From contig VGZC01000001.1 of NCBI GenBank assembly GCA_016872725.1, positions 124,001 through 188,000 of the forward strand: a stretch of 64,000 bases of DNA, read 5' to 3'. The notes beneath the pieces were generated by a model. It made no database searches, was not told where the DNA came from, and saw only the letters and a list, made by a program, of their open reading frames with translations. A program made the translations under genes and the position numbers. Shown piece after piece: positions 1 to 64,000 of this stretch. The stretch is from Planctomycetota bacterium. Lineage in GTDB: Bacteria; Planctomycetota; Planctomycetia; Pirellulales; Pirellulaceae. How positions within the stretch are numbered: the stretch's first letter is position 1; each line of letters begins with the position of its first letter.

Positions 1-795
1 TTCTGCCGAACGCTTGACGAGGCCGACCAGATCGTCGCGGCCTGCGAACGGAACCGAGTCAAGCTCGCGATCGCCCATCAAACGCGTTACAGCCCGAAAT
101 TGAAGGCCGTTCGCGACATGATCGGCGAAGGCGCGATCGGCGACGTCTTGGAATTGCGGGCGCGAGGCAAGGAAGACGCGCGGGGCGGAGGCGAGGACCT
201 TTGGGTGCTCGGCAGCCATCTCTTCAACCTCATCCACGTCATCGGCGGCGAACCGAAATGGTGCTTCGCGGACGTGCGGGTCGACGGACGTACGGCCGGA
301 CCCGGCGATGTCCGCGAGGGGAACGAAGGTATCGGTCCGCTCGTCGGCGATTCCGTCCAGGCCATGTACGGACTCGCGCGGGGAGCCGTCGCCTATTTCG
401 GATCGCGCAAGAACGCGAACGGCGGCCGGTTCGGCCTGCAAGTCTATGGCTCGAAGGGGGTCATCGAGATCCTCACGGGCCATCTTCCGGCCGCCCATTT
501 CCTTGCCGATCCCGCATGGTCGCCGGGCCGTACCGGAGCGAATTGGATCCCCATCAGTTCGATGGGACCGGGGCGCGAGGAGCCGTTGGCCGACGGCGGC
601 TTGCGAGCGGGTAATGTCATCGCATGCCGCGATCTCCTCGCCGCCATCGAAGGGGACCGGTTGCCCGAATGCAATGTGTACGAAGCCCGCGCGACGATCG
701 AGATGATCCTGGCCGTATTCGCCTCCCACCGCGCCCGCGCGCCCGTTCCGATCCCACTCGCGCCGCGCGGCAATCCGCTCGCCGACTGGCGTTAA
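1..795 (+). CDS. Gfo/Idh/MocA family oxidoreductase, 3' part
   Basis: The frame is open from the first base and ends at TAA 793-795, so the gene starts outside the window. About 264 residues are visible, beginning roughly where the E-K-P motif of the family would just have ended (the first residues are FCRTLDEADQIV). The Rossmann NAD(P)-binding half is therefore missing and only the C-terminal alpha/beta dehydrogenase domain is seen. That domain holds the HQTRYSP segment and the GDSVQAMYGLARGAVAYFGS beta-sheet region typical of Gfo/Idh proteins. Family members oxidise or reduce sugars and polyols; the substrate cannot be read here. A 142-bp gap separates it from the next gene on the same strand. 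Family assignment is firm, specificity is not. Confidence 0.85.
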   Translation, partial: FCRTLDEADQIVAACERNRVKLAIAHQTRYSPKLKAVRDMIGEGAIGDVLELRARGKEDARGGGEDLWVLGSHLFNLIHVIGGEPKWCFADVRVDGRTAGPGDVREGNEGIGPLVGDSVQAMYGLARGAVAYFGSRKNANGGRFGLQVYGSKGVIEILTGHLPAAHFLADPAWSPGRTGANWIPISSMGPGREEPLADGGLRAGNVIACRDLLAAIEGDRLPECNVYEARATIEMILAVFASHRARAPVPIPLAPRGNPLADWR

Positions 796-873
796 CCGGA
801 CAGCGACGCCTTGCCCACCGTCGCGTTGAATGCGTAACCCGACGCGTACGCGAGGGAAGCTGGCATCCAGTCC

Positions 874-921
874 ACAACCAAGACCAAAACCACAACCAAG
901 ACCAAAACCACAACCAAAACC
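874..921. repeat. Hexanucleotide-based CCAA repeat (2.7 x 18 bp)
   Basis: The 18-bp unit ACAACCAAGACCAAAACC occurs twice perfectly (874-891 and 892-909), followed by a 12-bp version (910-921). Each unit is three degenerate hexamers with the form NNNNCC. The minus strand therefore carries regularly spaced GG pairs separated by four bases, a pattern that could form two-tetrad G-quadruplexes. The tract lies just upstream of the preferred start codon of the following gene, or would encode a (PKPQPR)-type N-terminus if a further upstream start is used. Confidence 0.9.
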
Positions 922-937
922 TTCCCATCACGTACGC

Positions 938-3900
938 ATGAGTTATTTTGGGATACCGATCCGGGATGGCGCGGCGATGGTCCGAGCGGCAACCGTCGTC
1001 TGTTTGCTCACGGGGCTTGCGCGGGGCGACGAATTCGGCGAGCCGGTCCGCGCGCCCGGACTGCGGGCCGTGTTTCAATCGGCGACGGCCGTCTCGCCCG
1101 AACGGATCGACCCCGTGCTCTCGTTCGCATGGCGTGGCGGGCGGCCCGATGCGACGCTCGACACCGGCCCGTTTTCCGCGCGATGGAGCGGGTATCTCAT
1201 GTCCGAATCGGACGGGGATTATCAACTCCATGTATTTGCGAGCGGCAAAGTCCGAGTCCGACTCAACGGAACCGCCGTGCTCGACGTCGATCACGGAGCG
1301 CCGGCCTGGTCGAGTTCCCAACCGATCACCTTGGCGTTCGCATGGCATCCGCTCGAAGTCGAATACGAGCGTGGCGGAACCGAGCCGAGACTCGGCCTCT
1401 ACTGGAGCGGGCCTCAGTTCGGGTTGGAACGGATTGATGAACGGCACTTGGCGCACGACGGCGGATCGGATGTGTCGTCTTCCGCGGAACGTGGCCGCCG
1501 CTTGGCCCGCGCGCTGCGCTGCGACGCGTGCCACGGCGAATCCGAGCGACCCGGCGTCGGGATGCTCGCCGCGCCCGATCTCTCGATGGCGGGCCGATAC
1601 GTGAAGCCCGGTTGGATCGCCGAGTCGCTGTCGCGTCGATCCCGCGCGGCGGGCGATGGGAATCCCTCATCGAGCACGGACGAAGCGAGATCCAGATCCA
1701 AGTCCAAATCCAATACCAATACCAACACCAATACCGAAACGGAGGCTGGCGAACCGAGCGGTTCGGAGCCGATCGAAAGCCCGCTCGACCGCGAAATGCC
1801 CTACTACGCGCTCAGCGCCGATGATACGGCCGCTCTGGTCGCCTTCCTATCCGGGACCGTGTCGAATGCATCCGGGAGAACGGGCGATGCGGCTCGGCAA
1901 CGGCCCGAATCGCGCGAGGATCGTGATGAGGGCCGCCGCCTGTTCCTCACGACGGGGTGCCTCGCATGCCATTCGTTCGAACGGATGCGTAGTCCCGGAC
2001 TGTTCGGCGGGGGAGACCTGACTCACATTGCGGAAAAGCGTCCCGAGGCTTTTTTTGATGAATGGCTTGCGCATCCCGAGACGATCAACGGCAGCCACCG
2101 GATGCCCGTTTTTGACTTGAAGGACGCGGAGCGGCGTCAACTCGCGTCGTTTCTCGCGACGTTGACAAACCGATCGGCGGGCGATTCCCTCGCTCCCGTT
2201 CCGCGCGGCGGCGACCCGCCGGGCCGGGCGGGAGACGGTGGAGGGAGCGACGAGGGAGGGGTCGCGACGGCGGGCCTCGCGCGGCGCGGCCGCGCTCGGT
2301 TCCTGGAACTGGGCTGCGCGCGTTGCCACGCGGCGCGCGGGATCGCGCCCGGCGAAGTCGCGGCGCGTGAACGCGCGCGAGGACTCGACGCCGAATCGCG
2401 GTGGGACGCGTCCTGCGCCGGGCCTCCTCGTGACGATCGACCGGGATATGATCTCGAATCGCGTGATGCCGACGCGCTCCGCGCTTACTATTCCTCGCGC
2501 CGATCGGAGCCGGGCGCGCTGGCCGATCGAGGCCGCTTGTGGATCGAGGAATACCGATGCGCGTCGTGCCATGCGCGCGGCGCGGCGGGCGGCCTTTCCG
2601 CTCGACTCGCGGAATTCGCCGAGGCGTATCCCGAATTCGCGCCGTCGGTCGCCGCGATGGCGCCGCCGTCCTTGAATCAGATCGGCGACAAACTGCACGA
2701 CGACGCGCTGCGAAAAGCCATCCGCCGGGAAGGGCCCGCGCGCCGCCCGTGGCTTTCCGTCCGCATGCCTCGGTTCGCCATTCCCGATGCCTCGCGCGCC
2801 GATCTGACCGGGTTCCTCGTCGACCACGATCGGATCCCCGACGGCGCTCCCGCGACACCGCGCGGCGCGGACCCGCGTTTCGATGCCGTCGTGGGTGAAC
2901 GGCTTGTCACACACGATGGCTTTGGTTGCACGAGCTGCCACACGGTCGGCAAGGTCGAGGCTCCGAACGGGCCGATCCATACGATGGGCCCCGACTTGTT
3001 GGGATTGGGCGAGCGGATTCGAAAGCCCTGGTTCGATCGCTGGGTGCGCGATCCCGCGCGGATCGTCCCGCGGATCGAGATGCCTTCGGTTCGGATCCCC
3101 GTGCAAGGCGTCTTGAACGAACATCTTGACGATCAGCTCGCCGCCGTCTGGCGCACGCTCAACCGGCCCGACTTCCGACCTCCCGAGCCGTATCCGGTCC
3201 GCGTCGTCGGTCGGTCGGGCCGTGCCGAGGATCGCGAACCGCCGATCGTGTTGACCGATGTCCTGCATACCGGCACGAAGTCGTACATCAAACCGTTGTT
3301 GATCGCCCTGCCGAGCCGCGACAACATCTTGTTGGATCTCGAAGAGGGCCGTTTGGCCGAATGGTGGACGGGCGACGCGGCTCGACAACGCACGCGAGGC
3401 AAGTCGTGGTTCTGGGAATCGGCGGGAATCGACTTGTTGCGCGGCGATCCGGCGGGGGCCGAGCTCGAGGTGGAATGGAACGGCAATCGCGTCGCGCCGC
3501 GGCGCGACGGCCAGTTCATCACGGAATTCGATGAACTGCGCATCGGGCCGGAAGGCGCGGTCGAAGTCGCGTTCCGACTGGGCTGGCCGGTCGATGCCGA
3601 GCACACGGTGGTCGCACGCGTGCGCCAATCGTTTCGCGCCGGCCCCGAGCCCGGCGCGGTGTCGCGCCGGATCGAGATCGACGGGATTCCCGAAGGAGCG
3701 CGAGTCGTCTTTCGATCGGTCCTGCCGCATCGCGCCGAAACGGCCGTGGGCGAAGGATCCGTCCGGTTCTCGAACGGCGATGATCCCGTGACGTGGACGA
3801 TCGAGGACTCGGCCGGTTGGACGGTGTCCGAGGATCGATCGGCCGTCGTCGCCGACGGGCAAGGCGGCCGCTGCTCGTTGTCCCTGACGTATCATCGGCC

Positions 3901-5359
3901 GGCGACGCACGAGCCGCTCGCCGGTTCGACCGCGCGGGCCGACGTTCCGCGGCAAGCGGAAACCTTGCATGTCGCGCCGGGGTTCGACGCCGTTCGCCTT
4001 CCGCTCCCGACCGAATGGATGCCGATCTGCGCGGCGTGGGACGAGCGCGGCGAGATGCTGATCGGTACGCTCAAGGGCCGCGTCGCGCGCGTCCGCGACC
4101 GCGATGGGGACGGACTCGAGGAATCGGTCGAGTCCTTGGGAATCGAGTTGGCGTCACCGTGGGGCATGGCGACGGGGCCCGGGTATGTGGACGTGATCAA
4201 CAAGTACGCTCTGTTGCGGCTGTTCGACGATAATGGCGATGGACGCGTCGATCGAATCGCGACGATCGCGTCGGGTTGGGGCCATACCGAGGACTATCAC
4301 GATTGGGTGATCGGGCTCCCCTCGGATGAATCGGGCGCGTACTACATCGGATTGCCGTGCCAGCAGGACAAGCGAAGCCCGGAGGCCGCGCGTCATCGCG
4401 GCACTGTCGCGCGCTTGGCGCCCCGAACGCCGACGGAGGGCGATCCGCGGCTCTTCGCGATCGAGACGCTGAGCGCGGGGCACCGGTTCCCCACGGGTGT
4501 CGCGCGCAATCGGGCGGGCGATCTGGTGGTGACCGACAATCAGGGGAATTTTAATCCGTTCAATGAACTGAACCACGTGCGGCCCGGCGTTCATTTCGGG
4601 TTCATCAACGCGATCGATCGGGTACCCGGATACGCGCCTCCCCCGCTGACCGACCCGGCCATCAACATCCCGCACCCGTGGACGCGGAGCGTCAACGGGA
4701 TCGGGTTTCTCGAACATCCCTCACCCGACGTCGAGGCCCGCGCGTTCGGCCCGTTCGCCGGGCATTTGATCGGCTGCGAATACGACACGCGTCGATTGAT
4801 CCGCATGAGTCTCGAGCGTGTCGAAGGCGTTTTGCAGGGCGCCGCGTACCCGTTCACGGTGGACTTCCCTTCGACGGGTTCCGCGATGCTCGGCCCGATC
4901 GGCTGCGCCGTGTCGCCCAAGGGGGATCTCTACGTCGCGTCCATTCGCGACAGCGGGTGGGGTGGCGCGAACAACATCGGCGAATTGGTCCGCATGCGGC
5001 TGAACGCGGACGCGCTTCCCGCCGGCGTCGCGGAAGTGCGCGCGATTCCGCGCGGATTTGAGATTTCCTTTACGCGTCCGGTGGACCGGGCCAAGGCCGA
5101 GCGGGTCGACAACTATGTCATCGCCTCGTATCGTCGCGTTTCGACACCCAACTACGGCGGCCCCGACGTGGATCGACGGTCGGAAACGCCAAGCCGCGTG
5201 ACGGCCGACGCCGCCGGCCGCCGCGTGCGGCTCGAATTCCCCGGGCTTCGCGAGGGCACGGTCTACGAGTTCCATATCCGCGACCTGGCGGTCGAACCCG
5301 ACGCGTTGTTCTTTCCCGCCGAGGCGTACTACACGCTCCATCGAACTCCGGCGCCGTGA
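938..5359 (+). CDS. Exported PA14 / five-heme cytochrome c / beta-propeller protein
   Basis: From ATG 938 this is a 1473-residue protein. An upstream ATG at 830 in frame would only add the repeat-encoded Pro/Lys/Gln tract, and ATG 977 would start directly at the signal-peptide-like segment MVRAATVVCLLTGLARG. A PA14-like domain follows (about residues 35-170: 'YLMSESDGDYQLHVFASGKV', 'LGLYWSGP'). Five heme c sites lie at residues 195 (CDACH), 341 (CLACH), 460 (CARCH), 541 (CASCH) and 664 (CTSCH). Residues about 1010-1360 resemble a glucose-dehydrogenase/NHL-type beta-propeller ('GEMLIGTLKGRVARV', 'FPTGVARNRAGDLVVTDNQG'). A short C-terminal domain ends the protein. Known planctomycete proteins of this kind are periplasmic; an electron-transfer or sugar-oxidising role is inference. 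Methionine ligands are plausible (for example NGSHRMPVF) but not proven. Confidence 0.85.
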   Translation: MSYFGIPIRDGAAMVRAATVVCLLTGLARGDEFGEPVRAPGLRAVFQSATAVSPERIDPVLSFAWRGGRPDATLDTGPFSARWSGYLMSESDGDYQLHVFASGKVRVRLNGTAVLDVDHGAPAWSSSQPITLAFAWHPLEVEYERGGTEPRLGLYWSGPQFGLERIDERHLAHDGGSDVSSSAERGRRLARALRCDACHGESERPGVGMLAAPDLSMAGRYVKPGWIAESLSRRSRAAGDGNPSSSTDEARSRSKSKSNTNTNTNTETEAGEPSGSEPIESPLDREMPYYALSADDTAALVAFLSGTVSNASGRTGDAARQRPESREDRDEGRRLFLTTGCLACHSFERMRSPGLFGGGDLTHIAEKRPEAFFDEWLAHPETINGSHRMPVFDLKDAERRQLASFLATLTNRSAGDSLAPVPRGGDPPGRAGDGGGSDEGGVATAGLARRGRARFLELGCARCHAARGIAPGEVAARERARGLDAESRWDASCAGPPRDDRPGYDLESRDADALRAYYSSRRSEPGALADRGRLWIEEYRCASCHARGAAGGLSARLAEFAEAYPEFAPSVAAMAPPSLNQIGDKLHDDALRKAIRREGPARRPWLSVRMPRFAIPDASRADLTGFLVDHDRIPDGAPATPRGADPRFDAVVGERLVTHDGFGCTSCHTVGKVEAPNGPIHTMGPDLLGLGERIRKPWFDRWVRDPARIVPRIEMPSVRIPVQGVLNEHLDDQLAAVWRTLNRPDFRPPEPYPVRVVGRSGRAEDREPPIVLTDVLHTGTKSYIKPLLIALPSRDNILLDLEEGRLAEWWTGDAARQRTRGKSWFWESAGIDLLRGDPAGAELEVEWNGNRVAPRRDGQFITEFDELRIGPEGAVEVAFRLGWPVDAEHTVVARVRQSFRAGPEPGAVSRRIEIDGIPEGARVVFRSVLPHRAETAVGEGSVRFSNGDDPVTWTIEDSAGWTVSEDRSAVVADGQGGRCSLSLTYHRPATHEPLAGSTARADVPRQAETLHVAPGFDAVRLPLPTEWMPICAAWDERGEMLIGTLKGRVARVRDRDGDGLEESVESLGIELASPWGMATGPGYVDVINKYALLRLFDDNGDGRVDRIATIASGWGHTEDYHDWVIGLPSDESGAYYIGLPCQQDKRSPEAARHRGTVARLAPRTPTEGDPRLFAIETLSAGHRFPTGVARNRAGDLVVTDNQGNFNPFNELNHVRPGVHFGFINAIDRVPGYAPPPLTDPAINIPHPWTRSVNGIGFLEHPSPDVEARAFGPFAGHLIGCEYDTRRLIRMSLERVEGVLQGAAYPFTVDFPSTGSAMLGPIGCAVSPKGDLYVASIRDSGWGGANNIGELVRMRLNADALPAGVAEVRAIPRGFEISFTRPVDRAKAERVDNYVIASYRRVSTPNYGGPDVDRRSETPSRVTADAAGRRVRLEFPGLREGTVYEFHIRDLAVEPDALFFPAEAYYTLHRTPAP
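1691..1735. repeat. In-gene CCA hexamer repeat encoding an S-K/S-N/T linker
   Basis: Seven consecutive hexamers of the form (T/A)CCA(A/G)N encode alternating Ser/Lys, Ser/Asn and Thr/Asn pairs. They lie in the linker after the first heme domain of the multi-heme protein. The base pattern is related to the CCAA tract at 874-921 but the units are more degenerate. The run is in frame and adds only a hydrophilic linker. Confidence 0.8.
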
Positions 5360-5380
5360 CGGCGGCGCCGCTGACAGCCG

Positions 5381-6058
5381 ATGAGGGATTCGATGTCCGC
5401 GCGATTATCCGCCGAACAGCCCGGTTCGATTACCGCGTGGATCGCGCGGCTCAAACAGGGTGACGCCGAAGCGGCGACGCGATTGTGGCGCCGATACGCG
5501 ACGCGCGTCCTTCGGCTCGCCAAGAAGAAGCTGGGTCCTTCGATCGGCGGAGTGAGCGATGAAGAGGACGTCGCGGCCGTCGTGCTCGACGCCCTGCTGC
5601 GGGGCGTGGTCGGCGGTCGGTTCCCCGAGCTGACCGATCGGCGCGATCTCTGGGCCCTGTTGATCCGATTGACGGAACGCAAGGCCGTGGATGCGCGGCG
5701 GCACGCCGGACGCCGCAAGCGGGGCGGCGGCCGCGCGGCGCGGCTTTCCTTGGACAGCGGCGCCAGCTGGCGCGTCGGTCCGCATATCGTGGATCCGAAT
5801 CCGACTCCGGAAGTCGCCGCGACGCTCGCCGACCAGATCCAAACGATGCTCGCCCGATTGGATGACGACGTCCAGCGCGCGATCGCCGTGCTCCGACTCC
5901 AGGGTTACGAGATCGCCGAAATCGCCGAGCGCCTTGGACGCGCCCGCCGAACCGTCGAGCGGAAGCTGGCCTTGGTTCGCCGTATCTGGAGCCATGCGTT
6001 CGGCGAAGGGTCGAAACCCGGCGATTCGGATCGCGCCGGGGCGTCGGGTATGCCATAA
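5381..6058 (+). CDS. ECF-type RNA polymerase sigma factor
   Basis: A 225-residue protein with a sigma-70 region 2-like N-terminus (AWIARLKQGDAEAATRLWRR, 'DEEDVAAVVLDALLRG') and a region 4 helix-turn-helix near the C-terminus ('LRLQGYEIAEIAERLGRARRTVERKL'). It matches the ECF subfamily common in planctomycetes (Pfam ECF sigma type). The expected role is to direct core RNA polymerase to a specific promoter set. ATG 5381 is used, with ATG 5393 an alternative. It begins 21 bp after the cytochrome gene and is followed after 57 bp by a membrane-anchored Ser/Thr kinase, a pairing seen repeatedly in this phylum and often taken to mean that the kinase controls the sigma factor (inference). Confidence 0.88.
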   Translation: MRDSMSARLSAEQPGSITAWIARLKQGDAEAATRLWRRYATRVLRLAKKKLGPSIGGVSDEEDVAAVVLDALLRGVVGGRFPELTDRRDLWALLIRLTERKAVDARRHAGRRKRGGGRAARLSLDSGASWRVGPHIVDPNPTPEVAATLADQIQTMLARLDDDVQRAIAVLRLQGYEIAEIAERLGRARRTVERKLALVRRIWSHAFGEGSKPGDSDRAGASGMP

Positions 6059-6115
6059 TGTCGCAAGACGATCGCGGTTCCCACCTCAAGAACTTCCAAC
6101 GCAATCGAACGCTCC

Positions 6116-8899
6116 ATGTCCGATGCATCACGCGATCTGTCCCTCGCGCGCCGAATCGATTCGGCATGCGATCGATTCGAGGCCGGTTGGCTGAGCGGTT
6201 CGCGTCTCGCGATCGAACGGTTGCTTGAGGGCATGGCGGGCGACGAGCGCGGCGAATGTCTCGCCGCGCTCGTCGCGCTGGAAATCGAACTGCGCCGCGC
6301 GGCCGGCGAGTCGCCCTTACTCGATGAGTATCTCGCCCGGTTCCCCGACCACCGGTCCTTGCTGCGGTTCGCGTTCCACACCCGCCGCACGCCGCGCGAT
6401 TCCCGGACCGACTGCGCGACAGTCGGGTTCGACACGAGGTCGCCGACCGAACGGCCGATCGTCGCGGGTTTTGAACTGCTCGAGGAATTGGGGCGGGGCG
6501 GGATGGGCGTCGTGTACAAGGCGCGCCAAACGGCCTTGGATCGGATCGTCGCGGTCAAAGTCCTGCGGGGCGCGGACTGGTCGAGCCCGGAGCGCGAGTC
6601 GGCATTTCTTGACGAGGCACGCGCGCTGGCCCGCCTGCATCATCCTCGGATCGTGTCGATTTTCGAGGTGGGGCGCCACGCGTCGGGACCGTTCATGGCC
6701 ATGGAATTCGTCGACGGCAATTCGCTCGCGCGGCGTCTCGCCGGCGCGCCCATGCCGCCGCGCGACGCCGCATCTCTCGCCGTGCGCATCGCCGAAGGTG
6801 TCGAACACGCGCACGCGCAGGGCATCGTCCACCGCGATCTCAATCCGTCCAACGTGCTCGTGACGGCGGCCGGCGAGCCCAAGGTCGCGGATTTCGGATT
6901 GGTCAAGTGGTTCACGCGCGACGCCATGTCAACGGAAAGCGGGTTGGTGGTCGGCACGCCGAGCTACATGTCGCCGGAACAGGCGGCGGGCCGTCGCGAC
7001 GTCGGCCCCGCCACCGACGTCTACGGACTCGGCGCCATCCTCTACGAACTGCTCACCGGCCGTCCGCCGTTCCGCGGCGCGTCGCCCTTGCTGACCATCG
7101 ATCAGGTCCGCGATCTCGCGCCGGTCGCGCCGACGCGATTGCAACCGAACGTCCCGCGGGATCTTGAGAACATCTGTCTCCAATGCCTGGGCAAGGAACC
7201 GAGGCAGCGTTACGCCGGAGTCGGCGCGCTGCGCGAGGATTTGCAGCGGTTTCTCGACGGCCGATCGGTCTCGGCTCGACCCGTGGGACGGCTCGTTCGG
7301 GCGTGGAGATGGGCGCGCCGCAATCCGGTGGTCGCCAGCCTCGCGGCGGCCGTGGTCGCCGCGATCCTGCTCGGCTTCTCCGGCACGCTCTGGCAGTTGA
7401 ATCGCGCGAACCGCCACCTTGCGTCGGCACAGGACGCGCAGCGATCCTTCGAACGCAACTACCGGCGCGCGTCGGAGCTGGTGGAACTCCTGACCACGAT
7501 CAGCAGCAGCGACCTGGCACGCGTTCGCGAGGCCAACCCCGTGCGAAAACGCCTGCTCGCCGAAGCGGAGTCGTATTATCGCCTGTTCCTGACGGAAGAA
7601 CATGCCGGGCCACAAACGTGGCGCGATCTCGCGCTCACCTTGCTCCGGCTCGGCGACGTCGAACGGGAAATGGGATCGGAGGACGCGGCATTGCGATGCT
7701 ATCAAGAGGCGCTAGACCTCGAACGTCAAGCGTTCGCGGCGGATCCGACCGAGAAGCTCGCGCGAGCCCATGTCGCCGGAATGCTTCAAAACATGGCCGG
7801 TATCCTCCGATTCCGGGGTGAAGAAGGTTTTGTACGGGCGATCGCCGCGCAGCGCGAGTCCGTGGCGCTTTGGGAACAAGCCGCCTCGGAATCCGACCCG
7901 CGACCGGATACCCACGTCGAGTTCGCGAAGGCCGTCTTCTCGCTCGGTATGTATGTCAAGGACCAAGGCCGGCAATCGACGCCGCCGGACGATGCGCCGG
8001 CTCGCGCCTGTTTTCAGCGGGTCCTGACCATCCTCGAGACGCGCCCTGAGGCGGAACGCGCCCGGGAGAATTGGCAACTTGTCCTTGTCCGCGCTGTGTC
8101 GGCGCTCGCCGACCTCGACGAATCGGCGGGCCGACTCGCGGAAAGCCGAGCGGGCCACGAGCGGGCGATCGCCATGTGCCGCGCATGCGTGGAGACGAAC
8201 GCGGAATCCAGAGGCGCTCTGCAAGAACTCGCGCTGACCGCGAACAACCTCGCCATCACCTGCAAACGGCTTGAGGATTACGATGCGGCGCTTGCCGCGT
8301 ATGTGGAAGCGATCGAAATCACCCGCGGGCTATGTGCGATGCACGGCGACCAGATCGAATACATCGAGGACCTATCGAGATCGCTCTTGAATGTCGGGAT
8401 CCTCGAACACGACCTCGGGCGCCGCGGGACGGCGGCCGACCGTTTTCAGGAGGCGGTGGACCTGCATCGGAAACTCGTCGCTGCGGCGCCGTCGAATCAA
8501 GACCGCGTTTCAAAACTGAGTCATCGTTTGAAGCGGCTTGTCGCAGCGCGCTTGGCGAACGGCGAATACGCGCGGGCCGTCGCCGCGATTCGGCTCCGAG
8601 CGGAATGGTGGCCCGACGACGCCGATCAGATGCGTCACACGGCGCGGGAGTTCGCGGCATGCGTGCGGTGGATCGACGAACGGGCGCCGCGGGCGTTCAC
8701 GGAGCGGTACGCTTCCGAACGGACCCGATGCGTCGCCGAGGCGATCGGCGCGCTGCGCTCGGAAACGCGTCTTGGCATCCGCAACGCGCCCCCGCTCGCC
8801 GTCGATGAGGACCTCGCGCCCCTTTGGGACGAACTCGCATTCGTCGACCTCGTGGCCGGATCGCCGACACCGAGTTCGCCGGACGTTCCTTCGAAGTAG
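6116..8899 (+). CDS. Membrane Ser/Thr protein kinase with C-terminal TPR-like sensor region
   Basis: A 927-residue protein. After a helical N-terminal segment, the kinase domain starts near residue 118: glycine loop GRGGMGVVYKA, ATP-binding Lys148, catalytic HRD at 239-241, DFG at 259-261 and SPEQA activation-segment end. The HRDLKPxN motif reads HRDLNPSN, so the usual catalytic-loop Lys is Asn. One transmembrane helix lies at about 404-424. The rest (about 440-920) is helical and TPR-like ('ALRCYQEALDLERQAF', 'ALAAYVEAIEITRGL'), predicted to be outside the cytoplasm. It sits 57 bp downstream of the ECF sigma factor on the same strand and is probably co-transcribed. The kinase family is clear, although the Asn substitution leaves activity uncertain. 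The ligand sensed by the TPR region is unknown. Confidence 0.9.
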   Translation: MSDASRDLSLARRIDSACDRFEAGWLSGSRLAIERLLEGMAGDERGECLAALVALEIELRRAAGESPLLDEYLARFPDHRSLLRFAFHTRRTPRDSRTDCATVGFDTRSPTERPIVAGFELLEELGRGGMGVVYKARQTALDRIVAVKVLRGADWSSPERESAFLDEARALARLHHPRIVSIFEVGRHASGPFMAMEFVDGNSLARRLAGAPMPPRDAASLAVRIAEGVEHAHAQGIVHRDLNPSNVLVTAAGEPKVADFGLVKWFTRDAMSTESGLVVGTPSYMSPEQAAGRRDVGPATDVYGLGAILYELLTGRPPFRGASPLLTIDQVRDLAPVAPTRLQPNVPRDLENICLQCLGKEPRQRYAGVGALREDLQRFLDGRSVSARPVGRLVRAWRWARRNPVVASLAAAVVAAILLGFSGTLWQLNRANRHLASAQDAQRSFERNYRRASELVELLTTISSSDLARVREANPVRKRLLAEAESYYRLFLTEEHAGPQTWRDLALTLLRLGDVEREMGSEDAALRCYQEALDLERQAFAADPTEKLARAHVAGMLQNMAGILRFRGEEGFVRAIAAQRESVALWEQAASESDPRPDTHVEFAKAVFSLGMYVKDQGRQSTPPDDAPARACFQRVLTILETRPEAERARENWQLVLVRAVSALADLDESAGRLAESRAGHERAIAMCRACVETNAESRGALQELALTANNLAITCKRLEDYDAALAAYVEAIEITRGLCAMHGDQIEYIEDLSRSLLNVGILEHDLGRRGTAADRFQEAVDLHRKLVAAAPSNQDRVSKLSHRLKRLVAARLANGEYARAVAAIRLRAEWWPDDADQMRHTAREFAACVRWIDERAPRAFTERYASERTRCVAEAIGALRSETRLGIRNAPPLAVDEDLAPLWDELAFVDLVAGSPTPSSPDVPSK

Positions 8900-8971
8900 C
8901 TCACCATCCTCCCCATCGCGCGCTCTGAGCGGCGACGGCCGTTCCGGCGGCGCGGCGTCCCGTGCCCTGTT

Positions 8972-9823
8972 TCACGACTCGGAACCGAGAGCGACGCGTG
9001 CCGACTCGCCTTGTTCCGGACATGGCGACGAGCCGCGCCGCCTGCGCCATCGCACCAAGGCGCCGATTGTCGTCAAGCCGCCCACGAGTACGCCCGAAGT
9101 CGGCTCGGGTGTTTGCGAGCCTTGGACATAGAACCAAAGGTCCTTGGAAAACGACCCGTCCCAGACTCCATCGATACGGGCCATTTGGCGACCGTACCCG
9201 TAGTCCCCACCCCAGGTGTTGGCGAAGAACAACGACCGCTCAACGTCCGAGCCGTCAAGGGCCAGCATGATCGCATACGTGTGACCATGCTGGACCAGTA
9301 CGTCGTCGAAATCGAATGTCCAATACGGGATGGCGGACGAGATCGCGCCACTGCCGGGAAGTGAGCCGCTTTGGGAACTCAACAAGACATTTCCCGACGC
9401 ATCACTCGCATCCGTGACCGACCAGACCTCCAAATGGAAACCCGCGTCCGCAATCGTCCCCATCGCGCCCAGGGATCCCATGTGCAGTGTCAGTGTTTCG
9501 AGCCAGACGTCGTTCGGTTCGTCGACGCGGAACGACTGACCGATATCGCGGTGCCGTGGCGCCCAATGGGGCCAACCCGAGGATGTGCGCCACGAGAGGT
9601 CGGAATTGAAGCTCGTGGATCCCACCTCGAATTGCTCGATGACGCGCGTCGATGGAGCCGCCGCGCCGGTGGTGACGATCAGGCCCGCGCCGGCGTCGCG
9701 ACTGGGGACCAGTGCTCCCAGCGCCGCGAGACAAACCGCCGAAAGCAATGGAGGAGGGGCGTATGCCCGTCGGCCGATCGTGAGCGCCCGGGCGCCGGTG
9801 TTGCGAGCCATCGTGGTCCTCAT
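8972..9823 (-). CDS. PEP-CTERM sorted exported protein
   Basis: From ATG 9823 (minus) this is a 283-residue protein. The frame stays open upstream, but this start is followed by a credible signal peptide (Arg-rich start, then LLSAVCLAALGALVP) and is preceded by AGGA at about -10. The C-terminus carries a PEP-CTERM sorting signal: PEPTSGVLVGG, a hydrophobic stretch, then an Arg cluster (WRRRR). In this system the exosortase recognises the PEP motif and transfers the protein to the outer surface or matrix. The body is beta-rich and has no recognised catalytic motif ('LTLHMGSLGAMGTIADAGFHL'). No exosortase gene is in the window. It converges on the kinase gene, leaving 72 bp between the stops. 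Confidence 0.82.
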   Translation of the reverse strand: MRTTMARNTGARALTIGRRAYAPPPLLSAVCLAALGALVPSRDAGAGLIVTTGAAAPSTRVIEQFEVGSTSFNSDLSWRTSSGWPHWAPRHRDIGQSFRVDEPNDVWLETLTLHMGSLGAMGTIADAGFHLEVWSVTDASDASGNVLLSSQSGSLPGSGAISSAIPYWTFDFDDVLVQHGHTYAIMLALDGSDVERSLFFANTWGGDYGYGRQMARIDGVWDGSFSKDLWFYVQGSQTPEPTSGVLVGGLTTIGALVRWRRRRGSSPCPEQGESARVALGSES

Positions 9824-10492
9824 GGTTGGGTCCTCATGGATTGACGATACGACACGGTAATGGGCATTTGCCTTTCCCGAAATCTCCGCGACGCCATGCG
9901 CCGAAAAAGGCCATATTGGGGAAATCGCGGTCCGGGACGCCGGCCCGCCGCGAACCGGCCCGATTTGAAAAAAAGAAGAAAATAAGCGGCGTGGCGTGCC
10001 CGGTTCTTGTCCCTTTCGACGACTGGAATGAGTGGGGACACCCGTCCGCGGGCCGGACTCGCGCGCACGCCGGTCTCGGAGATTCCGCGGTTTCCGGGAT
10101 GGTTTCGCAAGTGCGCGGGAACCGGCGGCGACGGCGACCGGAATTCGTGGTTCCGAAGGGGCAGCGGTCGCCTCGCCTTTCCCCATTTGTCGTTGATCGC
10201 TCCGCGATCAACGTGTGCTGGAATCCGAGTCAACCCGTGCTGGAATCCGAGTCAACCGTGATGCCGGTGGTTCGCGGAGCGAACCACGACTTTGGAATCC
10301 ACGCCTGCTCGAACTACTATGGAACCAAGGCCCATTGATGGGCCGTTTCAGGATACCGGCCGCTCTCGTAATCAAGACCTGACGTATCCCGCCTGTCCGG
10401 TCCCGTCGAGCGCCGGGATGCTCCGCGCGATTCCCCATCCGAATCGCTTCGTGGTGGTTGTCGATCATCTATTCAGCCAAAGGAGTCGCCGC
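9824..10492. other. 669-bp intergenic region between divergent genes
   Basis: The region separates the minus-strand PEP-CTERM gene from the plus-strand exported protein at 10493. It contains an A-rich stretch at about 9966-9982, out of character with the GC-rich surroundings, and a short tandem repeat at 10215-10257. No convincing gene was seen. Plus-strand frames that cross it lack a ribosome binding site and family features. A sigma-54 type promoter, which can drive PEP-CTERM genes, was looked for and not found. Confidence 0.6.
10215..10257. repeat. 22-bp tandem repeat, two copies
   Basis: The sequence GTGCTGGAATCCGAGTCAAC is repeated head to tail with a 22-bp period (copies start at 10215 and 10237). 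The copies are identical over 21 bases. They lie in the long intergenic region, about 240 bp upstream of the start codon at 10493. No function can be assigned. Confidence 0.85.
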
Positions 10493-11140
10493 ATGCAAGA
10501 TCGCCTACGGACTCGCGGCCGAAAACTGGCCGTGGAATCGCTCGAATCCAGAGCCGTGCTCAGCGCCAACCCGATCCTCGACGCGGCTCCAATCCCCGCC
10601 GCGCCCGATCACGGTGTGCTTGGCTGCCCCGTCGTCCTCGCGGCGCCCGAATCGCTCGGCGACTCGGCTGTCAACGGAAACACCGGCGCGGAGGGTGAAC
10701 CGATTTCCTTCAGCCGACCCTACGGACCCGCGTATCCCGCGCTGGTCGATACGGTGATGGCGCTGCGCGTCGCGCCGAGCCCCACCATCGCGAGTCGACT
10801 CGCGCGGCCCGCCATGGTCGAGGACGGCCCCGAGGGAGAACCGCCGGCTCCCGGAGATCCGCCGGTGGGCGAAGTTCCCGTCATCGAGAACTATCGAGCG
10901 GTTTGCACGGGCTACCACGAATGGACCGTCATGGGCGAGGTCGGCTATTCGAATCCCGTTGGACTCGTCGTCAAACTCAACGGCTTGCTTGACAATGTCA
11001 CCGTCCCCGTCGGAGCCGATTCGTTTTTCGAGTACACGCACGTCTACGAACAGGGCACTATGGGTGAAGTGACCGCGCAAGCATTCACGCCAACCGGCGT
11101 TTTCTCGAACCTCGAATCGGTCTATATCATGGTGGACTAG
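10493..11140 (+). CDS. Small exported protein with planctomycetal LExRxxLS-type N-terminus
   Basis: From ATG 10493 the protein has 215 residues. The start is fixed by AAGGAG 7-8 bases upstream and by the N-terminus KLAVESLESRAVLSAN. This is the 'LExRxxLS' type of export or surface signal seen on many large planctomycete extracellular proteins. The frame is open further upstream but without such features. The middle is Pro/Ala-rich and the last about 75 residues look like a beta-sandwich ('YHEWTVMGEVGYSNPVGLVVKL'). No enzyme motif is visible and the function is unknown. It converges on the minus-strand kinase gene with 27 bp between the stops. Confidence 0.75.
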   Translation: MQDRLRTRGRKLAVESLESRAVLSANPILDAAPIPAAPDHGVLGCPVVLAAPESLGDSAVNGNTGAEGEPISFSRPYGPAYPALVDTVMALRVAPSPTIASRLARPAMVEDGPEGEPPAPGDPPVGEVPVIENYRAVCTGYHEWTVMGEVGYSNPVGLVVKLNGLLDNVTVPVGADSFFEYTHVYEQGTMGEVTAQAFTPTGVFSNLESVYIMVD

Positions 11141-11167
11141 ACCAAACGAATGCCGACCTTGGATCGC

Positions 11168-13414
11168 TCAGCGCGATGTGAATTGCGAGCCGATCCGTTT
11201 GGCTTGGGAGCTGACTTCGTTGGGCGTCGGTTCGACGCCGAGCTCGGCGAGCTCGGGCGACGGCGCGATGAAGGCGTGTGATTCCATTTCGGCGCGCAAA
11301 TCGAACGGCCCGCCGCGATCGTTGGAAGCCGCTGTTTCAACGAGCGAACGGAACCAAGGATCGTTCGCGAAGGATCGTGCGAACGGTTGCCCGGCGAGCA
11401 TGCGCGAAGGGAAGCCGAGTTCCGCGGCGCGAATCACGTGTTGTTTCAACCGTTCGGCCAGGTCCGGTCCGTTCGCGCCGGACCGGCTGGCCGCCATATC
11501 GTAGAGGACGGCCGCCGCGCAGTGCAGGACCGGTCGGTCGGGCGCGGCGGCGATCGCCCGTTCGATCAGCGACGTGCCGTCATCGGCGTCCCGGAGCGGT
11601 TCGGGAATGAATGTGTTCAAGAACGCTCGATTGTGGAGCGGCACGAAATGCGTTGGAGCGAGGCGCACGGCGCGGTCCAAGTGGAATCGTGCCAGGCGAT
11701 AATCGCCGCTTTGCAACGCACAGCGACCAAGGTTGTTCGCGATCGCCGCATCGTCCGGAAACTCGGCGGCGAGCTGGCGACCGATATGGATGGCGTCCCC
11801 GTATGCGTTGTGTTTGAACCGGCAATAGAGCAGGACGCGCCGCAGGTCGGCCGAATCGCGCACCGCGATCGCCTGTTCGAGGGCTGTCTCGGCGCTGGAA
11901 TACGCGCCCGCGTTCCAGTGTGTTCGGAATGCGACCAGCCATTCGGCGAACGCTCGGTCCGCGTCGAAGGCGACCGCGCGCGGCGCGGCGGAGGCGTCGG
12001 GTCCGCGTTTGCCGACGATCGCATCGCCATTCGGCAACAGTGCGCCCAGGCGATCGGCCGCGCCGAGCGTGGCGGCGGCGGCCAGTGCGCCGACGAGAAG
12101 GATGCGCGCGGGGCGTCGGGACCGAGCGCAGGCGCGGAGCTCGTTGGCCAAGACGGAACCGTCGGGCGGACGATCGAGGATCGCCGTTTTCAAACAGCCG
12201 TCGATGGCGGCCGCGAGGCGTCGCGGCACGTCGCGCCGGATCGACCGAACGGGAGGCGCGTCGACCAGGTAGGCCCGCGTCATGAACTTGACCGCCGCGC
12301 CCATGTCGCTCGGCGGAAGGCCGCGTGGCAACCGGCCCGTCGCGAGCTGGAAGAGGACGGCGCCGAGCGAATAGAGATCGGTGCGCGGATCGCTCGACGG
12401 CGCCGCGTCGCCCGTCGCAAGAAAGATCGCGTGGAACTGCTCGGGCGCCATGTACGGGAGCGTGCCACCCATCCGGGACCCCGCGCCGCGCGCGTCCCAG
12501 GCGAGGTTGAAGTCGAGCAGCATGGGGTGGCAGGCCGGCGTCAGCAGGACATTCGACGGCTTGAGATCGTGGTGCAGAATGCCCTGCGTGTGCGTGTAGG
12601 CCAGCCCGTCCGCCAGATCGGCACCGATCCGCGCGATCGCTTGCCAATAGGTCGTCTTCCTCGGCGGGGATTGTTCCGCGCGTTCGATCCACGCGCCGCG
12701 CGCGGGCCGTCCGGCTTCGCGATCCCTCGCGAAGTGGGACTCGCACTCGAACCGGTCGTCTCGACCGCTCACCGCCGAACCGGGCGCGTCGCCGCGCGTT
12801 CCCATCGTCGCGGCGGAAACGATGTGCTCCAAGGTCGGCCGCGCGCGGCGCGACCCTTCCGACCAAACGGCCTGGACGACATCCTGCAACGTCGCCGCTC
12901 CCAGATAGGGCATGCAGACGGCGGAAAGGCCGGTATCCGCGTCCTCGTGCACCGAAAACACGGGTACGACATGGGGGTGGTCGAGTTTGCCGAGGATTCC
13001 CGCCTCACCCGTTCCATAGGGTGTGACCTTGAGCGCGACGCGGCGATTCCCGATCGTCGTTTGCGACGCGAGATAGACCCGCGACGCGGCCCCCGTTCCG
13101 AGGAGATTCAGCAAATCGAATTCGAGGAACGCCGAGCCGCACGCCGGCCAGTCGGGGTCGTCGCACGAGGGCAACCCCCGCTCGACGCTCAGCATCCTCC
13201 GGATTTCCTCACGGTAGGTCGAGAACTGTTCGCAGAAACGGGTCGCTTCCACCGATTCACCGGCCGCCCGCCGCATGCGGTATTCGGCCAGCGCGAGGTC
13301 GAGCACGGCGCTCGCGTCCGCCCGAAGTTCGGGGTGATGCGAAAGCGCACCGGCGGCGCTCGGAGCCACGCCCCTACGCCATGTATCGACGACTCGATGG
13401 ATCAGCGATTTCAC
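11168..13414 (-). CDS. Membrane Ser/Thr protein kinase with TPR-like C-terminus (variant motifs)
   Basis: A 748-residue protein. A helical N-terminal part ('LALAEYRMRRAAGESVEATRF') is followed by a kinase domain: loop GTGAASRVYLA near residue 107, ALKV lysine, HHDLKPSN at about 279 and DFN at about 300. Both catalytic and metal-binding Asp residues are kept, but HRD is HHD and DFG is DFN. An insertion of about 50 residues lies between the hinge and the catalytic loop. A transmembrane helix lies at about 432-450 ('ILLVGALAAAATLGAA') and the C-terminal half has TPR-like repeats ('FHLDRAVRLAPTHFVPLHNRAF'). It is encoded 31 bp downstream of an ECF sigma factor on the same strand, so the pair is probably an operon. 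The family is certain; full activity is not. Confidence 0.88.
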   Translation of the reverse strand: MKSLIHRVVDTWRRGVAPSAAGALSHHPELRADASAVLDLALAEYRMRRAAGESVEATRFCEQFSTYREEIRRMLSVERGLPSCDDPDWPACGSAFLEFDLLNLLGTGAASRVYLASQTTIGNRRVALKVTPYGTGEAGILGKLDHPHVVPVFSVHEDADTGLSAVCMPYLGAATLQDVVQAVWSEGSRRARPTLEHIVSAATMGTRGDAPGSAVSGRDDRFECESHFARDREAGRPARGAWIERAEQSPPRKTTYWQAIARIGADLADGLAYTHTQGILHHDLKPSNVLLTPACHPMLLDFNLAWDARGAGSRMGGTLPYMAPEQFHAIFLATGDAAPSSDPRTDLYSLGAVLFQLATGRLPRGLPPSDMGAAVKFMTRAYLVDAPPVRSIRRDVPRRLAAAIDGCLKTAILDRPPDGSVLANELRACARSRRPARILLVGALAAAATLGAADRLGALLPNGDAIVGKRGPDASAAPRAVAFDADRAFAEWLVAFRTHWNAGAYSSAETALEQAIAVRDSADLRRVLLYCRFKHNAYGDAIHIGRQLAAEFPDDAAIANNLGRCALQSGDYRLARFHLDRAVRLAPTHFVPLHNRAFLNTFIPEPLRDADDGTSLIERAIAAAPDRPVLHCAAAVLYDMAASRSGANGPDLAERLKQHVIRAAELGFPSRMLAGQPFARSFANDPWFRSLVETAASNDRGGPFDLRAEMESHAFIAPSPELAELGVEPTPNEVSSQAKRIGSQFTSR

Positions 13415-13445
13415 AGGTGCGACCCGTGGTGTAACCCGAGTCCGT

Positions 13446-14015
13446 TCAGTCTTGGGAGTGGGTGGTGAGCAGGCGTTCGACGATGCGGCGAACGGTCCGT
13501 TCGTGGAGTCCGGTGCGCCGCGCGACCTCGTCGTAGGTCAAACCTTCGCAGCGCAGCCGCATGATCTCACGATCCCGTTCCGATTCGGTCGCCTCGAAGA
13601 ATTCGTACGCCTCGCGCGCCATGGCGTGGTGGCTCGGCGTGGTTTCGTTCGCGGGCGGCAGGAGCGACAGGTTCTCGGCCATCGGTTGTTCGCGGTCGGT
13701 GCCGTTGCGGCGCCGCGTCCTCCGGCGCTGCTCGTCGGCCACCTTGTGCCGCGCCATGCCCGCAAGGTACGCGATCAATCGATCGGGCGATTCAAACCGG
13801 TCGAACCCGCCCGGATCGGAAAAAAACGACTTGCAGACCATCTGCACGAAGTCGAGCGAATCGAACTTGGAACGCAGTCGCGCATCGAGCCGGTGCCGAA
13901 CGACGCGCCGGATGTAATCGCCGTATTCGTCGATCAAGGTGCGCAAATCGATCTCCGACCCGTCGCGGGCCCGTGCGAACACGTCTTGGAACCTCGGTGA
14001 CTCGGACACGCCCAC
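13446..14015 (-). CDS. ECF-type RNA polymerase sigma factor
   Basis: A 189-residue protein with sigma region 2 ('IDEYGDYIRRVVRHRLDARLR', 'FDSLDFVQMVCKSFF') and a region 4 helix-turn-helix ('LRCEGLTYDEVARRTGLHERTVRRIVE'). It is of the planctomycete ECF type, different in sequence from the one at 5381. It is the first gene of a two-gene minus-strand unit with the kinase that follows after 31 bp. The upstream region is shared with the divergent ABC transporter and contains an inverted repeat at 14057-14071. Confidence 0.9.
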   Translation of the reverse strand: MGVSESPRFQDVFARARDGSEIDLRTLIDEYGDYIRRVVRHRLDARLRSKFDSLDFVQMVCKSFFSDPGGFDRFESPDRLIAYLAGMARHKVADEQRRRTRRRNGTDREQPMAENLSLLPPANETTPSHHAMAREAYEFFEATESERDREIMRLRCEGLTYDEVARRTGLHERTVRRIVERLLTTHSQD

Positions 14016-14056
14016 ACCTCGCCGCCCAGGACTGGAAACCGGCCGTGTAGATTACC

Positions 14057-14071
14057 ATGGGGTGCCCCCAT
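14057..14071. promoter_or_regulatory. Short inverted repeat in the ECF/ABC divergent region
   Basis: ATGGGG and CCCCAT face each other with a 3-base spacer (TGC), 42 bp upstream of the ECF sigma factor start on the minus strand. It could be an operator for that gene. The same arms recur with a 14-base spacer at about 59532-59559. GC-rich arms of six bases can arise by chance. Confidence 0.3.
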
Positions 14072-14173
14072 CCCGCAAATGCACTCTTCAAGGGACCTCC
14101 CCCGAAATGGGGCGTTGTCGCGCGTGGATCGCGTCGAGCGGGCGGGGGATCGCGTCGGATCGCCGCGCGCCCC

Positions 14174-14202
14174 TTATCAGGATGCGCGGCCCGGAGTATA
14201 GT
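14174..14202 (+). promoter_or_regulatory. Sigma-70-like promoter of the ABC transporter, probably leaderless
   Basis: TTATCA (14174-14179) and TATAGT (14197-14202) are separated by 17 bp. Each matches the consensus at four or five positions. The predicted transcription start, about seven bases after the -10 box, falls on or next to ATG 14208, so the mRNA would have almost no leader. No Shine-Dalgarno sequence is seen before that ATG, which fits. Confidence 0.5.
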
Positions 14203-14207
14203 CGGGC

Positions 14208-15125
14208 ATGGACATGATCGAGGCTCCCTGGGTGGAGACCCGAGGACTGAGCAAGCGATACGGCCCCGTGGCCGCGCTGGAGGATTGCACGTTGCGGGTC
14301 GAGCGGGGCGAGGTGTTGGGTTTGTTGGGTCCCAACGGCGCCGGCAAGACCACGCTCATCCGGCTCCTTCTGGGTTTCCTGCGCCCGACGTCGGGCGAGG
14401 CCCGCGTCCAAGGTCTCGATTGTCGCCGGGACAGCCTCGCGATCCGCCGCCGTACCGCCTATTTGCCGGGTGAGGCGTGTGTATTCCGAGGCTTGCGCGG
14501 GGCCGACGTGCTGCGGTTCTTCGCCGACGTGCGCGGCATTCCTCCCGACCCTTCGTTCCAACTCGCCGATCGCCTCGAACTCGACTTGGGACGGCGCGTC
14601 GGCGCCATGTCGACCGGCATGCGGCAAAAACTGGCCGTGGCCCTGACGATCGCGTCCGCCGCATCCCTCATGATCCTTGATGAGCCCACGGCGAATCTCG
14701 ATCCCTCGGCGCGCGGCGTCGTGCTCGATCTGGTCCGCGAGACGCGCGCCCGGGGAAGCACGATCGTCTTCTCGTCGCATGTGCTTTCCGAAGTCGAGGA
14801 GACGTGCGACCGCGTGCTCATCCTAAGGCAAGGACGCGTCGCCCATTCCCAGAAGCTGAGCGAACTGCGCGACCAGTACCGCATTACCGCGCGCGTCGCG
14901 GGCGCCGTTTTGGAACCGCCGCGCGAATTGGCCGAACGCGTCCGCGTCGAACGGGACGCCGACGGCTCGGTGCGGTGCGATGCGTCGGGCGCCCTGGCCC
15001 CCGTCCTCACTTGGCTCGCCGCCCTCGATCTGAAGGACCTGCGCGTCGAATCGGCCAGCCTTCGGGCGGTCTACGATCGAATCCACGGCGAAGGCCGCCC
15101 GGAATTCAGGACGACCGCGACATGA
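14208..15125 (+). CDS. ABC transporter ATP-binding protein
   Basis: A 305-residue ATPase. Walker A is GPNGAGKT (residues 41-48), followed by a degenerate signature (MSTGMRQKL instead of LSGGQ), Walker B with LMILDEPT (about 154-161) and the H-loop His in VFSSHVLSE. The C-terminal extension of about 80 residues is common in exporters of the CcmA/NatA type. ATG 14214 is an alternative start. The stop overlaps the start of the permease gene (ATGA at 15122-15125), so the two are translationally coupled and form one transporter. The substrate is unknown. A promoter directly abutting the start codon suggests a leaderless transcript. Confidence 0.9.
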   Translation: MDMIEAPWVETRGLSKRYGPVAALEDCTLRVERGEVLGLLGPNGAGKTTLIRLLLGFLRPTSGEARVQGLDCRRDSLAIRRRTAYLPGEACVFRGLRGADVLRFFADVRGIPPDPSFQLADRLELDLGRRVGAMSTGMRQKLAVALTIASAASLMILDEPTANLDPSARGVVLDLVRETRARGSTIVFSSHVLSEVEETCDRVLILRQGRVAHSQKLSELRDQYRITARVAGAVLEPPRELAERVRVERDADGSVRCDASGALAPVLTWLAALDLKDLRVESASLRAVYDRIHGEGRPEFRTTAT

Positions 15126-16093
15126 ACGGCTGGGCGCTTTGGAAGCGGTGGGTCGGCGAGGCCCGATGGTTGTGGTTGGCTTGCGCCGTCGGCCTGTTCG
15201 CGTTCTGCTGGATCCGAGTCTGGCTCGTGACACAGCTCACCACCGGCTCCTTCTCAATCATCCTCGAACAGGTCTGGGAGAAGTACGAAAAATTCTCGCC
15301 CGTCCCGTTGCGCCACCTGCTGACGTACCACGGTCGAGTCGGATTGGCGTTCGAGGAACCGATCATCCTGTTCGGCATCGCGGTCTGGGCCATCGCGCGA
15401 GGATCCGACGCCATCGCGGGCCAAATCCAACGCGGTGAGATGGAGTTGATCCTCGCGCAGCCGCTCAGCCGCCGAGCCGTATTCGCGACGCAGGCCGGCG
15501 TCACGTTGCTCGGACTCGTCCTGCTCGCGTCGACCGTGTGGGCGGGCATGGCATCGGGCATCGCCACGGTGCATGTCCGCGAAGAGCGTTTGCCGAGTTT
15601 CACGATCCCGGGGCTTGGCCTTGATGTCCCGGTGCCGATCGGCGAGAAGCGGATCGACCGTGTTCCCATGCGGGAACGCACGCGGTCGGCCTACTTCATG
15701 TATCCGACGATCAACTTGTTCTGCTTCGGAGTCTTGCTGAGCGGGCTGTCGACGCTGCTGTCCGCTTGCGACCGTCTGCGATGGCGGACGATCGGACTCG
15801 TGAGCGGATTTGTCGTCGTGCAAATGGTCCTGCGGATCGTCTCGATGGCGTCCGAATCGTTTGGATGGCTGCGTTACGCGACATGCTTCACGGCGTACCA
15901 ACCGGAACTCATCGTGAGCATCGCGGTGGACTCGCCGAACGACGTCTGGTCCTTGGTCCTGCTCGACGGGTCGGGCCAGTACCGGCGCCTCGGTCCGCTC
16001 GCCTTCGACTTGATCCTGCTGGTACCCGGCGTCGGGTGTTACATTGCGGGGCTCGTCGTCTTCCTCCGCCGCGACCTGCCCGCCCCCGCCTGA
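15122..16093 (+). CDS. ABC transporter permease (ABC-2 type)
   Basis: A 323-residue membrane protein starting at the ATG that overlaps the ATPase stop codon. About six transmembrane segments are visible: 'WLWLACAVGLFAFCWI' near the N-terminus, 'PIILFGIAVWAIA', 'GVTLLGLVLLASTVWAGMA', 'INLFCFGVLLSGLSTLL', 'TIGLVSGFVVVQMVLRIV' and 'LILLVPGVGCYIAGLVVFL'. The segment 'ISRGEMELILAQPLSRR'-like (here GQIQRGEMELILAQPLSRR) is characteristic of ABC-2 permeases. It forms the membrane half of the exporter with the preceding ATPase, probably as a homodimer. Cargo cannot be inferred. Confidence 0.88.
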   Translation: MNGWALWKRWVGEARWLWLACAVGLFAFCWIRVWLVTQLTTGSFSIILEQVWEKYEKFSPVPLRHLLTYHGRVGLAFEEPIILFGIAVWAIARGSDAIAGQIQRGEMELILAQPLSRRAVFATQAGVTLLGLVLLASTVWAGMASGIATVHVREERLPSFTIPGLGLDVPVPIGEKRIDRVPMRERTRSAYFMYPTINLFCFGVLLSGLSTLLSACDRLRWRTIGLVSGFVVVQMVLRIVSMASESFGWLRYATCFTAYQPELIVSIAVDSPNDVWSLVLLDGSGQYRRLGPLAFDLILLVPGVGCYIAGLVVFLRRDLPAPA

Positions 16094-16140
16094 CGACGGT
16101 GGCTACGGGCGACTCGCAGAAAGCGGCCGATTGGGGACGC

Positions 16141-16168
16141 TTGACGGATCGGAATATTCCGATATATT
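16141..16168 (+). promoter_or_regulatory. Promoter with internal 16-bp perfect palindrome
   Basis: TTGACG (16141-16146) and TATATT (16163-16168) form a sigma-70-like promoter with 16-bp spacing, upstream of the rhodanese gene at 16254. The perfect palindrome ATCGGAATATTCCGAT (16148-16163) fills the spacer, a place where a bound dimeric repressor would block RNA polymerase. The region is AT-rich compared with its surroundings. A run of nine G follows at 16182-16190. By analogy with sulfur-stress genes an ArsR-family regulator is possible, but none is encoded nearby. Confidence 0.6.
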
Positions 16169-16253
16169 AGTATGTCAATGTGGGGGGGGGAGAGCGGCCG
16201 CGCGGGACGCGCCCGAACGCCGCTCGGCATGGGCCGATTTCAAGGAGCTTGCC

Positions 16254-16823
16254 ATGGCGATCGCCACGATTTCACCGAAACAGTTGTTCGAACAGATTCA
16301 ATCGGGTGCCCAAGTCGAACTCATCGACGTCCGAACGCCCGTGGAGTACCGCGAGGTCCACGTCACGTTCGCGCGCAACGTTCCGCTCGACCAACTCAAA
16401 CCGGACGATCTGATTCCGCGCGTCGGCGCCGACGGCGGGCCGCGTCCGGTGTACATCATCTGCCGGTCCGGCGGGCGAAGCAAACAGGCATGCGAGAAAC
16501 TGGTTGCCGCCGGCTGCCCGCGGGTCGTGAACGTCGAGGGCGGCACGTTGGCGTGGGACAAGGATGGTCTGCCGGTGGTTCGAGGGGCGAAGGCCATGTC
16601 GCTCGAACGCCAGGTCCGCATCGCCGCGGGATCGCTCGTGCTGATCGGATCGACGCTCGGAGCATTCGTCCACCCCTACTGGATGGGCCTCGCGGCGTTC
16701 GTGGGAGCCGGGCTGATCTTCGCGGGAATCACCGATACGTGCGGCATGGGCATGTTGCTCGCCCGCATGCCCTGGAACCGCGTCCGCGGAACATCGGCCG
16801 GTCCGTCCTGTGGCGTCGGCTAG
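16254..16823 (+). CDS. Rhodanese domain / DUF2892 membrane protein (YgaP-like)
   Basis: A 189-residue protein starting at ATG 16254 after AAGGAG with 6-base spacing. Residues 1-110 are a rhodanese domain with catalytic Cys70 in the loop CRSGGRS; such domains carry sulfur as a persulfide. The C-terminal about 75 residues are a DUF2892 unit with two transmembrane helices ('IAAGSLVLIGSTLGAFV' and 'WMGLAAFVGAGLIFAGI') and a Cys in TDTCGMG. This is the architecture of YgaP-type membrane rhodaneses. The active site should face the cytoplasm. The palindromic promoter upstream suggests inducible expression, perhaps by sulfide or thiosulfate (inference). Confidence 0.88.
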   Translation: MAIATISPKQLFEQIQSGAQVELIDVRTPVEYREVHVTFARNVPLDQLKPDDLIPRVGADGGPRPVYIICRSGGRSKQACEKLVAAGCPRVVNVEGGTLAWDKDGLPVVRGAKAMSLERQVRIAAGSLVLIGSTLGAFVHPYWMGLAAFVGAGLIFAGITDTCGMGMLLARMPWNRVRGTSAGPSCGVG

Positions 16824-17003
16824 GGCGTTGTCGGAGCCAAGAACGGGGACTCGTCCTTTCGTCCATTCGCGTCGTTCGTGGACCCTCCTTGTTTGAAATC
16901 GGGCCAATCGCATGCGATCCAGGGTTGAGCGGTCGCCGTGCGCGACCGACAATCGTGTCGTGCGTGCGCGAGCGACGGACCTTCTTTGGCGGGAGAACCG
17001 ACG

Positions 17004-19676
17004 ATGGCCTGGACCACGTTCCACGAAGGATGGCTCCTCGGACTCGCCCTACTCGTCGCCGCGCCCGTCGGATCGCCCGTCAAGGCGCCCGTGACGCAAG
17101 ACAATTCCATCGTGCTCGTCGATGGAGAATGGACGGACAACGCGGGAGGCCAAGGTCGGATTCGGATCAAGGGCAACCAGCACATCGTCGCCATGGCGTT
17201 TGATCTGTCGGCCGTGGCGGGCAAACGTGTCGAGCGCGCGACGCTCGTGTGCGGGCGAGCGGACGAGTCGATCGCCGGTGTGACGGTGTCGACCATTGCC
17301 GCGCCCTGGGACGAGATGCGATCGAACGGTCTGACCGGCGGAATGAACGGACGGGGTGGGCGGGACGGCTGGGGTTACGCGAACGCGCGGTTTCCGGCCG
17401 TCACGGGCGGCAACGCCTTTACGCTCGTCCACAGCCAATTGTCGCCGATCGACGGCGACACGTATCGCTGGGACGTGCCGCCGGACATGGTCCACGCAAT
17501 GGCCGTGGGCGTCGCGTACGGATTGGCGATCCACGAACACGACGCGGATTACAGCCGCAACCCCACGATCTTTGCGCGCGACCAATCGGGCCGGCAGCCG
17601 TATCTGCTTATCGAGGCGAGCGACACGCCCGACGCCGCGCCGGAACCTCCGTCGCGCCTCGCGTTGCACGCGGTCGACAGCGAGTCGGCTCGCCTGACGC
17701 TGCAAGGTCCCGCAAGTGGTTTCGCGTACGAAATCCGGATCGACGGCGAACCGCTCGGACGGCACAATATCCCCCTCGTGCAACCGGGCGTCGAGCAATC
17801 GATCCCGATTCGCGACTTACCCGCATCGATCACCGTACGGGGACCGCATGAAGTGCGCGTGGTCACGCTGAACCGTACGGGTCAGCGTTCGGCGGCGGCC
17901 TCCGCGCGGGGCGATCTCTTCGAAGAGCAGTCGGTCGATGCGCCGCGGATTCCATCGGCTCCCCCCGCGTCGAACCCCATTCCCGATCTCTCGGTCGTGC
18001 CTCTCGCCGACAAGTACGATCGCGCGGGAACGCCGATCGGCGCGTTGCCCGACGACTATCGGTCGCATAACCCGATCTACAACGGGGAGCGGGTCGAGCT
18101 GATCGGGGCGGCGGGAGAAGTGCTCGGGTTCCAAATCGTGGCGAGGGGCGAGGGTGACGCATCGATCGGCGTACGTCTTGACGGGACACCGGCTCGCATC
18201 GACCTGTACCAGGCGATCTACGTGCCGGTGGGAGATCGCTGGATTCCCGATCCGCTCGTTCCCGTTCCTTCCAAAGTCACGTTGAAACGGGACGAGGATC
18301 AGGCGTTCTTCGCGGACATCCATCTTCCGTTCGACATTCGGCCGGGCGTTCTGCGCGGCGCGATCACCATTTCCGACGGGCGCGTCGTCCCGATCCAAAT
18401 CACCGTGTTGCCGCTTACGCTGCCGCGCCGCGCGTCGTTCCTGTGTGAAATGAACGGATACGGTTTGCCCGACGAGGTGGCCGAATACGAGGCCATGCAG
18501 CAAGTCGCCTACGATCACCGGGTTCACGCGAACATCCTGCACTATTCGCATCACACGGCGGCGCCCGGCGCGCGCAAGAGCAATCTGGACATGCGCCTCC
18601 ATTCGGGCCGCCGCATGGACAACCGACGGTACGACCAGGTATCGCCCGGGGCGCGGGAGGCGTATTGGGGTGATTTCGCCGAGGCGTTCGCGCCCCACCT
18701 CACGGGTTCATTGTTCGAGAGGGGGCACCGGGGGCCCGTCCCCGCGCCCGGGTTCTACCTGACGTTCCACGAGAGCTGGCCGCTCCATTGCCGAGCCTAT
18801 TTCAACGGCGATCCCGACGCGTACCGCGCGTTCGCCGACGCGCCCGTCTACTCGGAGACCTACGTCCAAATCCTTCGGGACTTCATCCGCCGAGCCGGCT
18901 CGGAAGGGTGGCGCGAGGCGGGGTTCCAGGTCTACTTCAACAACAAGGGGAGTTTGGCCGAGAAGGCCAAGGCGCCTTGGATTCTCGATGAGCCGGCGTC
19001 GTATTGGGACTACCGCGCGCTGCGGTACTTCGGCGAATTGACCGATCGCGGCCGCGCGGGATCCGACAACGTGCGGGTCGATTTCCGCATCGACATTTCG
19101 CGACCGGAATTCTGCCGAGGCCAGCTCGACCGGCGAGGCGATCTGTGGGTCGTGTCGTCGTCGGCCTTCCAGCACTATCGGCGGCTCGTCACCGACCGGA
19201 TCGAACGCGACGCGCTGAAGGTCTGGGTCTATGGATCGTCGAATCCGATCGAGTCGACCAATCGCGACGTGCAGGCGTGGGCACTCGACGCATGGCGATT
19301 CGGAGCGACGGGCGTTGTGCCGTGGCAGACGGTCGACAAGACGGGTGAGGCGATGAACCGTCCCGATACGCTGGGCCTTTTCATCTTCACCAAGGACGAC
19401 GAGGGCCGAACGGTGATCCGACACTCGGCCCGCTTGAAAGCCTATCGCGAAGTCGAACAGCTCATCGAATACCTCGCGCAGCTCAAGGCGCGCCGGAACT
19501 GGTCGAGCGGATCGATGCGGCGATTTCTCGCCGAATACGTCGTACTCGACACGCGGATCGACCAACGGGGCGAAGCGGACGCGGGCACGGCCAAGGCGGA
19601 CCGTATCGATCCGGCGGGTCTCGAACGGCTCAAACGGGCCGCCGCGAACCTGCTGAGCCGACCGGCGAGCCGATGA
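17004..19676 (+). CDS. Exported GH123-like (DUF4091) glycoside hydrolase candidate
   Basis: From ATG 17004 (GGGAG about 9 bases upstream) the protein has 890 residues. It begins with a signal peptide (WLLGLALLVAAPVGSP). The N-terminal region (about 30-200) resembles a disaggregatase/DNRLRE-type beta-sandwich ('VAMAFDLSAVAGKRVERATL'). The C-terminal half resembles GH123/DUF4091: an Asp-Glu pair in 'PWILDEPASYWDY', substrate-channel Trp and Tyr residues, and the closing motif 'RHSARLKAYREVEQLIEYL', where DUF4091 proteins show 'lRlkalREgieDyEyl'. GH123 enzymes cleave beta-N-acetylgalactosamine linkages. Family membership is likely but distant, and the substrate is open. Confidence 0.65.
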   Translation: MAWTTFHEGWLLGLALLVAAPVGSPVKAPVTQDNSIVLVDGEWTDNAGGQGRIRIKGNQHIVAMAFDLSAVAGKRVERATLVCGRADESIAGVTVSTIAAPWDEMRSNGLTGGMNGRGGRDGWGYANARFPAVTGGNAFTLVHSQLSPIDGDTYRWDVPPDMVHAMAVGVAYGLAIHEHDADYSRNPTIFARDQSGRQPYLLIEASDTPDAAPEPPSRLALHAVDSESARLTLQGPASGFAYEIRIDGEPLGRHNIPLVQPGVEQSIPIRDLPASITVRGPHEVRVVTLNRTGQRSAAASARGDLFEEQSVDAPRIPSAPPASNPIPDLSVVPLADKYDRAGTPIGALPDDYRSHNPIYNGERVELIGAAGEVLGFQIVARGEGDASIGVRLDGTPARIDLYQAIYVPVGDRWIPDPLVPVPSKVTLKRDEDQAFFADIHLPFDIRPGVLRGAITISDGRVVPIQITVLPLTLPRRASFLCEMNGYGLPDEVAEYEAMQQVAYDHRVHANILHYSHHTAAPGARKSNLDMRLHSGRRMDNRRYDQVSPGAREAYWGDFAEAFAPHLTGSLFERGHRGPVPAPGFYLTFHESWPLHCRAYFNGDPDAYRAFADAPVYSETYVQILRDFIRRAGSEGWREAGFQVYFNNKGSLAEKAKAPWILDEPASYWDYRALRYFGELTDRGRAGSDNVRVDFRIDISRPEFCRGQLDRRGDLWVVSSSAFQHYRRLVTDRIERDALKVWVYGSSNPIESTNRDVQAWALDAWRFGATGVVPWQTVDKTGEAMNRPDTLGLFIFTKDDEGRTVIRHSARLKAYREVEQLIEYLAQLKARRNWSSGSMRRFLAEYVVLDTRIDQRGEADAGTAKADRIDPAGLERLKRAAANLLSRPASR

Positions 19677-19832
19677 TCGGTCGGTCTCCGACGCAATCGC
19701 GCGCCGCGCATTGCGGTCGAAGGCGTACTCAGGATAAACTTGCACTCTGGCTCGGGAAGTCGGACCCGGAATTCAGGACCATGCGCCGGTTCGAATTCGA
19801 TGCGTTGCCCAGCGAAGGAACAGCAGGTATCC

Positions 19833-21065
19833 ATGGCCCACAGCGCCGGTCGTTTCCCCAAAACCGGACTCGTCGCGAGGGCGGTCTGTCTCTTGTTCGC
19901 CGCCGTTTGGGGCCCGGCCGCGCGTGGTCAACCGCAACACGCGCCTCCCGAACATGTCACACCGGAAGCGGCCGCCGAACAACTCGGCGGAGTGACCCGT
20001 ATCACGGTCCACGCGCGCGAGCAGTCGCCGACCACCGTGCTGCGCGAGATCGCTCGCCAGGCGGGCGTCGGCCTGGACGACTATGACGTTCGTGAAACGC
20101 TCGGCAAATCGCCCCCGCTGACGATCGATGTCGAAGATCAACCGTTTTGGCAAGTGATGCGCTCGGTGACGACGCGGCTGGGCATTCACGCAGCCTTCCG
20201 CGAACGACCGGACTTCTGGAGCCACGAAAGCGGATGGATGCTCGAGCTGCGTTCCGGCGCCGACACTCGCGTCCAAGGGCCTTCGCGCGTCGAGGGTCCG
20301 TTCGTGATCGTGGCGAGCCGTTCGGTCCGTTCCCGATACCTCACCGAACCTTCCGAGCCGCCGCGCGGTACCCAAGCGATGATCGATCTGATCATCCTGG
20401 TCGATCCAAGGGTCCGTTTGAGGGGCAGGCCGAGCGGTCGGGATCTGAAAGTGCTCGACGATCGCGGAAATCCGCTCACCGTTGTGGGCCCCGAGTATTC
20501 CTGGCCCCATGACGTGCAGATGTTGTCGCCGTTGATGTGGCGGCTCACGGCCGTCGTCGATCTTCCCGAACAAGGCGCGACGCGGATCGGGAAGATCCAA
20601 GGCGTGTTATCCGACTTGGTGGCCACGGTCGAGTCCGAGCGTTGGGAAGTTTCCGACCTTTCGGTGGTCCCGGGCGCGGACGCGTCCGACAAGGGATCGG
20701 CGCGCCGCGCGGGGGGAGCTCAGTTCGCGATCCGATCGCTCATCCCCGAACCCGATGGCGACGAGCGCCAATTCCGCCTTACGCTCGCGTCGTTCGGCCT
20801 CGGTGAAACGGCCGACTTCGGTTGGCCGGCGCGTACGGGCGACGATCGAGCCGCGGCGATCGAGCTCCTCGATGGCGCGGGAAGAAGGTATTTCGCCCAG
20901 TCGTGGGAGGAGGCGGAACGCGGCGTATGGCATGTTCGATTCCGGCCGCGCGTCGACAAGGAAAACGAACCGGTGGGCGACCCCGCGAAACTCATCTGGA
21001 AGCTGCCCACGAAGGTCGTCGAGATCGACGTCCCGTTCGAGTTCACCGACTTGCCGCTCCCCTAG
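19833..21065 (+). CDS. Exported protein with secretin-N-like domain, unknown function
   Basis: From ATG 19833 the protein has 410 residues. It starts with a signal peptide (LVARAVCLLFAAVWGPAARG). Residues about 50-140 resemble the small alpha/beta N-domain of secretins and related proteins: 'TTVLREIARQAGVGLDDY' followed by 'LTIDVEDQPFWQVMRSVTTRLG'. The rest is predicted beta-rich and has no recognised motif. No outer-membrane secretin pore domain is present, so this is not a full secretin. Similar small exported proteins of unknown role occur widely in planctomycetes. It is followed directly by the 41-bp hairpin repeats. Confidence 0.65.
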   Translation: MAHSAGRFPKTGLVARAVCLLFAAVWGPAARGQPQHAPPEHVTPEAAAEQLGGVTRITVHAREQSPTTVLREIARQAGVGLDDYDVRETLGKSPPLTIDVEDQPFWQVMRSVTTRLGIHAAFRERPDFWSHESGWMLELRSGADTRVQGPSRVEGPFVIVASRSVRSRYLTEPSEPPRGTQAMIDLIILVDPRVRLRGRPSGRDLKVLDDRGNPLTVVGPEYSWPHDVQMLSPLMWRLTAVVDLPEQGATRIGKIQGVLSDLVATVESERWEVSDLSVVPGADASDKGSARRAGGAQFAIRSLIPEPDGDERQFRLTLASFGLGETADFGWPARTGDDRAAAIELLDGAGRRYFAQSWEEAERGVWHVRFRPRVDKENEPVGDPAKLIWKLPTKVVEIDVPFEFTDLPLP

Positions 21066-21184
21066 GATCGTGGCCACGCTCGACAGAGCGTGGCGGAATC
21101 GGATTGGATCGTGGCCACGCTTGACAGAGCGTGGCGGAATCGGATTGGATCGTGGCCACGCTTGACAGAGCGTGGCGGAATCGG
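21065..21184. repeat. Three tandem 41-bp units, each carrying a hairpin
   Basis: Units start at 21065, 21106 and 21147; the third lacks the last few bases. Each contains GCCACGCT and AGCGTGGC facing each other across a 6-base loop (CGACAG in the first unit, TGACAG in the others), an 8-bp perfect stem. The copies differ at one position, in the loop. The array starts right at the stop codon of the upstream gene (TAG 21063-21065) and ends 41 bp before the next gene. It has no unique spacers, so it is not a CRISPR. It could be a REP-like element or a tandem attenuator, but no T-tract follows. Confidence 0.92.
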
Positions 21185-21225
21185 CGCGCGAGCCGACGGG
21201 CGCGCTTGGTATCAGGAATGATCGC

Positions 21226-22758
21226 ATGCCATGTGCCATGGTCTCCTTGCTCGTCGCGGCCGCGATCGCGGCCGCCCCGCCGGTCCGCGTCGAGATCGTC
21301 GCGAAGGACCGCGTCATGACCGGGCTCTACAAGGTCTATGGATCGCCTCGGGAGTTCCCCGACCAGTGGCTCGCGGCGGCCGTGTGTACGCATCAGGGCA
21401 AAGAGAACGTGCGCGGTTTTCAGGTTCGGTTCCGTATCGCGGACCACACACCCTGGAGCGAGTGGTCCCGCGCCCAGGACTGCGAGCCGGGTCGGGAATT
21501 GGCCGTGCCTTACCATCCGCTCTTCGATGGCGACATCATCAATCTGCAGTCGAGCACGCCGGTGCAACTGGACGTTGAATGGAAGTACCGCGGTTCAAGT
21601 GGTTGGGTGCTCGATGACGCGACGCAGCGCATCACGCTGCTGGGCGGCCGCGAATTCGTGTTCAGTTCGGTCGAGGCCGGACGCTGGACCTTCAAGGAGG
21701 CGTTCAGCAACGCGCCGTTCCTCGCCGCATGGGTGTCGCGCGACGATCCGGTGATCAAACAATACGCGTCGCTCGTCAGCCGCCGCGCGGGAGGCGTGGC
21801 GGCGATCCAGGGGATCGAGGGCGGACTGGAAACGCTGCGGGCATCGTACGAGCTGATGTTGCTGAACGATTTCGTGTACAAGAGTCCCGTCGGATTGCAG
21901 GACACCCGACTCTCGTTCGACTCGAAACTCGTGCAGAACCTCAAGTACCCCCGTGACGTGCTCCGCGACAAGTCGGGAACGTGCATCGAATTGGCCATCC
22001 TCCACGCCGCCATCGCGCATCAGCTCGGCATCGACTGCAAGTTGGCGCTCGTCGAGGGCCATTGTTTTCCGATTTTCGAGCTGCGGGAGGGTGAAGGCGA
22101 AGACGGGAAGACGCTCCGCGTGCCGCTCGAAGCGACCGGCATTCGCGGCGGGCTGCGCGGTCAAGGCGTCACGCGCGTGGGTTTTGACGCGGCCGTTGGA
22201 ATGGCCCGGGAGACCGAGGAAGCCGCAAAGAAGGACGGCGCGTTCATCGAGGTCGACGTGGCGGCCGAATGGGGGCGAGGCGTTTCGAGTCCGGAATTGC
22301 CGCCCCTTCCGACCGACATCCTCGAACGCTGGGGAATCCGACTCCAGGGCGTCCCGGGCGTGACGCTTCCCGAGCTCGGCAGCGGACCGGCGAAGGAGGA
22401 TCGCTCGGGATTCGGAGGGCGATGGGAGGGAATTGTGGAAGGCCGGTTCGGAGAGCCCGACAAGGCCTCGTACCACGCGACGCTGGGAATCACCGTCCTG
22501 CGAGGCGCCCGATACCGCATCGCCGCGACGTTCACGCCGAAGGATGGCGGCCCCACGATCCAGGAAGATCTGGTCGGCGAGGATCAGGACGGACAGCTTG
22601 TCTTCCAAGGAACGAAACGCGCGAAACGCCTGGCCGACGGCGAGACGTCCGAACTCGCGCCCGGCCGCGGCGCCGCCACGGTCAAGGATGGTCGGCTTGT
22701 CGGAAAATACGGGGCCGACGGCGAGGGCTTTTCCTCGTTCGCGTTGGAACGAAAATAG
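21226..22758 (+). CDS. Exported transglutaminase-like cysteine-protease-fold protein
   Basis: From ATG 21226 (AGGAA about 8 bases upstream) the protein has 510 residues with a short hydrophobic N-terminus (MVSLLVAAAIAAAP). The core has the transglutaminase-type Cys and His: Cys253 in 'DKSGTCIELAILHAAIAHQLG' and His279 in 'LALVEGHCFPIF'. The third (Asp) residue cannot be pinned down by eye. The N-terminal about 130 residues are a beta-sandwich ('YKVYGSPREFPDQWLAAAVC') and the C-terminal about 110 residues another beta-rich region. Known members of this fold act as peptidases, amidases or crosslinkers. The gene lies between the hairpin repeats and a pentapeptide-repeat protein, all on the same strand. 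Confidence 0.7.
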   Translation: MPCAMVSLLVAAAIAAAPPVRVEIVAKDRVMTGLYKVYGSPREFPDQWLAAAVCTHQGKENVRGFQVRFRIADHTPWSEWSRAQDCEPGRELAVPYHPLFDGDIINLQSSTPVQLDVEWKYRGSSGWVLDDATQRITLLGGREFVFSSVEAGRWTFKEAFSNAPFLAAWVSRDDPVIKQYASLVSRRAGGVAAIQGIEGGLETLRASYELMLLNDFVYKSPVGLQDTRLSFDSKLVQNLKYPRDVLRDKSGTCIELAILHAAIAHQLGIDCKLALVEGHCFPIFELREGEGEDGKTLRVPLEATGIRGGLRGQGVTRVGFDAAVGMARETEEAAKKDGAFIEVDVAAEWGRGVSSPELPPLPTDILERWGIRLQGVPGVTLPELGSGPAKEDRSGFGGRWEGIVEGRFGEPDKASYHATLGITVLRGARYRIAATFTPKDGGPTIQEDLVGEDQDGQLVFQGTKRAKRLADGETSELAPGRGAATVKDGRLVGKYGADGEGFSSFALERK

Positions 22759-22802
22759 GTTTCCCGCGGTTCGCGACGTCCGATCGTTCACGGAATCCGA
22801 TT

Positions 22803-22825
22803 ATTCCGACAGGCATTCCGACAGG
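22803..22825. repeat. Short direct repeat in a leader region
   Basis: ATTCCGACAGG occurs twice, 12 bp apart (22803-22813 and 22815-22825). It lies about 70 bp upstream of the pentapeptide-repeat gene and just upstream of the sequence TTAACATCCC. It could be a binding site for a regulator or a chance duplication. Confidence 0.6.
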
Positions 22826-22896
22826 TTAACATCCCGATTGCAAGAAGGCTCGACCCTACCCCGATGACCCGACCGCACCCGTCCTGGAGAACGACC

Positions 22897-24615
22897 ATGC
22901 GCCGCATCCTCTTCGCCGTCCTTCTCGCCCTCGGTCTCGTCGGCGCGAACGAGGCCTACACCGTCGAGCCGCCCGACTACTCGGGCAAGAAACTCGAAAA
23001 GCACGACTTTCGCGGCCAGGATCTATCGGGCGCGTCGTTCGACAACGCGGAGCTTTATGGATCCGACTTCACGGGCGCGAACCTCGAAAACGCCTCGTTC
23101 GTCGGCGCCGACCTTTCGCAAGTGACTCTCGACCAAGCGAACTGCGCGTCTGCCGATTTCACCGACGCGAAATTCAGATCGACCATGGCGCGCGAGACCA
23201 ACTTCGCCCGCGCGAAACTCGCCGGCTCCAATCTGGGAAACTACTCGTCCTTCCGAGGAAGCTCCTTCCGCGGCGCGGACCTCAAACACGCGCGCGGGAT
23301 CACCGAGGTGACCTCGTGCGACTTTTCCGAAGCCGATGTGCGGGGAGCCAACTTGAAGGACGGCGAGGACTGGAAAACGCCGTCGACGAAGTGGACGAAA
23401 GCCAAATACGATGATGCGACGCGGTTCCCCAAGGGCGTGGATCCCGAGACGGCCGGCGCGGTGAGGTCGGCGGGTGACGAACCCAAGACCGCGGAACCAC
23501 GGCTCGATGAACCGAGGCCCGAAGCGGAGCCGCGACCCGAGGGCGGCAAACGACGGACACCCGTCAAGGCGGACGGCGTGATTCGAACGACGCCGCCCAA
23601 GACGGCGCCGAAGCCCGAAAAACCACCCGAGCGTAAGCGGCGGCCGGTCGGGACCGGCCGGGACGAGAAAGGACAGGATTGGCGCAACCGGGACCTGCGC
23701 GACGAGGTCCTCGACGATGTCGATCTTTCGGGTGCCAACCTGACTGGCGCCCAATTGCAGAACGCGAGTCTGAAGTACGCGGATCTTCGAGGCGCCGACC
23801 TGTCGGGCGCCCGGCTCGACGGCGCCGACCTGACCGGCTGCGACTTGAGGGAGGCCGATCTGGAAGGGGCGCATTTCACCGACACGCGGCTCGACGACGC
23901 CAATCTCGATGGCCAGGACCTGCATGTCCTGTGGGGTCTCCAGGATTGTTCGTTTCGCGGAGCCGAATTGACGAATCTCAAGGGCGGCCTCCATATCACG
24001 GTGACGCGATGCGACTTCCGAAACGCGGACCTGCGCGGCGCGGCGCTCGCCGGACCCGGCGCGTCCTACTATCAGTCGTGCGAATTCCGGGGAGCGGTCT
24101 ACGATCGAAAGACGCGATGGCCCAAGGGCTTCGATCTCCAAGGCGTCGGCGCCGTGAATGCCGATGAAGGCAAGCCCGATCGGATCGCCGACGGCGAGGA
24201 CGGCGACGAACCGCCGCGCCTGTTCGCCCCCGATCGCGATCCCAACGCTCCGTCGGAAGCCGAGGTCAAGAAATCGTACAGCGAGAACTACCGCGTGCTC
24301 TGGCGGGCCGTCGTTTTCGGACTGCAAAATGAGAGCCGGACAATCGCGTTCATCGACTCAACGGCCCGATTCTCATTCCAGTTCAAGAAACTGACCTACC
24401 TTAAACCAGAGCCGGTTCATCTCGCCCCCGGCACGGGCCTGACGGTTCGCGCGTATCCCGTTCGGATCGAATGCGTCGTAACCTGCGAAGGGCGCGACGG
24501 CTCCGAGTCCACGCATGCGGCGGACTGGATCGTCCGATTCCACAAGACCGATGATGGCGTGTGGAAAGCCATCCACCCCGAAGGGAAGGGCGCGACCAAA
24601 AACGAAGAAAAGTGA
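22897..24615 (+). CDS. Exported double pentapeptide-repeat protein
   Basis: From ATG 22897 the protein has 572 residues. This start is preferred over ATG 22864 because GGAGA lies about 8 bases upstream and it gives a clean signal peptide (RRILFAVLLALGLVGANEA). Two pentapeptide-repeat domains (A(D/N)LXX pattern: 'ADLSQVTLDQANCASADF' and 'ANLTGAQLQNASLKYADL') fold as right-handed quadrilateral helices. They are separated by a Pro/Lys/Glu-rich linker of about 80 residues. The C-terminal about 150 residues are beta-rich ('TIAFIDSTARFSFQFKKL'). Pentapeptide helices often mediate binding; the partner is unknown. The gene converges on the sulfatase gene. Confidence 0.85.
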   Translation: MRRILFAVLLALGLVGANEAYTVEPPDYSGKKLEKHDFRGQDLSGASFDNAELYGSDFTGANLENASFVGADLSQVTLDQANCASADFTDAKFRSTMARETNFARAKLAGSNLGNYSSFRGSSFRGADLKHARGITEVTSCDFSEADVRGANLKDGEDWKTPSTKWTKAKYDDATRFPKGVDPETAGAVRSAGDEPKTAEPRLDEPRPEAEPRPEGGKRRTPVKADGVIRTTPPKTAPKPEKPPERKRRPVGTGRDEKGQDWRNRDLRDEVLDDVDLSGANLTGAQLQNASLKYADLRGADLSGARLDGADLTGCDLREADLEGAHFTDTRLDDANLDGQDLHVLWGLQDCSFRGAELTNLKGGLHITVTRCDFRNADLRGAALAGPGASYYQSCEFRGAVYDRKTRWPKGFDLQGVGAVNADEGKPDRIADGEDGDEPPRLFAPDRDPNAPSEAEVKKSYSENYRVLWRAVVFGLQNESRTIAFIDSTARFSFQFKKLTYLKPEPVHLAPGTGLTVRAYPVRIECVVTCEGRDGSESTHAADWIVRFHKTDDGVWKAIHPEGKGATKNEEK

Positions 24616-24755
24616 CGCTATCTTGGACGGGTCCGTCCCCCGCGCGATCCAACTCCCAACCGATAAGACGAAGGCGATGCAGACCGAGCTTGGCGACAAG
24701 CTGAAATAGGCCGCCTATCGGGCCCGCGCGGCGAGTCTCGCGGCTTCGTTGTCGT

Positions 24756-26405
24756 TCACTTCCGATTGCGGCCGCGATTGGGTTTTGCAACGTCGTCGGG
24801 AAGCGGGCCGGCGAGCGGCGGGGTTTCAAAGTACCGGCCGTCGTCCACGACCCGCGGGTCTCCGCTGCGACGCAGCTCGGCCATCAGACGTTCCCGCAGG
24901 TCCCGAACGACGCCCGCGTAGGCCGGATCGGCCGCCACGCTCCGCATCTGATGCGGATCGTCCTTCAGATCAAACAATTCCTCGCGAGGCCGCTTGCCGT
25001 AGGCATGGTCGAAGAGCGGCTTCCATTGCGGATCGCCGCGGTGCGCGACAAGCCACGCCTTGGCGGGCCCCGCGTCCTCGTCCGGCAACGTCACGAACGT
25101 GGTCCGGGCCACCTCGGTCGCGGTCGGCGGGCTCGGGCCATCGAGTTCATACGGATCGCCGAGCGGGTACCGGTCGGGCCGGAAATTGATGATGAACAGG
25201 TGATCGGCCGTGCGAATCGCGCGTTGAGGATAGGGCAAATAGCCGGTGCGCGCCATCTCGACATGCCGCTCGCGGCCGACATACACGGCCGAGCGTTCGG
25301 GGTCGACGCAACCGTCGCGATCGGCCGTCAGCACGGGCCACAGGCCTCGCGCCGTCATCGTTTCGGGAACGGCGATCCCCGCCGCGCCCAGGAAGGTCGG
25401 CGCGAGGTCGGGGAGGCTCACCAGATCGTCCACGACGCGCCCCCCGCGCACGTTCGGACCCGCGATCGCCAGCGGAACGCGCGTCCCGAAATCGTAGAGA
25501 TTGCACTTGCCGTGCGGGAAGCCCGGCGGACCATGATCGCCGCTCACGACGATAAGCGTATTCGCGTATTGCCCTGAGTCCTTCAACGCATCGAGCAAGA
25601 CGCCGAGCGCCGCGTCGAACGCCTGGACCTCTCCCAAATAGTCGGCCAGATCCTCGCGAACCTCCGGAACATCGGCCAGGAACGGAGGCATCTTGCCCTT
25701 CAGGTCGTCGGGCTCGATGCCCCAGAGTTTCTTTCCGGACCCTTGGAGCCATTGGCGGTGGACGTTCGTGGGACCGAACCAGTAGCAGAACGGACGGCCC
25801 TCGGCGCGTTCGGCCAAGAACGCCTGGAAGTTCGCCCGCACCTCGTCCAGGATCTCTTGCTTCGCCTGCTCGAACGTCTTGCCGTCCGCGATCAGCCGCG
25901 CGGCGTTCTGCGAAAACCGATTGATGCGTCCGCCCGCCTGTTGATACGCGTACTGTTGGCCGCCGAACGGCGCGTCGGCCGGTGTTCCGGGACTCCAGAC
26001 TTTCCAGCTCTTTCCGATCCGATAACCTCCGTCGCGCAGCAACAAGGGCCATGTCGGAATCGACGGGTCCCAGACCGCTCCCTGCAGGATCGCGCCGCGC
26101 CCCGTGCGCCAGAAATACTGGCCGGAGAGGAGCGAACTGCGGCAGGGCGTGCATGACGGCGCATTGACGAACGCGTTTCGGAACAGGACGCCTTCGCGCG
26201 CGATCCGATCGAAATGCGGAGTGCGCGCCGCGTCGTGGATCGTGCCCGGTCCGTCGATGGCCGCATACGCCCCGGCCACGCGCCCCCAATCGTCGGCGAA
26301 CGCGAAGACGATGTTCGGACGCGGCGGCGGGCCGTCCGCGCCGAGCGCCTTGCCATCGTCCGGGAACACGAGACATCCGACCAGGAACAACGCGAACTTC
26401 CGCAT
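24756..26405 (-). CDS. Exported sulfatase (S1 family)
   Basis: From ATG 26405 (minus) the protein has 549 residues. GGAGGAG lies about 7 bases before this codon, making it better than the ATG six bases upstream. The N-terminus is hydrophobic ([11 protein letters not shown]), and LVGC could be a short lipobox. Sulfatase signatures: metal-binding Asp38/Asp39 in [11 protein letters not shown], the formylglycine site C85-T-P-C-R (CxPxR), and '[15 protein letters not shown]'. The Cys must be oxidised to formylglycine by a maturation enzyme such as an anaerobic or FGE-type one; no dedicated one is adjacent. Such enzymes hydrolyse sulfate esters, often of algal polysaccharides; the substrate is not readable. 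Confidence 0.92.
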
Positions 26406-26640
26406 GACCATTCTCCTCCCCCCATTCCTTGCATGATCCGCCGTGCATGAGTCGATCGGGAGCCGGTCGGCGCGCGACGGGAACACCGTCGATGTGACGA
26501 GCGGCGCTTGCATGCGCTATCGCCATGGGTTACACCACGTCGAGTGGATTGTCAAAGGGAATCGAGTTCGCATCCGCGACGATCGGCAACGGTGATCGTC
26601 CGCGCGCGATCCGCCGCGCGCCTCGATCGGGAGTTCCTCC

Positions 26641-29118
26641 ATGCCCTCGCGACCGGGTTCGCGCCCTCCGTCGTTCGAATGCGCCGCCGCGACGCTCATC
26701 CTCACGTGGGCTGTCGGGTTCGCGGCGCCGGTCCGCGCCGAGGAATCGGCTCGCGATCGCCACTGGCTTTGGTCGGTTCCGCATAAGATCCCCGACGAGA
26801 CAACCAGCGAGCAGAGCGGGTACTTCTCGATCGTCGAGGGTCTCGACGGGCGCATCTACATCGGGACGGCCAAGTACGGCGACAACGCGTATCTTGTCGA
26901 GTTCGATCCCCGGTCGAAAGCGATGCGCGTCGTGGTGGACGCGGAAAAGGAAATCGGCGTCGATCGCAAGGGGTTCGCGGCCCAAGCCAAGATCCACACG
27001 AGGAACAACGTCGGAGCGAGCGGCAAGATCTATTTCGGAACCAAACAGGGCTATCCGAAGGAGGGCGAGCCGCGAACCGATTATCCGGGCGGACATCCGA
27101 TGGTTTATGATCCGCGCGCGGGAACGACGCGCGTGTACGCCATGCCGATTCCGGGCCAGGGGGTCATCAGCGTGGCGCCCGACGAGTCGCGGGGCATCGC
27201 CTATGTCTCGACCTGCTCGGACGAGCGGCCGATCGAGAGCGCGCATTTCATGACGCTCGACCTGGAATCGGGCAAGTACAACGATCTGCTCGACTGCCGC
27301 CACATGTACGCATTCATCGTCGTGGACGATCGGGGCCGAGCGTACCATCCGATCCTGGGCGGCGGGATCGCGCGGTTCGATCCGCGAACCGGCGCGCTCG
27401 AACAACTGAAGCAGACCGTCGACGGGAAGGCGCCGAGCGAGTCGTCGATGCTCGCGCATCCCGAGAGCCATCCGATCAACTGGGAGATCGCGCCGGACCG
27501 CAGGACTCTTTACGCGGTGGCGATGAGCGTCAATCAGTTGATTGCGTACGACCTGTCGCGCGACGGAGACACGCTCGAAGGCCGCGCCCTTGGCCCTCTA
27601 GTGCCGACGGCCCAAAAGACGGATTGTCGCGCTCTGTGCGTCGGGCGCGACGGCACCGTCTGGGCCGGTGTCAACGCGACGTTTGAAGGTCGAGGCGACT
27701 TCCTGCATGTGGTCAGTTATCGGCCGGGCGACGCGGGGCCGACCGATCACGGACCGATCGCGGTCGGCGATCCCGATTATACGACATTTGTCGACGCGTC
27801 GGGAAAACCGAAGCCGTACCATCACGGCGTGCACCGTTTATCGGACGGAACCATGGTGCCGCGTTACGTCATCATGGGGATCTGCGCGGCGGGCGACGGG
27901 ACGGTTTATGTCACGACCTTGTACCCGTTCACGCTGCACGCGATCCGCGTCCCGCGCGTGGCGGGCATCACGACGATCTATTATCACAACGCGCACGCGG
28001 ACATGTTTTTCAGCCGGCTGATGCGGACCGATACGCTCGACGGGCGCGGCGCCGCGCCCGCGATGCGGCTCGCGTCGCTGTATTGCGAACAGACCCCGGC
28101 GAGCGATATCGGGGTCCGATTGGCGGAACGACACGCGGTTCCCCGATTCGATTCCGTTTCCGGCGCGCTGACGCTCGGCACCGGAAAGCTCGATGTCGAC
28201 GGTGTCCTGCTGATCGCCGAACACGGCGACTATCCCGAATCGGATACTGGTCAGTTCATCTATCCCAAACGCCGGATGTTCGGCGCGATCGCGGCGGAGA
28301 TTGAGCGGTCGGGACGCTCGGTTCCGGTCTTCCTGGACAAGCATCTCGCCGACAATTGGGCCGACGCCAAGTGGATCCACGACGAGGCGCGTCGACTGAG
28401 GATCCCGATGATGGCGGGCTCCTCGCTGCCCGTATTGTGGCGTTATCCGCCGACCGACGTGCCTCGCGGCGCGAAGCTCACGCAAATCGTCGCGACGACT
28501 TATGGGCGGCTCGATTCGTACGGCTTCCATGCGCTCGAAGTCGTGCAGTCGCTCGCCGAGCGCCGCGCGGGAGGCGAGACGGGCATCGCGCGCGTGCGAT
28601 TCCTGAAAGGCCCGGAGGTTTGGGAGGCGGGTCGAGCCGGCCTCTTCGACCGCGCGCTGCTCGACGCCGCCACGTCGCGGCTCAAGGAACGCCCGCTCCC
28701 CGAGGGCGCCGACCTCGAACAGCTCGCCAAGGACCCGGACTTGATGATCGTCGAGTATTCCGATGGACTCAAGGCGTTTATCTTCCGGCTCAATGACGCG
28801 GTGGTCGAATGGTCGGTCGCCTGGCGGGACGCCTCGGGCCATGTCGACTCGACCGTTTTCTGGACGCAGGAGGCGCGCCCGTTCTTCCACTTCACATTCC
28901 TCACGCAGGACATCGCCCGCCTGATGCAGACGGGCCGGCCGGTATGGCCCGTCGAACGCACGTTGCTCACGACCGGCGCGCTCGACGCGCTCCTCGTCTC
29001 GCGCCGCGACGGCGGCCGAGTCATGGAAACACCTTGGCTGAACATCGCGTACCAGACCGATTGGAATTGGCGACAACCCCCGCCGCCTCCCCCCGGCAGG
29101 CCGATCCACGGAGAATGA
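26641..29118 (+). CDS. Exported beta-propeller fused to a Gfo/Idh-like domain
   Basis: An 825-residue protein starting after GGGAG with 7-base spacing. A signal peptide (AATLILTWAVGFAAPVRA) is followed by a beta-propeller (about 40-440) with repeated blades ('GRIYIGTAKYGDNAYLVEF', 'GKIYFGTKQG', 'GTVWAGVNATFEG'). From about residue 450 the sequence changes to a Gfo/Idh-like domain known from other planctomycetes: 'DGVLLIAEHGDYPESDTGQF', 'VPVFLDKHLADNWADAKWI', 'IPMMAGSSLPVLWRYPP' and 'YGFHALEVVQSLAERRAGGE'. This second part is usually a free-standing protein. A link to carbohydrate handling is suggested by the neighbours but not shown. Confidence 0.8.
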   Translation: MPSRPGSRPPSFECAAATLILTWAVGFAAPVRAEESARDRHWLWSVPHKIPDETTSEQSGYFSIVEGLDGRIYIGTAKYGDNAYLVEFDPRSKAMRVVVDAEKEIGVDRKGFAAQAKIHTRNNVGASGKIYFGTKQGYPKEGEPRTDYPGGHPMVYDPRAGTTRVYAMPIPGQGVISVAPDESRGIAYVSTCSDERPIESAHFMTLDLESGKYNDLLDCRHMYAFIVVDDRGRAYHPILGGGIARFDPRTGALEQLKQTVDGKAPSESSMLAHPESHPINWEIAPDRRTLYAVAMSVNQLIAYDLSRDGDTLEGRALGPLVPTAQKTDCRALCVGRDGTVWAGVNATFEGRGDFLHVVSYRPGDAGPTDHGPIAVGDPDYTTFVDASGKPKPYHHGVHRLSDGTMVPRYVIMGICAAGDGTVYVTTLYPFTLHAIRVPRVAGITTIYYHNAHADMFFSRLMRTDTLDGRGAAPAMRLASLYCEQTPASDIGVRLAERHAVPRFDSVSGALTLGTGKLDVDGVLLIAEHGDYPESDTGQFIYPKRRMFGAIAAEIERSGRSVPVFLDKHLADNWADAKWIHDEARRLRIPMMAGSSLPVLWRYPPTDVPRGAKLTQIVATTYGRLDSYGFHALEVVQSLAERRAGGETGIARVRFLKGPEVWEAGRAGLFDRALLDAATSRLKERPLPEGADLEQLAKDPDLMIVEYSDGLKAFIFRLNDAVVEWSVAWRDASGHVDSTVFWTQEARPFFHFTFLTQDIARLMQTGRPVWPVERTLLTTGALDALLVSRRDGGRVMETPWLNIAYQTDWNWRQPPPPPPGRPIHGE

Positions 29119-29206
29119 GCGTCGAGGGAGAATCGCGGACCGCGCGGATACCGATCCAGGTCTTTCATTCCATGTGGGCGATTCGAGCCAATGAAGGGAG
29201 AATGCC

Positions 29207-30148
29207 GTGAGCGAACCCCAATTGCATGTCGTGACAGGCGCATTCGGGTACTCGGGCCGATACATCGCCTTTCGGCTTCTCGACCTCGGCCACCGCGTAC
29301 GCACGTTGACCAACTCGGTCGATCGCGCGAATCCGTTCCGGGACCGCGTCGAGGCCGTTCGGTACCGTTTCGACGACGTCGACGCGATGGCTGATTCGCT
29401 GCGCGGCGCGGCCGTTCTCTACAACACCTACTGGGTGCGGTTCAACCATCGTACGTTCACGCACGCGGAAGCGGTCGAGAACACGCGTCGGCTCTTCGAG
29501 GCCGCTCGGCGCGGCGGCGTCGGTCGCATCGTGCACGTCAGCATCACGAACCCGTCCGAGGACTCCGACTTGGAGTATTTTCAAGGCAAGGCGGCCCTCG
29601 AACGGGCGCTCCGCGAAACGGGCATTCCCCACTCGATCCTGCGTCCCACGGTCTTGTTCGGCAAGGAAGACATCCTGATCAACAACATCGCGTGGATGCT
29701 CCGACGGCTCCCCTTCTTCGGGGTGTTTGGCGACGGCCAATACCAGCTCCAGCCGATCTACGTGGACGATCTCGCGAAACTCGCCGTTGACGAGGGGGCT
29801 TCGACCGGCTCGCGGACCATCGACGCGATCGGACCCGAGACGTTCACCTATCGGGAACTCGTCAAAACGATCGGCCGGATCATCGGCAAGCCGCGGCCGA
29901 TCGTGTCCGTCCCGCCGTGGCTTGGTTATTGGGTCGGCTGCATCGTAGGCAAGTTGGTCGGCGACACGGTGGTCACGAAAGAGGAGATCGAGGGTCTCAT
30001 GCGCAATCTGCTCGTCACGAAGTCGCCGCCGGCGGGACCAACGCGATTGACCGACTGGGCGCGCGAAAACGCGTCCACGTTGGGCGCGAAGTACGCGAGT
30101 GAACTCGCCAGACGCCGCGATCGTTCGGCCGCGTACGAACGGCTTTGA
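29207..30148 (+). CDS. NAD(P)-binding protein of the NmrA/epimerase type
   Basis: A 313-residue protein starting at GTG 29207, preceded by AAGGGAG with 6-base spacing. The nucleotide-binding loop is TGAFGYSGR (TGxxGxxG) at the N-terminus. The pattern 'HVSITNPSEDSDLEYFQGKAALERAL' and 'HSILRPTVLFGKEDILINNI' is typical of atypical short-chain dehydrogenases related to NmrA and to complex I 39-kDa subunits. The catalytic Tyr-Lys pair appears as 'YFQGK', so the usual Y-x-x-x-K spacing is kept. It has no signal peptide, unlike its neighbours, and would act in the cytoplasm. Substrate unknown. Confidence 0.82.
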   Translation: MSEPQLHVVTGAFGYSGRYIAFRLLDLGHRVRTLTNSVDRANPFRDRVEAVRYRFDDVDAMADSLRGAAVLYNTYWVRFNHRTFTHAEAVENTRRLFEAARRGGVGRIVHVSITNPSEDSDLEYFQGKAALERALRETGIPHSILRPTVLFGKEDILINNIAWMLRRLPFFGVFGDGQYQLQPIYVDDLAKLAVDEGASTGSRTIDAIGPETFTYRELVKTIGRIIGKPRPIVSVPPWLGYWVGCIVGKLVGDTVVTKEEIEGLMRNLLVTKSPPAGPTRLTDWARENASTLGAKYASELARRRDRSAAYERL

Positions 30149-30195
30149 TCGCGGCAAGCCGGAAGTCCTCCCCACGGGAACAGGGAGTTGAAACC

Positions 30196-32757
30196 ATGAT
30201 TCGGGTGAAATCGGTTCTTGCCGCGGTCGTCTTTCACACAGCCGCGCTGTGCGGTCCCCGACTCTGGAGCCTGGATGACGTCGAATGGACCCTCGAGCAG
30301 GCCCGCGCCTGCTGGCAACCGATGGTGCGTCCCGTGCAGCACGTCGGCGTTCCGGGGTATCAGTTCCAGGCGGGCGTCATGTGGGACGGCTCGCTCGTCT
30401 TCGGGCCCCTGGATTGGCTGCAGCTCCAGGTCATGCGGGCGGAACGCGCGCCGCTCGGCGAAACAAGGCTGCACCTATCGGTCGGGTTCGGCGATTCGAT
30501 GCGGTTCGTGGACCGAAAGGGCACCGCCAATCCGCTCCTGCGACGGTGGCTTGAGGAAGGCCGGCTTCCGATTCCGCACGTGCTCACGCGGGACGGCGAT
30601 CTCACGTGGGACGAGACGGTCTTCGCTCATCTCCTGGACGGCGAGTTTGACGACGGAATGAAGCTCGCCAAGAACGGAACGCTCGTGACCCACGCGGTCT
30701 TCCGCGTGAAAAACGAGGGGTTGGTTCACCGCACGGGCCATCTCTGGCTGCATTTCGGAACGACCGACAAGGTCCACTTCGGTTACAAGTGCGCTCAACT
30801 TCCCGATCTCGCGTCTTCGATCGAGCACACCTATCACGAGCCGAACGGCACGGTCGGGGACCTCGTGCGTTATGTCATGCCCGCGCCGGAGCGTGGGGAA
30901 ATCCGTTGGCACGACGCGATCGACCCTCCACCGGACACATCGACGCCCGCGCAGCGACTCATCGAATGGCGAGTCGAACTCGCCCCGGGCGAGGAGGCGT
31001 CGGCGCGGCTGAGCTTGCCGTACGGTCATGTCGATGCGGCGACCGGGGCGCGGATCGCCGCCATCGACGTTGCGGCGGAGCTCGACAAGACCCGCGATTT
31101 CTGGCGTCGGATCGAACGGGGCGCCGGCCAGATCATCACGCCGGACCCTTTCGTCAATGACTATCTCGCCGCCGTGCCGGGCCAAATGGCGCAGCAAATC
31201 GCCCACCGCGCGCGGACGGGCGTCTGGATGTACAAGACGAGTCCGAATCACTACGAAGGCTATTGGCCGTGCAATGCGGCCAAGGCGCTACCCGCCCTGG
31301 ACCTCCGCGGTCTCGATTCGATGGTCGAGCCCGTGCTTGGCGAGTTCGTCAGGCAGCAAACGGGCGACGTGCGCAACATGCACAAGGGCGCATTGGGCAA
31401 CGAGCAAGGACTGCGGAGCGAGGGGTTCGAGGAACGTCATGGTTTCCTGGGCGCTTTCGGCGAATGGACCGCCAACCCGTTGCTGGTCAGCCATGGACTT
31501 GGACTTTGGGCGCTCGCGAGCCATTACCGCATCCTGCGCGATCGGGATTGGCTCGGCGAAGGGCCGGGATCGCCCCTGCAGGCCATGTTGGACGGTTTTG
31601 ACTGGGTGAGCGCTCAGCGCCGGCGCACGATGCGCGAAGTCGACGGAGTGAAGGTCGAGCATTGGGGTCTCTTGCCCGCCGCGTCCGCGCACGATTGGTT
31701 GGCCGGCAACACGATCTTCAACGACGCGTATTGCATCTTCGGCATGGCCGAAGTGGCGCGCCTGCTGCGGGAAATCGAACACCCGAAGGCCGACGCGTTC
31801 GCGAAGGAAGTCGCCGACTATCGCGCGTGCCTTCGCGACCGGTATGTCGCGGCGCGGGACCGAGCGGAGCCGATACCCCTTCCGGACGGATCGAGCCTTC
31901 CGTACGTTCCGCGCATCGTGCAGGAACTGGATTGGCGCCGACTCGATTGGACCTACAGCGGGTACAGTCCCGTTCGCGCCGGCGCATGGGGCGCCTTGGA
32001 TCCGCATGATGAACTTGTCACACAGTCGCTCGCGTTCCTCGAGGGCGGCATGCCCCGCGCGCAGGGCAGCTATTTCGGCGCGGCGCGCGCGGCGGCGAGC
32101 GAGGCGGTCGGCGCGCGGCCCGCGGCGGACATCAACTGGGCCGACGTGAGCGATCCCAACGCGCCGCGGCACCATATGTGGCGGCACTACGTCGAATATG
32201 AAACGATGTGGCCGATCGGCGGGCCGTTATTCCTCGCGCGCGACGACCTCCCCCGCTTCTTCGAATGGCTCTTCCATAACCTGGCCGTCACGATCCACCA
32301 GGATTGGCGCGTCGGTGTCGAGTCGCTCGACGGCGCGCCGAGCACGGCTCCGGGTGAGGGTGAACGGTGGCAGTATGTTCGAAGGATGTTCGTGAACGAG
32401 CGCGAAGGTTGGGACGGATCCGCGCAATCGCTCTGGTTCATGCAGGCCGTTCCCCGATGTTGGCTGCGCCCCAATGACCGCATCGCCGTGCGCGACATGC
32501 GAACGTGGTTTGGAGGACGCGTGGATCTGGAATCCCATGTCGCCGCGGACGGTGATTCGATCGACGTCCACCTTCGTTGGCGGGATCTGGCCGCGTCGCC
32601 GGCTCGGATCGTCATTCGACTGAGATCGGGTGATGGCCGTCCGCTCCGCGCGGCGCGAATCAATGACCAGCCAGTCGGCGTCCATTCCGGAGACCTCGTC
32701 GAACTGCCCCTGGAACGGGAAGCCGACCTGCGGATTTCCGGAATCTTCGCTCCATAA
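30196..32757 (+). CDS. Exported six-hairpin glycosidase-like protein
   Basis: From ATG 30196 (GGGAG about 8 bases upstream) the protein has 853 residues. The N-terminus is hydrophobic (VLAAVVFHTAALCG), so export is likely. Residues about 300-750 have the look of an (alpha/alpha)6 toroid: repeated aromatic and acidic helices such as 'MYKTSPNHYEGYWPCNAAKAL', 'HGLGLWALASHYRIL', 'WLAGNTIFNDAYCIFGMAEVARLL' and 'RHHMWRHYVEYETMWPIGG'. The flanks are beta-rich. Candidate catalytic acids exist but cannot be singled out. This shape is shared by several glycoside hydrolase families (for example GH15, GH65, GH127). It sits 60 bp upstream of the peptidase fusion on the same strand. Confidence 0.6.
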   Translation: MIRVKSVLAAVVFHTAALCGPRLWSLDDVEWTLEQARACWQPMVRPVQHVGVPGYQFQAGVMWDGSLVFGPLDWLQLQVMRAERAPLGETRLHLSVGFGDSMRFVDRKGTANPLLRRWLEEGRLPIPHVLTRDGDLTWDETVFAHLLDGEFDDGMKLAKNGTLVTHAVFRVKNEGLVHRTGHLWLHFGTTDKVHFGYKCAQLPDLASSIEHTYHEPNGTVGDLVRYVMPAPERGEIRWHDAIDPPPDTSTPAQRLIEWRVELAPGEEASARLSLPYGHVDAATGARIAAIDVAAELDKTRDFWRRIERGAGQIITPDPFVNDYLAAVPGQMAQQIAHRARTGVWMYKTSPNHYEGYWPCNAAKALPALDLRGLDSMVEPVLGEFVRQQTGDVRNMHKGALGNEQGLRSEGFEERHGFLGAFGEWTANPLLVSHGLGLWALASHYRILRDRDWLGEGPGSPLQAMLDGFDWVSAQRRRTMREVDGVKVEHWGLLPAASAHDWLAGNTIFNDAYCIFGMAEVARLLREIEHPKADAFAKEVADYRACLRDRYVAARDRAEPIPLPDGSSLPYVPRIVQELDWRRLDWTYSGYSPVRAGAWGALDPHDELVTQSLAFLEGGMPRAQGSYFGAARAAASEAVGARPAADINWADVSDPNAPRHHMWRHYVEYETMWPIGGPLFLARDDLPRFFEWLFHNLAVTIHQDWRVGVESLDGAPSTAPGEGERWQYVRRMFVNEREGWDGSAQSLWFMQAVPRCWLRPNDRIAVRDMRTWFGGRVDLESHVAADGDSIDVHLRWRDLAASPARIVIRLRSGDGRPLRAARINDQPVGVHSGDLVELPLEREADLRISGIFAP

Positions 32758-32817
32758 ACGGTGAATCCTCGACCGGAGATCTTATGACGGAAACGGCAAA
32801 CGCAAGGGAGACACAGC

Positions 32818-35775
32818 ATGCGTTGCGAAGCGTTGAGTGCCGGCGCGACATGGATCGCGATCGTCGTCGCGTGGGCCGCCGCGCCGGCTCCTTCGACCCT
32901 GTTCGCGGCCGGTGGTCCGCCCGAATCGCAGCTCACCGTCGATCGAATCTTCCGAGCGAAGGAATTCGAGACGGAGTCGATACCCGCGATTCACTGGAGC
33001 AAGCGGACCTCGACCTATTTCACGCTCGAAAAGCCGGCGGAGGGCGAGGGGCGGGATCTCGTGCGAAACGACCCCGCCACGGGATCGAAGGAGACGGTGG
33101 TGCCCGCGTCGGCGTTCGCGCCGAAGGACGCGAAAGGACCGCTCCCCCTCGATGGATTCGAATTCTCGGCGGATGAGGCCCGGCTGCTCGTCTTCACGAA
33201 CAGTCAGCGCGTGTGGCGGCGCAACACGCGAGGCGACTATTGGCTGCTCGACGTGTCCTCCCGTGAACTCCGAAAGCTCGGGGGCGACGCCGAGCCGTCG
33301 ACGCTCCGGTTCGCCAAGTTTTCTCCGGACGCCACCCGCGTCGCCTTTGTGCGCGACAACAACCTCTACGTGCAGGATCTCGAGAGCCTGCGGATCACGC
33401 CGCTGACCACCGATGGCTCCAAGACGCGGATCAACGGGACATCCGATTGGGTCAACGAGGAGGAACTCGATCTGCGGGACTGTTTTCGATGGAGCCCCGA
33501 CGGCCATTGGATCCTGTACTGGCAATTCGACACGACGGGCGTCTCCGAATTCCATTTGGTCAACAACGTCGTTTCCGGCTCGCCGCGGATCCAGTCGTTC
33601 GCGTATCCAAAGGTCGGCGAGACGAACTCGGCGACGCGGCTCGGCGTCATCGCGGCGACCGGCGGAGAGACGCGATGGATCGAACCGCCCGGCGACCCGC
33701 GCGAACACTACCTTCCGCACGCCGAATGGACTCGCGACGGTTCGCGGATCCTCGTCGAACAGTTCAATCGGCCGCAGACGGAATTGCGGGTGTGGCTCGT
33801 TGATCCGCGGGGCGGCGAACCGCGCGCGGTGGCGACCGAGACGGACGCGGCCTGGCTCGAAAACGAAAACCCGGTGCGCCGGCTTGATGGCGCCGACGAC
33901 CTGCTCTGGCTCAGCGAGCGGTCGGGATGGCGCCACGCGTACCGAGTTCCCATCGATGGGTCGCCCGTTCTTCCGATCACGCAAGGGGCATGGGATGTGA
34001 TCGACGTCGAGTTCATCGACGCGGCCGGAGGATGGGTGTATTACCACGCGTCTCCCGGAGACGCGACGCGGCAGTACCTTTATCGATCGCCATGGAGCGG
34101 CGGCGCGTCGGAACGCGTGACGCCTTCGGATCAAGCGGGTTGGCACGAATACGACATCGCGCCCGACGGGCGGTGGGCCGTTCATACGTGGTCGACGTTC
34201 ACCACGCCTCCGATCGTCGAGATCGTTTGTTTGAAGGACCATTCGGTGGTTCGCGTGCGGTCCGACAACGCGGCTCTGCGGAGCAAGATCGCCGCACTGG
34301 AACGACCCGAAATCGAATTTTTCAAAGTCGATGTCGCGGGCATGGCGCTGGACGGCTGGTGCATCAGGCCTTCCACGATCGATGCGTCGTCCCGATTGCC
34401 GCTCGTCATGCACGTCTACGGAGAACCGCATGGCCAGACGGTGCGGGACGCGTGGCCCGGCCCGCGCGGTCTTTGGCACTGGATGCTCGCGCAACAGGGG
34501 TATGTCGTCGCGAGCGTCGACAACCGAGGCACCCAGGCGCCGCGCGGCCGGGAGTGGCGGAAGTCGGTCCATCGGCGGATCGGCATTCTCGCGCCCGAGG
34601 ACCAGGCCGAAGCCGTTCGCGCCTTGCTGGGCCGTTGGCCGTTCGTCGACCCCACGCGCGTCGGCGTCTGGGGTTGGAGCGGCGGAGGCAGCATGAGCCT
34701 CAACGGACTCTTCCGCTTCCCCGACCGCTATCGCACGGCGATCGCAATCGCTCCCGTCCCCGATCAGCGGCTCTACGACACGATCTATCAGGAACGGTAC
34801 ATGGGGTTGCCGACGGACAACGCCGACGCCTATCGCGACGGTTCGCCGATCACGCACGCCCACAGGCTGCGCGGCAACCTGCTGCTGATCCACGGAACGG
34901 GCGACGACAACTGCCATTACCAGGGGACCGAACGGTTGATCGACGCGTTGATCGCGAAAGGGAAGCCGTTCACCGTACTCCCCTATCCGAACCGTACGCA
35001 CGCGGTGAGTGAGGGCGAGAATACGGTGCCCCATCTTTGGAACACGATGACGCGGTATCTGCGGGACAATCTCCAGTCCCCGCACGCCCCCGCTCCCGAG
35101 CCGGAATCACCCGATTCGCCGTCCGGGCCGGTGGAACGCGAGACGCGCGTCGTGTCCGGGTGGACCGTGCACATCAACAAGACACTGCTCACGACCCGCG
35201 GGACCGAAACGGAACGCGCGGTCGAACTGCTCAAGACGATGCTCGACGAGATCGCGCGGGTCGTTCCGGATAACGCCGTCGCCGAATTGCGCAAGGTGCC
35301 CCTGTATTTCAATCCGGAGTATCCGGGTCAAGGTCCCCGAGCGGAATACCATCCGGGCGCCGATTGGCTGCGCGACAACGGCCGCGATCCGACGATGGTG
35401 AAGAGCGTGGAGTTCAGCAACATTGGCATCTTCGAGGCGGAGACGGCTCGCATGCCGAACTTCGCGCTGCACGAATTGGCCCACGCCTATCACGACCTCG
35501 TGTTGGCGGGCGGGTTCGCGAACGCCGACATTCAAGCCGCGTTCACACTCGCCAAGGAGTCGGGGCTCTACGACAACGTCGAGCGGCGTTTCGGAAACGG
35601 CGCGCCGAGCGTCTTCGAGAAGTCGTACGCGATGACGAATCCGCAGGAGTATTTTGCGGAGACGACCGAGTCGTTCTTCTCGCGCAACGACTTCTTTCCG
35701 TTCACGCGCGACGAACTGAAGCGTCACGATTCCGGCATGTTTGACCTGCTCGGCAAGCTCTGGAGCCATCGATGA
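32818..35775 (+). CDS. S9B dipeptidyl-peptidase fused to a zinc metallopeptidase domain
   Basis: A 985-residue protein starting after GGGAG with about 7-base spacing and beginning with a signal-like segment (IAIVVAWAAAPAPSTLFAA). Residues about 40-480 form a DPP IV-type beta-propeller ('DGHWILYWQFDTTGVSEFHL'). Residues about 500-750 are an alpha/beta hydrolase with Ser621 in GWSGGGS, Asp near 697 in GTGDDNCHY and His near 728 in NRTHAVS, the S9 triad. After a Pro/Ser/Glu linker (about 752-775) a second domain carries HELAHAYHD (HExxH, about 884-892) and the downstream Glu in 'NPQEYFAETTESFF'. Both catalytic sets look intact. S9B enzymes remove N-terminal X-Pro dipeptides; the zincin is likely a gluzincin. 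A two-peptidase fusion is unusual. Confidence 0.85.
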   Translation: MRCEALSAGATWIAIVVAWAAAPAPSTLFAAGGPPESQLTVDRIFRAKEFETESIPAIHWSKRTSTYFTLEKPAEGEGRDLVRNDPATGSKETVVPASAFAPKDAKGPLPLDGFEFSADEARLLVFTNSQRVWRRNTRGDYWLLDVSSRELRKLGGDAEPSTLRFAKFSPDATRVAFVRDNNLYVQDLESLRITPLTTDGSKTRINGTSDWVNEEELDLRDCFRWSPDGHWILYWQFDTTGVSEFHLVNNVVSGSPRIQSFAYPKVGETNSATRLGVIAATGGETRWIEPPGDPREHYLPHAEWTRDGSRILVEQFNRPQTELRVWLVDPRGGEPRAVATETDAAWLENENPVRRLDGADDLLWLSERSGWRHAYRVPIDGSPVLPITQGAWDVIDVEFIDAAGGWVYYHASPGDATRQYLYRSPWSGGASERVTPSDQAGWHEYDIAPDGRWAVHTWSTFTTPPIVEIVCLKDHSVVRVRSDNAALRSKIAALERPEIEFFKVDVAGMALDGWCIRPSTIDASSRLPLVMHVYGEPHGQTVRDAWPGPRGLWHWMLAQQGYVVASVDNRGTQAPRGREWRKSVHRRIGILAPEDQAEAVRALLGRWPFVDPTRVGVWGWSGGGSMSLNGLFRFPDRYRTAIAIAPVPDQRLYDTIYQERYMGLPTDNADAYRDGSPITHAHRLRGNLLLIHGTGDDNCHYQGTERLIDALIAKGKPFTVLPYPNRTHAVSEGENTVPHLWNTMTRYLRDNLQSPHAPAPEPESPDSPSGPVERETRVVSGWTVHINKTLLTTRGTETERAVELLKTMLDEIARVVPDNAVAELRKVPLYFNPEYPGQGPRAEYHPGADWLRDNGRDPTMVKSVEFSNIGIFEAETARMPNFALHELAHAYHDLVLAGGFANADIQAAFTLAKESGLYDNVERRFGNGAPSVFEKSYAMTNPQEYFAETTESFFSRNDFFPFTRDELKRHDSGMFDLLGKLWSHR

Positions 35776-35981
35776 TCCGCTCCCGGGTTCATTTCGCGGC
35801 TCGTGGATCCGAAGGCCGGAAGACAAACTCATCCCGGAGGCGCCGACGGGACGGTTTGGATCGGACGGATCTATTTGGCGTCCAAGAGACGGACACGAAG
35901 CGAACAACGGAATCGCGGCCTATTCGGCCACGATCCAGCCTTTGACGATCATGGCTGCGATCATCGGGGCGGGTAGCCGGT

Positions 35982-36839
35982 CTAAACGTAAATCGTCAGC
36001 TCGGGATGGATCTCACGAAGCCGGTCGACCATTTCCTTGGAAACCCGCGATCCCAGGAGCCAGACCTCTTTAAGCCGAGGGAAACCGTGGATCTGCGCGA
36101 GCGCGTTGTCCTTGTTCCGCTCGTACAAGAATATCCGCCACACTCGGCCCCGCTCGTTCACGTCCACGCGCGCGCCAAGCTCGCGCAGCGCGCGGATCGC
36201 GTCCTGATTGTCGGGCGGCAAGAGCGAATCGTCGACTTCGGGCTCTTCCTCGATCGCGTCGACGGGATCGAGCTCGTCCGATTCGGGGATCCCCTCGTCG
36301 GCCATTTCGGCGTCGAGCCCTTCGAGCGGCTCGTCGTCGTCTTCGTCGTCCCGGTCGGAATCGTCGAACGCGGACCGGCCCGGCGGCTCGCGGCGCGGCC
36401 CGCGTTCGGGCGGCGCATTGCGCGCGCCGCGCCAACCCCCAGGTGTCGCTCCCGCGTCCCGTCCCGGTCCGCCCTCGGAAACCGGCGGGTCGGAGGGTTT
36501 CCCGTCCGGCGCTTCGGCGGATTCGGCCGGTGGTGGTTCCTTGCCGCCGCGGGAACGAGGCGACGGTCCGGCCGGTCGTCCGGGACGCGGCCGCCGACCT
36601 GGTTCCTTGCGTCGCGGTTCGGACATATCTGCGTTCGCCGATTGGCTTGCGCCGCCCGCTCGGCGTCGCGACCGACCCGGGCCGCTCGGACCCCGCGCCG
36701 CGTCATCCGCCTTTTCCGTATCCCCGGCCGAATCGCCCTCGCCCGCGGGCTCGTCGTCGCCCTCGTCGTCCACGAAATCAAACTCCTCGCGGATATCGTC
36801 GTCGTTATCGTCTTCCCAGCGAGGTCGTTGCCGGCCCAT
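35982..36839 (-). CDS. Acidic, low-complexity protein with C-terminal LRR-like segment
   Basis: A 285-residue protein. The first about 200 residues are strongly biased (Asp/Glu-rich blocks alternating with Gly/Pro/Arg/Ser) and likely disordered. The last about 60 residues are ordered and resemble one leucine-rich-type repeat: 'RVDVNERGRVWRIFLYERNKDN' followed by 'FPRLKEVWLLGSRVSKEMVDRL'. No signal peptide. Such repeats usually mediate binding; the partner is unknown. Codon use fits the neighbourhood and the ordered C-terminus supports a real gene, but the disordered part makes the exact start less certain. It lies 169 bp downstream of the DUF4159 gene. Confidence 0.65.
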   Translation of the reverse strand: MGRQRPRWEDDNDDDIREEFDFVDDEGDDEPAGEGDSAGDTEKADDAARGPSGPGRSRRRAGGASQSANADMSEPRRKEPGRRPRPGRPAGPSPRSRGGKEPPPAESAEAPDGKPSDPPVSEGGPGRDAGATPGGWRGARNAPPERGPRREPPGRSAFDDSDRDDEDDDEPLEGLDAEMADEGIPESDELDPVDAIEEEPEVDDSLLPPDNQDAIRALRELGARVDVNERGRVWRIFLYERNKDNALAQIHGFPRLKEVWLLGSRVSKEMVDRLREIHPELTIYV

Positions 36840-37008
36840 GATTGGCCTCCTACGGATGGATTCGTCGGATCGGGCCCCATTCTAAGCGAACGGCCGGCGT
36901 TCGGCGAGTCGGGTGCGCGCCCTCAACGGCGCCGTCCGGATCTCCTTGAACGCCGTCATGCTCGCCGGTATTGCCCCAAGAACGCGTTCGAACCGCCAAG
37001 GTTTCGCC

Positions 37009-37689
37009 TCAATAATGCGTCATCGCGTAGACCGCGATGTTCAGCGCCAGCTTCTTGCCATCCTCGGGACTCACGCCGTACCCGACGTTGCACTGGTTGT
37101 CCATGCTGAACGCGCAGCAAAGCCCCTCCTCGCAGATGACGGCGACGAGTCGGCCGTCGTGGACGAGGCCTTCGAGGCGGATCGCGCGGTTCTCATGGAG
37201 ACTTCGGACCTCTTGGATCGTGTGGAACGCGCGGTAGATCGGATGGTCGTACTCGAGCGTCCGGACCGACTCGCCTGGGAAAAGGCGGCCGATCTCCCGG
37301 CGCCACGCCGCGGGGAACGCGGGGTTCGTGCAACATCCCGACGCGAACAGGAACCCGCCGTGATCCAGGTACGTTCGGAGCCGTTCGCATTCGCCGTCCT
37401 CCAGCACGAAATCGTCATGCCCGTTCATGAAGACGAACGGAATCGTGAAGATCACGTCGTCGGAAAGCGTCACCCGCCGCTCGTCGCGGATCGGCACGGT
37501 GGCGATCTGCGAGACCAGTTGCGCCAAGTTCCGACCGACGCCCGAACAGTCGTTTCCCGTGTTTCGGCTGTACCGCAGGCGTCCCATGAAGAACGACCCA
37601 TGCGCGCCGTCGAACGGCTGGGCGGCGAGTCGCCACGTCCAACCGGCTGCCAGGGCGAGCAACACGATCCCCAACACGGCGCGTCGCAT
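37009..37689 (-). CDS. DUF4159 protein, last gene of the MoxR operon
   Basis: From ATG 37689 (minus; AGGAA about 6 bases upstream) the protein has 226 residues. A signal-anchor (RRAVLGIVLLALAAGWTWRLAA) is followed by the DUF4159 fold: 'FMGRLRYSRNTGNDCSGVGRN', 'FTIPFVFMNGHDDFVL' and 'GGFLFASGCCTNPAF'. DUF4159 proteins have a glutamine-amidotransferase-like fold without known activity and often accompany MoxR/VWA genes. It follows the VWA gene after 50 bp on the same strand. A role in assembling or inserting a complex with MoxR is inference. Confidence 0.85.
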   Translation of the reverse strand: MRRAVLGIVLLALAAGWTWRLAAQPFDGAHGSFFMGRLRYSRNTGNDCSGVGRNLAQLVSQIATVPIRDERRVTLSDDVIFTIPFVFMNGHDDFVLEDGECERLRTYLDHGGFLFASGCCTNPAFPAAWRREIGRLFPGESVRTLEYDHPIYRAFHTIQEVRSLHENRAIRLEGLVHDGRLVAVICEEGLCCAFSMDNQCNVGYGVSPEDGKKLALNIAVYAMTHY

Positions 37690-37739
37690 ACCGATTCCTC
37701 CCGCGCGGCGACGCCGGGCTCGCCGCATGCGTCCTCGTT

Positions 37740-39953
37740 CTACGTCCAGTCCCATCGCCGCCTCAAGGTCCATTCGGCCGCGAGGACCGCCACCAGCGCG
37801 GCCATCGTCCACGGGTCGACACCCGCCGGCTTTTGGACGGGGCGTCGGACGTAGGCATCGGCCGCGCGGCCGCGCGCCGCCTCGACCAGTGCCCCGACGT
37901 CATCGCACTCCTCGATCGCGATCGCCTCACCTCGACTCAACCGAGCCCATTGGCGCAGGTGTTCCAGATCGCGGCCTGTCCGAGCGAATTCGCGGTCCGT
38001 CTTTCGGATGTCGACCGTACGCGATCCGACTTCGATTCGCTGCGCGTCCTGGACGCGCAGCGTGAACAGTCCGTCGGATGAAACCCGGAACACGATCTCG
38101 GCGGGCCGATCGGCGGCCAATTCGACCGGTTGTTCCGAAATCACGTTCGCCGCGGAATCCGCGACAACAAATCGAACCGTCTCGACGGCCCCTTCCGTCT
38201 CTTTCGGGCTCTTTCGGCGATTCAGGACGACTCGCAAATCGGTATCGGGCGAGAGCCAAGGGTCGACGAATTGCATGTCGACGGCGCGGGGGTCTCCGCC
38301 GCCGAGATACCGCAGCAGTTGTCTCCAGAACCGATCGAACTGCGAAGGGTCGCTGTCCCGCGCGAGCCTCCAGCGCCAGAGGTTGGGGACCAGGATCGCG
38401 GCGGTCCGTCCCGCGCCGAACGGTTGGGCGACGATCAACGGACGGCGGTCGCTGCGCGAACCTCCCTGTTCGGCCCATACCTGGGCGCCCGGTTTGAGCC
38501 GTTCGATTTCGGCGAACGCGTGGAAGGGCGGCAAGCGATTCCACGCGTCGCGGGGATTTCCGGAACCGCCGATCTGAAAGACCGGGTTCCCGAGCGCCGC
38601 ATCGGTCGGTTGGATCGTGAACGGCTCGGACACGCTCGGCGCGGGCCGGCTCGGGAAACGGACGGGAAGGAGTTCCTCGAGCGGACTATCCCGCCACGCC
38701 GCGTGAAATGTCTCGCCCCCCCCGACCATCAACACGCTTCCGCCTTGCTCGGCACAGTACCGAACCAGCAGTTTCTGGTGGTGGATGGGAAGGTCGGACG
38801 GCCGGATATTGGCGAGCACCACGACGCGGTAGTCCGCGAATCGTTCGAGTGTTTCCGGCAAACCGGGCGCCTGCTCGCCGTCGATCGACGCGCTCTGGAA
38901 GAACCGCGATTCGTTCGAAGTCCGGCTGAAACCCGCGATCCGAATCGCGGGATCGCCCCGCAAGGCGAGCTGGATGAACTTATAGTCCCAGGTCAGTCCG
39001 CCTTGCACGAACAAGATGCGCCATTCGGCCTCGTCCGAGATCGTCACAAGGGTTGATGCCTGATGCTCGATGATCCGAACGTCCTGGCGGGCGTCGGCGA
39101 GCATCCGGACCGCGTACGTGTGCCGACCCGCCGACGTCTCCTTGACCTTGAACGACTCGCGGATCCACCGCGCGTCGCGGAACGCGGGGATTCGCTTGCG
39201 GTCCAGGAGCGCGCCGTCGCGAAACAAGATCAACTCGACCGGCGGAAACAAACCCTCGCCCGCCGCCCTCGCCTCGAACTCGACACGAAACTCGGTGTTC
39301 GGCGGCACGCGCCGGGGCGCGTGGACCGATCGCGGCGTGATGACCCGCGATCCCTGATCGTCGCCGACTCCGATGCCGATCAGCGGAACGCCGTCTTCCA
39401 GCAGGGCGGTCCCGGCGAGGTGGTTGTCGGACGTTCGGGTCGCGATGCCATCGGTGAGCGCGATGACGGCGAGCGGCGCGCGGTCGGTGGACGTGATGGC
39501 GGACACCACCGCGCCCGCGAGGTTGGTCTCCTTGCCTGTCGGCGTTCCGCCCGCGATCTCGGCACCCGATGCGAGCCTCGCCCCTTCCGAAAAGACCATG
39601 CCCTCGGCGCGCAAACCCGCCCGTTCGATCGCGGGCAGGAGCCGATCCCGCGCGAAAGCGACGGCTTGCGCATAGCGCGACGTCCGGCCGCCATCATCGA
39701 GCGACATGCTCTCGCTGTCGTCGACGAGCAACACGATTCGATCGCGCGGCGGGGCGGTCGGCGGAGACGAGGACCAGATGGGTCGCGCGGCGAGCAGAAT
39801 CAGCAAGCCGAGCGCGGCGGCGCGCAGTCCGAGGAGGATCCCGGTCTGGCCCGGCCGGACCGCGTGGAACCGTCGATAGGTCCACCCGATCAGTCCGAGC
39901 AGCGCGGGGAAGCCGCACCAGAGCACCCATGGCGATTCAAACGACACGACCAC
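37740..39953 (-). CDS. Membrane VWA / amidotransferase-like protein (Bat-type)
   Basis: A 737-residue protein starting at GTG 39953 (AGAGAGGG about 7 bases upstream). Two transmembrane helices near the N-terminus ('WCGFPALLGLIGWTY' and 'LRAAALGLLILLAARPI') precede a von Willebrand A domain with the MIDAS motif D78-D-S-E-S. The region 'ADYRVVVLANIRPSDLPIHHQKLLVRYCAEQGGSVLMVGGGETF' is glutamine-amidotransferase-like. A C-terminal helix ('TMAALVAVLAAEWTL') ends it. The VWA domain binds metal and partner proteins in the periplasm. It is 14 bp downstream of the preceding operon gene. Confidence 0.85.
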   Translation of the reverse strand: MVVSFESPWVLWCGFPALLGLIGWTYRRFHAVRPGQTGILLGLRAAALGLLILLAARPIWSSSPPTAPPRDRIVLLVDDSESMSLDDGGRTSRYAQAVAFARDRLLPAIERAGLRAEGMVFSEGARLASGAEIAGGTPTGKETNLAGAVVSAITSTDRAPLAVIALTDGIATRTSDNHLAGTALLEDGVPLIGIGVGDDQGSRVITPRSVHAPRRVPPNTEFRVEFEARAAGEGLFPPVELILFRDGALLDRKRIPAFRDARWIRESFKVKETSAGRHTYAVRMLADARQDVRIIEHQASTLVTISDEAEWRILFVQGGLTWDYKFIQLALRGDPAIRIAGFSRTSNESRFFQSASIDGEQAPGLPETLERFADYRVVVLANIRPSDLPIHHQKLLVRYCAEQGGSVLMVGGGETFHAAWRDSPLEELLPVRFPSRPAPSVSEPFTIQPTDAALGNPVFQIGGSGNPRDAWNRLPPFHAFAEIERLKPGAQVWAEQGGSRSDRRPLIVAQPFGAGRTAAILVPNLWRWRLARDSDPSQFDRFWRQLLRYLGGGDPRAVDMQFVDPWLSPDTDLRVVLNRRKSPKETEGAVETVRFVVADSAANVISEQPVELAADRPAEIVFRVSSDGLFTLRVQDAQRIEVGSRTVDIRKTDREFARTGRDLEHLRQWARLSRGEAIAIEECDDVGALVEAARGRAADAYVRRPVQKPAGVDPWTMAALVAVLAAEWTLRRRWDWT

Positions 39954-39967
39954 GTCCGCGGCCCTCT

Positions 39968-42841
39968 CTATTCCTCCCGCGACAACCGCTCAAAATACCG
40001 TTCGATCGCGCGCCGGTATTCCGGCGGAATCCGCGCACGATCCACCTGCGAACGCTCCTTCGGTTCCCGACGCTCGGTCCCCATCGCCGCCGATTCGCGG
40101 CGCAGCGCGTCGAGCTCGGCGACCAGCGCGCGGATGGTCTCGTTGTCCACCGGATCCCTGGGCTCGTTCAGGTCCCGGTTCAGCCGTTCGACGATCGCTT
40201 GGGACCGCGCGTTGTGGCCGAACAGATTGGGGATCGCCTCCGCGAATTGGGAGGCGGCGTCCCGTTCGAGTTCCCGTCGCTGCTCGCCGGTCATCCGCCG
40301 CGACCGCGCTCCGTCCCGAGCCAAGCTGTCGAGTTCACGGAGGCCGCGCGCGAACGCGTCGTGCCCGGACTCGCGGAGCGACGTCCCTCGCGCGCCCTCT
40401 CCCGCGGACGTCGAGGTCGCCGTATTCCCACCCGTTGACGGCGCCCCTTCTGACGGGATGCCGCTTGAGGACGACCCACTCGACCCACCGGCCGAGGATC
40501 CGGCGGAACGGGCTTCCGTTGGCGCCGCGTTCGTCGATGAAGGGCCGTTGGCTTGCTCGCGATTGGGTTGCGAACGGCCGGGTCGGGCGGCGAGCGACGA
40601 GCCGGCGCCGTTGCGGAGCGCGTCGGCCATCGATTCGAGCGCGCGGCACACGCCGTCCGCGGCCTTGCGGCATTCGGCGCCATCGTTGGATTTCGCGGCA
40701 TCCGCGAGCCGGCCGGCCTGCGATTCCAGTTCCTTGGTTGGCGGCGCCGGATTCGCCGGCCGATCGGAATGGGCCGCCGCGTTCGGCTCCCCGGCGGGCA
40801 TCCGTTTCTCCATGCGTGTGCCGAGTTCCTTGGCGTCGCGCGCCGCTTCGGGGATGGTGCGCCGATCGAGGGGGTCGGGTTCGTGGGCGAGCGAGTCGAG
40901 TCGCCGCGCGTGCCGCATCGCCCATTCGGCGAGTTTGTTTCGGGCGCGGCGTTCGGCCGCGGCCCGCTGAATCAAGAGGGCCTGGTCCAATTCCTGGAGC
41001 GCGTTGCCCGCTTCGTCGAGCCGTTCGGACGCATCGGGTCGCCTCGATTCGGCGGCGTCGGCCGCGATCGCCATCGCCGCGCCCGCCTTGTTTCGAGGAG
41101 TCTCGACGGGCCGCATCGCCGGCATCGCATCGCCTTGTTGTTCGAACGAGCGATGCAGACCACGCTGGCGCCGCGCGATTTCGGCGAGGTCCGTGTGTTG
41201 GCGGTCCCTGTCGCGCTGGATCGTGCGTTGGGCGTGCAGCGTCTCCCGAACGAATTTCCTTGCCTCTTCGAATCCCGACGATTCGCGATCAATCGCCTCG
41301 AGTTCCCGCGTGAGCCGCTCATGATGCTCGGCGGTGTCGGCCCGCCGTTCCTCGGCGGTTCGCGCCGGATCGGACGTCCCGGCGTCGGCGCCGCCGCTCC
41401 CGAATTCCCTTTCCCATTGCGCGAACCACTCGGTCTGGTCGCGGACGAGCGACTCGGTCTGACGATGCGCGTCGATGAGTTCGCGCAGCGACTCGCGCAT
41501 CGCTTCGGTCGCGTCGGCGCCGGGCTGTTGGACGCGATCGCGGATCGCGGCGAGTTTTTCGGCGGCGCGCCGCCATCGTTCGGCGAGCGGCGCGCCTTGC
41601 TCGCCGAGCTCGGCGTCGATCGCGTCGGCCAGCCCGCGCGCTTCCTCGGCGAGTGCGCTTTCGCTGTAGGCCAACGCGCCGAGCGGGCGGGCCGCACCGT
41701 CGAAATCGGGACCTCGCGACGGCGCCGGCGCGCCTGGGTCGGACGGAGCCGGATCCCGATCGGCTCGACGCGCGACGTCGAACGCGCCGCGCACGAGCGT
41801 GAGCTGCCGTTCCACCTTCGACCAGGTTGCGTCGATCAGACGGGCGGCCAGTCCGGACTCGCCGCCCGGCAATTCGGCAAGCCGGGCGCGCAGAGGGATC
41901 ACTTCGACGAAGTACAGATCCGACACGGCCTCGATCCCTCCTTCGATCGACGCCTCGGCGTAATAGAGCACGACATCCCAATCGCGCGCGCCGAGCGCCG
42001 GGAGGTCGAGTTCGGCTTCGAGCACTCCGTAGCCGGAGTCGGCCGGTGTGGGGAGCGCGTGCGTCGAGGGCGAACCGCCGTTGATCGAGCTGATCCAGCG
42101 CGTTCCAGTCACCGGACGGCTCGAGACGACCTCCAGTTCGAGGTCGATGATCTCGAAGGAGGCGGCTCGCAAATCGCGGCCCGGCCGAACGAACCGGATC
42201 TCGCGCCACTCGCGCGCCGCGCCGGGCGGGGACGACTCGGCGTCCCACCCGGGAATGTCGAGCTTCGGCGCGGCCGGTTCCTCGCGTTGCCGGGAAGCCT
42301 CCCGCTCGGCCGCGACCAGCCGCTGCCACGGTTGATAGCGATTCCAATACCATTGGGCGAGCAGCAGCATGCACGCGGCGACCGCGAGATGCGCGGCGAT
42401 CGGACGAAATGGGTAGGGGCGCGGCGGCGCCGATCGGCGCAGCTCGTTCGCCGCCTGCACCTGAATCGGTTCGACAAATTGCGATCGGGGCGCGCGCCGC
42501 GCGAGATACTCGAGCGTATTGAGCCGGTCCATCAGCGAGCCATGTGAAGCTTCGATCGCGCGCACGAGCGGTTCCCGGTCCAAGGGCGAACCCCAAGCCA
42601 CGATCAACATGGCGAACCATGTGACGGCGGCGGCGACCAGTCCGATCAGCAGAACGGCGGCCGCTTGCTCCGTCGACGTCAACCAACCTCCGACCGCGGC
42701 CGCTCCGACCAGGAGCACGCCGAGCGCGACCACCGCGACAAGGACCGCGGAATGCCTCAGCGCGTAACGCATGCGGCGCATCCGGTCGGCGCGATCGATC
42801 TGCGTTTCAATCGAAGGAAAGAACGAACGACCCGCATTCAT
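39968..42841 (-). CDS. Large membrane protein with coiled coil (DUF4175-like)
   Basis: From ATG 42841 (minus) the protein has 957 residues, and its start overlaps the stop of the upstream gene (ATGA). Three transmembrane helices lie in the first about 170 residues ('VLVAVVALGVLLVGAAAVGG', 'AAAVLLIGLVAAAVTWFAMLI', 'LAVAACMLLLAQWYW'). Then comes a beta-rich domain and a long charged helical region (about 400-780) with coiled-coil character, followed by a Ser/Gly/Thr-rich linker and a helical C-terminus. The layout resembles DUF4175-like proteins that sit in MoxR operons. Its role in the complex is unknown. Confidence 0.75.
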   Translation of the reverse strand: MNAGRSFFPSIETQIDRADRMRRMRYALRHSAVLVAVVALGVLLVGAAAVGGWLTSTEQAAAVLLIGLVAAAVTWFAMLIVAWGSPLDREPLVRAIEASHGSLMDRLNTLEYLARRAPRSQFVEPIQVQAANELRRSAPPRPYPFRPIAAHLAVAACMLLLAQWYWNRYQPWQRLVAAEREASRQREEPAAPKLDIPGWDAESSPPGAAREWREIRFVRPGRDLRAASFEIIDLELEVVSSRPVTGTRWISSINGGSPSTHALPTPADSGYGVLEAELDLPALGARDWDVVLYYAEASIEGGIEAVSDLYFVEVIPLRARLAELPGGESGLAARLIDATWSKVERQLTLVRGAFDVARRADRDPAPSDPGAPAPSRGPDFDGAARPLGALAYSESALAEEARGLADAIDAELGEQGAPLAERWRRAAEKLAAIRDRVQQPGADATEAMRESLRELIDAHRQTESLVRDQTEWFAQWEREFGSGGADAGTSDPARTAEERRADTAEHHERLTRELEAIDRESSGFEEARKFVRETLHAQRTIQRDRDRQHTDLAEIARRQRGLHRSFEQQGDAMPAMRPVETPRNKAGAAMAIAADAAESRRPDASERLDEAGNALQELDQALLIQRAAAERRARNKLAEWAMRHARRLDSLAHEPDPLDRRTIPEAARDAKELGTRMEKRMPAGEPNAAAHSDRPANPAPPTKELESQAGRLADAAKSNDGAECRKAADGVCRALESMADALRNGAGSSLAARPGRSQPNREQANGPSSTNAAPTEARSAGSSAGGSSGSSSSGIPSEGAPSTGGNTATSTSAGEGARGTSLRESGHDAFARGLRELDSLARDGARSRRMTGEQRRELERDAASQFAEAIPNLFGHNARSQAIVERLNRDLNEPRDPVDNETIRALVAELDALRRESAAMGTERREPKERSQVDRARIPPEYRRAIERYFERLSREE

Positions 42842-44856
42842 CGCCGCTCCCTCCGGATGGCCAGCCAAATCGTCTCCGCGGTCAATGCGCCGATACCGCC
42901 GAGCAACAACCACCACCAAATGCGCTGGCGGAGGATGGACGCCTCGGTTTGGGACAAAGGTCCGGCGGCCGCGCGCGACGGCTCGCGGACGTCCGAAACC
43001 ACGCACCGGTCGACGACCGCCCCGCCGTCCGCGTACGCCAGGATCGACTCGAATCGCGACGGATTCACGCCGATCATCCCCACGGTTTCCCGCCGGTCGT
43101 CATAATGCACCGAATAGAGTCCCGGCGCCGCCGGAAGATCGAGCCGCGCGGCGCCTCCTTCCACGTTCGCTCGGGAGCGAATCTCCGAGCCGTCCCGCAA
43201 CACGACGCGCGCCGCGGTCTCCGAGTTCGGCGGTCGCCAGACGCACCGTTCGCCCGGCTCGTACGCCTCCCAGGGCGGAGGCGGCGCGCGGCATGCGTCG
43301 AGGCACCGATCGACGAACGGCACGAACGAAACGGACAGTGGCCAATCGGTGTGCGTCTTCTCCATCCCGAACCCCAACACGAACATCTTTCCTTTCGCGG
43401 GGACGTCCCAACCGATCGGTTCCCCGTCGGCGGCGAACAAGCATGGGACGCCGTTCGGCGCGCGGGTGGTCGTGTATCGATGGACCCGAACGTCGGTCAG
43501 CGCGCCGAATTCGCCCGATGCGAACGGCGCGAACAACGGGTGGTCCGGATGGAAATATCGGATTGGCGATCCGTCATCGGGCAAGTCGCGCGTCGCGCCG
43601 CTCTCGATTCCCAGGTCCTCAAGAAATCCCACGACCGGATCGGGCACCGAGTCGACAAACAGCACGATCCCTCCGCCCGCCGCCCAGTGCGAGCGCAGAC
43701 GTTCGCGGACAGGCCCGGCCGCAAGACGGCTTACCTCCACCATCATGACATCGAACGGATCCCGCGTCGCCTCGTCGCCGGGTTCCGTCGTTCGAACCGT
43801 CCATCGGCCGCTCAGGATATCCGGACGCACGGCCGCGCGCAGGTAGGGCGAATCGGCGATCAACTCGACCGAACCGGTCACCACGGGCGGAACGGCGAAC
43901 CAAGCGCGGTTGTCGACGTCGAGCGAATCGGGCGTCCCGCGGACGCGGACCTCGCCGCGAATCCATGCGTCGCCCTTCCAGTCCCACTCGGCGGCCACGT
44001 TCACGACCTCGGGTTCATCGGCGAGCCGCACCGTGCGGCGGGCGACCGTTCGCCCATCCGCGATCCACTCGATTTCGGACTCGGATGCCGGTCCTTGGTG
44101 GAAGACCTGGACCGTGCCTTGGACCCCGGCCGCGTCCCCGATCCAGATCCGTCGCGCTTGGGGGTTCCAGACGGCGAGGTTGGCGCGCGATGCGTCGGGA
44201 TCATGGGTGGCGCGGACTTCGGTGTCGAAGAGAAACGGAGGGGTGGAGTCGAGTTCGGACCACTGATTCGCCTGATCGTCGACATACAGTTCGAGGACGC
44301 GTCGGGAGCCGATCGATCCAGAGAGAAGCTCACCGGCCATCCGCAGCGCCGCGAGGTACGAACCGCGCGACGGCGACGGTTCGAGTTCCGCGACGCGCGC
44401 GGCGGCTTGTTCGGGTGGATCGCCGAATCGCGCGACGACGCGCGGCAGCGCCTCCAATACGACGACGGCCGCCTGTCGGCTTGGATCGACTTCCCGGACT
44501 CGATCGGCGAGCGAATCCCGGGCCGCCTCGAACCGGCCTCCGGCTTGGTGGCTCAGCGTATTGTCGAGCAGGAAAACGGTGCTTTGCGTCACCGTTCGCT
44601 CCGTTTCATCGCGACGCACATAGGGCCAGGTGAACGCGGTCACGAGCAGCGCGAGCGCGAGGAGGCGCAGCGCGAGGAGCGGGAGATCGCGCGGCCAGAG
44701 CGGTCGGCGGCGCGCGATCGGCTGGTCGTCGAGGAACCGGAGCGCGGAGAACAGGATTCGGTCCGACTCGCGCCGCCGATGGAGGTGCAGCCACAACGGC
44801 GCGGCGACGGCGAGCGCGCCGAGCCATGCGAGCGGATAGAGGAAGGCGATGCTCAT
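42838..44856 (-). CDS. BatA-type membrane protein (aerotolerance N-terminal domain)
   Basis: From ATG 44856 (minus) the protein has 672 residues, and this start overlaps the stop of the DUF58 gene (ATGA). The N-terminus 'MSIAFLYPLAWLGALAVAAPLWLHLHRRR' type (BatA_N) gives a short anchor, followed by a second helix ('LPLLALRLLALALLVTAF') and a VWA-like region ('TVFLLDNTLSHQAGG') in which the canonical DxSxS is changed to DNTLS. The C-terminus ends with a transmembrane helix ('WWLLLGGIGALTAETIWLAI'). BatA-like proteins work with MoxR ATPases at the membrane. The altered MIDAS residue means metal binding is uncertain. Confidence 0.82.
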   Translation of the reverse strand: MSIAFLYPLAWLGALAVAAPLWLHLHRRRESDRILFSALRFLDDQPIARRRPLWPRDLPLLALRLLALALLVTAFTWPYVRRDETERTVTQSTVFLLDNTLSHQAGGRFEAARDSLADRVREVDPSRQAAVVVLEALPRVVARFGDPPEQAAARVAELEPSPSRGSYLAALRMAGELLSGSIGSRRVLELYVDDQANQWSELDSTPPFLFDTEVRATHDPDASRANLAVWNPQARRIWIGDAAGVQGTVQVFHQGPASESEIEWIADGRTVARRTVRLADEPEVVNVAAEWDWKGDAWIRGEVRVRGTPDSLDVDNRAWFAVPPVVTGSVELIADSPYLRAAVRPDILSGRWTVRTTEPGDEATRDPFDVMMVEVSRLAAGPVRERLRSHWAAGGGIVLFVDSVPDPVVGFLEDLGIESGATRDLPDDGSPIRYFHPDHPLFAPFASGEFGALTDVRVHRYTTTRAPNGVPCLFAADGEPIGWDVPAKGKMFVLGFGMEKTHTDWPLSVSFVPFVDRCLDACRAPPPPWEAYEPGERCVWRPPNSETAARVVLRDGSEIRSRANVEGGAARLDLPAAPGLYSVHYDDRRETVGMIGVNPSRFESILAYADGGAVVDRCVVSDVREPSRAAAGPLSQTEASILRQRIWWWLLLGGIGALTAETIWLAIRRERR

Positions 44857-45785
44857 GGGCGCCGCCCCCGCTCGGCGAGGAACGCCGATAGCGCCGGCCA
44901 GGGACTCGAATCGGTCCGAATCAGGCAATACGGAATGCCCATCGAACGCAGCCGCTCGCGGTGGTCGTCCATGAACGCGCCGAACCGCTCGAGATATCGG
45001 ACGCGCGCCGCGCGCGGATCGACCTTCCGCCGCGCCCCGCTTTCCAAGTCCTCGAACACCGACGGACGGTCGAACGGGAATTCAAGTTCGTCGCGGTCCA
45101 GGATCTGGAACACGAGGCATTCATGGCCTTGGAATCGGAGCTGCTTGAGCGGTTCATCGAGCTGATCGGGGGATTCGAGCAGATCGGTGAGGATGACGAG
45201 CAGGCTCCTCCGATGGAAGAGCCGCTGGGCGTGTTCGAGCAGGACGGCGAGCCGCGCGTCGGGCGCGGGGCGCAGGAGGTCCAGCCGCCGCAGCAGCTCG
45301 CCGAGCTGGCTTGGTTTTTGCGAGGGTCGGATGAACTCGAGCTCGCCGCGCAGTCCGTGCGCGGTCAACATGCCGGCCGCGTCGTTCTGTCGGAGCATCA
45401 GCCAGACGATGGCCGCCCCGACGACGCGCGCGACATCCAGTTTCGAGCCCCAAGCGGCCGCGCCGCGGTACGCCATCGATGGACTCGCGTCGCAAACCAG
45501 ATAGAACCGGACATTCGTTTCCTGGATGTACTTCTTGACGCAAAGCCGATCGCTCCGCGCGAACAACCGCCAATCGAGGTGGCGCAGGTCGTCGCCCGGC
45601 TGATAGTCCCGGTATTCGCTGAACTCGACGCTGAACCCGTGGAACGGACTCCGATGAAGGCCGGCCAAGTAGCCCTCGACGACATAACGGGCCTTGAGAT
45701 CGAGCCCGCCGAGCGCCGCGAGCACGTCGGGTTCGAACGGTTGCCATCGTTGGCCGGCCGATTTCTCCGCACTCGCCGTCGACAT
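44853..45785 (-). CDS. DUF58 protein
   Basis: A 310-residue protein. DUF58 signature: 'GFSVEFSEYRDYQPGDDLRHLDWR' followed by 'VRFYLVCDASPSMAYRG', a VWA-like DxSxS. No signal peptide and no transmembrane helix, unlike other operon members, so it is probably cytoplasmic and could bridge MoxR and the membrane proteins. It starts 45 bp after the MoxR stop and its own stop overlaps the BatA start. Confidence 0.92.
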   Translation of the reverse strand: MSTASAEKSAGQRWQPFEPDVLAALGGLDLKARYVVEGYLAGLHRSPFHGFSVEFSEYRDYQPGDDLRHLDWRLFARSDRLCVKKYIQETNVRFYLVCDASPSMAYRGAAAWGSKLDVARVVGAAIVWLMLRQNDAAGMLTAHGLRGELEFIRPSQKPSQLGELLRRLDLLRPAPDARLAVLLEHAQRLFHRRSLLVILTDLLESPDQLDEPLKQLRFQGHECLVFQILDRDELEFPFDRPSVFEDLESGARRKVDPRAARVRYLERFGAFMDDHRERLRSMGIPYCLIRTDSSPWPALSAFLAERGRRP

Positions 45786-45830
45786 GCCTCACGCCTCCGC
45801 CGGAGCGCGGCTCGGCCCAAAGTCCGCGCG

Positions 45831-46883
45831 TCACGCTGTTGCTTCGCGCATCGGAATGTCGTGCATCATGCGCCGCAGGATGTCGTCCGCCGAAAGGCCC
45901 TCGGCGTCCGCGTGGAATGTCCGGATGATGCGGTGCCTCAGGACAAGCGGCGCGATGGCCGCGACGTCCTCGCACGCGACGTTGAAACGGCCCTCGCACG
46001 CCGCCCTCGCGCGGCCCGCCAAAATCAGATTCTGACTCGCCCTCGGACTCGCCCCCCATCGGATCCACCGCGTGATGGAATCGAGGCTCTCCGAATGACC
46101 CGGACGCGTCGCCCGCACGAGACGCACCGCGTAATCGACGACGTTGGGCGCGGCCGGGATCCGACGCACGGCCTCGCGGAATTCGAGGATCTCCTCGCGA
46201 GTCAGCACGGGCTCCAAGTCGTCCAGAGGCGTGAAGGAATGCCGCGCGACGATTTGACGCTCCTCCTCGATCGTCGGGTAATCGACGCGAACCTGGAACA
46301 GGAACCGATCGAGCTGTGCCTCGGGCAACGGATATGTGCCCTCCTGCTCGATCGGATTCTGCGTGGCCAGCACAAGGAACGGGTCTTCGAGCGGAAAGGT
46401 CTGTCCCGATACGGTGACCGTCCGTTCCTGCATGGCTTCGAGCAGCGCGGCCTGCGTCTTCGGCGGCGTCCGGTTGATCTCGTCGGCCAGCAGCAGATGC
46501 GTGAAAATGGGACCCTGCTTGAATGCGAAATCGCGATTTCCACGTTCCTCTTGCAGGATGACCGTTCCCGTGATGTCGGCCGGCATCAGATCGGGCGTGA
46601 ACTGCACGCGGCCGAATTTCAGGTCGAGCACGCGGCCGAGCGAGCGGACGAGGAGCGTCTTGCCAAGTCCGGGTACGCCTTCGATCAGGCAGTGTCCGCG
46701 CGAGAGGAGGGCGAAGAGGGCCGCGTCGATCGACTCGCGCTGGCCCACGATCGCCTTGCACAGCTCGTCGTGAACGCGTTTGACCCGTTCCCGGAGCCGT
46801 CGCAAGACCGTGGTGACCTCCGCCGCGTTCGGCGTCCGAACGGAACCGGCGACGGAGCGTTCGGCGGACGATGGATCCGTCAT
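45831..46883 (-). CDS. MoxR family AAA+ ATPase
   Basis: A 350-residue ATPase with Walker A GVPGLGKT (residues 69-76), Walker B 'LLLADEINR' (about 130-138), the MoxR-specific insert 'PADITGTVILQEERGNRDF' and sensor 'LATQNPIEQEGTYPLPEAQLDRF'. MoxR proteins are ring-forming chaperones that help assemble or activate VWA-containing complexes. It is the first gene of a six-gene minus-strand operon (MoxR, DUF58, BatA, DUF4175-like, VWA, DUF4159), in the order usual for this group. The upstream region holds a weak promoter candidate. Confidence 0.95.
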   Translation of the reverse strand: MTDPSSAERSVAGSVRTPNAAEVTTVLRRLRERVKRVHDELCKAIVGQRESIDAALFALLSRGHCLIEGVPGLGKTLLVRSLGRVLDLKFGRVQFTPDLMPADITGTVILQEERGNRDFAFKQGPIFTHLLLADEINRTPPKTQAALLEAMQERTVTVSGQTFPLEDPFLVLATQNPIEQEGTYPLPEAQLDRFLFQVRVDYPTIEEERQIVARHSFTPLDDLEPVLTREEILEFREAVRRIPAAPNVVDYAVRLVRATRPGHSESLDSITRWIRWGASPRASQNLILAGRARAACEGRFNVACEDVAAIAPLVLRHRIIRTFHADAEGLSADDILRRMMHDIPMREATA

Positions 46884-46925
46884 GAAACACCGAAATACGT
46901 ACCCGCGTACCCTCGCAACGGGCCC

Positions 46926-46954
46926 ATTGTCGCACCTTGAAAGAACGTACGCAA
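46926..46954 (-). promoter_or_regulatory. Weak sigma-70-like promoter candidate for the MoxR operon
   Basis: On the minus strand TTGCGT and GACAAT are separated by 17 bp, about 40 bp upstream of the MoxR start. The boxes match the consensus at only three to four positions each. Position and spacing are right; sequence support is weak. Confidence 0.3.
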
Positions 46955-47027
46955 GCGCGTTACTTCCGGTGTCGCAACGACTTGCCGTCCCGAGCGGGCC
47001 AATTCAAGAAATGCGGTCGGAGCCTCC

Positions 47028-47056
47028 TGGCAAACGCGACCTATATTGCATAAGAT
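47028..47056 (+). promoter_or_regulatory. Sigma-70-like promoter candidate for the small secreted protein
   Basis: TGGCAA (47028-47033) and TAAGAT (47051-47056) are 17 bp apart, upstream of the gene at 47134. The surrounding 'CTATATTGCATAAG' is notably AT-rich for this genome. The leader would be about 70 bases and contains the AGGAG ribosome site at its end. Confidence 0.35.
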
Positions 47057-47133
47057 GCGTCGCGGGTTCCGGTGGGTGGAACCTTGACGTTTGGGTTACC
47101 CAGTGAAGTCGCGAATTTTAGGAGACCCGAAAG

Positions 47134-47376
47134 ATGCGACGTCTGATTGCCACGGTTGGATGTGCGTTTGTTCTGGCCGTCGCGCCGGCGTTTGTCCAGG
47201 CGCAGGAACAGAAGCCCGCTCAAGCACCGACCCAGGCCCCCGTTCAGAAAGTGACTCCGGCCCAGAAGCCGACGCAGGCTCCGACGCAGAAGGGCGGCAA
47301 GCAATGCCAGGCCCCGACGCAGAAGGGTTGCGGCTCGGCCCGCACCGGCTTGCTGGCTCGACGCTGCTGCCGCTAG
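47134..47376 (+). CDS. Small secreted Q/P/A-rich protein
   Basis: An 80-residue protein starting after AGGAG with about 8-base spacing. A signal peptide (LIATVGCAFVLAVAPAFVQA) leaves a mature chain of about 57 residues built of APTQ/PTQK repeats (APTQ occurs three times, PTQK twice) and ending in 'LLARRCCR' with four Cys in the last third. Small exported proteins with this kind of end occur in planctomycetes, but the function is unknown. The gene has its own promoter candidate and a strong terminator 135 bp downstream, so it is probably a separate, well-expressed transcript. Confidence 0.75.
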   Translation: MRRLIATVGCAFVLAVAPAFVQAQEQKPAQAPTQAPVQKVTPAQKPTQAPTQKGGKQCQAPTQKGCGSARTGLLARRCCR

Positions 47377-47510
47377 GCACTGTTCGTTTCCGGTCGGGTT
47401 CGGGTATCCGCTCGAATTCGATCAAGTCGTCATCACGCCGATTGGCGCGAATGTGGATCGCCGCTCCCCCGCTCGACGCCGCGCGCGGTTGGGATCGGTA
47501 GGACGCGAAA

Positions 47511-47546
47511 AAAGACCTCCCTTGAGTTCGCTTCGGGGAGGTCTTT
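47511..47546. terminator. Strong rho-independent terminator
   Basis: AAAGACCTCCC (47511-47521) and GGGAGGTCTTT (47536-47546) form an 11-bp perfect stem around a 14-base loop. T-rich sequence (TGTTTTT) follows on the right and an A-run precedes on the left, so it could work in both directions. It ends the transcript of the small secreted protein and insulates the next gene. It is the only clear terminator of this kind in the window. Confidence 0.93.
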
Positions 47547-47561
47547 GTTTTTCCGTATCTA

Positions 47562-47570
47562 TGCTATGTT
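47562..47570 (+). promoter_or_regulatory. Extended -10 promoter candidate
   Basis: TGCTATGTT (TGnTATGTT) lies 15 bp after the terminator and about 100 bp upstream of the gene at 47670. No good -35 box is visible, which extended -10 promoters tolerate. Confidence 0.35.
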
Positions 47571-47669
47571 CAAACGGGCCGTGTTCGTGCGGGGCCACGC
47601 GGATGCGGGGCCGTTCGCCGATCGAGGCCCCACGCCGCCTATTGACGCGCAATCCGAGGAGAACCAACG

Positions 47670-48908
47670 ATGGGGACGTCCTTCACTGCGGCCGCTGTTC
47701 TGTTCGCCGCGCTGCTTCAGACCGACGGCACCGGCCGATTGTCGGGCTATCAAGAGGAATTGAAGTATCAGCAGGACGCCTTCCGCCAATGGTGGGAAAT
47801 CGATCTCGAGACGCGGTTGGCCGAGCTTCCGCTCGCCGGCGCGGTTCCCGATTTCCGCGTTCCCTATTCGGGTCATGATTATCCGGACCGGGGCGGCGGA
47901 ACGATCGATGCGCTTCGCAAGTACGACGCGGCCTTTCACAACGGCCGCTATGTCGCCACCGAATGGGAGCGGCAGGATGTCGGCGGGCATCGAGGCATGC
48001 TGCGCGGCGAACCGGTCGGCCTGTTCGCCCGGATCGCCGCCGCCCGCGCCGCGCGGCGCACGCCGGGCTGGTACGGACACTGCAACGGTTGGACCGCGGC
48101 CGCGATCCGGCACGCCGAACCGCAACGCAGCGTCGTGAAAAACGGAGTCGTCTTCACTCCGGCCGACATCAAAGGCCTGCTCGCCGAAATCTACATGTAT
48201 TCGCAAACCGAGTTCCTCGGCGGCAACGACGCGGTCATCCATCCCGCGATCCTCCACCTTTCGCTCACCAACTGGCTCGGCCGCGGCGGACATCCCGTCG
48301 GCGTGGAAACGGCGGTTGGCGAGGTGGTCGTCAACTATCCGATCCACGCGTACAAGTCGGTCGTGAGGAAAATCGACGATCGCCAATCCGAGGTCCGCAT
48401 GACCGTGACCTATGCGATGAACAGCAACCACGAGGCGGACAAATCGACGCCCATGCACCGGAGTCTGACGTTCCATTATGTGCTCGATGTCGATTCCGAA
48501 GGGCGCATCCAGGGCGGCCGCTATTACAACGATACGGCCTACGTCGACATGCTCTGGGTCCCCCGTCAGCCGGTTCCGGGCGGCAAGCCGGGCAATGAGC
48601 GGGGTTGTCCCCACGTCGACATCAAGGAAGTGCTCGCCATCTGGCGCGCGTCGGTCCCCGAGGATGTCCGCGCGAAGTGGCTCAATGTCGATCCCACCGA
48701 CGAGGACCGTGTGCTGCCGGCCGGGACGCCCGACGCGGCGCCCGATTCGACTCCACCGGCATCGACTCCACCGGCATCGACTCCACCGGCATCGACTCCA
48801 CCGGCATCGACTCCACCGGCATCGACTCCACCGGCATCGACTCCACCGGCATCGACTCCACCGGCCGGATCAGGCGAGCAAGGCGCCGGCGTAACCAACA
48901 ACCCGTGA
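47670..48908 (+). CDS. Exported GP42-type transglutaminase-like protein with STPPA repeats
   Basis: A 412-residue protein starting after GAGGAGA with 7-base spacing. A hydrophobic start (AAAVLFAALLQTDG) suggests export. The motif 'GWYGHCNGWTAAAI' with Cys138 matches the active-site region of the transglutaminase elicitor family first known from oomycete GP42. Candidate His and Asp residues follow ('VIHPAILHL', 'HVDIKEVL'). The C-terminus has eight STPPA pentapeptides encoded by a 15-bp tandem repeat, an extended cell-wall-like spacer. Transglutaminases crosslink Gln and Lys side chains. Its 3' end overlaps the convergent AmmeMemoRadiSam gene by 39 bp. Confidence 0.75.
   Translation: MGTSFTAAAVLFAALLQTDGTGRLSGYQEELKYQQDAFRQWWEIDLETRLAELPLAGAVPDFRVPYSGHDYPDRGGGTIDALRKYDAAFHNGRYVATEWERQDVGGHRGMLRGEPVGLFARIAAARAARRTPGWYGHCNGWTAAAIRHAEPQRSVVKNGVVFTPADIKGLLAEIYMYSQTEFLGGNDAVIHPAILHLSLTNWLGRGGHPVGVETAVGEVVVNYPIHAYKSVVRKIDDRQSEVRMTVTYAMNSNHEADKSTPMHRSLTFHYVLDVDSEGRIQGGRYYNDTAYVDMLWVPRQPVPGGKPGNERGCPHVDIKEVLAIWRASVPEDVRAKWLNVDPTDEDRVLPAGTPDAAPDSTPPASTPPASTPPASTPPASTPPASTPPASTPPASTPPAGSGEQGAGVTNNP
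48747..48865 (+). repeat. 15-bp tandem repeat, about 8 copies, in frame
   Basis: TCGACTCCACCGGCA is repeated with almost no variation from 48747 to 48865, encoding (STPPA)x8 on the plus strand. The unit is a multiple of three, so changes in copy number keep the frame. Near-identity of the copies points to recent expansion or ongoing slippage. The repeat ends just before the overlap with the convergent gene on the minus strand. Confidence 0.95.
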
Positions 48909-51900
48909 CCGATCGCCGGTCGTGTCGGCGCTCGTGCCGTACGCGATCCGTTCGAACGTGTGCAGGCCGTCGAGCTTCCTCAGCGCGAGCATGACGATCA
49001 CGGCGGGCAGCACGCCGCACATGCTGATGCCGTGGTCGATCACCGTATCGTAGAGGGCGCGCGGATCGAGGGTCGCCATCGCGGCGAGCGCCATTTCGTC
49101 GAGCCGGCGGTTTTCCGCATCGGTGGCGAAGTGGTTCATGTCGCTCGAGATGAGCAGCACGGGGCGGGGCGACATGCCGCGGAGCACGTCGGCCAGTTGG
49201 TCCGCGAACGACTCGGCCTCCGAGTAGTCGCATGGTCCGATCGCGATTCCGACGACCTTGCTGTTCGGCCAGAACCGCGCGATGAACGGGAGTTCCACCT
49301 CGATCGCGTGCTCGGCGCGATGGGCGGCCGCGTCGAGTTCGAGGCCTTGGATGCGAGCGGCGAGCGTTTCGGCGAGCCGTCGATCGGACGCGACCGACCG
49401 GCCCGGCAATTCCCAAACGTCGTGCGGCGCGACGGCCCAATCCACTCCGTTGCGTGTGTGTTTGGGGCCGAGGATCACGATCGTCGGCGAACCCTCGATG
49501 CGTTGCAGGACGCGCGCCGCGATCGACCCCGAATAGCGAAGGCCCGCGTGCGGCACCATGGCGGCGGGCCAAGGCCGCGGTGCCTCGGTCGGCTCGGGGA
49601 TCAGCGCGTCGAGCATCCGGTCGAGCTCGCCGCTGTCGGCCGGGTAGAAAGCGCCCGCGACGGCCGGCGCGCGGGAAAGCGAACCCGCGAGTGGACGGGG
49701 CGTTTGCGCCGCGTCGATCCGCCGCGCGTTGGTCCGGATGCGGAGGCTGAACAGCCTCGCCGACTCGGGACGGCGGCCCTGGCCCGCTTCGACGAGCCTT
49801 CCGACCGATTCGTCGACCCGACACGCCGGATCGAACCGCCACGTCGATCGGTTTTGTTCGAGCAGGAGCAGGGCCCGTTCGCGCGGATCGAAACCCCGCA
49901 AATCGGATTGCGCGACCGTTCCGTGCATGGCGATTTCATCGAGCACGGCGACCGACACGTTCCAACCGCGCGGATCGGCCCGCGACGACCCCCGCAACGA
50001 CTCGGCCGCCACCGCCGTCAATTCGAACAGCGTGGCCTGGAGCGGAAGGCCCGGTCGAAACAAGAGGCGCGACCACGTTCTCGAATCGCCGCTCCCGACT
50101 TCCACCTGCACGGCGACGCCGGCGACCGTCCGGTCGTGAAGATCGGGAAGATAATAGGTCGGCGTCGCTCCGCTGAGATGGGCCAGCAGGTTCCCTCGCA
50201 CGAAGTCGGAAAGGCGCGTGATTTCAGCGTGACCGCACGCGGGCGGGCATTCCGCGATTCCGGCGGCGATGAGTTCGTCGGGGATCGGTCCTTCCAGCAC
50301 GACGCCTTCAAAGGTCCTCAACTCGGTGTCGGGCCATTGCCAGGCGTCGAGCGGAAGATCGGCCTTGCGGCAGACTTGACACAGGAAACCTTCGGCGTCA
50401 AGCCCGTGTTCGACGGCGACGATCGGCAGCAGAAGACCGCCTTGTTCGCCGTGCCGGATATGCAGGCCATGCCGTCCGATCTCGATCGCCCCGCGCCGCG
50501 CTCGAGGTTCCGCGGGGAGCGAACGGAATCGGTGCAACAGGGTGACATCGAGTTCCAGAAAGGGCAGTTCGGAGATCGCGATCGGCGGAAGGCGCACGTC
50601 CTGCGAGGCGGTCCGCGCCGCCGCTTGCCGCACGGCGGCATCGAGTTGCATGGTCCGGCCGAGCGTTCCGCAGCAGGCGCGCAAATCGCCGCTCCGTTTC
50701 AGCGTGACGAACGCGCCTTCGACGCGCATCGCGGCGGCGCCGCGCAGCGTCGGATCGGGCCACCGGACTTTGCGGCCCAGCAGCTCGGCAATGATGACCC
50801 GACTCGCCGCGCGATGCACGACCGACTGTTGCTCCGCGCTCAATTCCGGCGCCTCGCCGCCCCCACGGCGTTTCGGGTCGTCGGATTCCGGGCGGCTCGG
50901 CGCGAAATCGGACATGTTGACCGGTTGTCGCCGAGCTCCCCATGTGCCGGGCCGATCGTCGAATCGGCCCGCGATCGGAGCGTCGCACCGCGCGCAGCGT
51001 CCGCCCCGCACGTGGTATTCGGCGATCTCATACCCGCGCCGCGCGATCAGCACGGCGCCGCATTGCGGACACGATGTCGTTTGACGGCTGAAATCGCTGA
51101 CGTTCCCGACATAGACATGCTTGATTCCCGCCGCCCGCGCGATGTCGTACGCGCGGATGAGCGTCGCGAGGGGAGTCGGCGGGCGGTCCCGCAGCCGAAA
51201 GTCGGGATGAAACGCCGAGAAATGCACCGGACGCTCGTCGCCCAGCCGGTCGACGATCCAATCGCACATGCGCCGCATGCCGTCGGCGTCGTCGTTCGCG
51301 CCGGGGATCACGAGGTTCGTGATCTCGAACCAGACATCCGTTTCGCGGGCGAGGTATTCGAGCGTATCGAGCACGGGCGCGAGGTGCGACGACGTGTAAT
51401 GGAAGTAGAAATCCTCGTCGAATCCCTTCAAATCGACATTGGCCGCGTCCATCCAGGAAAAGAACGTCTCGCGCGGCCGCGGCAAGATGTACCCCGCCGT
51501 CACGGCGACCGTGTGGATGCCCTCGGCTCGGCACGCCCGCGCCGCGTCGATCGCGTACTCGGCCCAAATCACCGGATCGTTGTAGGTGAAGGCGACGCTC
51601 GGGCAGTTCCAATGTCGAGCCGCCGCGACGATCGCCGCCGGATCGGCGCGATCGCTGAGCCTCGCCGTTTCGCGGGACTTGGATATGTCCCAGTTCTGGC
51701 AGAACCGGCATCCCAAGTTGCATCCCGCCGTTCCGAACGACAGAACGCTCGTTCCCGGATGGAAATGATGGAGCGGTTTCTTTTCGATCGGGTCGATGCA
51801 GAACCCCGTGCTGCGGCCGTAGGTCGCGAGCACCATCCGGCCCCCGCGGTTTTCGCGAACGAAGCAGAACCCGGCGTCGCCGGCGGCGAGCCGGCACGCG

Positions 51901-52019
51901 CGCGGACAGAGTTCGCACGCGATGCGCCCGTCCTCGACCTCGCGCCACCAGCCGCCGAGCACGGCTCCGTCGTCGAGCGGCGGGGATTCGGGTGGCTCTA
52001 TGACTGATTCGTGAACCAT
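48870..52019 (-). CDS. AmmeMemoRadiSam triple fusion: radical SAM enzyme, AMMECR1 (A) and Memo (B)
   Basis: A 1049-residue protein. Residues 1-345: radical SAM enzyme of the AmmeMemoRadiSam system, with CxxxCxxC at Cys100/104/107, an N-terminal 'CELCPRACR' cluster and a C-terminal CxxC-CxxC zinc ribbon ('CPQCG', 'CARCDAP'). About 392-578: AMMECR1 domain ('GAFVTLKRSGDLRACCGTLG', 'PFLELDVTLL'). About 578-780: no recognised domain. About 782-1049: Memo domain ('PAVAGAFYPADSGELD', 'VPHAGLRYSGS', 'HAIEVELPF', 'MNHFATD', 'SMCGV'). The three are normally separate genes occurring together, and the function of the system is unknown. The gene follows DUF3467 after 16 bp. Confidence 0.9.
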   Translation of the reverse strand: MVHESVIEPPESPPLDDGAVLGGWWREVEDGRIACELCPRACRLAAGDAGFCFVRENRGGRMVLATYGRSTGFCIDPIEKKPLHHFHPGTSVLSFGTAGCNLGCRFCQNWDISKSRETARLSDRADPAAIVAAARHWNCPSVAFTYNDPVIWAEYAIDAARACRAEGIHTVAVTAGYILPRPRETFFSWMDAANVDLKGFDEDFYFHYTSSHLAPVLDTLEYLARETDVWFEITNLVIPGANDDADGMRRMCDWIVDRLGDERPVHFSAFHPDFRLRDRPPTPLATLIRAYDIARAAGIKHVYVGNVSDFSRQTTSCPQCGAVLIARRGYEIAEYHVRGGRCARCDAPIAGRFDDRPGTWGARRQPVNMSDFAPSRPESDDPKRRGGGEAPELSAEQQSVVHRAASRVIIAELLGRKVRWPDPTLRGAAAMRVEGAFVTLKRSGDLRACCGTLGRTMQLDAAVRQAAARTASQDVRLPPIAISELPFLELDVTLLHRFRSLPAEPRARRGAIEIGRHGLHIRHGEQGGLLLPIVAVEHGLDAEGFLCQVCRKADLPLDAWQWPDTELRTFEGVVLEGPIPDELIAAGIAECPPACGHAEITRLSDFVRGNLLAHLSGATPTYYLPDLHDRTVAGVAVQVEVGSGDSRTWSRLLFRPGLPLQATLFELTAVAAESLRGSSRADPRGWNVSVAVLDEIAMHGTVAQSDLRGFDPRERALLLLEQNRSTWRFDPACRVDESVGRLVEAGQGRRPESARLFSLRIRTNARRIDAAQTPRPLAGSLSRAPAVAGAFYPADSGELDRMLDALIPEPTEAPRPWPAAMVPHAGLRYSGSIAARVLQRIEGSPTIVILGPKHTRNGVDWAVAPHDVWELPGRSVASDRRLAETLAARIQGLELDAAAHRAEHAIEVELPFIARFWPNSKVVGIAIGPCDYSEAESFADQLADVLRGMSPRPVLLISSDMNHFATDAENRRLDEMALAAMATLDPRALYDTVIDHGISMCGVLPAVIVMLALRKLDGLHTFERIAYGTSADTTGDRSRVVGYAGALLA

Positions 52020-52035
52020 GCGGACAACACCGCGG

Positions 52036-52656
52036 TCATCGCCCGGGCGGGTCCTTGGGTGGAGGTTCGCCCTCCTCCGAAGGCCGGCGCTGCTGGGCGA
52101 TCCGTTGTTGGAACTGGACGAAAGTCGCGTGGAGCGAATCGATCAAGCGGGGAATCTGGAGCGCGGAAAGGAAAACGCGGCACGAAACGGCCGAGTGCGG
52201 ATACATGTTGGTCAGGAAATCGAGCTTGAACTCGCACGCGTTGTGCGCGATCATCAGGCCGTTCGAATAGGCGCCGCTGAGCAGCTCGTCGGGAATCTTG
52301 AGCTCGTCATAGAGCTCTTGCACGGTCGGCCGACGTTGGTTCGGATCGGGCGCTCCGCGCGGCGGCTCGGCCGGAACGCCGAACCGCTGCACGTACAGAT
52401 CCCAATTCGATCGGAGCGCGTCGATCAATTGGGGCATGACCGGGTGCGGGACAATGGCCCGCGCGACGATCGTCGCGGGCGCTCCGATGTTCTGCACGAA
52501 ATCGACGACGAATTCGGCCGGACCCGTGATGACGATCGCCCCCGTTCCAAAAACGCCCCGCCGAACCGATTCCGGCACGCGGGCCGACAGATGACGTGAC
52601 TGCACCTCGTGGAAGCTCGGGTCGTCCGGGTGCGATGGACCGTTGGAGTCCTGCAT
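52036..52656 (-). CDS. Tandem DUF3467-like protein
   Basis: A 206-residue protein with two copies of a DUF3467-like domain: 'AIVITGPAEFVVDFVQNIGAP...' (about 35-105) and 'GLMIAHNACEFKLDFLTNMYPHS' (about 120-195). Each has the pattern hydrophobic strand, FxxDF, then a segment ending in 'QLIDALRSNWDLYVQRFG' or 'RLIDSLHATFVQFQ'. DUF3467 proteins are small, cytoplasmic and of unknown function. It lies between the oxidoreductase (43 bp upstream) and the AmmeMemoRadiSam fusion (16 bp downstream) on the minus strand. No strong ribosome site precedes ATG 52656. Confidence 0.8.
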   Translation of the reverse strand: MQDSNGPSHPDDPSFHEVQSRHLSARVPESVRRGVFGTGAIVITGPAEFVVDFVQNIGAPATIVARAIVPHPVMPQLIDALRSNWDLYVQRFGVPAEPPRGAPDPNQRRPTVQELYDELKIPDELLSGAYSNGLMIAHNACEFKLDFLTNMYPHSAVSCRVFLSALQIPRLIDSLHATFVQFQQRIAQQRRPSEEGEPPPKDPPGR

Positions 52657-52699
52657 GGATTAAGATCTCGGTGGTTTCGGACCGGTGTTCGCCTTGCGG

Positions 52700-53701
52700 C
52701 TAGGGAACGAGCACGATTTTTCCGGCGAGCGTTCCGGACTTGCGGAGCGTATTCTCTTCCTGCAATCGATGGGCTTCGGCGGCTTCGGCGAGCCGCATGC
52801 GGCGGTCGATTTTCGGCCGGATGCGCCGTTCGGCGAGCCAGCCGTTGAGGGCGTCGGCGGCCGATCGCTGTTCGTCGGCCGTCGCCTTGAACATGACAAA
52901 GCCGCGCAGCGAACACCCTTTGACATAGAAAGGGCCGACCGGGAACGGAGGCCGCGCGTCGCGCCCCGCCATCAAAAGGATCCGCCCTCGATCGGCGAGC
53001 AGCGGGATGATGCGATCGAAATCGGGATCGCGGGTCGTTTCCCAATAGACGTTGGCGCCGAGCGGAGCGAAGGGTCGGGCCGCGTCGGCGACGGATTCGG
53101 ATCGATAGTCGATCGCCAGATCGGCGCCCAGTTCGCGGCAGGCCTTGGCTTTTTCCGGCCCGCCCGCCGTCGCGATGACCCGCGCGCCGGCCGCCTTGGC
53201 CATCTGCACGACCATCGAACCGACGCCTCCCGACCCGCCGTTGACGAAGACCGTCTCGCCCGCTTGGATCCGCGCTTCGCGAAAGAGGCCCAGATGGGCC
53301 GTGATGCCGACCAGCGCGCTCGCCGCCGCCGTCGCGTCGTCGACGTCGGGCGGCGTCGGATAGAGCCAGCATTCGTCCGGTGAGCAGAATTCGGCGAACG
53401 TGCCTTGCCGACCGAGGAGTCCTTGATTGCTACCCCAAACGCGATCCCCCACGCGGAACCGGCGCGCTTCGGGACCGACCGCCTCGATCTCACCCGCGAG
53501 GTCGCATCCGACAATGAACGGCTTGGGAAGCTCCCAGTAGTTCGCTCCGTTGCGGATATACGTGTCGATCGGATTCACGGCGACGGCCCGCACGCGGACA
53601 AGCACCTCGGATCCGCGCGGCGCGGGTCGCGGCAGATCGCCGTATTGGATGACCTCGGGTCCGCCCGTTCGTTCGATATACGCCGCTTTCATCGTCGCCA
53701 T
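52700..53701 (-). CDS. Quinone oxidoreductase-like zinc-independent MDR protein
   Basis: From ATG 53701 (minus) the protein has 333 residues. ATG 53692 (MKAAYIERTGGPEV) and ATG 53713 are in-frame alternatives. Medium-chain dehydrogenase/reductase layout: N-terminal GroES-like domain ('VLVRVRAVAVNPIDTYIRNG', 'IVGCDLAGEIEAVG') and Rossmann NADPH-binding loop 'NGGSGGVGSMVVQMA'. Structural zinc Cys residues are absent, as in quinone oxidoreductases. Family members reduce quinones or enones with NADPH. It is probably the first gene of a three-gene minus-strand operon leading into the AmmeMemoRadiSam fusion. Confidence 0.88.
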   Translation of the reverse strand: MATMKAAYIERTGGPEVIQYGDLPRPAPRGSEVLVRVRAVAVNPIDTYIRNGANYWELPKPFIVGCDLAGEIEAVGPEARRFRVGDRVWGSNQGLLGRQGTFAEFCSPDECWLYPTPPDVDDATAAASALVGITAHLGLFREARIQAGETVFVNGGSGGVGSMVVQMAKAAGARVIATAGGPEKAKACRELGADLAIDYRSESVADAARPFAPLGANVYWETTRDPDFDRIIPLLADRGRILLMAGRDARPPFPVGPFYVKGCSLRGFVMFKATADEQRSAADALNGWLAERRIRPKIDRRMRLAEAAEAHRLQEENTLRKSGTLAGKIVLVP

Positions 53702-53883
53702 GACCGCCACCATCCCCAACCCGCGCGATCCCCGCGATTCCCCCGAACCCGATCGCGCGCCGCCCGGGTCACGTGCCCGAAACGCGCGCGGCGAGGCGAT
53801 CCGTCGTTCCCAACAACCGGACCGCCTTACGCAAATAGACCGTTTTTCGGAGCGCGCCACAAGTCGACCGTCCGCACCGACCC

Positions 53884-53913
53884 TTGACGGTGGCTCCACC
53901 CTGGATGGATGAT
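53884..53913 (+). promoter_or_regulatory. Sigma-70-like promoter candidate of the kinase-FGE gene
   Basis: TTGACG (53884-53889) and GATGAT (53908-53913) are 18 bp apart, about 35 bp upstream of ATG 53949. The -35 box matches five of six positions, the -10 box four. Confidence 0.4.
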
Positions 53914-53948
53914 AGACTCGATCCGGAAGCGGGTCTCGGAGTGCTCGC

Positions 53949-56063
53949 ATGAATGTCCGCTGCCCGAATTGCCAGCGCGAAGTCCAAGTCGGCGTGAACG
54001 CGGCGCTGAGCGACCTGTCGTGCCCGTCGTGCGGAAGCCGATTCAATCTGATCGATCTCTCCGAGGAGACGGTGACCCTCGCGCCGGAAGTCGAACAGCT
54101 CAGCCATTTCCGGTTCCACGAAAGAGTGGGGGCCGGCCAATTCGGTTCGGTCTGGCGAGCCACCGACGAAACGCTCGATCGGGTCGTGGCGGTCAAGATC
54201 CCCCATCGGCACCAGCTCTCCGCGATGGAGGTCGAGTTCTTCTTCCGCGAGGCGCGTGCGGCGGCCCAGCTCAAACATCCGAATATCGTCCCGATCCATG
54301 AAATCGGTCGTGACGGCGAGTTGATCTTCATCATCCGCGACTACATCGAAGGCAGTTCGCTCCGCGACTGGATGCGGTCGGGGGACCATACGTTCCGCGA
54401 AAAGGCCTTGCTGTGCGCCACGATCGGCCGCGCGCTCGACCACGCCCACGAACGGGGCGTGGTGCATCGCGACCTGAAGCCGTCGAACGTCATCATCGAC
54501 GCGGCCGGCCGACCGCATCTGCTCGATTTCGGGCTCGCCAAACGCGAGGGTGTCGAACTCTCGATCGCCATGGATGGCCATCCGCTCGGCACGCCCGCGT
54601 ACATGCCTCCCGAGCAGGCGCGTGGCGAGGGCAGCAGCGCCGACGGACGCAGCGACGTCTATTCGCTCGGCGTCATTCTCTATGAAATGCTCGTCGGCGA
54701 ACGTCCGTTCCTGGGCGGGAAGACGAGCATCCTGTATCAAGTGCTGCATGAATCGCCGCGCGCTCCCCGATCGAGGAACGCGTCCGTTCCCCGCGATCTG
54801 GACACGATCTGTCTCAAGGCGATCGCCAAATCGCCCAGCGATCGGTTCGCGACGGCGCGGGAGATGGCCGAGGAGCTCGAGGCGTTCGCCGCCGGCCTTC
54901 CGATCCGAACGCGTCGAGCGGGGATTGTCGAGCGGGCATGGCGATGGAGCCGCCGGCATCCGTCGCGCGTCGCCGTGATCGTTCTGCTCCTTCTGCTGAC
55001 CGCCGCCGTTCCGCTCATCCTCCGGCGGCCTCCGCCGGGCGATCTGGATCTGCGGCGCGTGCGCATCGTGACCGATCCGCCGGGCGCCCGGGTCGTCACC
55101 GTGCGGCTCGACCCGGTCCACGGCCGGCCCCGCGTCGAGGAAATCCGCGCGCTGGGCGCGACGCCCGCGCGCACCGAGTTGATTCCCGGCGACTATGTCG
55201 TGGTAGCCTATTTCGATGACGATCTGTTCCACGAAGTCCAACGGCACGTGCCGGGCACGCACGAGGAGTTGGACGCGGAGTTTCCGCACAAACACTGGTG
55301 GCGCGATCCGGCCACGGGGGAAATCGTCCTGCCGCTCATCCGCCTGCACCGCTCGTCCGATATCGTCCCGCACATGGCGCGCGTGCGCGGCGGACGGTTC
55401 GTCTTGCCGAGCTTCGATCTGGGAGTCAAAGCCGACGTCCGGATCCCGGCGTATTACATCGACCGCACGGAAGTATGTTATCGCGACATGGCGAACAAGG
55501 AGGTCGCCTTCGGCTCGAGCGAAGATACGCCGCCGGACGAGAACCACCCCGTGTCGCGCGTTTCCTGGGACATGGCCGTCTGGTGCGCCGAACTGCTCGG
55601 AAAACGACTCATGACCGACGAGGAATACGCGTATCTGGCGACGGCCGGAGGAACGCGCCAATATCCGTGGGGCGACGCCGCGCCGCCCGAGGACAATTGG
55701 AAAACCCGTTCGGTCCACGAGCATCGCCAGGACGTGATCGAGTCCGATCCGGCCGAACGTCCCGTTTACAACCTCTTCTCGAACGCGCGGGAATGGACGT
55801 CGTCCTGGTGGGCCGGAACGGCGACGGGCATCGATCGGCGCGTGGTGCGCGGCGGGCCGGGCGCCGGCGATCCGTCGCCGGCGAATCTCATGGGCGCTTC
55901 GTTCTGCGGCATCTACACGCGACCGCTCAAATTCGATTTCCTCGGGTTCCGCTGCGCGCGGAGCGCCACGCCGCGGATCCGACGCGACGACTTCATCCGC
56001 CTCACCCCGCGGTCCACCATGCAATCCGCCGGGGAAAAAAGTTCCACGAGCGGTCCGAATTAG
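53949..56063 (+). CDS. Ser/Thr kinase fused to an FGE/sulfatase-modifying domain
   Basis: A 704-residue protein. N-terminal zinc ribbon (Cys5, Cys8, Cys25, Cys28). Kinase domain about 55-320: loop GAGQFGSVWRA, VAVKIP lysine, HRDLKPSN, DFGLAK and PPEQA, all canonical. Transmembrane helix about 338-356 ('VAVIVLLLLLTAAVPLIL'). A short PEGA-like stretch ('RIVTDPPGARVVTV') precedes the FGE-like domain (about 475-680: 'RVRGGRFVLPSF', 'VSRVSWDMAVWCAELLGKRLMTDEEYAYLATAGG', 'VVRGGPG', 'FLGFRCARS'). FGE enzymes make formylglycine in sulfatases; in such fusions the domain more often binds than catalyses, and its two catalytic Cys residues are not clearly present. The gene converges on the Cys-rich gene with a 4-bp overlap of stops. 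Confidence 0.9.
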   Translation: MNVRCPNCQREVQVGVNAALSDLSCPSCGSRFNLIDLSEETVTLAPEVEQLSHFRFHERVGAGQFGSVWRATDETLDRVVAVKIPHRHQLSAMEVEFFFREARAAAQLKHPNIVPIHEIGRDGELIFIIRDYIEGSSLRDWMRSGDHTFREKALLCATIGRALDHAHERGVVHRDLKPSNVIIDAAGRPHLLDFGLAKREGVELSIAMDGHPLGTPAYMPPEQARGEGSSADGRSDVYSLGVILYEMLVGERPFLGGKTSILYQVLHESPRAPRSRNASVPRDLDTICLKAIAKSPSDRFATAREMAEELEAFAAGLPIRTRRAGIVERAWRWSRRHPSRVAVIVLLLLLTAAVPLILRRPPPGDLDLRRVRIVTDPPGARVVTVRLDPVHGRPRVEEIRALGATPARTELIPGDYVVVAYFDDDLFHEVQRHVPGTHEELDAEFPHKHWWRDPATGEIVLPLIRLHRSSDIVPHMARVRGGRFVLPSFDLGVKADVRIPAYYIDRTEVCYRDMANKEVAFGSSEDTPPDENHPVSRVSWDMAVWCAELLGKRLMTDEEYAYLATAGGTRQYPWGDAAPPEDNWKTRSVHEHRQDVIESDPAERPVYNLFSNAREWTSSWWAGTATGIDRRVVRGGPGAGDPSPANLMGASFCGIYTRPLKFDFLGFRCARSATPRIRRDDFIRLTPRSTMQSAGEKSSTSGPN

Positions 56064-56848
56064 CGCACGAAGCCGAAATACACGCGCGATTGATTCGGTG
56101 CCGCCGTTCGAATCTCGATTCCCGTCTTGCCAACCCTCTGAAACGAAAGAGGGGGCAGGGTCGGCATCGGAGCGTCATTGTCCGCGTCGAGCGCGGCACC
56201 GAATGTGAAGCCGCCGCGCGTTCGAATCCAATAGAGGTGGAACGACCGGACTTGACCGGGTTTGAGTTCGATCGGGATGACGCCAACGTCCTCCACCTGC
56301 GCGCCATTCTTGGGCTTAATGCTCACGGCCCGTTTCGGAATCCCCGAATCGACAAGTGCCTTCTTGCAATGATGCAATCCCTGAGCCCCTTTTTCCGCCG
56401 ACGCCACCTGAGCAAGGGATCCGACATCGAGGCAATGCAGGCAGGTTTGGGCATTCTCACACGTTCCCTGCGGAAGAGTGAAGACGTCTTCACATGCGGC
56501 GTCGTATGTGGCCGGACCGTGAAGACAGCGCGTGCCTCCGTACGTCTTGTATAGGCAATTGCCGTCGATGTCGACGAACTCGGCGATGAAGACTTCCAGG
56601 CAGAGCTTTCCGTCGCAGGGGTGCTTCGAGGCCGCGCCCTTGGTTGAGCCCGACTCGCACGCGCACGGCGGCGCCGCCGAGCACGGACCGCACGGATCGC
56701 ACGGCGAACAGGCGGCGCGGAGCGCGCGGCGAGGAAACAAGGGGCGTCGTCCACACCGGCCGAATCCACCGGCCTCGGCGATTTCCGGCGCGACGGCGAT
56801 CACGATCCCGAACAGGGTGGCGAACACGAGCGTACGGCGACTCATCAT
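56060..56848 (-). CDS. Cys-rich exported protein
   Basis: From ATG 56848 (minus; ATG 56845 is the next codon) the protein has 262 residues with a signal peptide (RTLVFATLFGIVIAVAPEIAEA). It has a dense Cys region ('CSPCDPCGPCSAAPPCACESG') and more than ten further Cys, which suggests disulfide-stabilised or metal-binding segments outside the cytoplasm. No known domain is recognised. The C-terminal half is beta-rich ('VGVIPIELKPGQVRSFHLYWI'). AGGAG lies about 10 bases upstream. Confidence 0.75.
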   Translation of the reverse strand: MMSRRTLVFATLFGIVIAVAPEIAEAGGFGRCGRRPLFPRRALRAACSPCDPCGPCSAAPPCACESGSTKGAASKHPCDGKLCLEVFIAEFVDIDGNCLYKTYGGTRCLHGPATYDAACEDVFTLPQGTCENAQTCLHCLDVGSLAQVASAEKGAQGLHHCKKALVDSGIPKRAVSIKPKNGAQVEDVGVIPIELKPGQVRSFHLYWIRTRGGFTFGAALDADNDAPMPTLPPLSFQRVGKTGIEIRTAAPNQSRVYFGFVR

Positions 56849-56974
56849 GGCAGGAACTCCTGGCGAGTTGGAGGGTCGACCGAGGCGGCATCGGACACCG
56901 CCCCCACCACGGGACGTTCGCCATCCTATTTCGGCTGGCTGCGCGGGGCAATCGTCGGGGTGGAACTTCCGCAT

Positions 56975-57970
56975 TCACGGCTTCGTTCGATGGGGCGCGC
57001 GGAGGCGTGAGGCGGCCGTTTCGGGAAGGAGGGGGTTGATGAAGCAACCCGTTCCCCATTCGAAGCCGGCGGCGCGGGTCAGGCGAGGCAGGATCTCGAT
57101 GTGCCAGTGGAAATGGTCGTGGGGGCCCGCGTCGAACGGCGCGGTATGGATGATCAGATTGTACGCCGCCCGCGCCGACGCCCGTTCGATCCGCCGCACG
57201 ACGTCGCGGAGGAGCGAAGCGAGTTCGCCAAGCCATCCGGCGGGTATCGCCTCGTAGTAGGGCATCGGTTCGAGCGGCGCGATCCGCACCTCATACGGAA
57301 CGCGGCTCGCGAACGGACAGACGGCCGCGAAATGCCGTGTCTCCGCGACGACCCGCGCGCCGTCGCGCCGTTCGTCGTCAAGCCATCGGGAGACAACCGT
57401 CCTACCCGCCTCGTGGTAGCCCTCGCGCCAATGCGCGAGGCGGACGGCGATCGGCGGCGGAAGGAGAGCCGTCGCGAGCACCTGGCCATGCACGTGCTCG
57501 ATCGAAGCGCCGGCCGCCGGACCCACGTTCTTGAATACGACGCCGTACACAAGGTCGCCGCGGCGGCGCAGGTGGGCAAGCCGTTCCTGGTAGGCGCGGC
57601 ACGTGAGCCGAACGCCTTCGATCGGCATCTCGCTCCAACTGACCAGGTGCCTCGGCGATTCGATGACGACTTCATGCACGCCGTACCCTTCGAGCGCTTC
57701 GAGGGGGGGAGGCCGTCCGATCGGAGGCCGGGCGCCGGGCGCCACGGCGGGGTACTTGTTCGGCACGACGCGCGCCAGCCACGTCCGCCCGCGCCGCGGC
57801 GCGTACCGCGCGATCTCGGGCGGCGTCTCGCCTTCATTCCCCTCGCAGAACGGACACGCCTCCGAAATCCGCTCCCACCCCGTCTCGATGTACTCGTCCG
57901 GCCGATCGCTTCGATTGTCGGCGAGGATCACCCAGTGTCCGTTCACGGGATCATGGCGGTATTCGGACAT
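56975..57970 (-). CDS. galT: Galactose-1-phosphate uridylyltransferase (GalT)
   Basis: A 331-residue protein with the GalT layout: 'SEYRHDPVNGHWVILA' at the N-terminus, zinc-binding 'CPFCEGNE', nucleotide-binding 'VVPNKYPAV' and the active-site loop 'GASIEHVHGQVLA' (HxHxQ, with the second His as the uridylylated nucleophile). 'HDHFHWHIEILPRL' near the C-terminus completes the HIT-like fold. It exchanges UDP between glucose and galactose phosphates. It starts 27 bp downstream of glgA on the same strand, so the two are probably co-transcribed and link galactose use to glycogen metabolism. A related UDP-sugar transferase is possible. Confidence 0.88.
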   Translation of the reverse strand: MSEYRHDPVNGHWVILADNRSDRPDEYIETGWERISEACPFCEGNEGETPPEIARYAPRRGRTWLARVVPNKYPAVAPGARPPIGRPPPLEALEGYGVHEVVIESPRHLVSWSEMPIEGVRLTCRAYQERLAHLRRRGDLVYGVVFKNVGPAAGASIEHVHGQVLATALLPPPIAVRLAHWREGYHEAGRTVVSRWLDDERRDGARVVAETRHFAAVCPFASRVPYEVRIAPLEPMPYYEAIPAGWLGELASLLRDVVRRIERASARAAYNLIIHTAPFDAGPHDHFHWHIEILPRLTRAAGFEWGTGCFINPLLPETAASRLRAPHRTKP

Positions 57971-57997
57971 GCTCGTCGGGACTCCCGCAAGCGGGCC

Positions 57998-59485
57998 TCA
58001 CACGGACGCCGGAACCCGTTTGGCGGCGAGCGCTTCATCATAGAGCTGAACGTATTGCGACGCGCTCTCGTCCCAGGACCAATCCTGCCGCATGCCGATT
58101 TCGACGAGCCTTCTCCACGACGGGCGATCGGTCCGATAGACGCCGCACGCGCGGGTGAGCGTCTCGTCCAGCGACGCGACGTCGTACGGTTCGAACGAAA
58201 AACCATTGGCGATGCCCGCCTCGAGATGCTCGGGCGCCGCGTCGGTGATCGTGTCGGCGAGTCCGCCGGTCGCCCGGACGATCGGCACCGTTCCGTATTT
58301 CAGGCTGTACAGTTGATTCAGCCCGCACGGTTCGAATCGGCTCGGCATCAAGAACATGTCCGCGCCCGCCTCGATCCGGTGCGCGAGGGGTTCGGAGAAC
58401 GCGAACCGAGCGGCGATCCTGCCGGGGTACTCGGCGGCGAGCTGTCCGAGCAGGTCGACATAGGCGCGCTCACCCGTGCCCAGGATGACCCACTGGGCGT
58501 CCTCGCGCGACGCCCATCGGCCGATCACGTCGGCGATCAGATCCCAGCCTTTTTGGTCGGCGAGCCGTCCGATCACTCCGATGAGCGGCACATCGGCGAG
58601 GGTCGGCAGGCCCAGTTCCTCCTGAAGGCGGCGTTTGTTCTCCGCCTTGCCGCTCGCCCAATCGTCGATCGAGTAGCGGCGCGCGAGGCGCGGGTCGGTT
58701 TCGGGGTTCCAATCGTCGTAGTTGACCCCGTTCAGGATGCCGTGCAGGACGTGTTTGCGGTGCTGAAGGACGCCTTCGAGCCCGCATCCAAGGGGCGATT
58801 CGCAGATCTCCTCCGCATAGCGCCGGCTTACGGTCGTGATCCGGTCGGCGAAGACGAGGCCCGTCTTGAGCAGGTTCAACTGGCCGTAGAACTCCATCTG
58901 TTTCCAATTGAAATACCGCCAGTCGATGCCGGTCAGCAGCATGTCCCAGTGCCAGAACGTGCCCTGGTACGCCATGTTGTGGATTGTGAAGATCGACGCG
59001 ATCGATTCGTAGCCTCGCGTATGGGCGTATTCGAGCCGCAGGTAGGCCGGGATCAATCCGCATTGCCAATCATTCGCGTGCACGACGTCGAAGTGGCCGC
59101 CGAGCAATCGGGCGCTTTCGAGAACGGCTCGGCAGAAGAACGTGAACCGTTCGCAGTTGTCGTCGTAGTCGCGGCCCGCCTCCCGATAGAGTTCGGCGCG
59201 ATCGAAATACTCGGGCTGGTCCACGAAGTACGTCGGAACGCCCGATTCGGACCGTGCCCGAAGGAGGCGGCCCGAGACGATCTTGTTGCCGATCGGAACA
59301 TCGAACGGAATGCCCGTCGGTTCGATCGGATGATCGGTAAGGAAGACGGAGCGGTGGGCGGGGGTGATCACGGAGACGTCGTGGCCGAGCCGATGCAAGG
59401 CGTCGGGGAGCGACTGGGCGACGTCGGCCAAACCGCCGGACTTGGAGAACGGTGTGACCTCGCTGCCGGCGAACAGGATTCTCAC
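57998..59485 (-). CDS. glgA: Glycogen synthase (GT5)
   Basis: A 495-residue protein starting at GTG 59485 (GGGAGGA about 5 bases upstream; VRILFAGSEVTPFSKSGGLA). The K-x-G-G-L motif (Lys15) binds ADP-glucose. Other GT5 features: 'HANDWQCGLIPAYLRL', 'TIHNMAYQGTF', 'GVIGRLADQKGWDLI', and the C-terminal 'PSRFEPCGLNQLYSLKYG' with 'TGGLADTI', the acceptor and phosphate binding region. It elongates alpha-1,4-glucan. The length fits the family. An upstream in-frame extension has no start support. Confidence 0.93.
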   Translation of the reverse strand: MRILFAGSEVTPFSKSGGLADVAQSLPDALHRLGHDVSVITPAHRSVFLTDHPIEPTGIPFDVPIGNKIVSGRLLRARSESGVPTYFVDQPEYFDRAELYREAGRDYDDNCERFTFFCRAVLESARLLGGHFDVVHANDWQCGLIPAYLRLEYAHTRGYESIASIFTIHNMAYQGTFWHWDMLLTGIDWRYFNWKQMEFYGQLNLLKTGLVFADRITTVSRRYAEEICESPLGCGLEGVLQHRKHVLHGILNGVNYDDWNPETDPRLARRYSIDDWASGKAENKRRLQEELGLPTLADVPLIGVIGRLADQKGWDLIADVIGRWASREDAQWVILGTGERAYVDLLGQLAAEYPGRIAARFAFSEPLAHRIEAGADMFLMPSRFEPCGLNQLYSLKYGTVPIVRATGGLADTITDAAPEHLEAGIANGFSFEPYDVASLDETLTRACGVYRTDRPSWRRLVEIGMRQDWSWDESASQYVQLYDEALAAKRVPASV

Positions 59486-59798
59486 GATCGGTCCTCCCGA
59501 TGGGCAACACGTCCGCCATCCAAGGTATCGGGATGGGGACCTCGAAAACATACCCCATCGCGGCCTTGATGGATGGAGCGGACGGTCGGCGCTTGGCGTG
59601 CTTGACCCGCTTGCGACAGCGCCGGGCCGGGTGATCGGCACAATCCTCCCGCGCGCCGTTTCGTCCCGTCGATCGTCGATCGCGCCGCGCGTCGTCGGCG
59701 CAACCGCGACAATCGATTCGCGCGGCGGAGCGCGGGAGCGGGTCAAGGCGGGGCGGCGCGGCGTCCGAAGAACGGTCGAGGGAATGGGAGCCATGACG
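59486..59798. other. 313-bp divergent intergenic region
   Basis: This lies between the glgA start (minus) and the CPBP gene (plus). It contains GATGGGG and CCCCATC (59532-59538 and 59553-59559) as an inverted repeat with a 14-base spacer. No clear promoter boxes or gene were found. Frames reading through it have no ribosome site. Confidence 0.5.
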
Positions 59799-60557
59799 AT
59801 GGAAGGCCGACCGGCGTATTGGCGGGAATCGTCGCAGCCGCTGACGAGCCTCGTTTTCGTCGCGCCGATGTTGGTTGTCTACGAGGCGGGCGTGCTGCTC
59901 GTCGACGAGCGTTCGGCGCGGAACGGCGCCGAATTGTGGCTCCGCGGATGGCTCGACCAACTCGGGTTCAGCGCGTGCCTTTCCTATTTCCTGCTCCCCG
60001 CGCTGACGTGCGGCCTGTTGCTCGCGTGGCATCACACGCGGAACGAACCGTGGCGGCTGCGCTGGGACGTGCTTTCGGGCATGGCGTTCGAATCGACGGT
60101 CCTCGCGATCGGCCTGCTGTTGTTCGCGCAGTGGCAGCAGGAGTGGATCGCGGGACTCGCGCGCGGAACGCCGGCCGCGACCCGCGGGGCGGCGACCGAT
60201 TCGGCCGCGGCGCTGATCGCCTATCTCGGCGCGGGGATCTACGAGGAACTCCTGTTCCGGCTCGCCCTGCTGCCGGCGGCCGTGATCGGACTGCGCTGGT
60301 GCGGCCTGGATCGGCGGACAAGTCTCGCGGCGGCCATCGTGCTGACGAGCGCGCTGTTCGCCCTCGCGCACTATCGGCTCGACGTCCCGCTCGGCGCCTG
60401 GCGCCTCCATCTCCCGTACGGAGACGCGTTCGCGTGGTCGAGCTTCTCGTTCCGATTTCTCGCGGGCGTCTTCTTCGCGTCGCTCTTCGCGGCGCGCGGA
60501 TTCGGAATCGCCGCCGGATCGCACGCGCTCTACGACATCTTCGCCGTGCTGCTCTGA
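59799..60557 (+). CDS. CPBP intramembrane metalloprotease
   Basis: From ATG 59799 the protein has 252 residues; GGGAG lies 8 bases upstream, and ATG 59793 and 59784 are in-frame alternatives. Several transmembrane helices ('PLTSLVFVAPMLVVYEAGVLL', 'LSYFLLPALTCGLLLAW', 'AFALAH' region) surround the CPBP motifs: 'YEELLFR' (EExxxR), 'FALAH' (FxxxH) and 'SHALYD'. This is the type II CAAX-processing/bacteriocin-protection family, which cleaves substrates within the membrane. No prenylation substrate is evident here. Confidence 0.85.
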   Translation: MEGRPAYWRESSQPLTSLVFVAPMLVVYEAGVLLVDERSARNGAELWLRGWLDQLGFSACLSYFLLPALTCGLLLAWHHTRNEPWRLRWDVLSGMAFESTVLAIGLLLFAQWQQEWIAGLARGTPAATRGAATDSAAALIAYLGAGIYEELLFRLALLPAAVIGLRWCGLDRRTSLAAAIVLTSALFALAHYRLDVPLGAWRLHLPYGDAFAWSSFSFRFLAGVFFASLFAARGFGIAAGSHALYDIFAVLL

Positions 60558-60624
60558 GCCGATGAAGGGGAGTCGGCGAACCTGAGTCCGCGCCGTTTGT
60601 CAAGCCCGTTCGCGGCGTTCCGCG

Positions 60625-60672
60625 CGCGGAAAAAAAAGTGCCTTTGTTCCCGTTTTCCGCGGCGCGTATAAT
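60625..60672 (+). promoter_or_regulatory. Promoter with overlapping inverted repeat upstream of DUF2617
   Basis: TTGTTC (60644-60649) and TATAAT (60667-60672, a perfect -10 box) are 17 bp apart. A run of A (60630-60637) lies just upstream of the -35 box, like an UP element. CGCGGAAAA (60625-60633) and TTTTCCGCG (60653-60661) form a 9-bp inverted repeat that embraces the -35 box. It could be an operator, or a terminator for the upstream CPBP gene. Confidence 0.5.
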
Positions 60673-60743
60673 GAGCCCGTGACCGGCCGCGTGATCGGCC
60701 GTCATCGCTCGAAGCAATACCTTCCCATAAGGAAGTGAACGCC

Positions 60744-61283
60744 GTGTTGTCCGTAAGACCCAAGGTTGCGGAACTCGCTTTCCAGCTCTATGGCCGCGCG
60801 TTGCACCCCGAACTGTTCAAGGTCTTTCGATCGTGCCGCGCGCAGCGGGGCGATCACGAGGCGCGGCTCGACATCACCAGCGCGGGCCACGTCATCACAT
60901 GGCGTTACCGGGGACTCACGCTGACGGAGGTCGCGGCCGCCGCGAACCACCCGCTCCCCAAGCGGCGTCGATTGCTCAATTATCGGCTGCGCGACGAACG
61001 TTCGGACCGGGTCGAATGCCGGGGAGGGATCGTCTACGAGACGACGTTCCAGCTCGACACGATCGCCCCCGAGCTGTTTTGGGTTCTCCAGCAGGAGCTC
61101 GCCCGCGAAGGCGAACGATCGGGCCTCATGCATCAGTTCGATTCGAGCGGACGCATGGCGCTCGGCGCGCTGAGCTACATGCACGTCGAAACGCGCTCGC
61201 GCAGCATGCGCGTCCAGGCCTTCCACACGTTCCCCGATGATTTCGCCATCGTGCGCAGCCGATCGACGTTCGAGCTGCCGTAG
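60744..61283 (+). CDS. DUF2617 family protein
   Basis: From GTG 60744 the protein has 179 residues: AAGGAA lies 9 bases upstream, while GTG 60735 would be too close to it. The sequence 'RPKVAELAFQLYGRALHPELF' at the start and 'YETTFQLDTIAPELFWVLQQEL' match DUF2617. These are small proteins without signal peptide or known function. The gene has the best promoter in this region (perfect TATAAT). It ends just before the first copy of the 141-bp direct repeat. Confidence 0.85.
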   Translation: MLSVRPKVAELAFQLYGRALHPELFKVFRSCRAQRGDHEARLDITSAGHVITWRYRGLTLTEVAAAANHPLPKRRRLLNYRLRDERSDRVECRGGIVYETTFQLDTIAPELFWVLQQELAREGERSGLMHQFDSSGRMALGALSYMHVETRSRSMRVQAFHTFPDDFAIVRSRSTFELP

Positions 61284-61297
61284 GGCCCGCGGCACGG

Positions 61298-61438
61298 GAA
61301 GGGCTCTTCAAGAAACGCGCGGATCGCCCCGTTGACGGCGTCGGGCGCTTCGAGGGGCGCCATATGTCCCGCGTCGGCGATTTCCGTGAATCGCGCGCGG
61401 GGCATCGCGCCGGCCATCGCGCGCATCTCGGCGACCGG
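61298..61438 (-). pseudogene. Remnant of the hydrolase 3' end (direct repeat copy A)
   Basis: These 141 bp are identical to 62316-62456, the last 47 sense codons of the alpha/beta hydrolase gene, in the same orientation and frame. Weaker similarity continues to about 61446 with two mismatches. The catalytic His (in DAGHMAP) is included but the nucleophile Ser, the Asp and any start codon are missing. The stop codon is not part of the repeat, so the frame runs on toward the DUF2617 gene. This fragment cannot make a working hydrolase. Confidence 0.9.
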
Positions 61439-61499
61439 CGCCAGGACCAACGCTCGACCGGATTGCCGTCGTTGAGCCTCCCATGCGGCCGAATCGACG

Positions 61500-61508
61500 T
61501 GCTATAAT
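61500..61508 (+). promoter_or_regulatory. Extended -10 promoter of the toxin-antitoxin module
   Basis: TGCTATAAT is a perfect extended -10 element (TGnTATAAT). The transcription start would be near 61515, giving a leader of about 27 bases before ATG 61542. It lies outside the repeat copy. Confidence 0.6.
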
Positions 61509-61541
61509 CCGGGTGCCACGTATCGAGTCGAGGATGCGCCA

Positions 61542-61757
61542 ATGAACGTCGTGACAGCCATCTATCGAAATGGGCGTCTCGAATTGACCTCGCCGGTTGA
61601 TTGGCCCGATGGCACGCCGGTCGAAGTCAAGCCGGTTCATATTTCCGGGCAGCGACCGAGTTGGCGATCACTTCAACCGGTTGACGTTGGCCGATTTCAG
61701 GAAACGTCGCGAGACGACGACCCGCTTGGAGAGATGTTGGATGATTCACGGGATTGA
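61542..61757 (+). CDS. AF2212-like (DUF104-type) antitoxin
   Basis: A 71-residue protein. The N-terminus 'AIYRNGRLELTSPVDWPDGTPVEVKPV' matches the AF2212-like antitoxin pattern, a small beta-barrel that carries the DNA-binding and dimerisation function, followed by a flexible acidic tail that would wrap around the toxin. The last 17 bp overlap the toxin gene, the usual coupling for such pairs. It should neutralise the PIN toxin and autoregulate the operon (inference from family). Confidence 0.82.
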   Translation: MNVVTAIYRNGRLELTSPVDWPDGTPVEVKPVHISGQRPSWRSLQPVDVGRFQETSRDDDPLGEMLDDSRD

Positions 61758-62172
61758 TACGTCATTCTTGGTCGCCGTGGAACTTTCATCGCATTCTCAG
61801 CACGTAGCCGCCCGCCAACTACTGCTTTCGCTCCATCAAATCGGCGATCGATTTGGACTCGCGCCGCAGGTGCTTGCGGAATTCGTTCACATCGTGACCG
61901 ACTCAAGGAGATGTGCGAAACCCTTGACCATGGGCGATGCTCTTGATCGCGCGTCGCAACTCTGGAACGCTGTGGAAACCGTACGACTCTTGCCGAGTGA
62001 CGCCGGCGTCGCGTGTTTCTTCACCTGGATGCGCCGACACCGCCTCGGCCGAAAGCGCTTATTGGACACGCAGCTCGCGGCAACATTCCACGCGGCGGGG
62101 ATCGGTTCGGTCTTGTCGTTGAACCGACCGGATTTTGAGTTATTCGGCTGTTTCTCGATTCAGGGATCCTGA
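61741..62172 (+). CDS. PIN-domain toxin (VapC-like)
   Basis: A 143-residue protein starting at ATG 61741 inside the end of the antitoxin gene, with GGAGA upstream. PIN-domain acidic residues: Asp6 in 'GIDTSFLVAV', Glu47 in 'VLAEFVHIV' and Asp109 in 'LLDTQLAATF', expected to bind Mg/Mn and cleave RNA. The length fits VapC-type nucleases. The target RNA is not known. The whole module lies between the two copies of the hydrolase 3' end. Confidence 0.85.
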   Translation: MIHGIDTSFLVAVELSSHSQHVAARQLLLSLHQIGDRFGLAPQVLAEFVHIVTDSRRCAKPLTMGDALDRASQLWNAVETVRLLPSDAGVACFFTWMRRHRLGRKRLLDTQLAATFHAAGIGSVLSLNRPDFELFGCFSIQGS

Positions 62173-62312
62173 TCTCGATCGAGTGCCGGTTCTTCTCGCC
62201 TTGAATTCGCCGCCATGGTCCCACGGGAGCAAACCACGATAACCAAGAGAGGCGCCGAGGGAAAAGTCTCGGCGTGGCATCCCCACCCGGCCCTCCGCTC
62301 ATGCCGGCGGCC

Positions 62313-63134
62313 CTAGAAGGGCTCTTCAAGAAACGCGCGGATCGCCCCGTTGACGGCGTCGGGCGCTTCGAGGGGCGCCATATGTCCCGCGTCGGCGATT
62401 TCCGTGAATCGCGCGCGGGGCATCGCGCCGGCCATCGCGCGCATCTCGGCGACCGGGGTCAGGATGTCGTGCCGGCCGCATACGACGAGCGTGGGCACGT
62501 CGATTCGCACAAGGCGGTCCTGGTACGACGCGCGGGCGGCCATCCCGCGGAGCGCGGCGGCGGCCGTTTCGCGCGGAGTGGCCGACATGACCGAACGCGT
62601 CGCGCCGACGATCGGCGGACCCTCCTCCATCGTCCGCGGCGCGAATAGCCGAGCCAACCATCCGTCCACGAACGGCTCGACCCCGTCCCGCTCGACGGCA
62701 TCCGCCGTCCGCAACCGGATCGCGGCCGCGTCCGGGGAATCCGATGCGGCGCGCGTGTCGCACAATACGAGCCGGGCGAGCCGGTCCGCGTGCCGTTTCC
62801 AAAACTCGAACGCCACGTAGCCGCCCATCGAGAGCCCGACGAGCGCGATCGGTCGGGTGATGCGGAGCGCGTCGAGCCGGTCGGCCAGATCGTCGGCAAG
62901 CCGCTCCATCGCCAGGCCGCGCGGGTCGTTCCGCGACCGTTCATCCAACGCGGGACCGTTCCCGAATCCGCGCTGATCGGGCGCGAGCACGGGTCCGACC
63001 CGCGCGAACGCGTCGACCTGATGACTCCACATCGAATGGTCGAGCGGGAATCCGTGGACGAACACGAGCGGTCCGTCGAATGGCCCTTCAAGAAGTTCCG
63101 GCGCGTCCGACGCGCGTTGTCCGTCCCCCGCCAT
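62313..63134 (-). CDS. Alpha/beta hydrolase
   Basis: A 273-residue protein with the full triad: Ser102 in GLSMGG, Asp223 in 'CGRHDILTP' and His251 in 'DAGHMAPLE'. The oxyanion region is 'VHGFPLDHSMW'. It resembles 3-oxoadipate enol-lactonase-like hydrolases; the substrate is uncertain. No signal peptide. GAGGAAA lies about 4 bases before ATG 63134. The last 47 codons are repeated at 61298-61438. The gene therefore appears complete although a fragment of its own 3' end lies about 1 kb away. Confidence 0.88.
   Translation of the reverse strand: MAGDGQRASDAPELLEGPFDGPLVFVHGFPLDHSMWSHQVDAFARVGPVLAPDQRGFGNGPALDERSRNDPRGLAMERLADDLADRLDALRITRPIALVGLSMGGYVAFEFWKRHADRLARLVLCDTRAASDSPDAAAIRLRTADAVERDGVEPFVDGWLARLFAPRTMEEGPPIVGATRSVMSATPRETAAAALRGMAARASYQDRLVRIDVPTLVVCGRHDILTPVAEMRAMAGAMPRARFTEIADAGHMAPLEAPDAVNGAIRAFLEEPF
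62316..62456. repeat. 141-bp direct repeat, copy B (inside the hydrolase gene)
   Basis: Identical to 61298-61438 at all 141 positions by inspection, 1018 bp apart, same orientation. It starts directly after the hydrolase stop codon (CTA at 62313-62315 on the plus strand) and covers the gene's last 47 sense codons. With copy A it brackets the toxin-antitoxin module. Confidence 0.93.
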
Positions 63135-63235
63135 TCCGATTTCCTCTCCCCTGGTCGCTTTGCCTCAAGTCGGTTCCGCCGCGTTCGGCCCCTCGCGTTC
63201 GGCCCCTCGCGTCGGGTGCTTCGCGACGGTTGCCG

Positions 63236-64000
63236 TTAGGGAGCCGCTTTGCCGCGCGATTCGGCGAGCGCCTTCTCGAACCGTTCGAGTTGCCTTCGCA
63301 TCTGGCCGGCGTGGGGATCGAGGCGAACGGCGCGGGTCTGGTATTTCACCGCGTTCTCGTAGTCCCCTTTCGCGTAATAGCAACAGCCAAGCGTGTCCAG
63401 ATATCCGGCCGTATCGGGGAGGTATTCGAGGGAGAGTTGGCTGCAGCGGACCGCTTCATCGAAATCGCCCTCGGTATTCGCGATGAGCCACGCGAGTTGG
63501 TTGTTGAATCGGGCGATCCAGGAACGCAGCGTGTCTTCGAGCGCGGGCTCGGTGTTCTGCTGGAGCCGATCGGCCAGCGCGCGGATCTGCTCGCGGTAGA
63601 ATCCGGCCGTATCATCGAGGCATCGCCTCGTTTGCGCGCGCCATTTCTCGTCGGTGTCGGGAAACGCGTGCATCGCGATGATCAGGTCGATCTCGCGGGG
63701 GTACGCTTCGATGCCCTTGAGCAAGTGCTCTTTCTGCTTGGCGCGGTCGGTCTCCGCGAACTGCTCGGACCGGAAGAAGTGTAGACGGGCCACGACCTCG
63801 CCCGGCTCGGTCCTCAGGTTCTTGACGCGGTTCAGGTAGTCGGCGTTGGTCGACATCGTGTCGACCACGACCTGGAGCGTATCGGCCGCGTCGCCGTTCC
63901 GAAGCAAGTCGTGCCGCATTTCGGCGAGCAGGAAACGGGCGCGGAGGTTGGGCGAGGTTCCTTCCCCGGCGCGCTCGATGACGGTCTTCCATTCCCGTTC
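63236..64000 (-). CDS. TPR-repeat protein, 3' part
   Basis: The frame is open to the window edge, so the start is outside; about 254 residues are visible, ending at TAG near 63236. Helical repeats, with two clear TPRs near the end: 'NQLAWLIANTEGDFDEAVRCSQLSLEYLP' and 'LGCCYYAKGDYENAVKYQTRAVRLDPH'. TPRs bind other proteins. The N-terminal partner domain, which could be a kinase or another enzyme, is not visible. Confidence 0.85.
   Translation of the reverse strand, partial: EREWKTVIERAGEGTSPNLRARFLLAEMRHDLLRNGDAADTLQVVVDTMSTNADYLNRVKNLRTEPGEVVARLHFFRSEQFAETDRAKQKEHLLKGIEAYPREIDLIIAMHAFPDTDEKWRAQTRRCLDDTAGFYREQIRALADRLQQNTEPALEDTLRSWIARFNNQLAWLIANTEGDFDEAVRCSQLSLEYLPDTAGYLDTLGCCYYAKGDYENAVKYQTRAVRLDPHAGQMRRQLERFEKALAESRGKAAP

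Follow-up and report, generated by a model that had tools for sequence, protein, structure and literature searches.

The locus analyzed here raises the question of how a toxin-antitoxin (TA) gene pair came to lie between two copies of the end of an alpha/beta hydrolase gene while that gene stayed whole. It belongs to a 64,000-nucleotide stretch of contig VGZC01000001.1 from a Planctomycetota bacterium, which we refer to as the window. A direct repeat of 141 bp is present there (61298-61438 and 62316-62456, 100% identical, spacing of 1018 bp), and the probability of an exact repeat of this length by chance is negligible. When mismatches were allowed in the repeat search, the 141-bp core lengthened to 162 bp at 96%. 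The earlier note had described two identical copies at this distance around the TA pair, and the exact match in the sequence bears this out. The features of the region are the following:

60735-61283, plus strand: DUF2617 gene, the left neighbor (Pfam PF10936, E 2e-11); lies beside the hydrolase gene in eight relatives
61284-61297, no strand: 14-bp junction from the DUF2617 stop codon to the dead repeat copy, read from the sequence
61298-61438, minus strand: repeat copy 1, 47 codons from the hydrolase 3' end left as a dead fragment without a stop, exact match to 62316-62456
61439-62315, no strand: inserted segment of 877 bp; flanks without in-register homology beyond the repeat, absent in relatives
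61500-61508, plus strand: candidate extended -10-like element TGCTATAAT before the antitoxin gene, read from the sequence
61542-61757, plus strand: AF2212-like antitoxin gene, 71 aa (open reading frame; weak match to Pfam PF01954)
61741-62172, plus strand: PIN-domain VapC-type toxin gene, 143 aa (Pfam PIN, TIGR00028, VapC43), overlapping the antitoxin gene by 17 bp
62313-63134, minus strand: intact alpha/beta hydrolase gene, 273 aa (Pfam PF00561, E 2e-27), stop codon TAG at 62313-62315, 3' end duplicated
62316-62456, minus strand: repeat copy 2, the 3' end of the intact hydrolase gene (last 47 sense codons)

The outer edge of copy 2 directly adjoins the hydrolase stop codon, and the inner repeat edge lies four codons 3' of the Asp in CGRHDILT. 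The remnant (copy 1) retains the GHM segment and is without this Asp. That the repeat begins at the stop and ends before the catalytic Asp, leaving the hydrolase intact and a dead copy by DUF2617, had been claimed before and was read from the sequence again. Copy 1 lacks a stop codon; its frame continues (...EEPFPCRGPYG...) into DUF2617 in antisense. A small deletion that occurred once the fragment was useless may explain the missing stop. The complete identity of the copies fits a recent event, and gene conversion could also maintain it; the donor sequence may have equaled that of the recipient here, the event may be recent, or conversion may be keeping the copies alike. Because the copies are 100% identical, any crossover is hidden, and no donor/recipient mosaic is visible in the window. 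We also looked for homology past the repeat edges. The same-orientation alignment beat 300 shuffles but was shifted out of register by 126 bp, and that in inverted orientation was within chance; therefore, no mosaic is claimed for the window. A 13-mer upstream of the antitoxin gene, CGAATCGACGTGC (61490-61502), is the exact reverse complement of a hydrolase stretch just past the inner repeat edge (62495-62507), where the wider inverted alignment is within chance.

The genes between the repeats have the layout of a type II TA module, in which a PIN toxin gene is immediately preceded by a small antitoxin gene that overlaps it. The toxin matched Pfam PIN with an E value of 1e-4 and 23.3 bits (under the cut-off of 23.6) and NCBIfam TIGR00028 (VapC) with an E value of 4.8e-14, again under the cut-off of that model. 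A profile of toxin relatives matched VapC43 (PDB 7vwo; E 4e-9), and the acidic residues D6, E47, D109, and D131 are invariant in ten relatives (alignment A1). The antitoxin showed a weak match to AF2212-like proteins (E 0.007, under the cut-off). The pair is thus predicted to be an intact type II VapC/PIN toxin-antitoxin. The G+C content of the TA genes is 56-57%, compared to 65-71% for the neighboring host genes. The only plausible genes in the 877-bp insert are the two TA open reading frames, neither of which encodes a recombinase, in line with the earlier remark that no integrase or transposase is seen. A repeat search found no inverted repeat joining the two ends of the insert. A transposon was therefore rejected, given the lack of terminal inverted repeats and a duplication that is 141 bp rather than short. 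Plasmid or phage carriage was likewise rejected, with no match to the window module in plasmids or viral contigs. The repeat and the TA module occur once in the genome, and a search of that genome ruled out a second copy of the module. A consensus promoter-element scan did not pick up TGCTATAAT. Between the toxin and hydrolase genes, a hairpin-like sequence, CGCCGAGGGAAAAGTCTCGGCG (62250-62277), may serve as a terminator for either the module or the hydrolase gene. Judged by eye from open reading frames, one PIN toxin family appears to be accompanied by differing antitoxin types (AF2212-like, ribbon-helix-helix-like, and others) in the window and at loci L034, L054, and L060.

Comparison with related genomes gave the direction of the event. 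Among 60 relatives searched, eight have the DUF2617 and hydrolase genes adjacent and convergent without the TA pair, with 21-170 bp between the two stop codons; two of the eight belong to the same family and six to the same order, so that the comparison is made at the family/order level (no same-genus genome). The 14-bp junction in the window is shorter than any of these gaps. Because the eight relatives have the two genes adjacent without it, the module is an insertion. Together with the foreign G+C content of the TA genes, this result upholds the earlier proposal of an insertion, for which a search for the hydrolase gene without the cassette had been suggested: the TA module was inserted and is horizontally acquired. 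In relative L010, the hydrolase terminates at the corresponding residue (VNAALVNFLEAPV, compared with VNGAIRAFLEEPF for the intact copy in the window); therefore, the position of the stop codon in this intact copy is ancestral.

The earlier note had also suggested looking for the same module elsewhere, and the same architecture was found to recur at PIN TA loci of relatives. In a first set of toxin homologs, direct repeats lay on both sides of the TA genes at L054 (toxin 52% identical), L034, and L060. When 398 genomes of the class were then searched with a profile, many more PIN loci emerged, and these were scored together with control positions by identical criteria. Direct repeats straddled 18 of 119 distinct PIN TA loci and 11 of 519 control positions (odds ratio of 8, p = 1.3e-7). 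With repeats of at least 80% identity only, the counts were 16/119 and 3/519, the three controls including at least one internal protein repeat. Inspection of control matches showed an internal repeat of a giant protein (L291) and short repeats of unclear kind (L275 and L162). ParE loci were straddled in 1 of 29 cases; the difference between PIN and ParE was not significant (p 0.12), and a PIN-specific pattern was therefore not accepted. We set aside a repeat array around L066/L175, which does not belong to the gene-end type. Repeat lengths ranged from 46 to 178 bp across loci, no shared sequence was seen, and the attC core motif pair (RYYYAAC / GTTRRRY) was found in none of 17 TA-straddling repeats of relatives. 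At L060, from a proteobacterial MAG, a 631-bp direct repeat of 93% identity (525-1149 and 2486-3115) lies upstream of the TA locus; this region also contains further short repeats and is one of repeated duplication.

In the clearest cases, the repeats are the ends of host genes, with a different gene almost each time:

L128: 3' end of a DHDPS-family gene
L152: 3' end of an alcohol dehydrogenase gene
L153: 3' end of a flavin reductase gene
L054: 3' end of a T2SSE ATPase gene
L127: 3' end of the formaldehyde-activating enzyme (Fae) gene
L184: 3' end of a beta-propeller protein gene
L187: 3' end of an unnamed gene
L186: 5' end of a TatD gene, with the outer edge exactly at the start codon

The stop codon is present in both copies, or reached in frame at nearly the same place, in 7 of 8 3'-end cases, the window being the exception. 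Outer repeat edges fall no more than 20 bp before and 29 bp after the stop; inner edges are abrupt. If a duplicated stretch were of random extent, it would ignore stop codons, while homologous gene ends followed by unrelated downstream DNA would respect them. Because most of the repeats end where the reading frame of the gene stops, a single, plain duplication of the target is not the interpretation we prefer. Synonymous differences between the copies outnumbered nonsynonymous ones in several cases, although not at L127, L146, or L236. In a set of loci without L127, 7 of 24 differences were nonsynonymous (p 0.003 against a decaying-duplicate model). This bias was not taken to prove that both alleles had been functional, because it weakened when L127, L144, L146, and L236 were added. 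Two of the loci showed additional features. At L054 (2879-3121 and 4023-4163), the remnant downstream of the TA genes has suffered an internal deletion, and the two pieces of the T2SSE gene end now meet at AGGAAA, a short sequence common to both. At L128, a partly palindromic repeat of 120-131 bp adjoins the remnant (about 3650-3780); it resembles a miniature mobile repeat, since copies of 95-96% identity occur at other places in that genome and more distant ones in relatives.

The most telling locus is L127. Its intact Fae gene combines the native body with the terminus HKLGLEGDL*, and the remnant ends in HKLGVDGEL*, as does the gene of the same-genus genome G517. The DNA after the remnant matches the G517 flank. 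About 120 bp in the middle of the two copies are identical, and in-frame differences appear again at the inner edge. The intact gene thus carries a foreign 3' terminus and the remnant the native one, which is the footprint expected once a resident gene end has crossed over with an incoming one. A single Fae end without a TA pair is present in many genomes of the family. Elsewhere, this end has been used repeatedly. In G496, the order at the Fae end is Fae, a ParE-family TA pair, a Fae remnant that has a stop codon of its own, and a PIN TA pair, so that two TA modules stand in tandem at one gene end with a gene remnant between them (L236, 1636-4000). In G517 itself, a cassette of two unnamed open reading frames (141 and 108 aa) at the Fae end is followed by a 28-bp perfect Fae 3' repeat (L235, 1312-2261); these two frames are possibly an unrecognized TA pair.

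We consider it fairly probable that the module was acquired by homology-guided recombination at the hydrolase 3' end and that the native end was displaced. The TA pair would have arrived on DNA that also contained, next to it, a version of the hydrolase gene end. A RecA-type crossover in the shared gene end would have joined the recipient gene body to the incoming 3' terminus, and the far end of the incoming DNA would have been joined illegitimately inside the gene end of the recipient (homology-facilitated illegitimate recombination). Alternatively, for this far-end join, the donor may have been circular or may already have had the order repeat-TA-repeat. The recipient's own gene end would thereby have been pushed to the far side to become the dead fragment by DUF2617. 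Once made, a repeat-TA-repeat unit would be transmissible by homologous recombination at the same gene, and toxin addiction would disfavor loss of the cassette; such loss might occur by recombination between the copies, as proposed earlier. The genome of the window encodes a ComEC homolog, which is compatible with DNA uptake but is no proof of it. The earlier idea that the insertion had rebuilt the 3' end of its target gains from the recurrent pattern, above all from L127; it stands by analogy, the copies in the window itself being 100% identical. Several observations count against homology-guided acquisition. The identical copies in the window show no mosaic, and copy 1 has no stop, so that the native gene end is unpreserved and a deletion or mutation must be assumed. 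The excess of synonymous differences does not hold at all loci, and with the pattern at only 1 of 29 ParE loci, it may or may not be general over TA families.

The window alone cannot decide between homology-guided capture and a plain duplication of the target, in which a staggered break or copy error would have duplicated the recipient's own 141 bp around a TA fragment. Such a duplication would produce the order repeat-insert-repeat with repeats of ~100 bp, as described for restriction-modification (RM) systems (PMC3874152; PMC3031569). The perfect identity in the window is what a single source sequence would be expected to give, and a copy 1 without a stop would cause no difficulty, since the flank would need no native gene end. 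However, across unrelated genes the outer edges gather at stop codons, which a randomly placed duplication would not do, and at L127 the outer ends of the two copies represent distinct coding alleles. Moreover, if the left flank had once run through the 141 bp into the gene body, the ancestral hydrolase gene would have overlapped DUF2617 in antisense, an arrangement seen in no relative. We therefore regard a true long target duplication as rather unlikely. A site-specific recombinase acting in trans (from an integron, a Xer/dif module, or a tyrosine integrase) with the gene end as its attachment site is very improbable. Rebuilding of a 3' end does follow the logic of integrases that use gene ends, and the Fae 3' end is occupied by different cassettes in different genomes, in one of them by two tandem TA modules. 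This explanation has against it that the cassette contains no recombinase gene, that no repeat contains an attC core motif pair, and that the repeated gene differs in almost every case, with lengths of 46 to 178 bp and no shared sequence.

A technical origin had to be considered as well. An assembly graph loop, for instance, a 1018-bp circle or a strain variant, might have been written out with a repeat as long as the k-mer. The largest default k of one widely used assembler is 141, which is the length of the repeat, and the assembly of the organism consists of 100 contigs. Yet the architecture is found with non-identical copies elsewhere, including on a 10.4-Mb contig (G507, 96%), and the repeat ends at a stop codon as at other loci. 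Because non-identical copies recur in other assemblies and the edge is biologically placed, an artefact is unlikely, and we give it hardly any weight. A broader version of homology-guided acquisition seems doubtful to us: TA modules of Planctomycetota and Verrucomicrobiota might be autonomous gene-end elements, moving as a circle or fragment with the terminal 50-180 bp of a host gene, integrating at the end of that gene through a defined host pathway, rebuilding the gene, and stacking in tandem at ends like that of Fae, with no recombinase of their own.

Several known systems resemble the arrangement in part. The closest precedent is found in RM systems, which have been reported to insert with long, variable target duplications and have been likened to TA systems, although a review ascribes mobility of this kind to RM and not to TA systems (PMC3874152; PMC3031569). 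A literature search that covered few subscription journals found no description of such insertion for TA modules. Insertion of RM systems with long target duplication was reportedly described by Nobusato et al. in 2000 and Furuta et al. in 2010, work that PMC3874152 and PMC3031569 summarize. Both kinds of locus have a small gene module with addictive potential and without a transposase of its own between long (~100 bp, variable) direct repeats of the target, and both were deduced by comparison with empty sites. In contrast to RM insertions, the cargo here is a type II TA pair in Planctomycetota and Verrucomicrobiota without restriction-modification genes, and each repeat is the end of a gene, with a stop or start codon at its outer edge; in one case (L127), the copies are different alleles. 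Homology-facilitated illegitimate recombination, in which one end is joined by homology and the other illegitimately, is an established route for such joins and can leave a duplicated segment (PMC3240628). It was shown in laboratory transformation and conjugation (PMC3240628), whereas here it would be deduced from anatomy alone.

Prophages and ICEs at gene or tRNA 3' ends also supply a replacement 3' end and leave the displaced end at the far side; unlike those elements, the cassettes described here have no integrase, and their target gene is different in almost every case. Integrons hold TA genes as short cassettes between repeats. Here, no attC motif pairs were found and the repeats are coding sequence, that of the hydrolase in the window, so that integron cassettes were ruled out. 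The Xer sites of pdif modules are about 28 bp long. These modules, found on Acinetobacter plasmids, are small, mobile, and repeat bounded, and some carry TA genes (PMC6449649, PMC13141974). They are bounded by Xer sites for XerC/XerD, in contrast to the gene-specific repeats of 46-178 bp observed here.

The presence of the same layout at the ends of unrelated genes in many relatives suggests that TA pairs can slip in at gene ends while leaving the gene unbroken. This bears on the old question of how chromosomal TA genes move without a transposase or integrase. Duplicated gene ends with edges at stop codons point to a testable route, homology-guided capture that keeps the target gene whole, and would extend to TA pairs a mechanism proposed for RM systems. 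The footprint may also serve as a simple signature for recent insertions in any genome collection.
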